Below, in pieces: positions 1 to 45,211 of a stretch of DNA of 45,211 nucleotides. The DNA is from a virus. Position 1 is the first letter of the stretch; every line of letters begins with the position of its first letter. A model generated the notes under the pieces. The model was not told the origin of the DNA and made no database searches. It worked only from the letters and a program-made list of their open reading frames with translations. Location: the IMG/VR virus record IMGVR_UViG_3300009164_000128, positions 1 through 45,211 of that record; one strand, given 5' to 3'. The position numbers and the translations under genes were made by a program.

Positions 1-107
1 CGGCACTAACAGACAATCCATTTTTTATTTCTGCTAACAGCAAGTTCAGGGTTGTCAAGGTAGATGATTCATCCTCTGGCTTAGGTAACATGACGGTTGT
101 ATCATGA
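1..107 (+). CDS. C-terminus of a truncated gene, probably a tail fibre or structural protein
   Basis: An open frame (codons from base 3) enters from the left edge and stops with TGA at 105-107. The visible residues are ALTDNPFFISANSKFRVVKV followed by DDSSSGLGNMTVVS. The start is outside the window. It lies just upstream of the head-tail connector genes, where fibre or capsid-accessory genes sit in this type of genome. It could be the far end of the collagen-like fibre gene at the right edge if the genome is circular, but the two frames do not join directly. The function is not recognisable from 34 residues. Confidence 0.5.
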   Translation, partial: ALTDNPFFISANSKFRVVKVDDSSSGLGNMTVVS

Positions 108-154
108 CAACTCTTATTCATCCTCTTAGCCCTGCCCATATCAATAATTTTTAA
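104..154 (+). CDS. Possible 16-aa ORF coupled to the upstream gene
   Basis: ATG at 104 overlaps the upstream TGA as ATGA and opens a short frame (MTTLIHPLSPAHINNF) ending at TAA 152-154. The ATGA overlap is typical of translational coupling. There is no family match and the length makes chance possible. It may be a remnant or a short coupled peptide before the connector operon. Confidence 0.2.
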   Translation: MTTLIHPLSPAHINNF

Positions 155-163
155 AGGATAGGG

Positions 164-169
164 TAGAAT
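164..169 (+). promoter_or_regulatory. -10 element TAGAAT for a leaderless connector gene
   Basis: TAGAAT ends six bases before the ATG at 176, so the expected transcription start coincides with the start codon. No Shine-Dalgarno lies at usable spacing; the nearest purine run, AAAGGA, is about 20 bases away. The same layout recurs at 11395 and 37219. No convincing -35 is visible. Confidence 0.4.
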
Positions 170-175
170 AGATTT

Positions 176-604
176 ATGTCAGATATTATTCCCCCAGACT
201 ACTCTACAGCCATTGGCCAAACAAGACTTCTTATTCCAGATACAGAAGTTTTAGATAATCCAGTCGATCCTCTTGAGCCCTCTGAATACATCTTCAATGA
301 TAATCAAATACAGGCTTTTCTAGCCCTTTACACCAATAATGTGAAGAGAGCTGCGGCTGCAGCTAAACTTGCCCTAGCGACCTCTGAAGCCCTTATAAGC
401 AAGGTTATCAAAACCGATGATCTTAGCACTGATGGTGCAAAATTGGGTGCAGAACTTAGAGCACAAGCAGATATGTTGAAAAAAGAAGCTGATGAAGATG
501 ATAGTGCAGACGCTTTCTCTATTGTTGAATATTCAAGAAAAAGTGATTATCCATATAGTGGAACATACTATACTCAAGGCTATTATATTCAAGATTTGGA
601 TTAA
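176..604 (+). CDS. Head-tail connector (adaptor) protein, putative
   Basis: This 142-residue protein sits first in the neck and tail block, the usual place of the HK97 gp6-like adaptor that binds under the portal ring. The N-terminus holds a short segment around IGQTRLLIPDTE, typical of actinophage connectors, then an Ala-rich helical region (residues 45-110) consistent with the helical bundle of the family, and a Tyr-rich tail ending YYTQGYYIQDLD. It is followed after two bases by the next neck gene. The start is the ATG six bases after a -10-like hexamer, suggesting leaderless expression. The assignment rests on position and helical character, not on catalytic motifs. Confidence 0.6.
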   Translation: MSDIIPPDYSTAIGQTRLLIPDTEVLDNPVDPLEPSEYIFNDNQIQAFLALYTNNVKRAAAAAKLALATSEALISKVIKTDDLSTDGAKLGAELRAQADMLKKEADEDDSADAFSIVEYSRKSDYPYSGTYYTQGYYIQDLD

Positions 605-606
605 AT

Positions 607-1071
607 ATGGGTTTGAACACTAGAAGCATATTAGATTCTCGCTGGATAGGCCATCATAGATCAGTAGCTACTGGTTTACAGGTATGCGACATAACTATCT
701 ATAATGAAAACCTTGGTGCAAGAACTTATAATGCTACAACAAATGTTTGGACTACATCAGATACTGCTATTTGGTCTGGTAAGGCTAGAATTCAACCTTT
801 AGTTAGAGGTTCTAATCATTCTGCTAAAACTAATCCTACTAATATTCGTGAAGTAGAGATCCAGATTGATTTCAATAAAAATACTGTTGCTGGTGCTACA
901 GCACCTATAGCTGATCTTCGTCCCGGAAATTATATTATTGTAAATACTAGCCCATATGATGCTACTCTAAAAACTTTCTCATATATTGTTAGATCTGTTA
1001 TGAATAGTTCTAATCCTTGGCAAAGAACTATTATTGCTGAGGTAGATATGGAATCAGATCCTAATGCCTAA
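607..1071 (+). CDS. Head-tail stopper or head-closure protein (DUF6093-like), putative
   Basis: This 154-residue protein is largely beta-rich. The central segments TAIWSGKARIQPL and REVEIQIDF, then GNYIIVNTSPYDATL, resemble the small-barrel head-closure proteins that seal the connector after packaging (DUF6093-type in actinophages). It lies two bases downstream of the adaptor and overlaps the following gene by 8 bases, so it belongs to a tightly coupled neck operon. It has no cysteine cluster or enzymatic motif. The function is inferred from gene order and fold-like pattern. Confidence 0.55.
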   Translation: MGLNTRSILDSRWIGHHRSVATGLQVCDITIYNENLGARTYNATTNVWTTSDTAIWSGKARIQPLVRGSNHSAKTNPTNIREVEIQIDFNKNTVAGATAPIADLRPGNYIIVNTSPYDATLKTFSYIVRSVMNSSNPWQRTIIAEVDMESDPNA

Positions 1072-1573
1072 AATAGAAGAATTTCCTGTATATACAAAAA
1101 ATATAACTACACAAGTTATTACTTTGAGTGCTGGTGCTTTGAAGGTTGGTTCTGAGTCCGGTGCAAACTATATGAAGCAGTTTATTGAGGCTGGAAGCCC
1201 TACTGGAACTAGATGGCATATTAGAAAAAATGATGCTGCTGGAACTGATGGTGCTCGTATAACTTCTAGGGCAATGCTTGATGCTGTCGGTTCTACTGCA
1301 CCTGCTGCTAGTGGACAAAAAATTGTTACAAAATTTGGTTGGGTCAAAAATCAGCAAACCTATTTCTTAGATCAAGATACTGGTGGCTATTGGCATAGTG
1401 CTTATGGTAAACCTAGCGGTATTGGTATGGGCTTATTGAATATGGCAGAAGATGGTGGTGGAAAAAGCACAATTAGAGTTTTAGGTGCTTATAATAAGGG
1501 TGTAAATGATTTTATTTCAGAAATGAAACGTCTTGGTTTCAAATCATCGGCTAGTAGTCAGGAAGTATTTTGA
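1064..1573 (+). CDS. Neck or minor tail protein (HK97 gp10-like position), putative
   Basis: The 169-residue product begins inside the last codons of the previous gene (8-base overlap). It has a basic and Gly-rich middle (FGWVKNQQTYFLDQDTGG) and a segment with alternating small residues near AYGKPSGIGMGLLNMAEDGG. The position between head-closure and tail-terminator genes matches the gp10-like neck protein that joins head completion to tail completion. The stop TGA at 1571-1573 overlaps the TTG start of the next gene. No enzymatic motif is visible. Confidence 0.5.
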   Translation: MPKIEEFPVYTKNITTQVITLSAGALKVGSESGANYMKQFIEAGSPTGTRWHIRKNDAAGTDGARITSRAMLDAVGSTAPAASGQKIVTKFGWVKNQQTYFLDQDTGGYWHSAYGKPSGIGMGLLNMAEDGGGKSTIRVLGAYNKGVNDFISEMKRLGFKSSASSQEVF

Positions 1574-2001
1574 GTTTAGATCTATTAGCAGTACATGACC
1601 AGATTACTACAAAGCTTAATGAGCTAAATCAAGATGTTTATGATATCTCTGTGCCAGAAGATACAAAAATAAAAATGGGTGCTAATGGCTTGTTTTTGCC
1701 ATATGTTGTTGCAGTGTATAGCGATATGCAAGAATCGTCAAATGGCAAAGGAATACTATCAACAAGATATAATACAGGAACAAGTTTTTGTGTTGTAGAG
1801 TGTGTGGGTCCAACCCAAAGATCTGCCAGACAGGTGGCCAACCTTGTACGAGATAAACTAACTGGATTTATCCCTACTGATGCCGGAGAACTAAGGCTTG
1901 TTGGCGGTACAAACTATACACAATTAGACAGTTCTGCTGTCCCAAAGAAATACATTTCAGAAGTATCATTCATCTTCACAGTGAATACTGTGGTATTATA
2001 A
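1570..2001 (+). CDS. Tail terminator protein, putative
   Basis: This 143-residue protein starts with TTG overlapping the upstream stop. It shows the alternating pattern of tail terminators: an N-terminal helix (AVHDQITTKLNELN), a central strand set including FCVVECVGPT, a helix carrying ARQVANLVRDKL, and a C-terminal strand region ending in FIFTVNTVVL. These proteins cap the finished tail tube and contact the head. It sits directly before the tail-tube genes, as expected. The call rests on order, size and predicted secondary structure. Confidence 0.55.
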   Translation: MSLDLLAVHDQITTKLNELNQDVYDISVPEDTKIKMGANGLFLPYVVAVYSDMQESSNGKGILSTRYNTGTSFCVVECVGPTQRSARQVANLVRDKLTGFIPTDAGELRLVGGTNYTQLDSSAVPKKYISEVSFIFTVNTVVL

Positions 2002-2022
2002 TAATGGTTTGAAAGGACTATT

Positions 2023-2208
2023 TTGGCTACATTAATTAGAAACACAAAAACAAACGTTATTGACTTAGTGCCAGATCACTACCTCAACCACCCAATCTTG
2101 GGTGCAGAAATTGTTGCTGTTGAACAAGAAGTTGCACCCGTATCCATAAAAAGGCAATTACAGGTTGAAGAACCTGAAGTTGTTGAAACTACTAACGAAC
2201 AGGAATAG
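2023..2208 (+). CDS. Small protein preceding the tail tube gene, function unknown
   Basis: The 61-residue product uses a TTG start preceded by a good ribosome site (GAAAGGA at 2011-2017). The sequence opens MATLIRNTKTNVIDLVPDHY, and its C-terminus is acidic (VEEPEVVETTNEQE). Short proteins in this slot, just before the major tail protein and 3 bases from it, are common in actinophage genomes, but their role is not established. It may be a tail-tube accessory or regulatory peptide. Confidence 0.6.
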   Translation: MATLIRNTKTNVIDLVPDHYLNHPILGAEIVAVEQEVAPVSIKRQLQVEEPEVVETTNEQE

Positions 2209-2211
2209 AAG

Positions 2212-3528
2212 ATGCCAAGCAAACTTCTCCGCCCCAACGTAGGCATTTACATCGCTTCTGCCGATGCTTTTGCCAACGCAGATATTACCGCATCGGGTTG
2301 GCAACCAACCCTTGCACAAGTTTCAGACTTAACTAAGGTATTCAACATTTCACCTGCAGTTACTGATGCTTATACACTAAATCTTACAGATTCAGATAGC
2401 GACAGTTCACTTTCTGTTGTTGACAATGCACAGGTTTCAACTCCAACCACTTATAACTATGAGGTTTCACTTGATGGTTTCCGTGATTCAGCTACAGCTG
2501 CAGATTCTTACTTTAATAAGTTTAAGACTCTTGTTGCAGATGCTGCTGTTGGAACAAAGTATTACATTATTAAAAGAACAGGCAAGGCTCACAACGCAGC
2601 TTTTGCTCTTGGCGATAACATTAGCGTTTTTGGTGTAACCACTGACTTTGCAGATGATCTAGTTGCTGATGGTGAAATGATCCGTGTCGGTGGCCGTTTT
2701 ATTCAGTCTGGTGAAGTTGCAGTAAATACTACTGTTGCTGCAGGAAGTTTAGGTTCAGGTCCTTGGGGAACTGTTACTGATTCTACTGCTAGACCTACTG
2801 GAACTAAAATGCAATCAAATGGAAACATTGCTGTATGGTGGATTCCAGCAGCTTCTGTTACCAGCGATAGTACTTTTATTACAGCTCCTACTGCGGCAAT
2901 TATCAATGGTGCAGGATCAGTAAACCTTACTGAAGCTATCGCTTGGGATGGTTATACTCTTGGTGCTACCGAGTCAAACAAAATTGATGACAAAAGCATT
3001 ATTGATAAAACAAACTCTAAGATTCGTGGTTTTGCACAGTTCTCTGGTGCTCTAACATTCTTCCGCCCTAAGTTCCCTACAGGTTCTTATGCTGGAACTG
3101 GCACTAGCGCATTATTTGTAATTACTCTAACTACATCTACTGATGCTCTAAAAGTTGAACTTGGTATGAAGGTTTCTGGAACTAACGTTGGAACTAATGC
3201 AGTTGTTACTGGTATCAATACAAGTACTGGTGCTATTACTGTTAGCGTAGCTAACGCAGGTGCAGTATCTGGAAACATTACTTTCACTAGCTCATACTCA
3301 CTAGCATTTGATACATTCAAAGCAGCAACTAATGCTCGCCCTAATGGATGGTTAGTTACTAGAGTTGGAAAAACTGCATCATCTGCGCTAATTGCAACTG
3401 ATGTTGTTTCTGTATTCAAGTTCACTGCTGACGCAGTTATGGATAACACCGAAGGTGAAGATTCAATGAAGTTCATGGTTAACTTCATGCCACAGGGTCT
3501 TGTCGGAGTAAACGTAGCAGTCGCATAA
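2212..3528 (+). CDS. Major tail (tube) protein with an inserted surface domain
   Basis: The 438-residue protein opens MPSKLLRPNVGIYIASADAF and has the mixed beta composition of tail-tube subunits, which stack as hexamers to form the DNA conduit. Residues near 300-350 hold an extra module (LGMKVSGTNVGTNAVVTGI, then TGAITVS). This Ser/Thr/Gly-rich pattern (GM.VSG....TA.V..I....ITVS) recurs in many phage virion proteins as a surface decoration. The core resumes with FKFTADAVMDNTEGED. It is the last gene before a strong terminator and lies upstream of the chaperones, the expected order. High copy number is expected, in line with its own terminator. Confidence 0.8.
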   Translation: MPSKLLRPNVGIYIASADAFANADITASGWQPTLAQVSDLTKVFNISPAVTDAYTLNLTDSDSDSSLSVVDNAQVSTPTTYNYEVSLDGFRDSATAADSYFNKFKTLVADAAVGTKYYIIKRTGKAHNAAFALGDNISVFGVTTDFADDLVADGEMIRVGGRFIQSGEVAVNTTVAAGSLGSGPWGTVTDSTARPTGTKMQSNGNIAVWWIPAASVTSDSTFITAPTAAIINGAGSVNLTEAIAWDGYTLGATESNKIDDKSIIDKTNSKIRGFAQFSGALTFFRPKFPTGSYAGTGTSALFVITLTTSTDALKVELGMKVSGTNVGTNAVVTGINTSTGAITVSVANAGAVSGNITFTSSYSLAFDTFKAATNARPNGWLVTRVGKTASSALIATDVVSVFKFTADAVMDNTEGEDSMKFMVNFMPQGLVGVNVAVA

Positions 3529-3534
3529 CAAACT

Positions 3535-3578
3535 GGTTGGGGAAGGGTTTTACGCCCATTTTCCCTTCCCCAACCTTT
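3535..3578 (+). terminator. Rho-independent terminator after the major tail protein
   Basis: A perfect 13-bp inverted repeat (GGTTGGGGAAGGG at 3535-3547 with its complement at 3563-3575) encloses a 15-base loop and is followed by TTT. It closes the connector to tail-tube transcription unit. The loop contains a T run on each side, so the opposite strand could also terminate. Confidence 0.85.
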
Positions 3579-3612
3579 CACAACATTAATGGGATAAAAT
3601 TAAAGGATAAAA

Positions 3613-4218
3613 ATGGATGAAATAAATGAACAAGTAGTTCAAGACACACTAAAACTTGTTGAGCAAGCACAAGAAAAAGGCACATTTGATATTACGGCTT
3701 TTGCTAAAGATCGTGCATACCCACAAGATACTGTAACTGCATACTTAGATGTTGATGCAGCATATCAACTAACATTTTTAAATGAAAAACTTTCAAATAC
3801 TCCTGCAGGTAAAGAATATGATGCTTTAGAAGTTGAAGCTAATGATCTTGCAAAAAAGATTATGGAATCAAAAGTGGTATTTCATCTTCGTGGTGTGAAT
3901 CAAGAAATTATTGAACGTATTACTGAACTTTGTAATAAAGCTTATCCAACTGCTAAGAATAGTTTTGGTCAGAGTGATGAAAGCGAAGATTGGATTCGTT
4001 ATTGGACTACATCACTTGTTGCGGAAAATCTTGTAAAAATTGTTAATGCTAATGGTGATGAAGATGAGAAAAAGTTTAGTCAGCAAGATATTGCTGAACT
4101 TCGTAAGTATCTTCCTAAAGAAGTCTGGGAACTTATTGTTGAAAAGATGCAGCAACTAACCCTTGCTAGTGCATATTTTAAAGGACTAACTGATGCAGGT
4201 TTTTTACCGAAGTCCTAA
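3613..4218 (+). CDS. Tail assembly chaperone G (zero-frame product)
   Basis: This 201-residue acidic, helical protein lies between the tail tube and the tape measure, the place of lambda gpG-type chaperones that coat the tape measure protein during tail assembly. The ribosome site AAAGGA precedes the ATG at 3613. The last codons read GGT TTT TTA CCG, which places the slippery heptamer TTTTTTA in the correct phase for -1 slippage just before the TAA at 4216-4218. The C-terminus is helical with an acidic patch (NGDEDEKKFSQQD). The assignment is strengthened by the frameshift layout. Confidence 0.8.
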   Translation: MDEINEQVVQDTLKLVEQAQEKGTFDITAFAKDRAYPQDTVTAYLDVDAAYQLTFLNEKLSNTPAGKEYDALEVEANDLAKKIMESKVVFHLRGVNQEIIERITELCNKAYPTAKNSFGQSDESEDWIRYWTTSLVAENLVKIVNANGDEDEKKFSQQDIAELRKYLPKEVWELIVEKMQQLTLASAYFKGLTDAGFLPKS

Positions 4219-4631
4219 CTTGGAAGCACAATCGCCAATACATCACTAAGATAAAGGCGGCTATCAAAGTTGGGATTAGACCAGTTGCAATGCTATTTCA
4301 TGAGCAGCCAACAAATCCTTGGATTGCATTAGATTTTCTTCTTATAGAGGCTATGGAGATTCTTGAAGAAGAAACCTGCTCTCATTGCGGTAATCCTATC
4401 TGGGTGTGCAGAAATGAAAATGCAAATAATGTTGGATTTAAGATAAAGACTGCTGTTTGCTATGCAAAACTTGAATTTGATAAATGGGAAGAAACTCAAG
4501 AAAAGAAAAAAGATCAAAAGAAAAAACATGGACAGTTTCCATACATTGAGGCTTATACCTATGATAATAGTGAGATGCCTAGTAGGATGCAATTTTATAA
4601 GGGTCTAATTGAAAATGATGTTGTAGAATAG
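3613..4631 (+). CDS. Tail assembly chaperone GT fusion made by -1 frameshift
   Basis: Slipping back one base after 4206 joins residues 1-198 of G to a downstream frame beginning TEVLTWKHNRQYITKIKAAI and ending at 4631. This yields a fusion of about 340 residues. The T part carries a CSHCG-x5-C cysteine motif (near 4375-4410) and a Lys-rich segment (EKKKDQKKKHG). An internal ATG at 4290 lies in the same frame but has no clear ribosome site, so the frame is better read as the T extension than as a separate gene. In lambda-like tails a small GT fraction recruits tail tube subunits to the tape measure. Confidence 0.75.
4200..4206 (+). other. -1 ribosomal frameshift site TTTTTTA
   Basis: The heptamer T TTT TTA is in phase with zero-frame codons (..T TTT TTA) four codons before the G stop. 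It matches the X XXY YYZ slippery rule with X=T, Y=T, Z=A. In the -1 frame the reading continues without a stop from here to 4631. Downstream sequence contains local stem-forming segments, but I did not identify a clear pseudoknot. Confidence 0.8.
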
Positions 4632-4657
4632 TATAAGGCAATCTATAGGCGGTATCT

Positions 4658-7600
4658 GTGGCACTGAATTTTGATGCGAAACTCACACTTGATGTTTCGG
4701 AATTTCTTGCATCTATAAAAAGGGCTGAGAATGCTGTAGATGGCCTCAAAAAGAAGCTAGCCCAACCTATGCCTATGGGTGGTGCTACAGGGACTCCTAG
4801 TGGCGTTCCAGCCCGTCAGGAGGCCGCAAATCAGCAGGCTGGCAAGCAGATGGCAGATAGTGTTGTAAAAAACTCTGCTAGAGCAAGATATGCCCTATAT
4901 GACGTTGCTGCAGCATACAAACAAATTGAACGAATTGCTGTAGATGCACTAAAAGCAATGATCGGCACAGCAGCAGAATACGAAAGATCTTTCGTAAACG
5001 TTGCAAGAACAACAGAATTTCAAAGCGTAAAAATTGGTGAAGCTGCCAGAGCAATGAAATATTCATTGACTGAACTTGCAACCCAAATTCCTGTATCATT
5101 CTCAGGTATTACAGAAATTGCTACTATTGGTAACCAACTTGGTATTGCACAAGGAAAACTTGTTAGCTTCTCTAAAGCAGTCGCACAGTTCTCATCTATT
5201 ACTGGTGTTGGAATTGAAAGTGCCGCACTTAGCTTTGGTCGTATTGGTGAACTTTTATCTAGTGCTGGTGAACAAATTGACTATAACCAACTTGGATCAT
5301 CTATTGCTTATGCCGGTGTAAAAGCTGTTGCTACTGAAGCACAGATTCTTTCCGTAACAAAAGAAATTGCTACTACAGCTAAAATGGCTAAGTTTACTGC
5401 ACCTGAAGTTGTTGGTCTTGCAACTGCACTTTCATCTCTAGGTATTGCTCCTGAAGCTGCTCGTGGATCTATTATTAGAACTTTTGCACTTATCAACCAA
5501 GCTGTCGGTGAGGGTGGAACTAAACTTAGTGCCTATGCATCTGTTGCTGGTCTTTCAGCTAAAAAATTCTCTAGTGAATGGACTAAGAATGGTCAAGTAG
5601 CATTTGATAAATTCTTATCTGGACTTCAAGGAATGAGCGATAAAGGACAGAACCTTGATACTGTGCTTCGTGGTCTTGGTATCCATAACGTTCGTGATAT
5701 TCAAACTATTCAAAAACTTGGAGATAACTATAACGTTTATGCTGAAGGAATTGCTAACGCAAATAAAGGATTTAGCGAAGGAATCTTCCTATCTGCTGCA
5801 TACGGACAAATTCAAGAAACTGTTTCAGCAAAACTAACTATTATTCAAAATCAATGGAATAACTTTTTAGCTAGTGCTGGAGATGCATCTTTTCCCGGAA
5901 TCAAATTCCTTCTTGATATTGTCGGAAAAGTTATTGATCAATTAAATTCTTTTGCTAGAAATCCTTTTGGAAAAGTTATTTTAACTATGACTACAGTTGC
6001 ACTTGGTTTAGTTGCTGCTATTGCAGCTATCAATGCTATTGTCGCTATTTCTAAAGCAACAATGATGGCATATGCAACAGCAATGGAAATAGATACTGCT
6101 GCTGTTCAAGCAAAAACAGGATCAATAGAAGCACTTATTCTTGCTGAAGAAGGACTTATTATTGCTGAAGAAGGAGCTATAGCTACTACAGAAGCAGAGA
6201 TAGTTGCTTTAGAAGGTGCAACAGTAGCTGGAAATGCTGCCGCAGGTGGAATTACTAAAGCTAGCATTGCAATGAAAGCTTTAAGTGTTGCAGGTAAAGC
6301 AGTTGTTTGGATTGCTGCTATTTATGCTGCAATTGAGGTCGTTGGTGCATTAGGTGATGCTTGGCAAAAAGCAACTGACTCAACTGCATATTATGCTCGT
6401 AAAGCAGAAGAATCTCTTGGTGGTTTTGCTGGATTACAAGATGCTGTAACTTCAGACTTTACGGCTGCTATGGAACAATATGGTAGCGTAACGGCTATTA
6501 GTGCCGCTATAGCATCAGGTGCTTTAAATGGTATGACTGTTGATGTTGAAAGTAATACTGAAGCCGCTAAACAAGCTAGAGATGCAGCTAATGGATATGC
6601 TGAAATTCTTGGTAGTGGATTAACTGATGGTGTAAATAGTGCAAGTGATGCAATTCAACAACAAACTGTTATTCTTGGTGAAAATTATGATGCATGGATA
6701 AGAAACCAAATACTTAATAGTGGAAACTTTAAAGATTTAGCAACAGACACTGAAACAGTAAAACAACTTAAAGCTGTTGGTTTTAGTTTTGATGGTGCAA
6801 ATAATGCTGCTAAAAAAGGTAAAAAATCATTAGATGATTACTATACATCATTAATTGAAAATGCCAAAGCATCTGGTGTTTCCTCTAGCATAACTGGTGG
6901 TCTTAGCGTTAAATTAGGTATATTAAGTGCAGCTGGTATGGGTGGAAATTCAGCACTTACTAGATTTAATGAAGCATTAATTGGTTCAGCAGCTGAAGCA
7001 TATCTTCTAGGTAATGCTGTAGTATCAACTGCAGATAAACTAAAGGCTCTTGGTGATGCACCAGAAAAATTTATTACAACAACTGAAACACTTAAAAAAG
7101 CAAGAACCATTTGGGACTATATTGCTGAAGTTCAAACAAAACTAAAAACCGCCTTTGACTGGCGTTATGCAGCACAAAATGCTGCAGACGTTTTACATAC
7201 TGGATGGAAAAAGGTTGCAGATGATTTTAAGGCTGCAAACAAAAACTTACTTGAACTAAAAACAACTATGAAAGGTCTTGTTGCAGATCGTTCAATTCTT
7301 CAATATCAATTAACTATTGCACAAAAGTATGGTGATACTCTTCGTGCTAATGCTATTCAAGCCGAACTTGCCGCTAATAAAGATAAGATAACACAAAACA
7401 CAACAGATCAAGCATCCGCTACAGATGATGCTAGTCGTGCACTGACGGGTAATACTGATGCTGCAATTAGAAATCGTCAAACTATGCAAGGTTTAGTGAC
7501 TTCTAGCTTAGATTATCTAACTACTTTAAAAATGACTAGCAAAGATACTGATACCCTTGTTGCAAGTGCGGAAAGCTTAAAAACAGATTTTATGAATCAA

Positions 7601-8332
7601 GGTAAGGCTCTTGGGTATAACTCTAAAGAACTTGAAACTTATTCATCATCATTTGATGACTTTATTTCTATTGTAAAGGGAACATCAGACAAACTTGATG
7701 TCTCAATGGATGTTTATCTAGGTTTCACTGGAGCTGATGCTGCCTTACATAAATGGAAAACTGATAATGCAAGTCTTTCAATTACAACAAAACTTTTAAA
7801 TCCTGATTGGACTGCTTGGGATAAAGCACAGAAACATATTATTACTGTTTCAACTGTTACTCAAGATGAAATTGATGCCTATAAATCAGCTAAATCTACT
7901 ATAAAATTTGATAAAGCAGCACATATTACAATTCCTACATCATTAACAGATATTGTTACTGCTTTTGAAAAAAAATATGGAACTGGTTTTGCTACTGGTG
8001 GATTAGTTACTGGCCCCGGAAATGCAACTAGCGATAGCATTAGAGCTAATCTATCTAATGGAGAATATGTTGTAAAAGCTGCTGCAGTAAGTCGTGTAGG
8101 TGTTGGCTTCCTAAATGCATTAAACAATCAGCAAGGCCTAACAATGCCAGCTTCTGCAATGGTTTCAACAACATCATCTTCTGGAAGTAATATTGTATAT
8201 CTATCGCCTGCTGATCGTGCTCTTCTTCGTGAAGCAATTGATCGCCCAGTAAATCTTTATACGGAGAACACTAGGATAGCGCAGTCAGCCAATGCTGGAA
8301 ATGTTCTTTTAGCTCAGAGAGGTAAAAACTAA
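4658..8332 (+). CDS. Tape measure protein
   Basis: At 1224 residues this is the longest gene in the window, located after the chaperones, as tape measures are. It starts with GTG after GGCGG. Residues about 95-380 resemble the TP901-type tape-measure core (RSFVNVARTTEFQSVKIGEA; the SFSGITEIATIGNQLGIAQG segment). A hydrophobic stretch near residues 440-470 (TMTTVALGLVAAIAAINAIV) is probably the membrane-insertion segment used during DNA entry. The C-terminal part has the TGGLVTGPG...SNGEYVVKAAAV pattern common to tape measures. It fixes tail length; about 1.5 angstrom per residue would predict a tail near 180 nm (family rule, not measured). It overlaps the next gene by one base. Confidence 0.9.
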   Translation: MALNFDAKLTLDVSEFLASIKRAENAVDGLKKKLAQPMPMGGATGTPSGVPARQEAANQQAGKQMADSVVKNSARARYALYDVAAAYKQIERIAVDALKAMIGTAAEYERSFVNVARTTEFQSVKIGEAARAMKYSLTELATQIPVSFSGITEIATIGNQLGIAQGKLVSFSKAVAQFSSITGVGIESAALSFGRIGELLSSAGEQIDYNQLGSSIAYAGVKAVATEAQILSVTKEIATTAKMAKFTAPEVVGLATALSSLGIAPEAARGSIIRTFALINQAVGEGGTKLSAYASVAGLSAKKFSSEWTKNGQVAFDKFLSGLQGMSDKGQNLDTVLRGLGIHNVRDIQTIQKLGDNYNVYAEGIANANKGFSEGIFLSAAYGQIQETVSAKLTIIQNQWNNFLASAGDASFPGIKFLLDIVGKVIDQLNSFARNPFGKVILTMTTVALGLVAAIAAINAIVAISKATMMAYATAMEIDTAAVQAKTGSIEALILAEEGLIIAEEGAIATTEAEIVALEGATVAGNAAAGGITKASIAMKALSVAGKAVVWIAAIYAAIEVVGALGDAWQKATDSTAYYARKAEESLGGFAGLQDAVTSDFTAAMEQYGSVTAISAAIASGALNGMTVDVESNTEAAKQARDAANGYAEILGSGLTDGVNSASDAIQQQTVILGENYDAWIRNQILNSGNFKDLATDTETVKQLKAVGFSFDGANNAAKKGKKSLDDYYTSLIENAKASGVSSSITGGLSVKLGILSAAGMGGNSALTRFNEALIGSAAEAYLLGNAVVSTADKLKALGDAPEKFITTTETLKKARTIWDYIAEVQTKLKTAFDWRYAAQNAADVLHTGWKKVADDFKAANKNLLELKTTMKGLVADRSILQYQLTIAQKYGDTLRANAIQAELAANKDKITQNTTDQASATDDASRALTGNTDAAIRNRQTMQGLVTSSLDYLTTLKMTSKDTDTLVASAESLKTDFMNQGKALGYNSKELETYSSSFDDFISIVKGTSDKLDVSMDVYLGFTGADAALHKWKTDNASLSITTKLLNPDWTAWDKAQKHIITVSTVTQDEIDAYKSAKSTIKFDKAAHITIPTSLTDIVTAFEKKYGTGFATGGLVTGPGNATSDSIRANLSNGEYVVKAAAVSRVGVGFLNALNNQQGLTMPASAMVSTTSSSGSNIVYLSPADRALLREAIDRPVNLYTENTRIAQSANAGNVLLAQRGKN

Positions 8333-9216
8333 TGGCAGGTAAAATTTATTTTGGTAATGCAAATTTTCAAACTTGGATTACAGCACCACAAAGCGGTATG
8401 ACTGCTGGTTCTTCAGGTTATAGTTCTACAATCGACTTGCTAAATGGTCGTTCTTTTGTTAAACGTTCTTATGGCGCATCAAGAAAATTTTCTCCTAATT
8501 GGCTTGGCCCTATAAATGGAACTGATCTTACACAAAATCTTCAAACTATAAAAGATTTTGCTGATGGAGTTTATGGTACTGGAAATGTTTATTGGCTTGA
8601 CCCTTATGCTATTGATAAAAATGTGCTTCCACCTCACTGGGCTTCACCGGGTTTAACTGGTAAAGATTGGCCTACATTAAATTCAACTACACCAACTGTT
8701 ACCACTCTTGCTGGTACTAACAATGTTTATGCAAATAATTTTCCTCAAACGTATGCAACATATACTGGTTCTGGTACTACAAAATATATAGATATTATTA
8801 TTCCTAGTTCTTATTATTTTCATTTTGGATGGCATGCAACATCTTCTGGCTTAGTTGCATCTAGCGTTCCCGGATTTTCTGTAACAAAATATCTTAGAAC
8901 AACAAATGTTGCCGATGCAACAATTGAATATCCTGCAAGCCTAGCTGCCGGTGGAACTACTAGAACAAATTTAGTTGTAAATGGAAATACATATAGTATG
9001 GTTAGAATTACTTTTACCGCAAATTCAGGAACATCTAGCATTGTTGGTGCTATTGCACAAGTTTTGAGTAGTGCTAGTGCAACTACTGGAGTTTTTATTC
9101 CCGGAAAAGGAACATCAGCATTACAGTTTGCTTCACCAGTTGAAATTGAGTATTATAGTTCGGCTATAAATAGTGGTCAGGTTGGTTTATCAACAACATT
9201 TGTTGAGGTTGACTAA
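8332..9216 (+). CDS. Distal tail or minor tail protein
   Basis: The 294-residue product starts in the TAATG overlap with the tape measure stop. Its N-terminal third contains RSFVKRSYGASRKFSPNWLG and an aromatic patch with YWLDPYA. The position just after the tape measure matches distal tail (Dit-like) proteins, which form the hub between tube and fibres. The C-terminal half (TTKYIDIIIPSSYYFHFGWH onward) looks like a beta-sandwich carbohydrate-binding-type module. The assignment is by order and composition. Confidence 0.6.
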   Translation: MAGKIYFGNANFQTWITAPQSGMTAGSSGYSSTIDLLNGRSFVKRSYGASRKFSPNWLGPINGTDLTQNLQTIKDFADGVYGTGNVYWLDPYAIDKNVLPPHWASPGLTGKDWPTLNSTTPTVTTLAGTNNVYANNFPQTYATYTGSGTTKYIDIIIPSSYYFHFGWHATSSGLVASSVPGFSVTKYLRTTNVADATIEYPASLAAGGTTRTNLVVNGNTYSMVRITFTANSGTSSIVGAIAQVLSSASATTGVFIPGKGTSALQFASPVEIEYYSSAINSGQVGLSTTFVEVD

Positions 9217-10760
9217 TGGCAACTAAACTAACAAGTAGTGGTAGTGGAAAAATCAAAGATAATTCTATTATTTCTTTTTCTTACTCAGAAGATATTACTT
9301 CTTTAGAACCAAGTTCAATTAATGGTGGATCTAGTCAAGTAACCATTTCTGCTATTGAAGAAACATCTGATGCTGGCCTAATTAACACAAAGTTGATGAT
9401 TAATAATACTGCTAGCCTTACTGATGATGTTTATGGTACTGTGCAGTTTGATGTAAAAAACGTTTCAACCAATGCTGGCGGTGTTGCTACTATTGTTGGT
9501 GATTCTGTGCAAAACAAACTAAATGTTATCAAAACTGCTGCGTCTTTTAATGGAACACTTTCAGCAGCAATAACATATTATTGTGGATTATGTGGAGTTA
9601 CTCCAACAGTTGATTCAGCCCTAAATGGTAGATCGGTAAAATTTATTGGATGGTCTGGAAATGTCTGGGATTATCTTAAAATGCTTTGTTCAGTAATTAC
9701 ATATAATACTACAGATAGAAGTTCTATTGAAATGTATTTTAATGGAACAACAGTAGGATTTAGGCCTGCATCTACAAATACTCTTACTATTGAAGATTAT
9801 CAGTCAGATTTTAATCAAAGCGTTGAAACATTTAATGCGGCAGAAACTATAGATGTTTATTCATATAACACAGAATATAAAAGCAATGCTATTGTTTATG
9901 ACATAAATTATTATGATTCAAATTATAGTAATCCTAAAAAAGCTTTTCTTTCTAGTTTTTCAGATTCTCTTCAAGTTGAAGCTGGTGAAACTATTGTAAA
10001 ACGTTTTACTATTGATGCAACTCTTTCAAGTATAAAACAACCTGATTGTGTTGCAACTATTTCACCATTGCCATATAACCCATCAACTTCTGGTAATGGT
10101 CAATATGTTATTGTTGGTTCAGATAATTTGCCTATACAGCCTGCACAGTGGATTGCTCAAGGTGGAAGTCTTGTTGTGGCTTTAACTGAAAACCCTAATG
10201 AAATACAAATTACTATTACTGCACCAGCAGATAAATCTTTATTGCAAAATACTGGAATAAAATATGGATTTGCACCTTATCGCGTTGGTGTTGAAACTTC
10301 AGGTGGCGGATTTGATTATCCATCATTATATATTGTTGGTACTGGTATGTTTTATAAAAAAATAAAAACAACTTTTATTACCGGCGCAAATTCATCTAAC
10401 GTTTCAGCTGCTGAAATAGATAATATTTTTATTATTGATGATTTTACTTTAGCTAATGCTGGTATGGCTGCAGCACAAGCTGTTTGTGGTCCAAATATTT
10501 ATACTAATGGTTCTTCTGCTTCTGGTTTTGTTTTTGGATCTACTATTGGTAAGTCTTTTAAAAAGAATTCAAATAAATTTAGATTAGATACAGTAGACTT
10601 TAGTGCAAATGGTGTTTCTTGGCATGCAACAGATTCTGCAACTTTTTCTGATTTTGATGCAATAAATTCTGGTAAAACTTTTACACAATTTAATTCTATA
10701 GTAACAACATCAATGTTTTTTAATGAATTTTCTATAATACCATTAACGACTGGAGTATAA
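9216..10760 (+). CDS. Minor tail protein, probable tail hub or tail-associated protein
   Basis: The 514-residue protein overlaps both neighbours by one base. The N-terminus shows SGSGKIKDNSIISFSYSEDI, and residues 120-180 hold a YYCGLCGVTPTVDS segment plus a FIGWSGNVWDYLKMLC segment with hub-like aromatic residues. A long Ser/Thr/Gly beta-rich C-terminal region follows. The place after the Dit-like gene fits the Tal/gp27-like hub that caps the tube tip. No peptidase motif was seen, so a structural rather than lytic role is likelier. Confidence 0.55.
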   Translation: MATKLTSSGSGKIKDNSIISFSYSEDITSLEPSSINGGSSQVTISAIEETSDAGLINTKLMINNTASLTDDVYGTVQFDVKNVSTNAGGVATIVGDSVQNKLNVIKTAASFNGTLSAAITYYCGLCGVTPTVDSALNGRSVKFIGWSGNVWDYLKMLCSVITYNTTDRSSIEMYFNGTTVGFRPASTNTLTIEDYQSDFNQSVETFNAAETIDVYSYNTEYKSNAIVYDINYYDSNYSNPKKAFLSSFSDSLQVEAGETIVKRFTIDATLSSIKQPDCVATISPLPYNPSTSGNGQYVIVGSDNLPIQPAQWIAQGGSLVVALTENPNEIQITITAPADKSLLQNTGIKYGFAPYRVGVETSGGGFDYPSLYIVGTGMFYKKIKTTFITGANSSNVSAAEIDNIFIIDDFTLANAGMAAAQAVCGPNIYTNGSSASGFVFGSTIGKSFKKNSNKFRLDTVDFSANGVSWHATDSATFSDFDAINSGKTFTQFNSIVTTSMFFNEFSIIPLTTGV

Positions 10761-11392
10761 TGCTTTTTCCTAAAAATAATTTACCTACCGCTTCTTCTCC
10801 TTGGGGTAGGGAAGTTGAAGATCAAATAAAAACTTTAAAAAATATTGTTGAAAAAAATAGTATAAATAATTTTGCAAATAGCGCAACAGATCAAACTAAC
10901 ATAAAAAATATTAATGCTGTTCTTGCAGATCAACTAGAATTAGTAACATATTCTACTGAGTTAGATTTAGATTCAGGTAATGAAGCAACTTTTACTTCAT
11001 CAACGGGTTCTTTTACAGCTGATACGTCAAAACTAGATATTAATATTAATTTAAATAAAGCAAGAAAATTATTAATAAATTATTCTAGTTATTGTATTGC
11101 ACAGGTTGAATTTTTGACTGCTACTGGGGCTAATTATTATGGTTTTACTGCAACAATTTTTGTTGATGGAATTGCAGTAGATTATCAAACTGTAGCTAAA
11201 TATAAATACAAAAATGTTGTTAATGATTTTATTCAAGATTTAGGATCAATAAATGTAACTAAATTGATTCCAGTTTCTGCGGGTTCTCATATAATTTCAG
11301 TTAGAATGGACTATTATGCAATAACTCCCTCTCCAGCATCTACACTTATGGCGACTTCTGGCGATAATCTAATAGTTTCAGTAGTTCAGTAA
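10760..11392 (+). CDS. Minor tail or fibre-attachment protein, function unknown
   Basis: The 210-residue protein starts within the upstream stop codon. It has an N-terminal segment rich in Asn and Lys with a short helix (VEDQIKTLKNIVEKN) that could trimerise. A beta-rich region follows from residue 60 (ELDLDSGNEATFTSSTGSF) to the end. It lies between the hub gene and a fibre gene, so a baseplate or fibre-adaptor role is plausible. No enzymatic motifs are visible. Confidence 0.5.
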   Translation: MLFPKNNLPTASSPWGREVEDQIKTLKNIVEKNSINNFANSATDQTNIKNINAVLADQLELVTYSTELDLDSGNEATFTSSTGSFTADTSKLDININLNKARKLLINYSSYCIAQVEFLTATGANYYGFTATIFVDGIAVDYQTVAKYKYKNVVNDFIQDLGSINVTKLIPVSAGSHIISVRMDYYAITPSPASTLMATSGDNLIVSVVQ

Positions 11393-11394
11393 GG

Positions 11395-11400
11395 TATAAT
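11395..11400 (+). promoter_or_regulatory. -10 element TATAAT for a leaderless fibre gene
   Basis: A perfect TATAAT ends exactly seven bases before the ATG at 11408, predicting transcription starting at or beside the start codon. The context AAGGTATAATA is repeated upstream of the endolysin (12094-12104). No obvious -35 is present. The gene has no Shine-Dalgarno. Confidence 0.5.
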
Positions 11401-11407
11401 ATAATCT

Positions 11408-12064
11408 ATGGCAGCTAACACATCAAAAGGCATAACCTACCCAACTTCTGGGGATGCAATTGCACCCTTAGAAACAGTCTTTGCTACTATGGCAAGCACT
11501 ACAAATACGGCAATTGCGGCCCTTGATACAACAGTATCTACTGTTGCATCACATACAACATCTATAGCAACTCTAAATACAAATGTATCGGCTATAAATA
11601 CTAGACTTGCGTTAAATTTACAAACTTCAGCCGGAACACCCAGTGGTGTACCACTTAACTCTGGGCCTGAGGGCACAATGCATTGGGATTCTACAAATAA
11701 TATTTTATATATTTATAATGCAGGTGCTTGGAAGGCAATTTATGGTAGCACTAGCTGGACAAATATAACTATAAATTCAGGATTTGTTGCATCGGGTGCT
11801 GTTCCACAATATAGAATTGTTGGAGATATTGTTTATGTTCGTGGTGCTTTTTCTAGCACAGGTTTTACGGCTGGTACTGCTGGTGCGTGTGGACAACTTC
11901 CTGCATCAGCATATCCAGCTACATCAGTAGTATATTCAGGAGCAACAAATGCTTCAACGGCTTTATTTAATAAAATATCCATTTCAAGTGTTGGTACTAT
12001 TTCAATAACACCAGAATCTGCAACAACTACTAACTACATAACTTTTTCATATCCACTTGGATAA
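11408..12064 (+). CDS. Tail fibre protein with a coiled-coil stalk
   Basis: The 218-residue protein has an N-terminal attachment segment (GITYPTSGDAIAPLETVF), a heptad-like stalk from about residue 25 to 70 (TTVSTVASHTTSIATLNTNV), and a short linker module with GTMHWDSTNNILYIYNAG and AWKAI, which is frequent in phage fibres. The C-terminal domain is beta-rich (ending NYITFSYPLG). This layout fits a trimeric receptor-binding fibre. It precedes the lysis genes and appears leaderless. The receptor cannot be inferred. Confidence 0.65.
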   Translation: MAANTSKGITYPTSGDAIAPLETVFATMASTTNTAIAALDTTVSTVASHTTSIATLNTNVSAINTRLALNLQTSAGTPSGVPLNSGPEGTMHWDSTNNILYIYNAGAWKAIYGSTSWTNITINSGFVASGAVPQYRIVGDIVYVRGAFSSTGFTAGTAGACGQLPASAYPATSVVYSGATNASTALFNKISISSVGTISITPESATTTNYITFSYPLG

Positions 12065-12097
12065 TAAAAGAACAAAAATAACTTATTTTTTATAAGG

Positions 12098-12103
12098 TAT
12101 AAT
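12098..12103 (+). promoter_or_regulatory. -10 element TATAAT upstream of the lysis genes
   Basis: TATAAT in the context AAGGTATAATA matches the motif before the fibre gene at 11395. The expected start is near 12110, giving a leader of about 25 bases to the endolysin ATG. A short stem (CTTAT/ATAAG around a T5 loop) immediately precedes it and may act as a weak terminator for the fibre gene. Confidence 0.45.
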
Positions 12104-12114
12104 AATAATATTCA

Positions 12115-12138
12115 ATGGGCATGATTGGAAAATTATGA
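12115..12138 (+). CDS. Seven-codon leader ORF coupled to the endolysin
   Basis: ATG at 12115 opens MGMIGKL and stops with TGA at 12136-12138, overlapping the endolysin ATG as ATGA. It lies 11 bases after the TATAAT hexamer, so it would be the first start met by ribosomes on the new transcript. It could tune endolysin translation by termination-reinitiation. It is too short for homology evidence. Confidence 0.3.
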   Translation: MGMIGKL

Positions 12139-12596
12139 CCAAATATATTGAACCTTTTACTCCTAAGCTTCGTGGCGATGAGTTTGGTAATCTTGCTGCT
12201 TATCGTAATGGCAGACCACACAGAGGCCAAGACTGGCATCCTGCTGAGAAATCACCTATTCATGCCATTACTTCTGGAACTGTTTTCGTAAATGAATGGA
12301 CTGATGTTTTAGGACATATTCTTATCCAGTCTGCTGGTGATGGCTATTGGGTTTTATACGCACATCTAGCTGAAGCTTCTACTCTAAAAAAGGGCGACAA
12401 GATCAAAGTTGGCGAAACTGTAATTGGTCGAGTTGGTGGTGGCAAGAATACGCCTAGCGGGTCTGCCTCAACTGGTGCACACCTTCACCTATCTATCGGT
12501 AAGGCAAATAAAGACTGGGGCAATCCAAACATTCACTTGGCTTCCTATGAATCACTTGTTGATCCATTGAAGCACATCTTAGCTAATAAGGAATAA
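12135..12596 (+). CDS. Endolysin, M23-family peptidase
   Basis: The 153-residue protein carries the LytM/M23 zinc peptidase signature: HRGQD (His29, Asp33) and HLHLS (His115, His117), with intervening GTVFVNEW and YGWVLYAHL-like strands around residues 47-80. M23 enzymes cleave peptide cross-bridges in peptidoglycan. It has no signal peptide, so it depends on the adjacent holin or membrane proteins for release, as classic endolysins do. It has no separate wall-binding domain, so it is a minimal single-domain lysin. It is followed after two bases by the holin. Confidence 0.85.
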   Translation: MTKYIEPFTPKLRGDEFGNLAAYRNGRPHRGQDWHPAEKSPIHAITSGTVFVNEWTDVLGHILIQSAGDGYWVLYAHLAEASTLKKGDKIKVGETVIGRVGGGKNTPSGSASTGAHLHLSIGKANKDWGNPNIHLASYESLVDPLKHILANKE

Positions 12597-12598
12597 AT

Positions 12599-12859
12599 AT
12601 GAAACCTCTTGGTAATGTTCTTCTTCGTGTGCTTGCAACATTTGTTGCTTCTGCTTTAGGTGTTATTGGTGCTGGTAGTCTTGGTGGCGTAGCTCCAGCT
12701 ACCGCTGCAGCTATTGGTGGTATCCTTGCTGTTGCTAAAGTTATTGAGCGTCTATCTTTGGCTTTTCTTGAAGATGGAAAACTTAGCAAAAATGAAATTG
12801 ATGCTGCTTTTCAGCAGTCTGTTCAGCTAAAGAATGTGAAGCCTGAGCCTAAAGACTAA
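12599..12859 (+). CDS. Holin
   Basis: The 86-residue protein has two hydrophobic stretches (VLLRVLATFVASALGVIGAG at about 8-27 and VAPATAAAIGGILAVAKVIE at about 31-50) and a charged C-terminal tail (EDGKLSKNEIDAAFQQSVQL). Size, two transmembrane helices, a cytoplasmic charged tail and its place right after the endolysin fit a holin that opens the membrane at the end of the cycle. The tail is similar to those of many actinophage holins. Confidence 0.75.
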   Translation: MKPLGNVLLRVLATFVASALGVIGAGSLGGVAPATAAAIGGILAVAKVIERLSLAFLEDGKLSKNEIDAAFQQSVQLKNVKPEPKD

Positions 12860-12861
12860 TA

Positions 12862-14148
12862 ATGAAATCTAAGTTTTTTACTTCATTATTTTTTACTTTA
12901 GCGTTTGCTTTTTGGCCGCTAACTGCTGCTAATGCAGAATCTGTTTCTGGCCTTACTCAAGATGTTTATACTTACGTTGAAGGTGCTACCCCAGATAGAA
13001 CTGAGTACGCTCTCTGTAATACAAGTGTTGTTGCAAATATTAACTGGGATGTTGGTGGTGATGTAGTTGCCAACTGCCAGCAAGACTTTGTTCTTATTCA
13101 CTGGTATGGTTATATTACTTTGCCTGTAGATGGTGAGATTACTTTTCAATCTATGGCTGATGATGGCTTTTATCTAGATATCGGTGGTCAAAACGTTATT
13201 GATAACTGGACACTCAAAGGCTGTGGTGGTGGCACAGGTACACACTCATTTGAATCAGGAGTATCACAAAAGGTAGATATCTGGTGGTATGAGTATGGTG
13301 GTGGGGCTTGTAATTTTCTTTATTACACTGATTTATCAACTTTTTATAATTTAGTTCCAGATTCTGTTTGGACTACTGAAGAAGTTGCTATTGTAGTTCC
13401 ACCAGTAATTGTTGAACCGCCAGTAATTGTTGAACCGCCAGTAATTGTTGAACCGCCAGTAATTGTTGAACCGCCAGTAATTGTTGAACCGCCAGTAATT
13501 GTTGAACCACCAGTAATTGTTGAACCACCCATTATTATTGAACCGCCCATTATTATTGAGCCGCCTTTAATAGTTGAACCACCTATTGATCCAGTCGATC
13601 CACCAATTGATCCGGTTATTCCAGATCCATCAATAGACCCTGAGCCATCCATTATTCCTGATTTGCCAGTAGTAATTCCAGAACTTCCTGAAACCCCGCC
13701 TACAGTCCCTACAGAGCCTGAGAGGCCCATTGTAGAACCAGTTGTTGAGCCACCTACAATACAAGAATCACTAAATACTTTGATAGACATTGCACCTTCA
13801 GAGATGACGGATCTACAGGTATCTCAGCTTCAAGAGGCTGCCTATTCCGTGCTTGAAACCTCTGAACAAGGTAGCCCTGAATATGAACAAGCCCTTGATG
13901 CGCTTTATTTGGTGGCACAGGCAGATGACATTGTTATTGACGAGCAACTAGCCAATACTCCTGTTGTTGGTGCGGCTGTAGTTGCATTTGCTAACGCAAT
14001 AAATTTCTTAGGAAACATTGGTTCAGACATTTCACCAAAAGTTCGTGAAGAATCAAAAAAAGTTGTTATTGGTGCAGTTATTGCAGGGCAAATTGCACAA
14101 GTAGCAGGGGCAACGTCATTATCCGCAACTAAGAGAAATGGAAAATAA
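12862..14148 (+). CDS. Secreted PA14-like protein with proline-repeat stalk
   Basis: The 428-residue protein begins with a clear signal peptide (MKSKFFTSLFFTLAFAFWPL, cleavage expected after AANA, residue 25). Residues 30-160 resemble a PA14 carbohydrate-binding domain (FQSMADDGFYLDIGGQNVID, with WYEYGGG near the end). Residues about 180-250 are a rigid stalk of PPVIVE repeats. The C-terminal 120 residues form an acidic helical domain, followed by an Ala/Gly/Val-rich, possibly membrane-associated segment (VVIGAVIAGQIAQVAGATSL). It sits inside the lysis block, one base from a small membrane protein. It may bind the wall or surface glycans, or act as a spanin-like or exclusion factor. The role is inference. 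Confidence 0.65.
   Translation: MKSKFFTSLFFTLAFAFWPLTAANAESVSGLTQDVYTYVEGATPDRTEYALCNTSVVANINWDVGGDVVANCQQDFVLIHWYGYITLPVDGEITFQSMADDGFYLDIGGQNVIDNWTLKGCGGGTGTHSFESGVSQKVDIWWYEYGGGACNFLYYTDLSTFYNLVPDSVWTTEEVAIVVPPVIVEPPVIVEPPVIVEPPVIVEPPVIVEPPVIVEPPVIVEPPIIIEPPIIIEPPLIVEPPIDPVDPPIDPVIPDPSIDPEPSIIPDLPVVIPELPETPPTVPTEPERPIVEPVVEPPTIQESLNTLIDIAPSEMTDLQVSQLQEAAYSVLETSEQGSPEYEQALDALYLVAQADDIVIDEQLANTPVVGAAVVAFANAINFLGNIGSDISPKVREESKKVVIGAVIAGQIAQVAGATSLSATKRNGK
13399..13578 (+). repeat. Ten tandem 18-bp units encoding PP(V/I/L)I(V/I)E
   Basis: Seven nearly identical copies of ccagtaattgttgaaccg are followed by three diverged copies (PPIIIE twice, PPLIVE once). They encode the proline stalk of the PA14-like protein. 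The near identity of the copies suggests recent expansion by slippage, so copy number may vary between related phages. Confidence 0.9.
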
Positions 14149-14318
14149 TGAAAAATTTTCTAAAAGATATGTTAGAACAAAGTTGGACTTTGCTTGGCCT
14201 TGGAACTGCTTGGCTTGTGCTCGAAGGCACTGCTAAAGAAGTTACTGGAAACCTTATACTTATTACATTAGGTATTTGGGCAGCAACCTATAAACTTAGA
14301 AATCCGAAAGAAAAGTAA
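14148..14318 (+). CDS. Small membrane protein in the lysis block (second holin candidate)
   Basis: This 56-residue protein starts in the TAATG overlap with the PA14 gene and ends one base before the next gene. It has two hydrophobic segments (WTLLGLGTAWLVL at about 13-25 and GNLILITLGIWAATY at about 34-48) and a basic C-terminus (KLRNPKEK). Small two-helix proteins in lysis cassettes are often holins or antiholins. There is no family-specific motif. Confidence 0.65.
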   Translation: MKNFLKDMLEQSWTLLGLGTAWLVLEGTAKEVTGNLILITLGIWAATYKLRNPKEK

Positions 14319-14319
14319 A

Positions 14320-14568
14320 ATGCCAGATAATTATACAGAATTGTTTGTTGCTATTGGTCGAATAGAGGAAGGTGTTAGACATATGCGTGAATCTATTGAT
14401 CGCGTAGAACGTAAAGTAAACCTTCAAGATGGAAGATTAAAAGATCTTGAACTTGATGTTCAAGAACTAAAAACTCAGAGAAACTCTAAGTCTAATAGCA
14501 TTGCTGTTTGGTTGAGTGTTGCCGCTATTTTAGTTGCAGTTATTACTATTATTGCACAAGGCTTTTAG
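14320..14568 (+). CDS. Coiled-coil membrane protein, holin or XhlA-like
   Basis: The 82-residue protein has a heptad-rich soluble part (IGRIEEGVRHMRESIDRVER to about residue 55) and one C-terminal transmembrane helix (WLSVAAILVAVITIIAQGF). This topology is that of XhlA-like or DUF2746-like proteins that associate with membranes next to holins and lysins. It is the last rightward gene of the left block. Its stop overlaps the end of the convergent HAD gene by four bases, with no terminator between them. Confidence 0.6.
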   Translation: MPDNYTELFVAIGRIEEGVRHMRESIDRVERKVNLQDGRLKDLELDVQELKTQRNSKSNSIAVWLSVAAILVAVITIIAQGF

Positions 14569-14951
14569 TAGGGTTTTCTACCATCTTGGGTCATAACCCA
14601 AAGTTTTGCACCAGTTTCTAATTTTTTGATTCCTGCAAGTATTTCACGATTATTATCTGTAAAGTCTGTAAGGTTTAATTCTTTGATTAGTCGTGCTTTT
14701 TCTTCAATTACTTTTGCTGTGCCACCTTCTACAAAATATACACGCTTACAGTTTGGAAAAGTTTGATGCACCCATTCAGTAGTTGCTTTATGCACTATTT
14801 CGCTGCCTTTTCGGGCTGTAATGATCACAAATTCACTTTTAGGGGTGTAGATTACTTTTGCTGCTTTTAGAGCGTCTATGAGGCTTGTAGCCCCAAATAT
14901 AGACTGATAATTGACGTGGGCTAAGGTATCATCAAGGTCAAAGCCTTGCAT
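14565..14951 (-). CDS. HAD-superfamily phosphatase
   Basis: The 128-residue protein has the HAD motifs in order: DLDDT at 5-9 (Asp5 nucleophile, Asp7 acid/base), ITARK near residue 45 (motif II Thr), a Lys in EEKARLIKEL near 84, and DFTDNN near 97 (motif IV acidic residues). It is short and without an obvious cap domain, like phage HAD enzymes of the polynucleotide-phosphatase or nucleotidase type. The substrate is unknown. It is the last gene of the long leftward block and starts next to the stop of the 121-residue protein. Confidence 0.75.
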   Translation of the reverse strand: MQGFDLDDTLAHVNYQSIFGATSLIDALKAAKVIYTPKSEFVIITARKGSEIVHKATTEWVHQTFPNCKRVYFVEGGTAKVIEEKARLIKELNLTDFTDNNREILAGIKKLETGAKLWVMTQDGRKPY

Positions 14952-15316
14952 TATTTTTTATCCAAGTTTATTCGGTTTACCCACGCTTGTCCAGCTGTGC
15001 CGCCCCAAGCATCCCAAGCTACACGACCCGGAGATGGATAACCTTCTTCACCAGCATTGAAGCCAGTAGCTCGCTTATCAACAGTATGTCTAGCGAAGTA
15101 GGATTTCATCCTTGCGACTGTATCTCCGCTAACTGATTGGCCTGATGCTAGTTGTCCTGCTCTTCTGCGACCTACGCTTGTAAAGCCAGAACCAGCCTTA
15201 CCTTCAGAGATCCATTTCAAAGCCCTCTTAGCGGCGTTCTGAACGCCCTGTGGCGGACTATAAGTTGAGTCTGCGGCCTCGGTAAAGATTGATTTTTTAT
15301 CGTCTGTATTAGCCAT
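14951..15316 (-). CDS. Conserved phage domain protein (ARHxxDK / GRVAWDAWGG motif)
   Basis: The 121 residues hold two segments widely seen in phage proteins, sometimes fused to head maturation proteases. The first is PPQGVQNAAKRALKWISEGK near residue 21. The second runs MKSYFARHTVDKRATGF ... GYPSPGRVAWDAWGG. The function of this domain is not established. Here it is a free-standing gene in the leftward arm, far from the capsid protease. It overlaps the zinc ribbon gene upstream by 8 bases. Confidence 0.6.
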   Translation of the reverse strand: MANTDDKKSIFTEAADSTYSPPQGVQNAAKRALKWISEGKAGSGFTSVGRRRAGQLASGQSVSGDTVARMKSYFARHTVDKRATGFNAGEEGYPSPGRVAWDAWGGTAGQAWVNRINLDKK

Positions 15317-15509
15317 TTGAAGCCTTCTTTGTCTGTTTTTTATCCGTGCTATAAAAACCTGAACCTTTGAAAATAGGGTTTATGTTGTATTTACGCATAG
15401 CCTTATTAAGACAAATTGGGCAGATTGATTCATTACTTGAATCGCTCATTGGGCGTTCTTCATTGTAATCGATCTTACAAGTTTCACACCAAAACTCATA
15501 TATTGCCAT
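15309..15509 (-). CDS. FmdB-type zinc ribbon protein
   Basis: The 66-residue protein opens MAIYEFWCETCKIDY and has a second pair in CPICLNK, giving the CxxC...CxxC zinc ribbon of FmdB-like regulators. The GSGFYSTD segment near residue 51 is also typical of the family. FmdB-like proteins in phages are of unknown role, often regulatory. It is the first gene after a leftward promoter candidate at 15622. Confidence 0.75.
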   Translation of the reverse strand: MAIYEFWCETCKIDYNEERPMSDSSNESICPICLNKAMRKYNINPIFKGSGFYSTDKKQTKKASNG

Positions 15510-15531
15510 TTGTTTGTTCCTAAAAGTTTAG

Positions 15532-15567
15532 ATGCGGCAGGGGGCGTTATTTTGCATTCTGCCGCAT
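15532..15567 (-). promoter_or_regulatory. Hairpin in the leader of the zinc ribbon operon
   Basis: A 9-bp perfect inverted repeat (ATGCGGCAG at 15532-15540 with its complement at 15559-15567) lies between the leftward promoter candidate and the FmdB-like gene. On the leftward strand it is followed by CTAAACTTTT, so it is at best a weak terminator. It could be an attenuator or RNA-stability element. Confidence 0.5.
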
Positions 15568-15621
15568 AGATGTGTTCTGTGAATCGTTCTTATGAGTGAT
15601 ACTAACAACATCTTGCTATAA

Positions 15622-15630
15622 ATTATAGCA
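15622..15630 (-). promoter_or_regulatory. Extended -10 promoter TGCTATAAT (leftward)
   Basis: On the minus strand TGCTATAAT is a perfect extended -10 (TG-N-TATAAT). A TTGATG lies 15 bases upstream as a weak -35. The site sits in a 17-bp palindrome (TGCTATAA-A-TTATAGCA, 15614-15630), which may be a repressor operator. It would drive the FmdB, ARH-motif and HAD genes. The same extended -10 is found rightward at 44292. Confidence 0.5.
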
Positions 15631-15631
15631 C

Positions 15632-15883
15632 TTATTGGCGTTCATCAACATATTTATTGTATTTTATGCAACGTTGACAAGTATTTTTTGTTCCCCAACA
15701 TTCGTAATCACAATGTTGGCAATAGAAAAAACCCTCATATTTATCTGTTAAAGATAGCACAGGTAAGCCACAGGAACAAATAAGTATTACTTCTAAAACC
15801 TCATCAGATTCTTCATCGTAAAACTCTACAACTACCTGAGAACTTGCTTGTCCTGAAAACGATTCGAGGTCGTTACGACCCAA
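15632..15883 (-). CDS. Zinc ribbon protein, function unknown
   Basis: The C-terminal part has a clear cysteine arrangement: ICSCGLPVL, then FFYCQHCDYECWG, then TCQRCIKY, consistent with one or two zinc-binding knuckles. The start is uncertain. The open frame reaches back to ATGs at 15982 and 15967, but these lie far inside the phosphoesterase gene. TTG at 15883 gives a 52-base overlap and is used here. An acidic stretch (EFYDEESDEVLEV) precedes the cysteines. It may be a partner of the phosphoesterase encoded just upstream. Confidence 0.5.
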   Translation of the reverse strand: MGRNDLESFSGQASSQVVVEFYDEESDEVLEVILICSCGLPVLSLTDKYEGFFYCQHCDYECWGTKNTCQRCIKYNKYVDERQ

Positions 15884-17136
15884 CTGTTCATTCCATGCTT
15901 TGGTTTGTGCCCTGTTGCTTCTACGAAATAGTTGCTTCCACCATCCATTGTTGGATTTTGAACCCATAGTGTTGCCCCCCAATCTTCTAAAGCATCGTGA
16001 TGAAAGTGATGTGTTACTAATACATCTGAGTTTCCTACTGCGTGGCGGTTAGCAGCCATTGTTTTATACCAGTTAAAAACTTTGTTACGGATTCCGTTTC
16101 CAGATCCTTTTCCATAAACATCTCCGTGAGTGATGCCGTAAGTCCAACCTTTAATATCAGTTATAATTGACATTTCACGATCTGCTATTTGAAATGAAAC
16201 GTGGTCAAAATTTGGATCATTTTTTAGTCCAAGTTCGGCTATCTCGAATACAAGTAGGTCATCATTATCACCTAACTCAGTTTTGTATCCGTTAATGCGA
16301 TGTTCTCCGTGATTTCCGGGAGCAACTACTACTCTAACTTTTTCAAATAATGGTGCAAGAATGTATAGACCATTGAGTATTGTGGCTACAGTTGTTTTGA
16401 TTTGATCTCTTCTACTCATATCGATACCAAATGATTGTTGTGGATAGATTACACAGCCTTCAATCATATCTCCACCACCAATAATAACTAATTCATTTAG
16501 TTTTCTACCGGTTTTGCGTAGTTCTGTGATTCTTTCAGTTGTGGCTTGCATTGCAGAATCAAATCGTTCTAGGAATTCTTTTGTGCCACCACCTTCTTTT
16601 TTACCTACTTGCCAGTCTGCCCAGTCAAGCACAAAGGTAGATTCAACTCCAGTAAGGTCTTTTGTATTGCGTGTTTTTGATTTGATACCAAGCTCTTTGA
16701 TTAGTTGAATTGGATCAATAGTTTCAACGCCTTGCTTTTTCTTTTGAACAGAGAAAGCATATGAATGTTTCCAAATCTTTCTATCAAGATCTCTTGAATA
16801 GTATTCGCTATGTCTTTCACGAAGAAGTCCAACCATTTCAGTTTCAGACAAGTCATAACCAAATAATTTTAAGATTGAGTCTGGAGAAACATCTGCTAAT
16901 GGCTCATCTAATGCTCCTGTACGGAGTTCACCTAAATCACCATTCCAAATTATTTCTCGCATATCATCTTTGTCAAATTGCTTAGATGATTCATTTTTTG
17001 CACACTTGTTGTTATGTCTGCTTACTGTTGTGCGACTAAAATCGTATCTTTCAGCAATATATCTAGTAGTTTGTTCTACTAGCATTTTTTCTAAATCGGC
17101 ATTAGGTAGCAACGCACATATTTTACAGTTATTCAT
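15832..17136 (-). CDS. Calcineurin-like metallophosphoesterase with N-terminal HTH
   Basis: The 434-residue protein has a likely helix-turn-helix at 25-45 (RYIAERYDFSRTTVSRHNNK). A metallophosphoesterase core follows: FVLDWADWQVG (Asp171/Asp174), GGGDMIEG (Asp223), GNHGEHR (Asn275, His276), GITHGD (His337) and THHFHH (His376-His380). These are the ordered metal ligands of the Mre11/SbcD-like superfamily, although the first motif is DxxDW rather than DxH. It is common in actinophages; the role may be DNA processing or nucleotide hydrolysis. Two N-terminal cysteines (CKIC at 4-7) could bind metal. Confidence 0.75.
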   Translation of the reverse strand: MNNCKICALLPNADLEKMLVEQTTRYIAERYDFSRTTVSRHNNKCAKNESSKQFDKDDMREIIWNGDLGELRTGALDEPLADVSPDSILKLFGYDLSETEMVGLLRERHSEYYSRDLDRKIWKHSYAFSVQKKKQGVETIDPIQLIKELGIKSKTRNTKDLTGVESTFVLDWADWQVGKKEGGGTKEFLERFDSAMQATTERITELRKTGRKLNELVIIGGGDMIEGCVIYPQQSFGIDMSRRDQIKTTVATILNGLYILAPLFEKVRVVVAPGNHGEHRINGYKTELGDNDDLLVFEIAELGLKNDPNFDHVSFQIADREMSIITDIKGWTYGITHGDVYGKGSGNGIRNKVFNWYKTMAANRHAVGNSDVLVTHHFHHDALEDWGATLWVQNPTMDGGSNYFVEATGHKPKHGMNSWVVTTSNRFQDKQVLR

Positions 17137-17156
17137 CTCGCCTTTTTTCTGTTAGA

Positions 17157-17660
17157 TTATTCTGTGATTTTTGATTCTGGAATTACCCAAAGTTTACAGA
17201 TTGCTTCTGGTTCAATCTTACCGGAAACGATTTGACATTGGCCATTTTCGTTGAAAAACACGCAGTTTTGACACATTAGACCTGCTGGTTTGAATGGATT
17301 TTTTGCGGCTGGAGCATAGTGCGCTCCATTAGACATTGATGTTTGGTCGAACATTCCATATTCGGCGGCAACTTTAGCATTATTTTCTACCATATGTTTT
17401 TGACGATCAGTGAGCATATCCCACTCTTCTACTGCCGGCATAGGCATTGCTGCTTCTGCTTGACGAATAAAGACTTCAATTGCTGTTTCTTTTTTCTTAC
17501 CTAGTTCTCCACCGGCTTTTTCACCAGTAGCAATAGATAGAGCAACCATATGTTGGATAGCATCATTTTTGCTTTTGTGGCAGGTTATAACTGATCCGTC
17601 AGATTTGACTGTAGCCCAACCCGTACAACCTTTAGCACCTTGTTTAATGTAATATGGCAT
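17157..17660 (-). CDS. Two-domain protein with C-terminal four-cysteine cluster
   Basis: The 167 residues combine two parts. The N-terminal module (MPYYIKQGAKGCTGWATVKS, then CHKSKNDAIQHMVALSIATG) is seen in many phage proteins next to or fused with head proteases. The C-terminal module has CQNCVFFNENGQCQIVSGKI and then CKLW, a four-cysteine pattern resembling small iron-sulfur (HiPIP-like) or zinc domains. The function is unknown. It lies between the RuvC-like gene and the phosphoesterase and has its own possible -10 at 17680. Confidence 0.6.
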   Translation of the reverse strand: MPYYIKQGAKGCTGWATVKSDGSVITCHKSKNDAIQHMVALSIATGEKAGGELGKKKETAIEVFIRQAEAAMPMPAVEEWDMLTDRQKHMVENNAKVAAEYGMFDQTSMSNGAHYAPAAKNPFKPAGLMCQNCVFFNENGQCQIVSGKIEPEAICKLWVIPESKITE

Positions 17661-17679
17661 AATTCCTCAATTCAATTCC

Positions 17680-17685
17680 ATTATA
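17680..17685 (-). promoter_or_regulatory. Possible -10 element TATAAT (leftward)
   Basis: On the minus strand TATAAT lies about 20 bases before the ATG of the four-cysteine protein, in the 40-base gap after the RuvC-like gene. No -35 match is visible, so the call rests on the -10 only. Confidence 0.3.
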
Positions 17686-17700
17686 CGCTATAAGCCAGTA

Positions 17701-18135
17701 TTATTCATCAGGCCAACCTTTTTTCATTGTTGGTATGTGATTTACTTCAATTCTCAAATATGCTACTGCGTGTCTAATTGCATCTCTAGCGTGTTCTTTG
17801 CCTTTTATATAAAATTCAAGTCTTTTTAGTGCATCATTATTACAAAATACTTTATATGATGGCGGATAAAAAACTATTGATTTATCCGCTAAAGCATATA
17901 GCACACCAATAACATAACAAGGTTCTAGGTTTACGCTAGGCATTCCGGGGCGGAGGCTAAATGATTCACACACTATTACATCTGCTTCAATATTTGAATT
18001 TAGGTAAAACTCTTTGAAACCTTTGTATCCACCTGTGATTTGACCATAATCTAATAGTTTAGATTCTTTTTCATTGTATTCAATCAATGCCCAGCCTGTT
18101 GTGCCACCGGGATCGAATGAAAATATTTTAGTCAT
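17701..18135 (-). CDS. RuvC-like Holliday junction resolvase or nuclease
   Basis: Starting at the ATG at 18135 (MTKIFSFDPGGTTGWALIEY), the 144-residue protein has RNase H-fold acidic residues in RuvC order: Asp8 in FDPGGTTG, Glu57 in VCES, and Asp118 in HARDAIRHAVAYL. Phage RuvC-like proteins resolve branched DNA before packaging. The start at 18135 overlaps the upstream small gene by 8 bases. A longer frame begins at 18162 but adds a non-conserved extension. Confidence 0.75.
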   Translation of the reverse strand: MTKIFSFDPGGTTGWALIEYNEKESKLLDYGQITGGYKGFKEFYLNSNIEADVIVCESFSLRPGMPSVNLEPCYVIGVLYALADKSIVFYPPSYKVFCNNDALKRLEFYIKGKEHARDAIRHAVAYLRIEVNHIPTMKKGWPDE

Positions 18136-18301
18136 TTTTGTATTCTTGTGCCTTAGATTCAATCATTTGAAAACATTGTATAGCCAAAAGATCTCTATCA
18201 CCAAGTCGGTATCTGCTGTAATGGTATGTGAGTGCTTCATAATCATTTTTTACTAATTCAAATGGTGATTTTTTTGAGAATAAACTAATCAAAGAGATCA
18301 T
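18128..18301 (-). CDS. Small protein between methyltransferase and RuvC, unknown
   Basis: The 57-residue frame from ATG 18301 (MISLISLFSKKSPFELVKND) overlaps the methyltransferase end by 17 bases and the RuvC start by 8. It is rich in Tyr and charged residues (YEALTYHYSRYRLGDRDLLA) with no recognised domain. The overlap pattern supports a translated gene. An earlier start at 18346 is possible but lies deep inside the methyltransferase. Confidence 0.5.
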   Translation of the reverse strand: MISLISLFSKKSPFELVKNDYEALTYHYSRYRLGDRDLLAIQCFQMIESKAQEYKND

Positions 18302-19571
18302 CTTCTTTCTGCATTTGCTTTTCTGCGTGAGCAAGTCTTGCTTCAATAATTGGGATATATTCTGGAGTTAATTCTATTCCAATAAAATTAAAGCCTTCAA
18401 GAATTGCAGCCTTGCCTGTTGAACCTGAACCTGTAAATGGGTCTAGCACAACACCATTTGGTGGCGTAACTAATTTTACTAGATAACGCATTAGGTCTGT
18501 TGGTTTTACTGTTGGATGATTATTATTTGTATCACCCTCATTGCGATCTTTTTTATTTGCTTTAGAAACATAAAAGAAACGACTAGCACCACCAGAATCA
18601 CTAAAGCCCCTCATAGTACCCTCAAGATCTTCTCTTAGACCATATTCAGAACCATATTTACCTGAACGGATGTCTGGCAAAAGACCTTTATTTGAACTGC
18701 TTCTAGTAATTCCACTTTGCTCATCAAGAACTTCTGCCATACTCTCATCAAGAATTGCGTTTGCTGGCCACCTACCAACTGATTCTCTTGATGTAAAAGG
18801 CTCTCCAACCGCATCACCCCAAGGTTTAGCACCATTGTCAAAAGTATTTATAGTTACTGTTTCTGTTCCAATGCGACTTCCATCAATGTTAATACCACCA
18901 GTTCCATATTCTAATACATTTTCTACAACAGTACCAATAAGGGGCTTGCGAGCCATTACAATAGGCTCAAACGATGGCTTTAGGGCTGTTCCCCAGCCAT
19001 CCCACTTCTTGGCTTCATGAGTCGATGGAGCAGTAAATTCATAAACATCTTGTTTTACTGTTTCGCCAGCACCAGTTCCATCTGGTTGATGGAAACCTGA
19101 TTTCAAAGTTTTGCCATTACCAGTCAAGGGTCTAGAACCTATTACTTCTCTTTGAGCACCAGCGGCCCTGTCTATTGCTTTACTTATGTTGTGTGATTTA
19201 GGAAAACCTGAACCATACAACCAAGCAATACCATCTCGAATTTCAAAACCCGCAAGTCTAATAGACAATGCCCCAACGTCCTGTGTCCGAGAACCAAAAA
19301 AGGCTAGAAGATGACCGCCCGGTTTTAGCACACGAAGGCACTCGTCCCATACGGCTGGCGGTGGAACAAAAGCATCCCAAGATTTACCCATAAAACCTCT
19401 ACCATCAGGAATAAAATCTCTTTCCCCTTGAATCCATCTGGTAATAGTTTCAGCAACGTTATCATTGCTATTCAATCCGTATGGTGGATCAGTAACTATT
19501 GAATCAACACTATTATCTGGAATGCCTTTTAGAGCATCTAAACAATTTTCATTCATAACAACATATGTCAT
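18285..19571 (-). CDS. DNA adenine/cytosine-N4 methyltransferase (beta class), orphan
   Basis: The 428-residue enzyme has the catalytic motif DPPYG at 28-32 near the N-terminus. The SAM-binding motif (DPFTGSGSTGKAA) lies near the C-terminus, the order of beta-class N6-adenine or N4-cytosine methyltransferases. The middle (about 150-330) is the target-recognition region. No restriction endonuclease gene lies nearby, so it probably protects phage DNA or marks it during replication. The recognition site cannot be read from sequence. It is coupled to an upstream HTH gene by a 4-base ATGA overlap. Confidence 0.85.
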   Translation of the reverse strand: MTYVVMNENCLDALKGIPDNSVDSIVTDPPYGLNSNDNVAETITRWIQGERDFIPDGRGFMGKSWDAFVPPPAVWDECLRVLKPGGHLLAFFGSRTQDVGALSIRLAGFEIRDGIAWLYGSGFPKSHNISKAIDRAAGAQREVIGSRPLTGNGKTLKSGFHQPDGTGAGETVKQDVYEFTAPSTHEAKKWDGWGTALKPSFEPIVMARKPLIGTVVENVLEYGTGGINIDGSRIGTETVTINTFDNGAKPWGDAVGEPFTSRESVGRWPANAILDESMAEVLDEQSGITRSSSNKGLLPDIRSGKYGSEYGLREDLEGTMRGFSDSGGASRFFYVSKANKKDRNEGDTNNNHPTVKPTDLMRYLVKLVTPPNGVVLDPFTGSGSTGKAAILEGFNFIGIELTPEYIPIIEARLAHAEKQMQKEDDLFD

Positions 19572-19969
19572 TTTATTCTCCTTATATTTTTGCTTATTGC
19601 ACTTTGGCTAATACCAGTTAGTTTTGATATGATTCCTTGCGATGTGCCATTTTTTGTTATTTCTTTTGCTAAAAGATAATTTACTAGACCATTAGATTTT
19701 CCATAAAATAAATCTCTAATTTTTTCTAAATCATTTATCTTCAACTTGCCACCACTCTTATTATTCTTTTTGCATAACTTAGATATGGTTTGATGTGAAA
19801 CTATTCCATTAGTCATAGATTCTATTTGGCGAGCAGAAAAAATATTATATTCACCAATATCTTCAATAATTTTAAAAAGATCTTTTCTTTCTAAATTTTC
19901 TGAATGATCTCTAATCCAGATTGCTTCATTTATTGCTCGCAATCTCATTAGGTCGTCATCAATTTCCAT
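19568..19969 (-). CDS. Helix-turn-helix protein, putative regulator
   Basis: The 133-residue basic protein ends with an HTH-like segment (TSQGIISKLTGISQSAISKN). A second possible HTH lies near residue 55 (VSHQTISKLCKKNNKSGGKL). It overlaps the primase-helicase gene by 11 bases and the methyltransferase by 4. The duplicated HTH layout suggests DNA binding, perhaps control of the methyltransferase or of replication. No family name can be assigned. Confidence 0.55.
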   Translation of the reverse strand: MEIDDDLMRLRAINEAIWIRDHSENLERKDLFKIIEDIGEYNIFSARQIESMTNGIVSHQTISKLCKKNNKSGGKLKINDLEKIRDLFYGKSNGLVNYLLAKEITKNGTSQGIISKLTGISQSAISKNIRRIK

Positions 19970-22160
19970 TTGCTATCTCCAAAAATATTTTTGAATTATC
20001 TACAACAATAGATAATCTTGCCTGTGATTTTAGAGCATCAACCATTTCATCAAATTCACGCTTGCGCTTATTAGAAAAACGTTTGTAGGCTTCTTCATAG
20101 CGTAGCCGACCACCTTTTTGTGCAATTAAATCTTCTAGTGAATCTACTTCTCGTTGCCATTCTGATGCAGAGATAGCCCCAGCCATACGAACAAGGTTTC
20201 TAAACCATTCTTCTGAATAATGAATAGCAACAAGCATATGTTTTAGTTGGACTTCATCAGACCGGTCATACATAGCAAGCAGAACTGCGCACTTCCAGAT
20301 AGACAATGCCAGACGCTGGCGTGATGGTTCAATTGATTCTTCTTGTTCGTGTCCTTCAGTATAGTTTCCCATTTCCCATTTGAATTTATTGAATCTTTCA
20401 AGTGCTTCTTCGGTTAGTCTAATTGGTCTAGGGAATGGAGCGCCTTTTTTCTGCCAGTAAAGGTAAGAATCGTAAAGGGATCTAATCATAGAATCCATTT
20501 CTTGATCCCTAGTAATAACTTCAACTTCATTGGCTTGCTCAATAGCTTCAGTTTCGTATGAACGATCTGGAGCATCCGCAATTACATAGATGAAACGAGC
20601 AAGGAAACCGCTACGGAAGTATTCTGTTGTAAGCACATCGGCGGTTTTGCTTGTAATGCCCATCAGATACATTAGGAAGTTAGTTTCTGCTCTTTCTGAC
20701 TGCATACCCCTTCCCGGCATAGTGCCACCAGTAGAGCGAACTACAACGGGAACGTGGCCATCATAGAGTTCTGTGAATCGTTCTGCAGCTGTTGCCATAT
20801 ATGTTTTGTTGATAAAATCTTTGAACATACCTTGAACTTCATCACGATGAAATAGTGAAGTCTGTTTATCTCTTGAAGATAATAGTTTTACTAAACCTTC
20901 AGCAGTAACGTCTGAACCAACATCAATTTGGTATCCAGCAAACTTTTCATATTCTCTAACTACACGCAACATTAGTTGTCGTGAAGTTGATTTACGGCTA
21001 CGAGTAGTTTCTCCAAGTATCATAAACCACAGGTTTAAACCCATTTTTCCGTATTTAGGTACTGCGTGTCCGCTATCTGAGAATGCTGAAGATAAAACTG
21101 TAAAAGCACTTGCTATCTGGTATTCATTTGCAGCATCAGTTTTCTTTGATGCCCAATCAACATATTTGTCAATAAATGTTTTAGAGTTGGCAACAATATC
21201 TCGTTCTTCGGCAGTAAGAAAATCTACTGGCTTCACAACTTCTTGTTCGATTGCATCTGCCTGAAATGCTGAATTACCTTCTAATGCATAAGTTTGTTCT
21301 GCTCTTTTTACTTCACGCCAAAGATCACCATCAGGGTCTAAACGCTTTAGTCTATCTGGGCGATGATACTTGTTACATTTAGCGTGGCGAACTACTGAAA
21401 ACACTTCTTGTGCAGTTAGTCCTGCTCGGAATAATTCTAATTCTAGTTTCCAAAGCCTACGAGATAAGTCTGAACCTACTGGTGGCTCTTGTAGGTATAG
21501 TGAAATAATTTCAGGATTATTTGGTATCTTCTTAAAGATCTCTACAACATCTATGCTTTGTTCTGGCACAGGTTCTAATGATGGTTCTAATACAGCATCA
21601 ACTTTTATGTCATTATAAACTTCACCAACCTCAGCAAGCGTATAGATTAGGCCATTTGTGCTGGCATTGACTGTATAACTTTTATCATATTTACGATTAC
21701 TTGTATTAGCGATGCGAAGTAGTTTTGTTGGATTCCATCCAGAAAGATCACAGCCATCATCTTTTTGAGCGTAAGCAATCTTTTTTGCCATAAGGGCAAC
21801 TTCACTTGGTTCATATTCTCTATCAAGAACCCAGTAGCAATGCCAGCGATTTGGACTTGTTTCAACTGAAATGCTCGGTATTAGTAAAAACTTTTCCGGT
21901 GGGCAAGTATCTGCATCAGCATAAACTACTGAAACGCATTTAGCATTTTCACGGATGCGTCTTTGTTCATAGAAAATGATTGGTGAAAAATATACATCTT
22001 CACTAGCAAACTTATTTGCATACTCGACCATCTCATCAAGTTCATCAGGGTAACTAAAAAACTTTTGCACAGTCGGCTGGCCGTGTGCATCCTTGATTAC
22101 AGCAGTAGCATAACCGCCTGCTGTTCCTAATATTGTTTCTAGGAAATCCTTGGTTTCCAT
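19959..22160 (-). CDS. Primase-helicase: AEP-like primase plus DUF3987-type ATPase
   Basis: The N-terminal third shows archaeo-eukaryotic primase features: YADAD at 80-84 (Asp82, Asp84), then SVETSPNRWHCYWVLD with His107. A linker leads to a helicase-like half with GETTRSRKST (Walker A, 383-392) and SLFHRDEVQG (Walker B Asp440-Glu441), matching DUF3987-type phage replication ATPases. Priming and unwinding in one polypeptide are consistent with the absence of a phage DNA polymerase, so host polymerase is probably recruited. The gene has a strong AAAAAAGGAGAAATAA ribosome site. Confidence 0.75.
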   Translation of the reverse strand: METKDFLETILGTAGGYATAVIKDAHGQPTVQKFFSYPDELDEMVEYANKFASEDVYFSPIIFYEQRRIRENAKCVSVVYADADTCPPEKFLLIPSISVETSPNRWHCYWVLDREYEPSEVALMAKKIAYAQKDDGCDLSGWNPTKLLRIANTSNRKYDKSYTVNASTNGLIYTLAEVGEVYNDIKVDAVLEPSLEPVPEQSIDVVEIFKKIPNNPEIISLYLQEPPVGSDLSRRLWKLELELFRAGLTAQEVFSVVRHAKCNKYHRPDRLKRLDPDGDLWREVKRAEQTYALEGNSAFQADAIEQEVVKPVDFLTAEERDIVANSKTFIDKYVDWASKKTDAANEYQIASAFTVLSSAFSDSGHAVPKYGKMGLNLWFMILGETTRSRKSTSRQLMLRVVREYEKFAGYQIDVGSDVTAEGLVKLLSSRDKQTSLFHRDEVQGMFKDFINKTYMATAAERFTELYDGHVPVVVRSTGGTMPGRGMQSERAETNFLMYLMGITSKTADVLTTEYFRSGFLARFIYVIADAPDRSYETEAIEQANEVEVITRDQEMDSMIRSLYDSYLYWQKKGAPFPRPIRLTEEALERFNKFKWEMGNYTEGHEQEESIEPSRQRLALSIWKCAVLLAMYDRSDEVQLKHMLVAIHYSEEWFRNLVRMAGAISASEWQREVDSLEDLIAQKGGRLRYEEAYKRFSNKRKREFDEMVDALKSQARLSIVVDNSKIFLEIANGN

Positions 22161-22179
22161 TTATTTCTCCTTTTTTCCG

Positions 22180-22248
22180 TATCCTTACCAAGAATTGAAC
22201 TTGATTACCTAATAGAAAAGGAGAAAATTAGGCATCGCCAGAAAGGAT
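22180..22248 (-). ncRNA. tRNA-like element with aberrant anticodon arm (leftward)
   Basis: On the minus strand a 7-base acceptor (ATCCTTT, one T-T mismatch at position 7) pairs with TAAGGAT followed by discriminator A. The T arm is perfect in form (TCAAG-TTCAATT-CTTGG). The middle has only a 9-base spacer, one 6-bp arm (CCTAAT/ATTAGG) with a 13-base loop and a 3-base link, so it lacks a normal D arm and a 7-base anticodon loop. No CCA is encoded. It lies in the 145-base gap before the primase-helicase gene. It could be a tRNA mimic, a decayed tRNA or chance. Confidence 0.35.
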
Positions 22249-22305
22249 TTATATGCGTTTTATAGTAGACGCACCCCTACTGCCCATTTGTAGCGAAAGG
22301 CTATT

Positions 22306-22785
22306 TTACCAGACAGTTGAATCTGAAACTGGTGTTGCACCTAAAGTGCTTTTTAGCAGATCTTCAACAGGTAGTTCTGTTCCTGCTTCAAAGCCAGCAA
22401 CATTATTGTCTGCTGGATAATCACCTTGAGCATCACGAACAGTAACTCTTGTGTTCAATGGTTTGCCCAACAGGTCATTGATCTCTGGAACTTCAAACTT
22501 ACCCTTTAATGAATAACCCAATGCTTCAAAGAAACTTTGTGTTTTCCAGAAATCTCCAGCCACATAAAGTGGGATTAGAGTGAATAGTCTGCGGTTCTCA
22601 TACTGGCCTGATACAACCTTTAGTTGCACCTTCCAGCGTGGCTTACCAGCATTTTCGCCACTCTTCACAGTATCGTGCTGAATGTCAAAGATGGCGGTTT
22701 CATATTTACCCTTTGGTAGCGGATCATATGATGTTGTTGATGCACTGCTTGCGGGCAGGTTAGTAGGGATATCAATGAATGTCAT
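22306..22785 (-). CDS. DUF669-like protein, probable ssDNA-binding recombination partner
   Basis: The 159-residue protein opens with DIPTNLPASSASTTSYDPLP and GKYETAIFDI, followed by strands (KPRWKVQLKVVSGQYENRRL) suggesting an OB-like or related beta-barrel. DUF669-like proteins usually sit next to Sak4-like ATPases and act with them in recombination. Here it follows the Sak4-like gene by two bases. A canonical SSB is encoded elsewhere (29080). Confidence 0.55.
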   Translation of the reverse strand: MTFIDIPTNLPASSASTTSYDPLPKGKYETAIFDIQHDTVKSGENAGKPRWKVQLKVVSGQYENRRLFTLIPLYVAGDFWKTQSFFEALGYSLKGKFEVPEINDLLGKPLNTRVTVRDAQGDYPADNNVAGFEAGTELPVEDLLKSTLGATPVSDSTVW

Positions 22786-22787
22786 AA

Positions 22788-23519
22788 TTACTTTTCTCCT
22801 AGTTCTTTGATGATAGACATAATTGTTTTGATAGTTGGCTCGTAAATTTTTGCTGGCAAACCAAAACGGTTTCCCGATACGAGTCGATCTGATGATTGGC
22901 AGTATAGCACACGCTTTAGGCCATCTTCAGTTCTCTCTGCTGTCATATACCCGATGATGTCTGGGATTGCTGGCAGAGTGTTTTTTGCTGAACCGGCGAG
23001 CATCGGTAAAATCTTTACCGCACCAGTCGATTCATCTTTCTCATCCTGTGCGTGAGCAATCAGGATAGTCAAGAATGGGGCAGAGTGGAGTTTTCGGGTG
23101 AGTTGTGTAGTCCATTCCTTCAAATCTCCCCACTTGCCAAATCTATTGTTTTTATTTTCAGGTTTTTCAGCAAAAAACTTTTCAGCACGATCCATTGCAA
23201 CGCCTAGCGTATCAACAATAACTGTTTTGTACTTATGCTCCTGTGTAGTTAGACCAGCAATAACTGATTCTAACTGTTCGTGTGATTCAACACTGATAAC
23301 ATCAACATCTTTCCAATCACGAGCGATAGCGGATGCTCCGCCTTCAACATCAATCAGCAAGACTGGTGAAAGTTCTTCCAGTTCTGCGGCTGAGTTTGCT
23401 AACCAAGTTTTACCACTTTTTGGATCTCCATAAAGCAAGATAGTTTTTGGCGTATTTAGTTGTTCGGCCTTCTTCACAAACTGTGCAAAAGGTAATACTG
23501 GGATTTCAGGTTTTGTCAT
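22788..23519 (-). CDS. Sak4-like RecA-family ATPase
   Basis: The 243-residue protein has a Walker A GDPKSGKT at 31-38, a segment VLLIDVEGGASAIARDW near 53-68 and a Walker B-like YKTVIVDTLG around residue 97. This compact RecA-core arrangement with DVEGG is characteristic of Sak4-like phage recombinases, which support single-strand annealing recombination with an SSB partner. It forms a cluster with the exonuclease and the DUF669-like protein. Confidence 0.75.
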   Translation of the reverse strand: MTKPEIPVLPFAQFVKKAEQLNTPKTILLYGDPKSGKTWLANSAAELEELSPVLLIDVEGGASAIARDWKDVDVISVESHEQLESVIAGLTTQEHKYKTVIVDTLGVAMDRAEKFFAEKPENKNNRFGKWGDLKEWTTQLTRKLHSAPFLTILIAHAQDEKDESTGAVKILPMLAGSAKNTLPAIPDIIGYMTAERTEDGLKRVLYCQSSDRLVSGNRFGLPAKIYEPTIKTIMSIIKELGEK

Positions 23520-23546
23520 TTTTTTCTCCTTATGACTTTAGATTTT

Positions 23547-23801
23547 TTATTCTACTACATCTTCTTGAATAGTGATACGAGCGACACGCCGTAAAACTAA
23601 AAGAATATTTATAAGTTTTCTAAGAGTAAATACGATAACTACCGCACTTACAACTATCAAACCATAACTTACTGTTAATGTTTTTGAATCAACTGCGGCT
23701 AAAAACATAAAGCCAGCAAACAGCAATCTCAAGAATGCTACTGTAAATAGGCTAACATAAAGCATCCTTTTAATGCTTACGCTGGATCTGTTACTTTGCA
23801 T
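23547..23801 (-). CDS. Small two-helix membrane protein
   Basis: The 84-residue protein (start at ATG 23801, preceded by GAGGAG) has two hydrophobic stretches (MLYVSLFTVAFLRLLFAGFM and SYGLIVVSAVVIVFTL) and a basic stretch (RKLINILLVLRRVARI). It lies between the exonuclease and Sak4 genes, overlapping the exonuclease end by 25 bases. Membrane proteins in recombination clusters have no established role; superinfection exclusion or replication anchoring are possible. Confidence 0.55.
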   Translation of the reverse strand: MQSNRSSVSIKRMLYVSLFTVAFLRLLFAGFMFLAAVDSKTLTVSYGLIVVSAVVIVFTLRKLINILLVLRRVARITIQEDVVE

Positions 23802-24481
23802 TTGAAACACTCCTCTTCTCTATTAAACTGCTCTGGGTCTGGATTTATTCCCAAATTCTCCCAAATAGTTTCTAATCTTTTCCAAGCAATTTCTGCGTGT
23901 TGTGGCTCATAGTCAAAAGTATATGACCAGATATCTGTATCAGTAGTGCCATCACGATTAATAAATACTAATGAACAGGTATCAACCGGTGTTCCAGCCC
24001 TATTCAAACCCCAAGCATAAATTTGTGCCTGTGTATAGTATTTTTGTAGATTATAGATTACACCTGCATCCTGCTTATCTTCAAACAAGACACGCTGATA
24101 TTTTCTACTCTTATCTCTAGTGCTTGTTTTCCAATCAACTAGATGACGATCTTCTGCTAGAACAAGGTCTGGCTTGCTGTGTATTTCACCATAGCCTTCT
24201 AGTGTGCCTAAAAAGATCTTTTGTTCAACTACTGCTGAACTCATTTCTGGTAGATCAGATTTAGTTATAGCATCTTCAAGGAAACTATGTGTTGCAGTTC
24301 CAATCTTCGCACCTAACCAATATTTGAATGGCGCTTCAGGCATACCTAAAAGTTTTTTAGCCAAATGGTATGCACAAGGATCAGAAAAGTCCGATGCACC
24401 AATTTTCTTTTGCTTATCTCTATCACTCTCCTGCTTCAATAGCGAGAGAGTAATTTCAAGCATTCTATCATTTGTTAACAT
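23777..24481 (-). CDS. PD-(D/E)XK exonuclease (Cas4/YqaJ-like)
   Basis: The 234-residue protein shows the nuclease core: GTATHSFLED (Glu69), SKPDLVL (Asp105) and VDWKTS (Asp116, Lys118), then QIYAWGLNR (motif after the core). Cysteines at 36 and near 227 and 230 (ECFKC) could bind an iron-sulfur cluster as in Cas4-like enzymes, but one ligand fewer is visible. It has a canonical promoter (24500-24528) and ribosome site AAAGGAGA. It probably trims DNA ends for Sak4-mediated recombination. Confidence 0.75.
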   Translation of the reverse strand: MLTNDRMLEITLSLLKQESDRDKQKKIGASDFSDPCAYHLAKKLLGMPEAPFKYWLGAKIGTATHSFLEDAITKSDLPEMSSAVVEQKIFLGTLEGYGEIHSKPDLVLAEDRHLVDWKTSTRDKSRKYQRVLFEDKQDAGVIYNLQKYYTQAQIYAWGLNRAGTPVDTCSLVFINRDGTTDTDIWSYTFDYEPQHAEIAWKRLETIWENLGINPDPEQFNREEECFKCKVTDPA

Positions 24482-24499
24482 TTTTTCTCCTTTGTCCTA

Positions 24500-24528
24500 A
24501 TTGTATAGAACTTTTTATCTTTTGTCAA
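24500..24528 (-). promoter_or_regulatory. Leftward promoter TTGACA-N17-TACAAT inside the whiB 3' end
   Basis: On the minus strand a perfect -35 (TTGACA, 24523-24528) and -10 (TACAAT, 24500-24505) are separated by 17 bases. Transcription would start near 24493 and produce the exonuclease, Sak4 and downstream messages. It overlaps the last codons of the WhiB-like gene, so upstream transcription and this promoter can be regulated separately. Confidence 0.6.
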
Positions 24529-24871
24529 TACCTTTTGTAAAATTTATTCCGCCCCAAATACCGAACTGTTCGTCATTTGCAACTGCAAAATCATAGCATA
24601 ATTTAAGTAGTGGGCAGTCTGAACATAACTGCTCACATTCATCTGCTGTAAGATCTCTGGCTTTTCCACCATTTTGCTCATCTTCAAAACCATAACCATC
24701 ATAATCTTGATAATAATATGGATTATCTTTACAAGGCCAATTTCTAACTTCTTCCATCTTTTGATGTAGTTGGTCATATTTATGTACAGCCTCTTTTTTT
24801 ATACCAAAATAAACTGGCTTTTCATTACTTGCTTTATCTACTGTGTAGCCACGCTTAATCTTTTTGGTCAT
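24515..24871 (-). CDS. WhiB-family iron-sulfur regulator
   Basis: The 118-residue protein has the Wbl signature: Cys47 in WPCKDN, then ECEQLCSDCPLLKLC (Cys83, Cys86, Cys92; Cys79 is extra) and the GIWGG turn at 104-108. Wbl proteins bind a [4Fe-4S] cluster and contact the principal sigma factor, and they are restricted to Actinobacteria and their phages. This gene is therefore the strongest host indicator here. An unusual 30-residue insertion (YYYQDYDGYGFEDEQNGGKA) separates the first cysteine from the others. It probably reprograms early or host transcription. Confidence 0.9.
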   Translation of the reverse strand: MTKKIKRGYTVDKASNEKPVYFGIKKEAVHKYDQLHQKMEEVRNWPCKDNPYYYQDYDGYGFEDEQNGGKARDLTADECEQLCSDCPLLKLCYDFAVANDEQFGIWGGINFTKGIDKR

Positions 24872-24998
24872 ACCAATCTTCCAGATGCTCTTGATGGTTC
24901 AGGTTTATATGTTCTATAAGAAACATAGCAGCAAAACTTAATAAAGTCAAGCCAATTACTGCAATTAGTGAAACAATTACTATTGTTAAAATATCCAT
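24855..24998 (-). CDS. Single-pass 47-aa membrane protein upstream of whiB
   Basis: ATG at 24998 sits in a TAATG overlap with the preceding gene and encodes 47 residues: a hydrophobic helix (ILTIVIVSLIAVIGLTLLSF) and a short charged tail (IEHINLNHQEHLEDWYDQKD). The end overlaps the WhiB start by 17 bases. It is likely co-translated with WhiB; the function is unknown. Confidence 0.55.
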   Translation of the reverse strand: MDILTIVIVSLIAVIGLTLLSFAAMFLIEHINLNHQEHLEDWYDQKD

Positions 24999-25222
24999 TA
25001 CTCACCCCCAAGTCTATTTTTTAGAAGAATAGTTATAGATTGAATAAGTTTTGTTGCATCTTCACCAGAGTTAATAACCTTAATTATTTCATCAAGAATT
25101 TCTTGATTATTTAGATAATTTAGATATAAAGAATATTCTTCTGGACTAAATTTTGGTGGATCAAGTTTATTATCATTTACCCATTGAAGATAATCTTCAA
25201 CAAATTTTATTTTACTTTCCAT
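24998..25222 (-). CDS. Small early protein, unknown
   Basis: The 74-residue acidic helical protein (YLQWVNDNKLDPPKFSPEEY in the N-terminal half) has no recognised domain. It overlaps the DUF3310 gene by 11 bases and the 47-aa membrane protein by one, placing it in the same coupled chain. Confidence 0.6.
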   Translation of the reverse strand: MESKIKFVEDYLQWVNDNKLDPPKFSPEEYSLYLNYLNNQEILDEIIKVINSGEDATKLIQSITILLKNRLGGE

Positions 25223-25439
25223 CTTTACTTTTCTCTATTCTTTTGATTTCATCTTCAATATAAAAAATTGCTTTACGAAGATCTTGAATAACAGTATCCT
25301 CATTTTTTATCCCTGCTCGCCAAAGATATTTGAAAGCATTACCAATGTTAAAGTTTCGGTGGCGTGTAATTTCAATACACTCAACGCCACTGGGGTCGCT
25401 AGTGTAGTGTGCTGGATTATTTACCATATCTTTACTCAT
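25212..25439 (-). CDS. DUF3310 protein (SaV-like)
   Basis: From ATG 25439 the 75-residue protein contains NPAHYTSDPSGVECIEITRH, then FNIGNAFKYLWRAGIK and DLRKAIFYIEDEIKR. This is the hallmark of DUF3310, common in phage replication or nucleotide-metabolism regions, with no assigned biochemical role. The start at 25439 overlaps the upstream small gene by 8 bases. Confidence 0.85.
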   Translation of the reverse strand: MSKDMVNNPAHYTSDPSGVECIEITRHRNFNIGNAFKYLWRAGIKNEDTVIQDLRKAIFYIEDEIKRIEKSKDGK

Positions 25440-25593
25440 TATGGCTTTCACAGTTCTTTATGGCTTCTTGTTCAGTTGTATAATGCGACCAACAGTTATC
25501 TTCAATTCTTAGAGATAAAATTTGTATTAAAAGCCAAGTAGCAAATGCACAAACAATAATTGTTATAGCAATGAATTTATTTTTATTTGTCAT
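25432..25593 (-). CDS. 53-aa membrane protein with C-terminal CWxHYTTEQEAIKNCE motif
   Basis: The frame from ATG 25593 encodes 53 residues: one hydrophobic helix (IAITIIVCAFATWLLIQILS) and a short extracytoplasmic or cytoplasmic tail with NCWSHYTTEQEAIKNCE. The tail, with two cysteines flanking a TEQEAI helix, is a recognisable small motif of phage and actinobacterial small proteins. It overlaps both neighbours by 8 and 11 bases. Confidence 0.6.
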   Translation of the reverse strand: MTNKNKFIAITIIVCAFATWLLIQILSLRIEDNCWSHYTTEQEAIKNCESHNE

Positions 25594-25699
25594 ATTTTTT
25601 TGGTTTTTCTGTAAAAAGTTTTATGTATAAAAGACCAGCAATGTTGAATAAAATAAAAAACAATCCAACACCTATAAACCAAGTATAAAAATTAATCAT
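25583..25699 (-). CDS. 38-aa single-pass membrane peptide
   Basis: ATG 25699 is preceded by TTTGGAGAACA, a good ribosome site, and encodes MINFYTWFIGVGLFFILFNI followed by AGLLYIKLFTEKPKKYDK. One helix and a basic tail are visible. It overlaps the 53-aa gene by 11 bases. It may be a small regulator of membrane proteins; the function is unknown. Confidence 0.5.
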   Translation of the reverse strand: MINFYTWFIGVGLFFILFNIAGLLYIKLFTEKPKKYDK

Positions 25700-25829
25700 T
25701 GTTCTCCAAACACCAATCACATCTTTTGCCCCAACAATCGCATTCACGATCACCACAAGGGTCGCAACAACATTCAGTTATTGGAGTACCATCTTCATCA
25801 AATACAACTATATTTTTATCTGCCATCAT
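25692..25829 (-). CDS. 45-aa cysteine-rich micro-protein
   Basis: A strong ribosome site (AGGAGAAA) precedes ATG 25829. The 45 residues contain eight cysteines in a 21-residue window (positions 20, 21, 22, 25, 30, 32, 37, 40; core ECCCDPCGDRECDCWGKRCD). This could bind zinc or an iron-sulfur cluster or form disulfides. It ends 8 bases inside the next gene. No family was recognised. Confidence 0.6.
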   Translation of the reverse strand: MMADKNIVVFDEDGTPITECCCDPCGDRECDCWGKRCDWCLENND

Positions 25830-25843
25830 TTTCTCCTAATGAA

Positions 25844-26377
25844 TTATTTTTGATTTACTACACGCACAAACCGGATTTGGCTTTGCGAATATTCTTTTAA
25901 TGATTCTAAAACTGTTGTTCCATAAAATAGATTAGCATTTATTACCCTATTTTGTCCAGCATACACGCCAGAATGATAAAAATCTGTTCTACCTTTATGG
26001 GCAAAAACAACAATATCTCCCAAAGCCGGCCTAGAAACCCTAATACCAATGTGGCCTTGCTTGTCTGCTGAATGCGGTATGTCTAAACCAAAATGTTTAT
26101 AAACCCATACAACAAGACCTGAACAATCCCAGCCCCTAGTATCAGAGCCAGAAAAAACATAGTTAGTTTTACCTAAACGCATCATCAACAAACCAATAGT
26201 TTTTTTCATTTGAAAAGCATTGCGACTAGGTTTAACCATTTCTAAAAAAGTTTTGTTCCCCAAATGAGTATTTGAGTATTTTGGCTCTGGTACTTTGTTT
26301 GTAGATCCATAGTTGCCACACAGCAACGATGTAGTTAAGGCTGTTGCTAAAAAGATTGCGCCCACTTTGTTATTCAT
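25844..26377 (-). CDS. Secreted NlpC/P60 peptidase
   Basis: From ATG 26377 (8-base overlap with the upstream gene) the 177-residue protein has a signal-like segment (VGAIFLATALTTSLLCG) and an NlpC/P60 domain. Cys85 lies in WDCSGLVVWVYKHF, HSADKQG follows, His135 lies in YHSGVYAG, and a polar third residue lies near VINAN. It probably cleaves peptidoglycan peptide stems. Its place among replication genes, far from the endolysin, and its secretion signal suggest a role in wall remodelling or exclusion rather than final lysis. A longer start at 26434 is less likely. Confidence 0.75.
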   Translation of the reverse strand: MNNKVGAIFLATALTTSLLCGNYGSTNKVPEPKYSNTHLGNKTFLEMVKPSRNAFQMKKTIGLLMMRLGKTNYVFSGSDTRGWDCSGLVVWVYKHFGLDIPHSADKQGHIGIRVSRPALGDIVVFAHKGRTDFYHSGVYAGQNRVINANLFYGTTVLESLKEYSQSQIRFVRVVNQK

Positions 26378-26603
26378 CGTTAGCCAACTTTGTATCCGCA
26401 ACTTTTGCTTCACGCAAAATCCTACCACCAACATCCGACAAAAACATTAATTTATTTGTATCCTTATCTTCAACGGCTTCTTTGGTCATTATCCTAGTAA
26501 TATTCAAAATTCGTTCTCTCTCCGCAAGCACACCGGTCATAAAGATCTCACGCTGTCCATCAGTCATTTCTTGCCACAGTAATCTAATCTCAATCTCGGT
26601 CAT
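26370..26603 (-). CDS. Small helical protein, unknown
   Basis: The 77-residue frame from ATG 26603 (TEIEIRLLWQEMTDGQREIF) is helical with mixed charges and no recognised domain. It overlaps the helicase gene by 14 bases and the NlpC/P60 gene by 8, so it is likely translated as part of the same message. Confidence 0.5.
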   Translation of the reverse strand: MTEIEIRLLWQEMTDGQREIFMTGVLAERERILNITRIMTKEAVEDKDTNKLMFLSDVGGRILREAKVADTKLANDE

Positions 26604-28074
26604 CATCATAATCATATGCTTCTAAAAAGTGGTTTATACCCAATCGCTCATAAGTTTCTTGGGCTTGATACGCAAATGTATCATCATCAGCATCTAAACG
26701 CAAACTCTGGTTCATCTGTATTTGATCTATAAGCAACTTAGATAACTGTCCTTCATCATAGGTATCTTCCGCAATAACTTCATACGAAATCACAGCATTC
26801 TTTTGCCCCTGCCGGTCTAGACGACCCATAGCCTGTTCATTGAGTAACCTATTATCATCCTTAGATAACCAAACCATAGTCGAACAGCGTTCCTGTAAGC
26901 CATCAGTGCCTTCACCAATCGCGGCGATAACACCAACAATAAACTGTATTTCACCCGCTATAAAGCGTTCCAGAGCATCATCTCGTTGCTTTTGAGATAC
27001 AGCACCAGACCATTCAAAAGCAACAAAGCCAGCCTTATTCAATCTGTTAGTAACAACTTTGGCAAACTTTTGGCTATGAGTAAGCACAAGCATCGCATCA
27101 CCATCTGGATGGTCGCCAATAATATTGAACAGTTCATCAATCTTCGTAGATTTACAGTCATCAGCAAAATATACAACATCATCATTACTAATACTTGGAG
27201 TTCCCAAAGTAATTTGGCGCAACCTAATACGAGTAGCCACAGGTATCTCTGCCGTCAATGGATGCTCACCCAACCATACAAGCAAATCCTTTTCCATCTT
27301 ACGATATATACGAGCCTGTTCAGGCGATAACTGTACTGTGCGTTCAATAGAAACAAGACTTGGCAAATCAGCATCCATACCATCTGGATGAAACTCACAA
27401 CACTTCTCACGCTTTAGATGACGGATGTAGCAAGGAATACTTTTAGCAATCTCACCAGACTTCTTCTCACCAATAACAACTTGACCAGCAAAATAATCTG
27501 GCTTTGTTAGGCAATAAGTATTCACCCAACGCCAAAAAGATCTTCCAGCAACATCAGGGTAAATCCAACGCAACACAGACCAAAAACCTTCAATACGATT
27601 ACCGGCAATAGTTCCAGACATCCCTATACGCTGTTTGGCTTTTAGTGTAAGCAACATCTTGGCAGTTTTACTATCACGATTTGATGCTCTATGTATTTCA
27701 TCAAAAATCGCTAAATCAGGTTTGATACCAACCCAAGTCATTGTTCTAAAAAACTCTGGCGTAATCAAATACCAGCCATCTTCATCTCTCTCCAATTCAA
27801 GTAAATTATCATTACCTTTATTGGTAGAGTTCAAATACTTTATTTGAGCATTAGGGATTTGCCGTAAAATAGTTTTCTGCCAAGCCCTACGATGCGTTCC
27901 TTTTGGGGCAATAACCAAAACAGATCTTGCTTCAATATGTTTAGCAACTTCAATAGCAACTAATGTTTTACCGCCACCAACCTGCGTAGCAACAACACCT
28001 GTTCCACCATTGAAAACCAATTTGTCAATATCTCTTTGCTGATATGGGTATGGCTTTAATGGGTTATCCATCAT
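26590..28074 (-). CDS. SNF2/superfamily 2 helicase
   Basis: With the start at 28074 the 494-residue protein has GGGKT (Walker A, 33-37), a DEIH box (125-128), SGTIAGNRIEGF (motif III area) and QAMGRLDRQGQK (motif VI, arginine finger). This is the SNF2-like helicase arrangement found in many phages, acting in replication, recombination or remodelling. The start overlaps the 56-aa gene by 11 bases. Conserved ILRQIPN and DLAIFDEI segments support the call. Confidence 0.8.
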   Translation of the reverse strand: MMDNPLKPYPYQQRDIDKLVFNGGTGVVATQVGGGKTLVAIEVAKHIEARSVLVIAPKGTHRRAWQKTILRQIPNAQIKYLNSTNKGNDNLLELERDEDGWYLITPEFFRTMTWVGIKPDLAIFDEIHRASNRDSKTAKMLLTLKAKQRIGMSGTIAGNRIEGFWSVLRWIYPDVAGRSFWRWVNTYCLTKPDYFAGQVVIGEKKSGEIAKSIPCYIRHLKREKCCEFHPDGMDADLPSLVSIERTVQLSPEQARIYRKMEKDLLVWLGEHPLTAEIPVATRIRLRQITLGTPSISNDDVVYFADDCKSTKIDELFNIIGDHPDGDAMLVLTHSQKFAKVVTNRLNKAGFVAFEWSGAVSQKQRDDALERFIAGEIQFIVGVIAAIGEGTDGLQERCSTMVWLSKDDNRLLNEQAMGRLDRQGQKNAVISYEVIAEDTYDEGQLSKLLIDQIQMNQSLRLDADDDTFAYQAQETYERLGINHFLEAYDYDDDRD

Positions 28075-28234
28075 TTTCCTTTTTAAGTTTTGCTCGTTCA
28101 ATAGCATCAGCCCGAGTATATTGGGCGTGATACATCATTTCAATAAGTTTGCGGTCTATCTTAGGCACAGCGGTCAAGATTGCTTTAGAAAACTCTGCCA
28201 TAGACAGATTGCGCTCTTCATCAGATAAAGGCAT
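28064..28234 (-). CDS. 56-aa charged protein, unknown
   Basis: The frame from ATG 28234 (TAATG overlap with the upstream gene) gives MPLSDEERNLSMAEFSKAIL, then TAVPKIDRKLIEMMYHAQYT and a basic tail. It is helical and probably a helicase-associated or regulatory protein; the function cannot be assigned. It overlaps the helicase start. Confidence 0.5.
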   Translation of the reverse strand: MPLSDEERNLSMAEFSKAILTAVPKIDRKLIEMMYHAQYTRADAIERAKLKKENDG

Positions 28235-28728
28235 TACCTGCCCAGTGCGTTTATAACAAAACCTACCAAATTATTGCGGTAAATTTGTGTAATAACCGCA
28301 AGATCTCCGTCAATGAACTCTAATTCATTATCATCACTAACAGCAATAAGGGCAGTTCCGCTAAACGCATTATCTCCAACATCAGTCAAATAAACTTGGC
28401 AAGTATGTTCAGACACAACATCAATCTTAAGTTTTTCAGCACCAATAATGTTTTCACTAACGCTGGTAAGCGTTGGAATACCAGAACCAATTATCTCTTG
28501 AATAGTTTTATAGTTGCTAGTGCCAATGGCTTTACCTAAAATAGTTTTAGGCACACCAATTTGGGAAGCATAGCGTAAAGCATTGTCCCGTTCATTTCGA
28601 CTTGCTTCCAACCGGATAGCCATTTCACGCTTCATCTCTGCTTCAATGTTTGCTTTGGTGAGCGTGTAGGATAAATGTTTTTCACGAACAGCGTCTAACG
28701 CTGATTTAGCAGATGGCGATAATTTCAT
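28234..28728 (-). CDS. HTH-containing protein, unknown
   Basis: The 164-residue protein has a long N-terminal helix (about 1-50) and an HTH-like segment (ASQIGVPKTILGKAIGTSNY), then a beta-rich C-terminal half (CQVYLTDVGDNAFSGTALIA). It could bind DNA near the helicase. It starts two codons after the stop of the 89-residue protein. No family assigned. Confidence 0.5.
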   Translation of the reverse strand: MKLSPSAKSALDAVREKHLSYTLTKANIEAEMKREMAIRLEASRNERDNALRYASQIGVPKTILGKAIGTSNYKTIQEIIGSGIPTLTSVSENIIGAEKLKIDVVSEHTCQVYLTDVGDNAFSGTALIAVSDDNELEFIDGDLAVITQIYRNNLVGFVINALGR

Positions 28729-28731
28729 TTG

Positions 28732-29001
28732 TTACGCCACTTTTAGAGTTGGATATAGTTTTTTTACTATGCTAGTAAGCAAACTAAGGTCAAATGATGT
28801 GCCTTTTAGATTAAGTGATGCGTTTGCGTGATAGGGATCTTTTTTACTAGGGTTCAGGTGAATAGACTTGACTTCATAATCGTCAAACTTAAAACTATCT
28901 TCCGCACCTTCAATTTCATATCTGATCTTTTTGTTGTTGATAGCATCAACTACATAGCCGACAGTTTCGGCATTTCCGCTTAGGGTAAGTTTCTTTTCCA
29001 T
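28732..29001 (-). CDS. Small protein, unknown
   Basis: The 89-residue protein is preceded by a good ribosome site (TTGGAGAAC). It contains KLTLSGNAETVGYVVDAINN and a strand-rich middle, with no recognised motif. It lies between the SSB gene and an HTH gene. The 78 bases upstream hold two small hairpins (ACTAAC-N4-GTTAGT and TCACC-N9-GGTGA). Confidence 0.55.
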   Translation of the reverse strand: MEKKLTLSGNAETVGYVVDAINNKKIRYEIEGAEDSFKFDDYEVKSIHLNPSKKDPYHANASLNLKGTSFDLSLLTSIVKKLYPTLKVA

Positions 29002-29079
29002 TTGTTCTCCAATGTTTATTTATTTAGGGGTGAGCAGTTTAATTCACCACTTACTCAGGTGATGTTTGACTAACGCAAG

Positions 29080-29532
29080 TTAGTTTATATTACAATCTCT
29101 ACAAGTACAAGAATGTCTGCTCTCTTCAACTGGGTCGGCATCGGCGACCTCAGTTTCCGATGTAGGTGTATCAGTAGCATTCACAGCAAATACTCTAGTG
29201 TAAGTACTTTGACCCCACCACAGATCGTGTCCAATTGTTTCTGCTTCAAGTTCTACCGAAGTACCGGCGCGTTCGCCATTATCCCAGTCGCGGATACGCA
29301 AATCACCAGAAACAATAACTCTATCGCCCTTGCTGATGCTTACAGCGACATTAATAGCCAACTGACGGAACGATGTAATAGTAAGCCAATTAGTTTCAGC
29401 AATAGTGCGACCATTAGCATCAAGACGACTTGATGGACTAGCAATACGAAAGGAAGTAATTGGCAGACCATCCTGCGTAACAAGATGGCGTGGTGTAGTG
29501 GCAACTAAGCCAGTAACTGTAATTTGTGTCAT
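29080..29532 (-). CDS. Single-stranded DNA-binding protein with cysteine-rich tail
   Basis: The 150-residue protein shows the SSB OB-fold pattern: MTQITVTGLVATTPRHLVTQ, then TSFRIASPSSRLDANGRTIA, WLTITSFRQLA, and a segment KGDRVIVSGDLRIRDW. Canonical bacterial SSB ends in an acidic tip; this one ends in EESRHSCTCRDCNIN with three cysteines instead, a notable departure. A promoter candidate (29566-29594) and ribosome site AAGGAGAAATA precede it. Confidence 0.8.
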   Translation of the reverse strand: MTQITVTGLVATTPRHLVTQDGLPITSFRIASPSSRLDANGRTIAETNWLTITSFRQLAINVAVSISKGDRVIVSGDLRIRDWDNGERAGTSVELEAETIGHDLWWGQSTYTRVFAVNATDTPTSETEVADADPVEESRHSCTCRDCNIN

Positions 29533-29565
29533 AAATATTTCTCCTTATTTATTGTTATGTTTAAA

Positions 29566-29594
29566 ATGCTACCCTATGTTTAGGGAAAAAGCAA
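29566..29594 (-). promoter_or_regulatory. Leftward promoter TTGCTT-N17-TAGCAT before SSB
   Basis: On the minus strand TTGCTT (29589-29594) and TAGCAT (29566-29571) have a 17-base spacer. The spacer contains CCCTA-N4-TAGGG, a short palindrome that could be an operator. Transcription would begin near 29560, before the SSB start. Confidence 0.45.
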
Positions 29595-29599
29595 GTTTA

Positions 29600-30031
29600 T
29601 TACTTATTTTCTTCTTGAAAAGAATAGGCAAGATTATCGAGCATCTCAGAAAACTGAGTTTCAGTAAGCAAATCTGCGAATTCACGAAACTTTGATGAAA
29701 CATCAGACTTATGCCAGTCAATATCATAGCCTTCAAACTCTGAATAATAGATCTTTACAACACACAATTCAGGCACATCAGAACCATCAGGCAACCAGTT
29801 GAACCGAATAACTCTACTCCAAGATAAATACTCTTCATCAACATTTATTACAGTAATTTGATTTGGAGTAATAGTATTATCGCTATCAAACCCAAGCACC
29901 TTAGTCAATTCCCAAATACGATGTTTTAGCACATCAAGAAATTCTTGTTTTATATCTTCATTCCAGCCAGCATCTTGTTTGATATCGGCAATAACTTGTT
30001 CATAGGCTAAAGATAATGTTGAATTATTCAT
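29600..30031 (-). CDS. Acidic protein, unknown
   Basis: From ATG 30031 (8-base overlap with the upstream gene) the 143-residue protein is acidic and contains WLPDGSDVPELCVVKIYYSE and a helical C-terminus. It has an AAGGAG ribosome site. No domain recognised. Confidence 0.55.
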   Translation of the reverse strand: MNNSTLSLAYEQVIADIKQDAGWNEDIKQEFLDVLKHRIWELTKVLGFDSDNTITPNQITVINVDEEYLSWSRVIRFNWLPDGSDVPELCVVKIYYSEFEGYDIDWHKSDVSSKFREFADLLTETQFSEMLDNLAYSFQEENK

Positions 30032-30341
30032 TTGTATCATTCTCCTTATTTGTAATGGTATTTTTTTCTACCATCTGGTTTAACATTACACACACACTAG
30101 CCAAAGTGTCAATAATCTGTTTGTTCATAGTTTTTTCGCTATCACCATTAGCGGTACGCCATCCACCAAACTTTTCATCATAAATAGTATCAACACTCTC
30201 AATGTCCGCATTGACGCTAAATAAACCGGTGTGTAAATCATAACGCACAATAGTGTTGATGTCGAACGCTGGTTGCTTATTTCTGAACGCTGGATGCCTT
30301 GCCTTAGACTTAGCAATCTGTTCTTCTCTGGACTTACTCAT
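30024..30341 (-). CDS. Small protein, unknown
   Basis: The 105-residue product starts at ATG 30341 (MSKSREEQIAKSKARHPAFR) within an ATGAGTAAG junction. Upstream codons open in the same frame to 30476 but lie in the preceding gene. A basic N-terminus is followed by a beta strand region (NTIVRYDLHTGLFSVNADIE) and a helical end. No known family. Confidence 0.5.
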   Translation of the reverse strand: MSKSREEQIAKSKARHPAFRNKQPAFDINTIVRYDLHTGLFSVNADIESVDTIYDEKFGGWRTANGDSEKTMNKQIIDTLASVCVMLNQMVEKNTITNKENDTNE

Positions 30342-30525
30342 TGTAAGTCCCTTCTTTGTAATCTTGGATAACGAGTTCCAGCAACGCGTCAATAAAGTTC
30401 TCGGCTCTGCCAACAATGTCGTCAGCAATCGCATTCCATTGGCTTTCGGTGATAGTATCCCCTGTCCAGTTTTCAAACTGTTCTTTTGTAATCTCTTGTA
30501 TCTTTGCTACTGCTTTTTTACTCAT
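30334..30525 (-). CDS. Small protein, unknown
   Basis: The 63-residue protein starts at ATG 30525 (MSKKAVAKIQEITKEQFENW) and ends YKEGTYNE with TAA overlapping the next start. It is helical and acidic, with WTGDTITESQWNAIADDIVG. A possible small DNA or protein binder; no recognised domain. Confidence 0.5.
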   Translation of the reverse strand: MSKKAVAKIQEITKEQFENWTGDTITESQWNAIADDIVGRAENFIDALLELVIQDYKEGTYNE

Positions 30526-30742
30526 TGTTACTCTCCTTAGTTGGTTTTCCATCTTCATCTACTTCTTCAAGTAGGGCAACATCCCAATCTTCATTACCCT
30601 TAATCCACTTCTGTGAAGCATTAGGTAATTCATCTAGGTTGCGTGTAGCATTCAAGATCTGTCTAGCGTGTTCTCGACTATCGGCATCAAAAATAATTTG
30701 ATACTTTGAAGTTTCCCACACATTAAAAGCATATTTAGCCAT
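30518..30742 (-). CDS. Small MAKY-type paralogue E
   Basis: The 74-residue product from ATG 30742 begins MAKYAFNVWETSKYQIIFDA and continues DSREHARQILNATRNLDELP. It shares the layout of its neighbours: a KY start, beta strand, second strand, then a helix of the EAR/EQA type. Its C-terminus (DEDGKPTKESNNE) holds the next gene's ribosome site and start. It is part of the small-paralogue cluster of 30.5-32.9 kb. Confidence 0.6.
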   Translation of the reverse strand: MAKYAFNVWETSKYQIIFDADSREHARQILNATRNLDELPNASQKWIKGNEDWDVALLEEVDEDGKPTKESNNE

Positions 30743-30914
30743 TTTCGTTCTCCTTAGTTGTTGCGTTGAATTCCCATTGGGCATTAGTTTCAAAAGGTTC
30801 AAAATCATCTGAAATCCAGTCATCAAGTTCAGCGTAAGCGCTAAGTTCATCTACCGCATCAACTTCAACTGAGTACCAGTGCGTTCGTGTTGCTTCAATA
30901 ATGTATTTAGGCAT
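30735..30914 (-). CDS. Small MPKY-type paralogue D
   Basis: The 59-residue product from ATG 30914 begins MPKYIIEATRTHWYSVEVDA, then VDELSAYAELDDWISDDFEP. The strand-strand-helix layout is shared with paralogue E. It ends in TTKENENG, whose codons include AAGGAGAA and overlap the next start. The function is unknown. Confidence 0.6.
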   Translation of the reverse strand: MPKYIIEATRTHWYSVEVDAVDELSAYAELDDWISDDFEPFETNAQWEFNATTKENENG

Positions 30915-31101
30915 CTTCATTCTCCTGTTCAACTTCTACAATAGACCAATCAACTTCATCAAAACGGATGTCCATCTTCTCAGTAATCTCAGCAATCACA
31001 TCAGTCAAAGAATTAGCAAACTCTTCAGCCTGTTCTTGTGTGTGAAACTCTGGTTGATGAAAACACGCAATCACATAATTACTAACAATGTATTTAGGCA
31101 A
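30907..31101 (-). CDS. Small PKY-type paralogue C (TTG start)
   Basis: The TTG at 31101 has a GGGGA ribosome site and reads MPKYIVSNYVIACFHQPEFH, matching the paralogue starts. The longer upstream frame (to 31155) would overlap the 36-aa cysteine gene, so TTG is preferred. The helix QEQAEEFANSLTDVIAEITE follows, ending VEVEQENEDA. 64 residues. Confidence 0.55.
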   Translation of the reverse strand: MPKYIVSNYVIACFHQPEFHTQEQAEEFANSLTDVIAEITEKMDIRFDEVDWSIVEVEQENEDA

Positions 31102-31102
31102 C

Positions 31103-31213
31103 TTATTCCCCAATCTCGATACAATCTTTGAAACAAATTTCACAATGAAACCCATTTAAAGTGTATTCATCTTTATTTTCACAACTATGTTTAGAACAAG
31201 GGCATTTATTCAT
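31103..31213 (-). CDS. 36-aa cysteine-rich micro-protein
   Basis: ATG 31213 sits in a TAATG overlap, with GGAGAT just upstream. It encodes MNKCPCSKHSCENKDEYTLN, then GFHCEICFKDCIEIGE. Six cysteines lie in C-x-C-x4-C and C-x2-C-x3-C groups, consistent with a zinc site. The last codons hold the GGGGA ribosome site of paralogue C. Confidence 0.55.
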   Translation of the reverse strand: MNKCPCSKHSCENKDEYTLNGFHCEICFKDCIEIGE

Positions 31214-31419
31214 TAGTTATCTCCTAATTCTTGTAGTGTTTCCATAGATATTTGAACTTCATAATCCTTTGATTTCTTATCAACTTCCGGTAAATCCATA
31301 GTATCTATCTCACCATCCTGAACTTTATTCAAAAGATCTTTAGCCTGTTCAATGTTCTCAGCCTGAAAATACATTTTATAGGTTTCAGTTTCACTAAACC
31401 AAACAACATAAGTTTTCAT
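31213..31419 (-). CDS. Small KTY-type paralogue B
   Basis: The 68-residue product from ATG 31419 begins MKTYVVWFSETETYKMYFQA and has the EQAKDLLNK helix typical of the cluster. Ends QELGDN. The start overlaps the upstream gene by one base (TAATG). No assigned function. Confidence 0.6.
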   Translation of the reverse strand: MKTYVVWFSETETYKMYFQAENIEQAKDLLNKVQDGEIDTMDLPEVDKKSKDYEVQISMETLQELGDN

Positions 31420-31640
31420 TACTTCACATCCTTCTTCACAGTAGCCAAAGCCCATACAGCAATCGCCAACGCAACAGTCAAAGCAACTACACCAAACATT
31501 TTGGCGCTCGTATAAAGATCTAGCGTATCCATATCGAACACTTGACCCTCAAAGCGATACTGGTCTGCCAATAGGCTTGTAGGCACAGCAATCAGCGCAG
31601 TAGTGATACTCAACGACAATTTCAACATAAACTTTTTCAT
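31419..31640 (-). CDS. Small membrane protein, unknown
   Basis: Start at ATG 31640 (MKKFMLKLSLSITTALIAVP; TAATG overlap with the HTH gene). The 73-residue protein has a signal or anchor segment and a second hydrophobic helix (MFGVVALTVALAIAVWALAT), with an Asp-rich turn between. It may be an exclusion or signalling protein. Confidence 0.55.
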   Translation of the reverse strand: MKKFMLKLSLSITTALIAVPTSLLADQYRFEGQVFDMDTLDLYTSAKMFGVVALTVALAIAVWALATVKKDVK

Positions 31641-31873
31641 TACTTCCACTCTCCAATAGCATTCATAAGTTGGTTCGGATTAACTTTTAGGATAACGCAT
31701 AGGTGCGACATTGTTCCGCTAGGGATATGGCGTTGCCTATGAAAATATCTGCTCAAACTAGACTTCTGTAAGCCATTAGCAATAGCAAACTGGTTTAGGG
31801 AATTATACCCCAACTTGGTGTATCTGGCAACAAACCAGTTCCAAGTGATATCTTCTTGACTTTGTTTTTTCAT
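31640..31873 (-). CDS. XRE/Cro-type HTH regulator
   Basis: The 77-residue protein has an HTH pattern in SLNQFAIANGLQKSSLSRYF followed by HIPSGTMSHLCVILKVNPNQ, as in Cro/C1-type regulators. It probably controls the early region. Operators could be the repeated GAATTGAATATG sites at 34008 and 34205, but that link is inference. Confidence 0.6.
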   Translation of the reverse strand: MKKQSQEDITWNWFVARYTKLGYNSLNQFAIANGLQKSSLSRYFHRQRHIPSGTMSHLCVILKVNPNQLMNAIGEWK

Positions 31874-31877
31874 TTAT

Positions 31878-32081
31878 TTATTCTCCTTTGATTGAATTTT
31901 CCATTAGCCCAAGTTTTTTAGCCCATCTGATTGCGCCACGATTGGGTGTTGCGGGATGATCCATTGGGTATCGGCTATGACCCCAAGATGTAAAAATGTT
32001 GTTGCCATTGACCTGAACACGCATTTTACAAATAATACATTTGCTTTGCTTACCCATTTTGCTCATTTTTACTTTACTCAT
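31878..32081 (-). CDS. Small CxxC protein, unknown
   Basis: The 67-residue basic protein starts at ATG 32081 in an ATGAGTAA junction and has KCIICKMRVQVNG and WGHSRYPMDHPATPNRGAIR. The CxxC and the His residues suggest metal binding. It resembles small nucleic-acid-binding phage proteins; no specific family. Confidence 0.5.
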   Translation of the reverse strand: MSKVKMSKMGKQSKCIICKMRVQVNGNNIFTSWGHSRYPMDHPATPNRGAIRWAKKLGLMENSIKGE

Positions 32082-32313
32082 TGTTATTCTCCTTTATAAG
32101 TGTGAATTCAAATTCACAATCAGTTGGGTCAAATGCTCTACGAAACTCTGCGTCATCTTGGAAATAAAAGAATACACGCTCATCAAAACTTTCATTGTCA
32201 TTCATCTCTTGATAAAGATCTTTATCATTCAACACTACAACAACAGCATTCGTTTCGGTAAATGTTGGTTCATCTTTCCAAACATAATCTACTGATGCGA
32301 CATATTCTGCCAT
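32074..32313 (-). CDS. Small early protein, MAEY-type relative
   Basis: The 79-residue protein begins MAEYVASVDYVWKDEPTFTE and ends FEFTLIKENNNE, the module that contains the next ribosome site and start. The beginning resembles the MxKY paralogues more loosely, with aromatic acidic content (ESFDERVFFYFQDDAEFRRA). Unknown function. Confidence 0.5.
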   Translation of the reverse strand: MAEYVASVDYVWKDEPTFTETNAVVVVLNDKDLYQEMNDNESFDERVFFYFQDDAEFRRAFDPTDCEFEFTLIKENNNE

Positions 32314-32314
32314 T

Positions 32315-32743
32315 TTATTCTCCTTTTTTCAATGAAACATCAAACTGGTTTTCAACTACCTTCAAAAAACCTTGAACAGCATTACCATAAGCCATCAACA
32401 ATTTTAGGTTCTCAGGTTGTAAAGTCGCAACACATTCACCAGTAATCTCACTAATACCAGTAATCAGCACATTACCGCGAACCGGCTCAATCTGGTTTTG
32501 GTACATCGTCCTAATCAGCATTGTTGCCACAGCATTTACTTCAAGCGTATGGTAGTTAGAGTTATCTGCGCTACTCCAAATGATCTCTGGTACTTCATTA
32601 ATGTATGCTTCCCAAGGTTCAGCAAACTTCACAAAAGAATTAATAAATCCGTATTCACGCTCAGTAGGTCTAGGCAACCCAATCTGTAAAATCTGTCCAT
32701 TAGGTTTAATGGCAATCGCTTGCTTAATAGTTTGTTCGCTCAT
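32315..32743 (-). CDS. DUF3846-like protein, putative
   Basis: The 142-residue protein contains AIKPNGQILQIGLPRPTERE, a central region with VNAVATMLIRTMYQNQIEPV and the pattern RGNVLITGISEITGECVATL. This resembles the DUF3846 layout of phage proteins. It has an AAAAGGAGAATAA junction to the next gene and overlaps the upstream start by one base. Confidence 0.5.
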   Translation of the reverse strand: MSEQTIKQAIAIKPNGQILQIGLPRPTEREYGFINSFVKFAEPWEAYINEVPEIIWSSADNSNYHTLEVNAVATMLIRTMYQNQIEPVRGNVLITGISEITGECVATLQPENLKLLMAYGNAVQGFLKVVENQFDVSLKKGE

Positions 32744-32916
32744 TAGTTATTCTCCTTATATGTAATAGAGCCATCAAGATACTCAATGCTATCTTCTGGG
32801 ATAAACGCCGGTAAGATAGGGTTTTCATAGCCTTCTGTAATGCTTTGTCTAACGCTATCAAGATTATCTAGTTCAACTAGATATCTTGCTGTAATGGTAA
32901 TTTCGTATTTAGCCAT
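32743..32916 (-). CDS. Small MAKY-type paralogue A
   Basis: The 57-residue frame from ATG 32916 gives MAKYEITITARYLVELDNLD, then SVRQSITEGYENPILPAFIP and ends SITYKENN, whose codons carry AAGGAGAATAA and a TAATG overlap to the next gene. It shares the KY start and strand-strand-helix layout. It is the most upstream member of the cluster. Confidence 0.55.
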   Translation of the reverse strand: MAKYEITITARYLVELDNLDSVRQSITEGYENPILPAFIPEDSIEYLDGSITYKENN

Positions 32917-33107
32917 TAGTTGGTTCTCCTTTTATAATCTAAAATAAACAATACTAGAACTCCTAGCATCCAAAAGCCAATGTTGCTGGCGTGTCCAGCA
33001 AGTTGGTGAATAATGTAAATGTTATCTGTTTGGGTCATCTGATATACAGAATAACCCCAATCACCGACCATATACATCAACACGCCGATAAGTAGTAATC
33101 TAATCAT
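32916..33107 (-). CDS. Small membrane protein, unknown
   Basis: From ATG 33107 (8-base overlap) the 63-residue protein has two hydrophobic segments (MIRLLLIGVLMYMVGDWGYS and NIGFWMLGVLVLFILDY). It lies between paralogue A and a helical gene. Function unknown. Confidence 0.5.
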   Translation of the reverse strand: MIRLLLIGVLMYMVGDWGYSVYQMTQTDNIYIIHQLAGHASNIGFWMLGVLVLFILDYKRRTN

Positions 33108-33330
33108 TAAAGATCTCCCAGTCATTAGTTAATGCGATAATGTCGTTGAAGTTGCGGTTGATACCGGCAATAATGTTTTCTACATATTTAGTTTCCAAAA
33201 TCATTACGCCAGTATGTCCATTAGGTAATTCTCTATCCTTAAACCAATCAGCAAGGTTAGTTGCCAGCATTTCAATAGCGAGTTCCCTTTTAACAATCTG
33301 CGTTTTAGTAGCATCACTTAGTTTAGGCAT
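33100..33330 (-). CDS. Small helical protein, unknown
   Basis: The 76-residue product (MPKLSDATKTQIVKRELAIE) has a helix-rich sequence and a C-terminal segment ending EIFND. It starts in an ATGCCTAAA junction overlapping the upstream stop by 8 bases. No domain recognised. Confidence 0.5.
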   Translation of the reverse strand: MPKLSDATKTQIVKRELAIEMLATNLADWFKDRELPNGHTGVMILETKYVENIIAGINRNFNDIIALTNDWEIFND

Positions 33331-33988
33331 TGTTACCCACTACCCCTGATGCTTCCGCAAGGTTCTCTTCAATAATGCTAATCAGCATCTCAACAGACAC
33401 ACCATTACTTACATAAGTTTGTGGTGAGCGAACACTAACACCATTATCATTCAAATCAATCTCTCTAAGGGTTCTCAGAGCGAATAAAACACTATTCCAC
33501 TCACCGATACGCATAAACATTTGCTTATGCTCTGCCTTGTTCATACGGGTCTTTTTGGCGCGTTGCTGAGATGATGCCAAAGCAACCATCCTATCAACTT
33601 CTGTGTTGATGAAATCGGCAATCACATTGTCAAAATCAGTTTTATCGGTATCACCACCCAAAAGATCAGTTAACTCTTCTGGTTCAATCTGGGATGTTGT
33701 AGTGCCTACGACCTGATACATTTTGCTCTGGTCATCGAAACTAACTACTGTGTATAGTCTGCTCATTGTGCTATCTCCTTGTTGTTGGGTTGTTGGCGTT
33801 GTTGGGGTTGTATCTAGTGCGCTGGCATAACAGCATTCATCGCATTCATCAGAACCGGCTACACCTAATTCATAAGGTTGTAAATTATTACAAGTACTAC
33901 ATTCAAAAACGCAAGAAGTACAACTAGCGGTGTAATTAAGTTCTGTTGCGACATCACCGATACCGCAGTATTGACAAAGTGGGTTCAT
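33323..33988 (-). CDS. Cysteine-rich/helical two-part protein with possible internal start
   Basis: From ATG 33988 (ribosome site AGGAGAGATACT) the 221-residue protein has an N-terminal metal-site region: CQYCGIGD, CTSCVFECSTC and DECDECC (nine cysteines in 53 residues). A TTPTTPTTQQQ linker follows, then a helical second half. At residue 75 an ATG (33766) follows AAGGAGATAGCACA in frame, so a 147-residue second product beginning MSRLYTVVSFDDQSKMYQVV is likely. It looks like two genes fused in frame, or dual translation. It is the first gene of the small-gene chain. Confidence 0.5.
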   Translation of the reverse strand: MNPLCQYCGIGDVATELNYTASCTSCVFECSTCNNLQPYELGVAGSDECDECCYASALDTTPTTPTTQQQGDSTMSRLYTVVSFDDQSKMYQVVGTTTSQIEPEELTDLLGGDTDKTDFDNVIADFINTEVDRMVALASSQQRAKKTRMNKAEHKQMFMRIGEWNSVLFALRTLREIDLNDNGVSVRSPQTYVSNGVSVEMLISIIEENLAEASGVVGNNA

Positions 33989-34007
33989 AGTATCTCTCCT
34001 AAGATGT

Positions 34008-34031
34008 GAATTGAATATGTCCGCCATATTC
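34008..34031. promoter_or_regulatory. Operator-like site 1 (GAATTGAATATG with GAATATG-N5-CATATTC)
   Basis: GAATTGAATATG (34008-34019) leads into an inverted repeat (GAATATG at 34013-34019, CATATTC at 34025-34031). The same GAATTGAATATG occurs on the other strand at 34205-34216. The two flank the 200-base AT-rich region before the first small early gene, as expected for repressor sites. The protein that binds is unknown. Confidence 0.45.
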
Positions 34032-34174
34032 GATTATTTATGACATTTTTTATTATTTATTGTATCTAAAAATAATAATACACTATTTAGTTTTATTATT
34101 CCCAATAATACAAGATGTTGAGAAAAAAGTTATCTGTTTGTTATGTTATTCAGTTTTAGGTAAAACTTGGAATA

Positions 34175-34211
34175 GAATATGGTCGAGAATTGAGAAAACT
34201 TGACCATATTC
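34175..34211. promoter_or_regulatory. Operator-like site 2 (GAATATGGTC-N17-GACCATATTC)
   Basis: A perfect 10-bp inverted repeat separated by 17 bases, sharing GAATATG/CATATTC with site 1. An alternative inner pairing (GAATTG at 34187-34192 with CAATTC at 34211-34216) also exists. It may be a dimer binding site or a hairpin in the leftward transcript. Confidence 0.45.
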
Positions 34212-34251
34212 AATTCTAGGTAGGGTGGTTCTTGATACACACCATCTACAT

Positions 34252-34288
34252 ACATTATTTATTATTATAGTATTATTATAAATAATGT
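34252..34288 (-). terminator. AT-rich 11-bp hairpin after the amidotransferase gene
   Basis: ACATTATTTAT (34252-34262) pairs with ATAAATAATGT (34278-34288) around a 15-base loop. It lies 19 bases beyond the amidotransferase stop. It is AT-only, so a weak terminator or an operator. Confidence 0.35.
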
Positions 34289-34306
34289 AGAGAGTGGGGG
34301 TAAGCG

Positions 34307-35362
34307 CTAATCCCAAAGATCTTGGTCAATACGCTCACCAAAACTATCAGCCCGTCTAGGACGCTCCAAAGCCGATAAATAACCCATCTCCACAAGGTCA
34401 TCAAACGAACCCATAAACTGATTATCCTTATCAAAATACTCACCAAACTCATTCACAGAATAATCCGGTAGTTCAGGGAACTCATCAAGATAACTAGGCA
34501 AACTGCCATCATTCTCTTCGTCATACCAATCTTCTGGAATAAACACATCACCCAAATCGCTGGCAACATAACGCCCACCAGTCGCATTAGTAGAATAGCC
34601 AGACTTATTACCCGAAGTCAAATTGCGATAGTAAGAACTAGAATAATCAATCTTCTCTTCATACTTAGCATTCTGCTCTGGCAACACTTCCACTTGGTCA
34701 AGACGACCGCCACGAACGGTTAGCAAAGTACGCTCAGGAACATTCTCGATATAGACAGCCTTAAGACCAATAGACTTCAAAGCCGACATCAAAATACTCT
34801 CAGTCGAAGCAAACACAAACGAACCATCCTTAAGTTGTGCGACACACAACGGACTGTGAGAGATACGACCAACCTTAAGCGTCTGGCGTTCTGCTTCATC
34901 AAGCCAAGCAACACTAGCATCACCATCGAGCATTTCTAACTTAGAAAGATCATTAGGATACTGGGATAGCAAGGCAGGGATAACAGAACTATCTACATCT
35001 GGCAACTTAGCGTCAATGTATGAACGAACAGTATTGTGGTTATAGATAACGCCATTATGAACCAACGCAATCTGCTGGTCAGGGGATAGTACAGGGTGAT
35101 TATTAGCCATAACCTTAATAGAGCCGTGAGTAGCGTAACGAGTATGTAAAACAGCCACACCAGCATCTCTAGGCATACCCTTAAGGCTAAGTTGCGCACC
35201 AGCCACATCATTCTTGAATAGACCTGAACCCATCGGCGACTGCCAAGCAAAACCTGATGCCTGATTACCCCGAACATCCATCTCTACCAAGAGAGCGTGA
35301 GCCAACTTGCGCGGAAGAATTCTTGAATTATTTGATAGTGAAAAACCTGCGATTGAACACAT
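34307..35362 (-). CDS. Class II glutamine amidotransferase (stand-alone)
   Basis: With the start at ATG 35362 the second residue is Cys2, the N-terminal nucleophile of class II (Ntn-type) glutaminases: MCSIAGF. AAGGTG lies six bases upstream, deciding this start over 35371. The family motifs follow: HTRYATHG at 73-80, HNGVIYNHN at 102-110 and a DVDSSV segment near 122. The 351 residues lack the synthase domains of GFAT, PurF or AsnB; the C-terminal 120 residues are acidic and Tyr-rich. It releases ammonia from glutamine or acts on related amides. The divergent amidoligase gene at 36175 is the likely partner; pairs of GAT-II and amidoligase genes are known from comparative genomics. Confidence 0.85.
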   Translation of the reverse strand: MCSIAGFSLSNNSRILPRKLAHALLVEMDVRGNQASGFAWQSPMGSGLFKNDVAGAQLSLKGMPRDAGVAVLHTRYATHGSIKVMANNHPVLSPDQQIALVHNGVIYNHNTVRSYIDAKLPDVDSSVIPALLSQYPNDLSKLEMLDGDASVAWLDEAERQTLKVGRISHSPLCVAQLKDGSFVFASTESILMSALKSIGLKAVYIENVPERTLLTVRGGRLDQVEVLPEQNAKYEEKIDYSSSYYRNLTSGNKSGYSTNATGGRYVASDLGDVFIPEDWYDEENDGSLPSYLDEFPELPDYSVNEFGEYFDKDNQFMGSFDDLVEMGYLSALERPRRADSFGERIDQDLWD

Positions 35363-35416
35363 ACGCATCACCTTGTCCTTTTCTTGTTAGTAGTTGTATT
35401 TTCTATTACACTATCT

Positions 35417-35445
35417 AGTCTAATAGAATTACTGGTAGTTGTCAA
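35417..35445 (-). promoter_or_regulatory. Leftward promoter TTGACA-N17-TAGACT for the amidotransferase
   Basis: On the minus strand -35 TTGACA (35440-35445) and -10 TAGACT (35417-35422) are 17 bases apart. Transcription would begin near 35410, giving a leader of about 50 bases to ATG 35362. Confidence 0.5.
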
Positions 35446-35468
35446 ATCCAAAACACTAAGAAGGAGAA

Positions 35469-35539
35469 GGGGCAACCAAGACCAACCATAATCTATAATC
35501 TCTACAAGACCAGTGAAACCTTGCGAAACCGGTTGCCCC
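35469..35539 (-). ncRNA. Long-range hairpin / structured leader candidate
   Basis: GGGGCAACC (35469-35477) pairs with GGTTGCCCC (35531-35539), a 9-bp stem closing a 53-base interior. It lies between the two leftward promoters, so only transcripts from the distal one would carry it. The total length of 71 is tRNA-like, but no T-loop or anticodon pattern is present. It may be a regulatory leader or sRNA. Confidence 0.35.
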
Positions 35540-35566
35540 AACGAACGCCTTTATTTGCGTCTAGTA

Positions 35567-35597
35567 ATAGTATTACATCTCCACATCACATTGTCAA
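35567..35597 (-). promoter_or_regulatory. Distal leftward promoter candidate TTGACA...TACTAT
   Basis: On the minus strand TTGACA (35592-35597) is followed after 19 bases by TACTAT (35567-35572), or after 16 by TAATAC. The spacing is less ideal than the other sites. It lies back to back with the rightward promoter, with the 18-bp palindrome between them. Confidence 0.35.
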
Positions 35598-35606
35598 GCC
35601 ATATCG

Positions 35607-35624
35607 TATAACGAAATCGTTATA
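35607..35624. promoter_or_regulatory. 18-bp perfect palindrome TATAACGA-AA-TCGTTATA
   Basis: TATAACGA (35607-35614) and TCGTTATA (35617-35624) are perfect complements separated by AA. It lies ten bases upstream of the rightward -35 and inside the gap between the divergent promoters, an ideal operator position. The binding protein is unknown. Confidence 0.55.
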
Positions 35625-35633
35625 AAAAGATCC

Positions 35634-35662
35634 TTGACACCGGTCAAGCCATCGTGTATAAT
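35634..35662 (+). promoter_or_regulatory. Perfect consensus sigma70 promoter TTGACA-N17-TATAAT (rightward)
   Basis: TTGACA at 35634-35639 and TATAAT at 35657-35662 with a 17-base spacer match the full consensus. Start expected near 35669. The first gene downstream is the amidoligase at 36175, so the transcript would carry a leader of about 500 bases holding the TTTGGGAACTCGC repeats. A diverged copy of TCAAGCCATCGTGTATAAT lies 50 bases upstream, near 35594 (TCAAGCCATATCGTATAAC). Confidence 0.8.
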
Positions 35663-35703
35663 CGCGCCCGTATGCGTGTGCGCTCCTTTTATAGAGGGGG
35701 TCT

Positions 35704-35884
35704 TTTGGGAACTCGCACCGGTGCTGGGGGTCTATGTGCGTTTAGGGTTTTTGGGAACTCACGCTGGTCTTGACGGGGGGTGAAGATCTTTTGGGGTTTG
35801 GGAAGTTTGGGAAGTCGCGCAGGTTTGGGAACTCGCGTTTGGGAATTCGCGCTGGCTCGCTCGCTCGCTGGTTTGGGAACTCGG
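35704..35884 (+). repeat. Seven iterated copies of TTTGGGAACTCGC
   Basis: Copies occur at 35704-35716, 35750-35762 (CAC end), 35797-35805 (partial), 35806-35818, 35824-35836, 35838-35850 (ATTC variant) and 35872-35884 (GGG end), all in the same orientation, several followed by GCTGG or ACCGG. A run CTCGCTCGCTCGCTGG lies among them. Iterated same-orientation repeats in an intergenic region resemble origin iterons or multiple operators. Confidence 0.65.
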
Positions 35885-35968
35885 GGGCAGGTATTCCGCA
35901 ACGCCCAAATTGACCCTGAGATTTTGCTGGGAGTTGCCTGAGAGTTTCCTGAGAATGAGGCAAATCTG

Positions 35969-36010
35969 CGACACGCCCGAAAAACCAAAAATCCGACACG
36001 CCCGAAAAAC
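35969..36010 (+). repeat. 17-bp direct repeat cgacacgcccgaaaaac (two copies)
   Basis: Identical 17-mers at 35969-35985 and 35994-36010, spaced 25 bases start to start. They lie between the iterated repeat block and the LexA box. Three nearby CTGAGA copies (near 35917, 35938 and 35949) form another small repeat set. Confidence 0.6.
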
Positions 36011-36026
36011 ATACGGGGATCTTTTT

Positions 36027-36042
36027 TCGAACAAATGTTCGA
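36027..36042. promoter_or_regulatory. LexA (SOS) box TCGAAC-AAAT-GTTCGA
   Basis: The 16-bp sequence matches the actinobacterial/mycobacterial LexA consensus TCGAACN4GTTCGA exactly. It lies 132 bases upstream of the amidoligase ATG, in front of an AT-rich stretch with TTATAA/TATAAC (36052-36058) as a possible -10. This predicts control by host LexA and induction on DNA damage. Confidence 0.65.
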
Positions 36043-36174
36043 GAAAACCAATTATAACAAAATGATAACAATACCCCAAAACACTCTAAACAGGGTTGCG
36101 AATATCGCCGAGATATGCCTTAATTGACTTATCGGCAAAGCGCCGAGAGCAACACCAAACAAGGAGATATCCGA

Positions 36175-37050
36175 ATGGAAAACAACCAGACACCAGAAAC
36201 CACACTTGACCAATTCGTTAAATTCGCCAACGATTACGCTCAACAACCAGAACAGGCAACCGCCTTAACTTGGGGATACGAAATTGAGAGCAACACGATG
36301 AACGATATTTACAACACCGCCCAATTCACCCCAGAGTTTCGCAAATGCCACGGCTTAGATTGGCAAGCCGACGGAAGTGTAAGCGATGAAAGCGAAAGCG
36401 CCAACAACGGCGAAGATTGCGAATGCTCTTGCGATGAGTGCGACCATTCTTGCGATTGTAACAACTGCTCAATTGAAAACTATGAACTAGACCACTGCCA
36501 CGAAAGCGATTGCTACGGCTCGAGCGAATATCAAGAAGTCGCAAGCATCGGGGGATTGGAAACCACACACCCCGATACCCTAGACTTACTAGCCCAATGG
36601 GGATTAAACGAAGCAACTTTTAACGATGATACAGGCATACATATCCACATCGGAAGCGCCCACCTAACCGCCCCACAGGTCGCAAATATCCTAACCGCCT
36701 ACCGACTAGCAAGCCCGATCATAAACCAAATCGCCGAGCGCACCGGCACTTATTACGCACAGGCGCACGATGAACAGATAGAGAACGATTGCCGAGCAGG
36801 ACACGGCACAAACTCAAAATACTACGCCGTTAACACTTGCTCACATTTCAGCACACACCGCGCGCAAACAATCGAATTCCGCCAAATGGCAGGAACAACA
36901 AACACCGACCTAAAACAGACCGACAGAGTTAGAGCATATGCCGAAATCTTGCGCCTACTTGTTACCTACGCAAGCAAGCCAGCACCTAAACTTTATTGGA
37001 TAACTAAGGCAACCGACCTAAACGACCTAATTAGGCTTTTGAAGGCATAA
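36175..37050 (+). CDS. Amidoligase (PF12224-type) with cysteine-rich insertion
   Basis: The start at ATG 36175 has AAGGAGA at 36161-36167. The 291-residue protein shows amidoligase motifs in order: GYEIES (34-39), DWQADGSVS (62-70, with the DGS turn), GIHIHIG (154-160) and RAQTIEFR (229-236). The carboxylate-amine ligase fold is related to glutamine synthetase and uses ATP to make amide or peptide bonds. A unique insertion of nine cysteines lies at residues 82-113 (DCECSCDECDHSCDCNNC, then C108 and C113), probably a metal site. Codons are C-rich, unlike those of the genes that follow. It is preceded by a LexA box and followed by its own terminator. The partner is probably the divergent amidotransferase. 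Confidence 0.8.
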   Translation: MENNQTPETTLDQFVKFANDYAQQPEQATALTWGYEIESNTMNDIYNTAQFTPEFRKCHGLDWQADGSVSDESESANNGEDCECSCDECDHSCDCNNCSIENYELDHCHESDCYGSSEYQEVASIGGLETTHPDTLDLLAQWGLNEATFNDDTGIHIHIGSAHLTAPQVANILTAYRLASPIINQIAERTGTYYAQAHDEQIENDCRAGHGTNSKYYAVNTCSHFSTHRAQTIEFRQMAGTTNTDLKQTDRVRAYAEILRLLVTYASKPAPKLYWITKATDLNDLIRLLKA

Positions 37051-37123
37051 CCACAGGCGCAGGAGTTGGGGAACGGCTAACAACCCGACCCCAACCCCGA
37101 AGCCCGCCACAAGCCCCACAACC

Positions 37124-37158
37124 CCGATTAAAGAAATCAATTAATCGGAGTTTTTTTT
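37124..37158 (+). terminator. Rho-independent terminator after the amidoligase
   Basis: CCGATTAA (37124-37131) pairs with TTAATCGG (37141-37148) around a 9-base loop and is followed by AG and eight T. It separates amidoligase transcription from the terminase block. A second weaker stem (GTTGGGG/CCCCAAC) precedes it. Confidence 0.85.
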
Positions 37159-37218
37159 GACGGGAGCTGTTCTATGAACCATACGAGTTTTCTAGCATTT
37201 TTTCGTATTTTTGTTCGA

Positions 37219-37224
37219 CTATAA
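37219..37224 (+). promoter_or_regulatory. -10 element TATAAT for a leaderless gene
   Basis: TATAAT ends seven bases before the ATG at 37232, so the transcript would begin at the start codon; no Shine-Dalgarno is present. No clear -35 is visible. It follows the amidoligase terminator and would start the late packaging/capsid transcript. Confidence 0.5.
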
Positions 37225-37231
37225 TGTTTTT

Positions 37232-37471
37232 ATGACTTCTTTTATTGTAAACATTGAGGGCCACTGGTTGGTTCGTGTTGATCTTGAATTGTTTGATCCT
37301 GCTTTGTTTGATGATGGGGTTGATGTGTATCGGGCTTTGGTTGTTGATGATGGGTCTGGTGTTGAGTTGGCTGATTTGTTTTTTGAGTGTCCGGTTGATT
37401 ATGATTTGTGGGATGTTGTGAATGTGTTTATTGATGCGTTTAAAGATTTCATGCAGGATGAGGTGTTGTAG
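37232..37471 (+). CDS. Small acidic protein, unknown
   Basis: From ATG 37232 the 79-residue protein reads MTSFIVNIEGHWLVRVDLEL and is strongly acidic, rich in Val and Asp, with helices at the C-terminus (FIDAFKDFMQDEVL). It is the first gene of the packaging block. An earlier ATG (37211) lies upstream of the -10, so is not used. Function unknown. Confidence 0.55.
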   Translation: MTSFIVNIEGHWLVRVDLELFDPALFDDGVDVYRALVVDDGSGVELADLFFECPVDYDLWDVVNVFIDAFKDFMQDEVL

Positions 37472-37678
37472 TTGTCGGATTTCAAAAATTTTTCGCCAGA
37501 TTTTTTGATGGGTTCTCGGCCTTCTGTTAGTCGTGGGATTACTGATGAGCCTGTAGATGTTTCTGTACCTGATGAGGGTGTGCCTTCTGCTCAGGTGATG
37601 ATTGATGCTTTGTATTTTGCGTTGATGGATCGTCTTGATGTTGTTGAGGCTAAGTTGGATCGGTTGTTGGATGAGTAA
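37472..37678 (+). CDS. Small protein before the small terminase, unknown
   Basis: TTG start directly after the previous TAG. The 68 residues end in a helix ALYFALMDRLDVVEAKLDRL that may dimerise. The ATGAGTAA at its end is the start of the next gene. Function unknown. Confidence 0.5.
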   Translation: MSDFKNFSPDFLMGSRPSVSRGITDEPVDVSVPDEGVPSAQVMIDALYFALMDRLDVVEAKLDRLLDE

Positions 37679-38180
37679 GGAGATTGTTCTTCTTGATGAG
37701 TTGTTGTTGAGGGCTGCGTCTGGTGGTTTGTCTGGTGAGGAGATTGAACGGCAGACTGGTATTCCTGCGGCTCAGGCGATTATGCATATTAAGCGTTTGT
37801 TGGCTTCTCGTGATGTTTGGAGTGAGTTTGAGCGTAGGCAGTTGTTGTTGGTTGAGTTGAATGAGTTGAAGGAGTCTTTGCGTTCGGGTGCTTTGGATTC
37901 TAAGGATCCGCAGTCGGCTCGTTTGATGTTGCAGACGTTGGGTGTTATTGCTGATCGTTTGGATAGTGAGAAGAGTAAACTTGATGTTGATATGGTAAAG
38001 GTTACTGAGCATCAAGCAAAAATTATGGGTAAAGCTTTTGATATTGCTTTGGATTATATGAAGAGGGAACTTGCTAATAAATATCCTGATGTTGATCGTG
38101 GGGTTTTGGATGCTTTGGCTTCTGAAGGACTTGTAAAAGCGAAGTACGATATTTTGGGTGAGCAGGATGAGTCTTTCTGA
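37671..38180 (+). CDS. Terminase small subunit, putative
   Basis: From ATG 37671 (8-base overlap) the 169-residue protein begins MSKEIVLLDELLLRAASGGL and has an HTH-like segment (LSGEEIERQTGIPAAQAIMH). A long helical region follows (SRDVWSEFERRQLLLVELNE and on), and the C-terminus holds KAFDIALDYMKRELANKYPD. Small terminases bind the packaging site as oligomers and have this layout. The position two small genes before the large terminase supports it. Confidence 0.6.
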   Translation: MSKEIVLLDELLLRAASGGLSGEEIERQTGIPAAQAIMHIKRLLASRDVWSEFERRQLLLVELNELKESLRSGALDSKDPQSARLMLQTLGVIADRLDSEKSKLDVDMVKVTEHQAKIMGKAFDIALDYMKRELANKYPDVDRGVLDALASEGLVKAKYDILGEQDESF

Positions 38181-38373
38181 GTCTTGTGCCTGTGGTGCAT
38201 CTTTTACTGCTGAACGTGATGATGAGTTGGGTTTGTTGAATCAGTGGCGTAAACGGCATAAGTGCCCTAAGCCTGAGCGTGGTAATCTTGCTTTGTCTAC
38301 CGCAACTGAGTTGGGTAGTGATTTTGCTTATCCTGAGTTGAGGATTGGTTTTCGAGGAGATGATGATGAATAG
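38167..38373 (+). CDS. Small zinc-finger-like protein
   Basis: From ATG 38167 the 68-residue protein has CACGASFTAERDDELGLLNQ then WRKRHKC, a C-x-C...H-x-C metal-binding pattern seen in small actinophage proteins of packaging regions. It overlaps the small terminase end by 14 bases and the next gene by 8. A GTG at 38158 is an alternative start. Confidence 0.6.
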   Translation: MSLSESCACGASFTAERDDELGLLNQWRKRHKCPKPERGNLALSTATELGSDFAYPELRIGFRGDDDE

Positions 38374-38563
38374 TTTTGATGAGTGGCTTGCTGTAGGTAA
38401 GGCTAATAAGTGGGTTAGTAGTTCTGTATGTTCTACACACGATAGTATTCCAGTTACTCCTGAAGAAGATGCTGAGTTTGAGGAAGGTGATCCTTGTGTT
38501 CATGTGCTTCGTCTTTATGAGTGCGAGGCCGATTTTGATATTGTTGAGGGTTTGAATGATTGA
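38366..38563 (+). CDS. Small conserved phage protein, unknown
   Basis: From ATG 38366 the 65-residue protein reads MNSFDEWLAVGKANKWVSSS, then VCSTHDSIPVTPEEDAEFEE, GDPCVHVLRLYE. The WVS..VC.THD.IP.T.EE pattern is familiar among actinophage small proteins near the terminase. Three consecutive ATGs precede it; the third has the best spacing to GAGGAGA. Function unknown. Confidence 0.65.
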   Translation: MNSFDEWLAVGKANKWVSSSVCSTHDSIPVTPEEDAEFEEGDPCVHVLRLYECEADFDIVEGLND

Positions 38564-40088
38564 TGGTGTCATTGATTCTGTTGTAGCTGATTTGGCTCGT
38601 AAAAGTCGGCTTGCTATTTATTATGATGATCCTGTTGCTTGGTGTGAAGAAGTTTTGAAGGTTGAGTTGTATTCTGCACAGAAGGATATGTTGCGTTCTC
38701 TTGCAGTTAATAAACGTACTGCTGTGAAGTCTGCTCACTCTACTGGTAAAAGTTTTACGATGGGTTTGGCTGCTTGTTGGTGGGTTGCTACTCGGGGGCC
38801 AAATAGTTTGGTTGTTTCTACTGCACCTACTTATGCTCAGGTAAATAAAATTTTGTGGGAAGAGATTCGTAAACATTATATTGAACATAATCTTCCGGGA
38901 AAAATTACTCAGTCTGATGAGTGGAAGGTTCCTGTTGAGGGTGTTGATGAGAAGGGGAACCGCCGAGTTATTGAGAAGCAGGTTGCTTTTGGTCGTAGAC
39001 CTGCAGATATGGATATGTCTGCCTTTCAGGGTTTGCATAGACCTGATGGTGTTTTGTTTTTAATTGATGAAGCTGTTGGTTGCCCTGAAATGATTTTTAC
39101 GGCTGCTGAAGTTAATACGACTGCAGATAATTGTCGTATTCTTGCTATTGCCAACCCTGATGATTATCAGTCTGCGTTTGGAAAGATTTTTAAGCGTAAT
39201 GATTCTACTTGGAATAAAATAACTATTTCTGCGATGGATACACCTAACTTTACTGGTGAGGTTGTTTCTGAGAAGCTTGCAAAACTATTGCCTTTGCCTA
39301 GTTGGGTTGAGGATATGAAAATTCAGTGGGGTGAAGATTCTTCAAGATTTAAGTCTAAGATTTTGGCTGAGTTCCCTGATGAGTCTGATTCAATGTTTTT
39401 TACGCAGACCGCTATTGATAAAGCTGTTGATGCTGATGTTTTAGATGACGCTAATGTGCCTTGTGTTTTGGGTGTGGACATTGCTCGTATGGGTGATGAC
39501 TACAGCTGTATTTATACTAATCGTGGTGGGCGTTTGCGTTGTTATTCTTCTTGGAATAAAGTCCCTTTGACTGAAACTGCTGATCGTGTTCATGCGGCTG
39601 CTTTAGCTTCTGGTGCGCATGAAGTTCGTATTGATGGTTCTGGTATTGGTGCTGGTGTTATAGATATTTTAGTTAATCATTCTAGTTATTCGTATGCTCC
39701 TTATAGGGTTGTCGCTATGATTGGTTCTGGCCGTAGTCCCGATACTTTGCGTTGGTTGAATGCTCGCGCTCTTTATTTTGATCAGCTGCGTGAGCAGATG
39801 GCTGGTGGTTCTTTAGATATTGATTTTGATGATGAGAAACTTCTTGATGAAATGCTTATGATTAAGTATAAATTTAGTCCAAAGGGTGGTATTCAGATTG
39901 AATCTAAGGATGATATGCGTAGTCGTGGCATAAAGTCGCCAGATAATTTGGATGCAGCAGTTTATGCTGCGGCAGACATTTCTGGCTTGATTGATGGTAA
40001 TCCTAATGGTTTAGCTCTTGGAGATATTGTTACTCTTGATCCTTGGGAGATGCTTGATTTAGATGAGCGTAGAGGTATGCCAATTTAG
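38556..40088 (+). CDS. Terminase large subunit
   Basis: The 510-residue protein has the packaging ATPase SAHSTGKS (Walker A, 59-66) and VLFLIDEA (Walker B Asp171-Glu172), a coupling segment (ILAIANPDDYQSAFGK), then a nuclease domain with GVDIARMGDD (Asp308), VRIDGSGIGAGVID and SPDNLDAAVYAAADI. It cuts and packages DNA. It overlaps the previous gene by 8 bases and is followed after 24 bases by the portal gene. Confidence 0.95.
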   Translation: MIDGVIDSVVADLARKSRLAIYYDDPVAWCEEVLKVELYSAQKDMLRSLAVNKRTAVKSAHSTGKSFTMGLAACWWVATRGPNSLVVSTAPTYAQVNKILWEEIRKHYIEHNLPGKITQSDEWKVPVEGVDEKGNRRVIEKQVAFGRRPADMDMSAFQGLHRPDGVLFLIDEAVGCPEMIFTAAEVNTTADNCRILAIANPDDYQSAFGKIFKRNDSTWNKITISAMDTPNFTGEVVSEKLAKLLPLPSWVEDMKIQWGEDSSRFKSKILAEFPDESDSMFFTQTAIDKAVDADVLDDANVPCVLGVDIARMGDDYSCIYTNRGGRLRCYSSWNKVPLTETADRVHAAALASGAHEVRIDGSGIGAGVIDILVNHSSYSYAPYRVVAMIGSGRSPDTLRWLNARALYFDQLREQMAGGSLDIDFDDEKLLDEMLMIKYKFSPKGGIQIESKDDMRSRGIKSPDNLDAAVYAAADISGLIDGNPNGLALGDIVTLDPWEMLDLDERRGMPI

Positions 40089-40112
40089 TTTTTCTATGAT
40101 AAACTAAGTTTT

Positions 40113-41564
40113 ATGGATGAAAAAATTAGTTTAGAAGAGTTAAGTGAGCGTTTTCTTGCTTTAGATGCAGAAAACTTTAAATTATCTGAAGCATTGAGTA
40201 ACATTTCTTTGATGCTTGATGATCGTGGCTGGAATCCAGTTACTGCACAAACTAATGATGTTGGTGTTACTTTAAATAATTTGCATGTTGCTTCACGTCA
40301 GTTGCGTGAACTTTCTGTAGGTAATCCTCTTATCAAGCGTGGATATAAGTTGCGTTCCTCATATGTTTGGGGTAGGGCTTTTATTATGCCAAAAGTTTCT
40401 AATAGAGTTAGAACTAAAATCAACAATCCAGTAAATGAGAGATCTTTATTTTCTTCAGTTGCTTTTGAAGAACTTGAGTTGAGTGCCTATACTGATGGCA
40501 ATGTTTTTGTTTTAGGTCGTATTTCGGATCAACAGTTTATGCGCGTTCCCATGTCTGAGGTTAGTGGTGTTATGACCGATCCAGATAATAATGAAATTAT
40601 TTGGGCTGTTCGTAGAACCTGGAATCGCGTTATTGCTAATGGTAATACTGAAACTGTTACTCGTTGGTATTACACAGATAGTTATCCTCAAAATGCGGGT
40701 AAGAGTAGAACTATTTCTAGTGTTGCTACTAGCACTAATGAAATTGTTGATTTAAATTATGTTATGTTCCATCAAGCTTTCAATAGCCACGTTGGTTGGA
40801 CTTTTGGTGTGCCCGATGCCCTGCCTGTTATTGCTTGGTCAAAACTTTATAGAGAGTTCCTTGAGAATGGTTCTATTATGACTAGAGCACTTGCACAATT
40901 TGCTTACAAAATTTCTTCTAAACGTTCTACTGGTGTAAGTAATGCTGCAGCTAAAGTTGCTGTTGCAGATAGTTCTCGTATTGGTGCTACAGCCGCTATG
41001 GGCGCAGACACTGATTTGACCCCGATTGCTCGCGGTACTGGATATGATTTTGAGGCTGGACGGTCTTTAGCTTCTATGGTTGCTGCAGGTCTTGAAGTTT
41101 CTATTGTTGCTTTGCTAGCTGACCCGGGAACTTCTGGTGCTTATAGCACTGCACAAACTTTAGATACTCCTACAATGAAGGCCATGGAAGCTCGCCAGCA
41201 TGTTTGGTCTTTGTTCTATAAGCGTATTCTTCGTTTCCTAGGTGCGCCAGCAGACATGGATATTACTTGGCCCTCTATTGAAGTTGAGCCTACACATCGT
41301 ATGGTTCAAGCTCTTGCTATGGCATGGGAAACTGGTGTGCTTTCTCCAGAAGAATATCATGCCGCGATTATTGATTTGCTTGATATTCCTTCTAATGGTT
41401 CTATGCCACCTGAAGGAATTATGATTCCAAATAATCTAAACTTTAAAGATACTAAATCTAATGATGCGCAATCTTCAGGTAGCGTTGTGCCTGCACAGGG
41501 TAAAACTGGTGCTGTAGGTAAACTTGCTAATGGCGATAACCAGTTAAGAGATCAAAACCTTTAA
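40113..41564 (+). CDS. Portal protein
   Basis: The 483-residue protein is the expected size and lies between large terminase and protease genes. It has a helical N-terminus, a central region with KRGYKLRSSYVWGRAFIMPK, AYTDGNVFVLGR and NVVF-type strands, a WVRRTWNR-like segment, and a Pro/Gly-rich end. Portal rings of 12 subunits feed DNA into the capsid. The start ATG lies 12 bases after TATGAT, so it may also have a short or leaderless transcript. Confidence 0.85.
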   Translation: MDEKISLEELSERFLALDAENFKLSEALSNISLMLDDRGWNPVTAQTNDVGVTLNNLHVASRQLRELSVGNPLIKRGYKLRSSYVWGRAFIMPKVSNRVRTKINNPVNERSLFSSVAFEELELSAYTDGNVFVLGRISDQQFMRVPMSEVSGVMTDPDNNEIIWAVRRTWNRVIANGNTETVTRWYYTDSYPQNAGKSRTISSVATSTNEIVDLNYVMFHQAFNSHVGWTFGVPDALPVIAWSKLYREFLENGSIMTRALAQFAYKISSKRSTGVSNAAAKVAVADSSRIGATAAMGADTDLTPIARGTGYDFEAGRSLASMVAAGLEVSIVALLADPGTSGAYSTAQTLDTPTMKAMEARQHVWSLFYKRILRFLGAPADMDITWPSIEVEPTHRMVQALAMAWETGVLSPEEYHAAIIDLLDIPSNGSMPPEGIMIPNNLNFKDTKSNDAQSSGSVVPAQGKTGAVGKLANGDNQLRDQNL

Positions 41565-41615
41565 GAGTGTGTGGTATTATTACTTTGTAATGTTCCTACC
41601 TTTTTTTGGAGTTCT

Positions 41616-42599
41616 ATGTTAAGGCTTGATGAGTCAGTCGCCTTTGATGCACAGTCATCAGGTAACAAGTGGTCAGTTAAGGTTATTGAATCCGGTTGGG
41701 GTTCTTCTGGTTTTTATGGTGCAGATATGCTTAAACAGTATGGCCCAGAAGTTTTTAAGGCTGGAACAAAAGTTTTTATGAATCATCCTAGTGTGAATGA
41801 AACTTCAGATAGACCTGAACGTGATATTCATCAACTAGCAGGTAAATTAGTTAGCGATGCAACTTTTAAAGAAGGCGCACTTTATGCTGACATACAGTTT
41901 TATTCACATTATGCTCCCATCATTAAAGAGATGGCAAATGATGTGGGTTTATCAATCCACGCCCTCGGTCAAGCCTATGCAGGTGAAGCTGATGGTCGTA
42001 AAGGAATGATCATTGAATCGTTAGTCGCAGATCCACTGACTAGCGTTGATGTGGTTACTGTAGCTGGAGCTGGCGGAAAATTTATTTCGCTACTTGAAAG
42101 TTACACTCAAATAGAAGAAACCACAAAAGTGGTGGAAACTGACAATATGAAAGGAATAGCTATGTCTATTACCAAAGAAGAATTTGAGGCAGCAATTGCT
42201 GATCTTAAATCAGCTTTCGTTGAGGCTATCAGCCCTGTGGTGGAGTCGGTTTCGATTCTAGCCGAGGCCGCAAAGCCTGCTGAAACTGTTGAAGGCGTTG
42301 AAGAGGAATCTGTAGACGCAATTGATCCAGTTGAGGTTGCTGAAAAGTTTAACGAATCAGGATTGCCAAAAGTTGCACTTAAGCGTGTGGCTGAGGTTCT
42401 AAAGTCTGAAAGCAACACCAAGTCTGTTGATGAACTACTTGTAGCTGAGAAAGAGTATGCAGATGCTCTTCGCGGTGCAGTAGCAACTCCAGCAGCAGTA
42501 GAATCAGCAGCAGTTGTTGGACACGTCCAAGAAGCAGCTAAATCTACTACCCTTCAAGACGAGTTCGATGCTATCGTAGCTCGACACGTTACTAAGTAG
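41616..42599 (+). CDS. Capsid maturation protease fused to scaffold
   Basis: From ATG 41616 (GGAG upstream) the 327-residue protein has an N-terminal protease-like half (VKVIESGWGSSGFYGADMLK; VFMNHPSVNETSDRPERDIH; YSHYAPIIKEMANDVGLSIH; VTVAGAGG) and a C-terminal helical scaffold (EEFEAAIADLKSAFVEAISP to the end). This protease-scaffold fusion is usual in actinophages. The catalytic residues are not certain; His in the MNHPS segment and Ser in the GLSIHALG segment are candidates. A longer start at 41571 lacks a ribosome site. Confidence 0.7.
   Translation: MLRLDESVAFDAQSSGNKWSVKVIESGWGSSGFYGADMLKQYGPEVFKAGTKVFMNHPSVNETSDRPERDIHQLAGKLVSDATFKEGALYADIQFYSHYAPIIKEMANDVGLSIHALGQAYAGEADGRKGMIIESLVADPLTSVDVVTVAGAGGKFISLLESYTQIEETTKVVETDNMKGIAMSITKEEFEAAIADLKSAFVEAISPVVESVSILAEAAKPAETVEGVEEESVDAIDPVEVAEKFNESGLPKVALKRVAEVLKSESNTKSVDELLVAEKEYADALRGAVATPAAVESAAVVGHVQEAAKSTTLQDEFDAIVARHVTK
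42162..42599 (+). CDS. Possible separate scaffold protein from an internal start
   Basis: ATG 42162 lies in frame inside the protease gene, with AAAGGA at 42150-42155 six bases upstream. It would give a 145-residue protein beginning MSITKEEFEAAIADLKSAFV, the scaffold part only. Such nested scaffolds are known from lambda (Nu3 within C). The in-frame SD/ATG is what the sequence shows. Confidence 0.45.
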   Translation: MSITKEEFEAAIADLKSAFVEAISPVVESVSILAEAAKPAETVEGVEEESVDAIDPVEVAEKFNESGLPKVALKRVAEVLKSESNTKSVDELLVAEKEYADALRGAVATPAAVESAAVVGHVQEAAKSTTLQDEFDAIVARHVTK

Positions 42600-42611
42600 A
42601 AAGGCTTACTC

Positions 42612-43001
42612 ATGGCTATTAATGAGGTTTATAACAAAGCAGAATCATTGGTTCTACCAGTTTCTGGTCTTACCATCAAGTCAGGTTGGCCTGTAGTTGT
42701 TGGTGGACTTTATGGTGTTGCTGAAGTTGATTCTTACACTGGAGCAGACGCTTCCGTTTACACCACAGTTAAGTTCAATGGTGCATTCAGCTTCGATATG
42801 TCTGCTGCATCACCAATCACCCCACTCGTAACCCTTGCAGGTCAGGCTTTAACTGTTGGTCAGGCAGTTTACATCACCACTGGTGGCGTACTAACTACCA
42901 CAGCTTCAACCAACACCCTGTTTGGTCACGCAATTCGCGCTAAGTCTGCAACTACTGCTGTAGTTGGAAACAAAGCACTTATCCGTATCTTCGGTTGCTA
43001 A
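42612..43001 (+). CDS. Capsid decoration or stabilisation protein (DUF2190-like)
   Basis: The 129-residue protein is Ala/Thr/Val-rich and beta-rich (AESLVLPVSGLTIKSGWPVV; VGQAVYITTGGVLTTTASTN), a pattern of DUF2190-type head decoration proteins. It sits between the protease-scaffold and the major capsid genes and has a ribosome site AGAAAGG. It probably binds capsid surface sites to stabilise the expanded head. Confidence 0.65.
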   Translation: MAINEVYNKAESLVLPVSGLTIKSGWPVVVGGLYGVAEVDSYTGADASVYTTVKFNGAFSFDMSAASPITPLVTLAGQALTVGQAVYITTGGVLTTTASTNTLFGHAIRAKSATTAVVGNKALIRIFGC

Positions 43002-43012
43002 GAAAGGCAAAA

Positions 43013-44125
43013 ATGAATATTACATCCCGTCAATTAGAAGCCGCTAAGGTTTGGGACGATGCCCTTCGTGGAGATCGTGCCGCACAGTTGAGAGTAAAGG
43101 AAGGTATTTCTACTTCTGACTTCCCAACACAAATTAGCCCAGTACTAAACCAGATCCTTTTGGAGCAGTATGCTGCTCTTCCAAAGGTTTGGGACACATT
43201 CGCTACTAAGCTAACACTGGACGATTTCCGTCCACAGAAGTACTTCCAGTTCAAGTTTGATCAAAGTGGAGTTCCTCTTACAAATGGTGGATCAGCTTTC
43301 TATGAAGGTGCACTTCCAAACGTAGGCGAATACGATGAATACCCAACACTATCCTTCTCAGCGACTGACCAGTCAATCTCTGTAAAGAAGTCTGGTGAGA
43401 GAATCCGTTTCTCATGGGAATCTATCGTAAACGACAACAACTTTGGTGTGCTTGAGCGCCTACCAAGTGAGTTGGCTCTACATGCTGCTGGTCTTGAGGA
43501 CATGGAAGCTACAAAGCAACTTGTTTCTGTTGGTGGTCTAAACACTACTAACTTCAACACAACTAACCAGAACATTGGTTCAGTTGCAAATGGTGCAGGT
43601 CTAAACCCAGCACTAACCTTGACTAACCTACAGCTAGCAATGTCTGCAATTAGCAAGCAGAGCTACAATGGTCGCACAATCACTCCAATCCAGCGTTACA
43701 CACTTGTTGTGCCGCAGGCTCTTGAGTTGACTGCTCGCAACATTCTTTCTGTAACTGAGATCCGCACAACTGTTGGTTCACAGCTACAGACAACTGGAAA
43801 CCCAGTTGCTGGAATGGTTGATGTTGTTGTAAACCCTTGGTTGACTAGAGTCAACTTGGATGCATCAGCTGCAACTACATGGTTCTTGATTCCTGCTCCG
43901 GCAAACTCATTGAACCCTTCAGTAGTTCTAGCATTCCTTCGTGGATATGATGTTCCAGAACTACGCATCAAGGACACTAACAGCTACACCCTTGCTGGTG
44001 GAGAAGTTCCTGTTCGTGATGGTTCGTTCGACAATGACGATTTCCAGATGAGAATTCGCCACCTTGCAACAGGTAACTTCCTAGTACCTGCTGGAACCTT
44101 TGGTTCAAAGGGAACTGCTGCTTAA
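43013..44125 (+). CDS. Major capsid protein (HK97-fold)
   Basis: From ATG 43013 (AGAAAGG upstream) the 370-residue protein opens MNITSRQLEAAKVWDDALRG and contains LNQILLEQYAALPKVWDTFA and YGRTITPIQ-type segments, with beta-rich C-terminal parts (VPVRDGSFDNDDFQMRIRHL). Size, place after the decoration gene and composition match the major capsid protein. The strong terminator downstream and good ribosome site suggest high expression. Confidence 0.85.
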   Translation: MNITSRQLEAAKVWDDALRGDRAAQLRVKEGISTSDFPTQISPVLNQILLEQYAALPKVWDTFATKLTLDDFRPQKYFQFKFDQSGVPLTNGGSAFYEGALPNVGEYDEYPTLSFSATDQSISVKKSGERIRFSWESIVNDNNFGVLERLPSELALHAAGLEDMEATKQLVSVGGLNTTNFNTTNQNIGSVANGAGLNPALTLTNLQLAMSAISKQSYNGRTITPIQRYTLVVPQALELTARNILSVTEIRTTVGSQLQTTGNPVAGMVDVVVNPWLTRVNLDASAATTWFLIPAPANSLNPSVVLAFLRGYDVPELRIKDTNSYTLAGGEVPVRDGSFDNDDFQMRIRHLATGNFLVPAGTFGSKGTAA

Positions 44126-44144
44126 TAGTTTTTCCTAAAGATTT

Positions 44145-44175
44145 CCCCTCGGTCAAAAGCTGGGGGGTTTTCTTT
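44145..44175 (+). terminator. Rho-independent terminator after the major capsid gene
   Basis: CCCCTCGG (44145-44152) pairs with CTGGGGGG (44160-44167), with G-T wobbles, around a 7-base loop and is followed by TTTTCTTTT. It isolates the head operon from the fibre genes. Confidence 0.75.
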
Positions 44176-44199
44176 TGGGTGGTATAGTATTATTGTTTA

Positions 44200-44279
44200 G
44201 GGTATGAAATGGTGTCGATTGCACATCAAAGCCGCAAGTCGGAGTGTGTAAGACCACAGTTCAATTCTGTGCATATCCA
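44200..44279 (+). tRNA. tRNA-like element with non-canonical middle
   Basis: GGGTATG (44200-44206) pairs with CATATCC (44272-44278, one G-U pair) followed by discriminator A44279. The T arm CACAG-TTCAATT-CTGTG (44255-44271) is perfect with the TTCAA consensus. The 48 bases between do not form a normal D arm and a 7-base anticodon loop. Instead GCACAT/GTGTGT makes a 6-bp arm (44221-44226 with 44244-44249), capped by CCG/CGG. No anticodon can be assigned. No CCA encoded. It lies between the capsid terminator and a promoter. Confidence 0.45.
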
Positions 44280-44291
44280 CTACTATTGTGG

Positions 44292-44300
44292 TGCTATAAT
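44292..44300 (+). promoter_or_regulatory. Extended -10 promoter TGCTATAAT
   Basis: TG-C-TATAAT is a perfect extended -10, identical to the leftward one at 15622-15630. No -35 is visible, as allowed for extended -10 sites. It starts transcription near 44307, toward the terminator at 44345 and the fibre genes. Confidence 0.5.
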
Positions 44301-44344
44301 AGTTATGCAGTGTTCTCTCCTTCGCTGTTGTTGTGTCTGTAGAG

Positions 44345-44375
44345 CCGCCTCGTTGAGTTATCCGGGGCGGTTTTA
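44345..44375 (+). terminator. Terminator or attenuator before the fibre genes
   Basis: CCGCCTCG (44345-44352) pairs with CGGGGCGG (44363-44370, one T-G pair) around a 10-base loop, followed by TTTTACTTTT. With the promoter at 44292 it would make a short RNA of about 68 bases, or attenuate fibre expression. Confidence 0.7.
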
Positions 44376-44414
44376 CTTTTGTGCTAAAATAAGATAAAAG
44401 ACTTGGAGTTTTTA

Positions 44415-44750
44415 ATGGCCAAAAATTATCCGCTTCGCATTGAAGCCGGTGCAACATATACTCGCCAATTTAGATTGACTAATAAGGCTGATGGTTCTCT
44501 TTATGACTTTACTGGTTATACGGCTAAAACTCAGATCCGTGAGTATCCTTCTACAGCTTTAAAGTTAGAAGTAACTACAAGTATTAATACTGTTACTGCA
44601 ATTATTACAATTACTATTACTGCAGTTCAAACAGCTACTTTGACTAATGAAAAATATTATTGGGGTATGGAAATTGCTGCTGCCGGCGGTGAACCTGTTA
44701 TTCGTTTAGTTGAAGGTGAAGTTTCTGTAACACCACAGGTGGTTTACTAA
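44415..44750 (+). CDS. BppU-like N-terminal domain protein, fibre base
   Basis: From ATG 44415 (GGAG upstream) the 111-residue protein reads [20 protein letters not shown], then LTGYTAK-like strand ([15 protein letters not shown]) and C-terminal [20 protein letters not shown]. This is the pattern of BppU-type baseplate or fibre-base domains, which anchor receptor-binding proteins. It overlaps the collagen-like gene as TAATG. Confidence 0.75.
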
Positions 44751-45211
44751 TGGCTGATGACATTGTAGTTGAGATACTTAATGAACCTAATGATGTTATT
44801 GAGGTTTCTCACGTTGATGGAACTGCTACTGAAATATTTTATGCTAAAGGTGATCAAGGTGTTCAGGGAATACAAGGTATTCAGGGTATAAAAGGCGATA
44901 CTGGATCAACAGGTGCGACTGGAGTTACTGGTTCGACTGGAGCTACTGGTGCACAGGGTATAAAGGGTGATACCGGTTCACAAGGTATTCAGGGTCCTAC
45001 GGGTACTACGGGTGCTACTGGCTCTACTGGTCCTACTGGTTTAACTGGTTCTGCTGGTCCACAGGGTCCACAAGGTATTCAAGGTACGGCTGGGGCTACT
45101 GGTTCTACTGGGGCTACTGGAGCTACTGGACCGCAAGGTCCGCAAGGTGTAAAAGGTGATACTGGGGCTACAGGTGCTTCGGGTGGTTCGAGTTCGCATT
45201 ATCATTACAAG
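44750..45211 (+). CDS. Collagen-like tail fibre protein, truncated by the window edge
   Basis: The 154 visible residues begin [20 protein letters not shown] and then have about 35 Gly-X-Y triplets ([19 protein letters not shown] and onward) forming a collagen-like stalk. The sequence ends [13 protein letters not shown] at the last base with no stop, so the receptor-binding part lies beyond the edge. Collagen repeats trimerise. The 9-base triplet repeats make assembly here difficult. Confidence 0.85.

Follow-up and report, generated by a model that had tools for sequence, protein, structure and literature searches.

The junction between the leftward replication half and the rightward packaging and structural half of a 45.2-kb virus record, which was analysed over its whole length and is called the window here, carries two divergent genes 812 bp apart. 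One encodes a predicted class II (Ntn) glutamine amidotransferase (GAT) and the other a predicted PF12224 amidoligase (AL). We propose, with a probability of about 55%, that the two proteins form a split, two-subunit, glutamine-dependent ligase that makes amides, because both active sites are intact, the genes stay together despite a change of orientation, and one protein is predicted to fold like a glutaminase, the other like a ligase related to glutamine synthetase. The initial annotation had suggested a joint ligation system, and the active sites, the pairing and the ligase fold partly supported that interpretation. The capsid, peptidoglycan or metabolite carboxylates that it named are hypothetical targets. 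Phage amidoligases are widespread, and no demonstrated substrate was found in the literature searched. The two-gene form, always paired in the lineage of the window, offers the simplest system for learning what these enzymes make.

Gene layout and predicted active sites

The GAT gene occupies 34307..35362 on the minus strand and encodes 351 aa, with a stand-alone glutaminase domain at approximately residues 1-227 followed by a low-confidence tail. The AL gene lies at 36175..37050 on the plus strand and encodes 291 aa with a predicted glutamine-synthetase-like COOH-NH2 ligase fold. Between them, 35363..36174 (812 bp) is non-coding and holds no convincing gene. The divergent arrangement and all the motifs that had been named for both proteins were found in the sequence, whereas the start coordinates were slightly corrected. 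For AL, ATG 36175, which follows AAGGAGAT, is the most likely start codon and replaced the less favoured TTG at 36124. For GAT, ATG 35362 most likely replaces the GTG at 35371, since Cys then takes position 2, as required in class II amidotransferases. The next gene after GAT (33323-34027, minus strand) encodes a protein of 234 aa that matched no family and is rich in cysteine towards its N-terminus. On the 3' side of AL, CCGATTAA...TTAATCGG and a following T run (37124..37158, plus strand), read from the sequence, form a putative terminator that probably separates AL from the packaging/structural operon. It was not in the output of the automated scan, whose length limit its loop exceeds.

GAT matched Pfam GATase_6 (E 3.5e-19) and phrog_14519 (E 1.3e-37), and its predicted model matched the glutaminase domain of GlmS (Foldseek, E 2e-12). 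Residues C2, R31 and G32 were kept in 57 of the 58 non-redundant relatives, with one gap, and R75, N103, G104 and D124 in all 58; these positions correspond to the glutaminase site of GlmS. By sequence, GAT is thus a member of the class II glutamine amidotransferases, with the N-terminal Cys nucleophile and the glutaminase residues present and the activity predicted. As had been claimed, no synthase domain follows the glutaminase domain. Residues 238-293 and 332-351 were of low confidence in the model. Within the poorly conserved tail, the motif NEFGEYFD..FMG..DDLVEMGY (residues 304-328; 34378-34452, minus strand) is conserved among the nearest relatives of the window and is possibly a contact site.

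The match of AL to PF12224 (Amidoligase_2) was weak, at 23.5 bits against a cut-off of 22 and over just 42 residues. AL also matched phrog_2443 (E 4.8e-12), and all 10 members of its family alignment matched PF12224, with a best E of 4.7e-9. Its model matched viral structures annotated as amidoligases. Comparison with the PDB gave YbdK and glutamine synthetase as the best structural matches (Z 10.9 to 1tt4 and 10.8 to 1r8g), and the closest solved folds also included a protein titled predicted glutathione synthase; Foldseek alone found no PDB match under 0.001. As the phrog_2443, family-alignment, viral-structure and PDB-fold results agree, AL was assigned to PF12224 despite the weak Pfam match. 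The ligase motifs ExE, DGS, HxH and ExR are present, and E36, E38, D66, H156, E234 and R236 were invariant wherever aligned (68-69 of 71 non-redundant members). In glutamine synthetase, ExE, HxH and ExR mark positions for metal and substrate, to which these residues would correspond. The model, which had been singled out as a check on the ligase active site, contains the YbdK/glutamine-synthetase-like ligase fold. From sequence and model, AL is therefore an amidoligase of this fold, with ATP-dependent amide bond formation predicted.

A cysteine-rich insert of AL (residues 82-108; 36418..36498, plus strand; pLDDT under 50) lies between the DGS motif and the E121 strand and contains nine Cys. 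C82, C84, C86, C89, H91, C93, C95, C98 and C108 were invariant in ten aligned AL relatives, and H107 is a further residue of the insert. Among 71 non-redundant ALs, 42 had at least five insert Cys, all of them from GAT-paired loci of the lineage or its truncated contigs, and 29 had at most two, these coming from other phages and from one chimeric fragment; the commonest count was nine. No Pfam family matched the insert, which is predicted to bind metal. Judged by these counts, the nine-Cys insert is specific to the phage lineage of the window and is a new feature.

A shared control region with repeats and an SOS-type box

The divergent control region contains a perfect sigma-70 consensus, TTGACA-17-TATAAT, directed towards AL (35634..35662, plus strand). 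On the minus strand, TTGACA-17-AATACT with TG (35569..35597) and a second promoter-like site, TTGACA-17-TAGACT (35417-35445), are directed towards GAT. All three are consensus matches only. Five repeats of TTTGGGAAYTCGCGCTGG in the same orientation span 35704..35855 (plus strand), for which 0.04 would be expected by chance in the whole window, and CTGAGAGTTTC repeats, more numerous in relatives, follow at 35916..35952 (plus strand). A palindrome resembling an SOS box, CGAACAAATGTTCG (TCGAACAAATGTTCGA with its flanks), is located at 36028..36041, 133 bp before the AL start codon.

The 18-mer repeats were concentrated in divergent control regions, with 49 there and 3 elsewhere, and the oriented array was conserved in near relatives. 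Outside the window, the exact CGAAC-N4-GTTCG box occurred in six of 29 other divergent control regions (L002, L004, L006, L011, L034 and L038). In total, 10 boxes were found in 31 kb of control regions (30 regions, 7 positive) against 1 in 424 kb elsewhere in the loci, an enrichment of approximately 140-fold. The control regions are related to one another, so that both the repeat and the box counts overstate independence. Simulated sequences yielded a mean of 0.01 boxes, and among the other palindromes with this base composition none occurred more than once. Most of the more distant relatives of the window had neither the box nor the repeat motifs. A single control region between the two genes, as put forward in the initial annotation, was thus confirmed beyond chance by the strong concentration of repeats and SOS-type box.

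The CGAAC-N4-GTTCG sequence differs little from the LexA consensus published for Gram-positive bacteria (PMC2248561) and looks like a Gram-positive LexA-type SOS box, which suggests putative LexA regulation. The 18-bp repeats may be sites to which a phage regulator binds, or else an element of an origin. The combination of sigma-70 promoter, oriented repeats and SOS-type box, as read from the sequence, is a new feature. For the 512-nt stretch from the rightward promoter to AL, the RNA fold z was -0.06, with no sign of a structured leader, and Rfam and tRNA scans returned no matches. TTG-started ORFs at 35689-36079 were rejected as genes, as they overlap one another within the repeats.

The WhiB-like transcription factor encoded at 24515-24871 (minus strand), the terminase, which is closest to those of Arthrobacter phages (43% identical), and the Gram-positive type of the SOS box together point to an actinobacterial host. 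A search of genome contigs with GAT found no relative, so that neither a host nor a prophage could be named.

Pairing of the two genes and alternative readings

A GAT profile search of viral contigs returned 59 loci, of which 52 had AL within 4 kb (33 divergent, 19 tandem). In the remaining seven, the contig ended within 1.1 kb upstream of GAT. AL was therefore beside GAT in 52/52 loci with room. Most of the loci come from a single phage lineage, in which helicase, terminase and portal are conserved, and so are not independent. The reciprocal AL profile search found 40 loci, 33 of them with GAT; a single-sequence AL search of the same contigs had no matches. Among the seven AL loci without GAT, four were cut by contig ends (L085, L087, L092 and L109) and two were true AL-only loci of other lineages (L112 and L115). 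The last, L098, was rejected as an AL without GAT, since its AL fragment abuts oppositely read sequence (AL 3' half fused to inverted sequence at 5900-6450) and the contig is probably chimeric.

The pair was also present in phages of Laroyevirus, Bruynoghevirus, Lahexavirus and Zobellviridae and in Arthrobacter, Pseudomonas, Alcaligenes and Aeromonas phages. However, whole records of Bacillus, Porphyromonas, Faecalibacterium, Blautia and Syntrophomonadaceae phages carried AL without a GATase_6 match. The conserved pairing that had been anticipated thus held at every related viral locus with room, where one gene without the other was far from the usual state, but in phages outside the lineage AL is often found with no GATase_6 protein and is not always GAT-dependent. 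Four loci of other lineages (L102, L105, L106 and L020) carry a very short GAT-II of ~180-190 aa (MCVII..., HFRxATHGS, AHNG) directly after AL; their GATase_6/PF13522 score was weak or nil where searched, or they were detected by our own profile alone.

AL homologues without a GATase_6 partner suggest that the amine used by AL may not be ammonia. It is possible, though we doubt it, that AL links a carboxylate to a larger amine, such as an amino acid or polyamine, giving for example a gamma-glutamyl peptide or protein tag, with GAT contributing only glutamate or ammonia to a side reaction. Gamma-glutamyl cyclotransferase is found with AL in Arthrobacter, PaP3, Alcaligenes, Bacillus and Blautia phages, in the last two without a GATase_6 protein; in many phages a second COOH-NH2 ligase and an ATP-grasp ligase are also present; and both YbdK and the predicted glutathione synthase among the closest folds are in line with this reading. 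In the lineage of the window, by contrast, GAT was never missing where room existed, and the accompanying enzymes were absent. PF06094 (cyclotransferase) and PF14395 (COOH-NH2_lig) were not found in the window and 21 long relatives (22 long contigs), nor PF08443 (RimK ATP-grasp) in the window and 11 of these 21 (12 searched), although the same searches detected all three in other phages. Because of these absences, the lineage appears from its sequences to be a minimal AL and GAT form without the often accompanying enzymes, which is new here.

We consider it rather unlikely that the enzymes act independently and are neighbours solely as the first genes of two divergent transcription units in a conserved genome plan. 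The predominance of one lineage with its conserved helicase, terminase and portal would fit such a plan, and a mirror-tree comparison of distance matrices gave r 0.49 for AL-GAT against 0.70 for GAT-helicase, so that nothing in it points to co-evolution over and above common descent. Nevertheless, adjacency survives in the tandem arrangement (19 loci) and in unrelated phage genera. Deazaguanine and hypermodified thymine pathways use amide-forming steps. Replication genes lie downstream of GAT on the same strand and an adenine/cytosine methylase is present, but help in making a modified DNA base is very improbable and a DNA modification role unlikely, because neither QueC nor a thymidylate synthase-family gene was found in the window or 16 other records, and the scanned proteins included no further recognisable enzyme of base modification.

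Proposed mechanism and comparison with known systems

In the split ligase that we favour, the N-terminal Cys of GAT, after removal of Met, would hydrolyse glutamine, and the ammonia would pass to AL, which would spend ATP to activate a carboxylate as its acyl phosphate and convert it to a carboxamide. In favour of this reading, a compact GAT-II encoded near AL in phage C75C1 (L126, 7708-8601) is fused to gamma-glutamyl cyclotransferase, which ties the glutaminase to gamma-glutamyl chemistry. The cysteine-rich insert may form a lid stabilised by metal, or a surface for docking, beside the AL active site. Divergent promoters would drive both genes, and host LexA could hold back the AL side where the box is present. 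The substrate might be a carboxylate of the glutamate or diaminopimelate type, for which the cell wall of an actinobacterial host is the most plausible place. By analogy, a cell-wall carboxylate of the host is the most plausible guess for the target, in line with what has been suggested for phiEco32 (PMC10580990). Amidation of the cell wall could alter sensitivity to lysin or to other phages. Against the split-ligase reading, neither a gene for a substrate nor a further enzyme of the pathway was linked in the lineage of the window. The AL homologues without a GATase_6 partner, the mirror-tree result and the short, weak Pfam match of AL also count against it. In a fuller scenario, which is speculative and unlikely as a whole, a minimal, metal-stabilised (nine-Cys) glutamine-dependent AL would be controlled by the SOS repressor of the host and by a phage-specific regulator that binds the repeats, and would amidate a carboxylate in the actinobacterial cell wall so as to keep out competing phages or to time lysis. 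Both the cysteine insert, which is specific to the lineage, and the control region with its SOS-type box lend themselves to direct testing.

The pairing itself is not new, as other phage genera carry it and published work links both genes. As cited in PMC10580990, Iyer et al. 2009 linked amidoligase/COOH-NH2 ligase, GAT-II, ATP-grasp and gamma-glutamyl cyclotransferase genes in phage operons, examples being those of PaP3, UFV-P2 and Alcaligenes phage vB_Af_QDWS535. Like these operons, the window combines a PF12224 ligase with an adjacent class II amidotransferase, and the catalytic residues are kept. Unlike them, it has the two genes alone and divergent, without cyclotransferase, COOH-NH2_lig or RimK ATP-grasp, and its nine-Cys AL insert is absent from the PaP3, Arthrobacter and Alcaligenes homologues. 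The Arthrobacter phages Shrooms and Ottawa share an actinobacterial host, adjacent AL and GAT genes and a GAT that is 35-40% identical, but differ in their tandem cyclotransferase-AL-GAT order and in having no Cys insert.

The predicted AL fold is like the YbdK and glutamine synthetase structures (Z ~10-11), at a sequence identity of 6-16%. GAT shares its fold and glutaminase residues with the GlmS glutaminase domain, whereas GlmS has a synthase domain fused to it. In MurT/GatD, a ligase of the Mur type works with a glutaminase of class I. With peptidoglycan amidation by MurT/GatD (PMC3267633), the pair in the window has in common the idea of a ligase and a glutaminase on separate subunits, a functional analogy and not homology.
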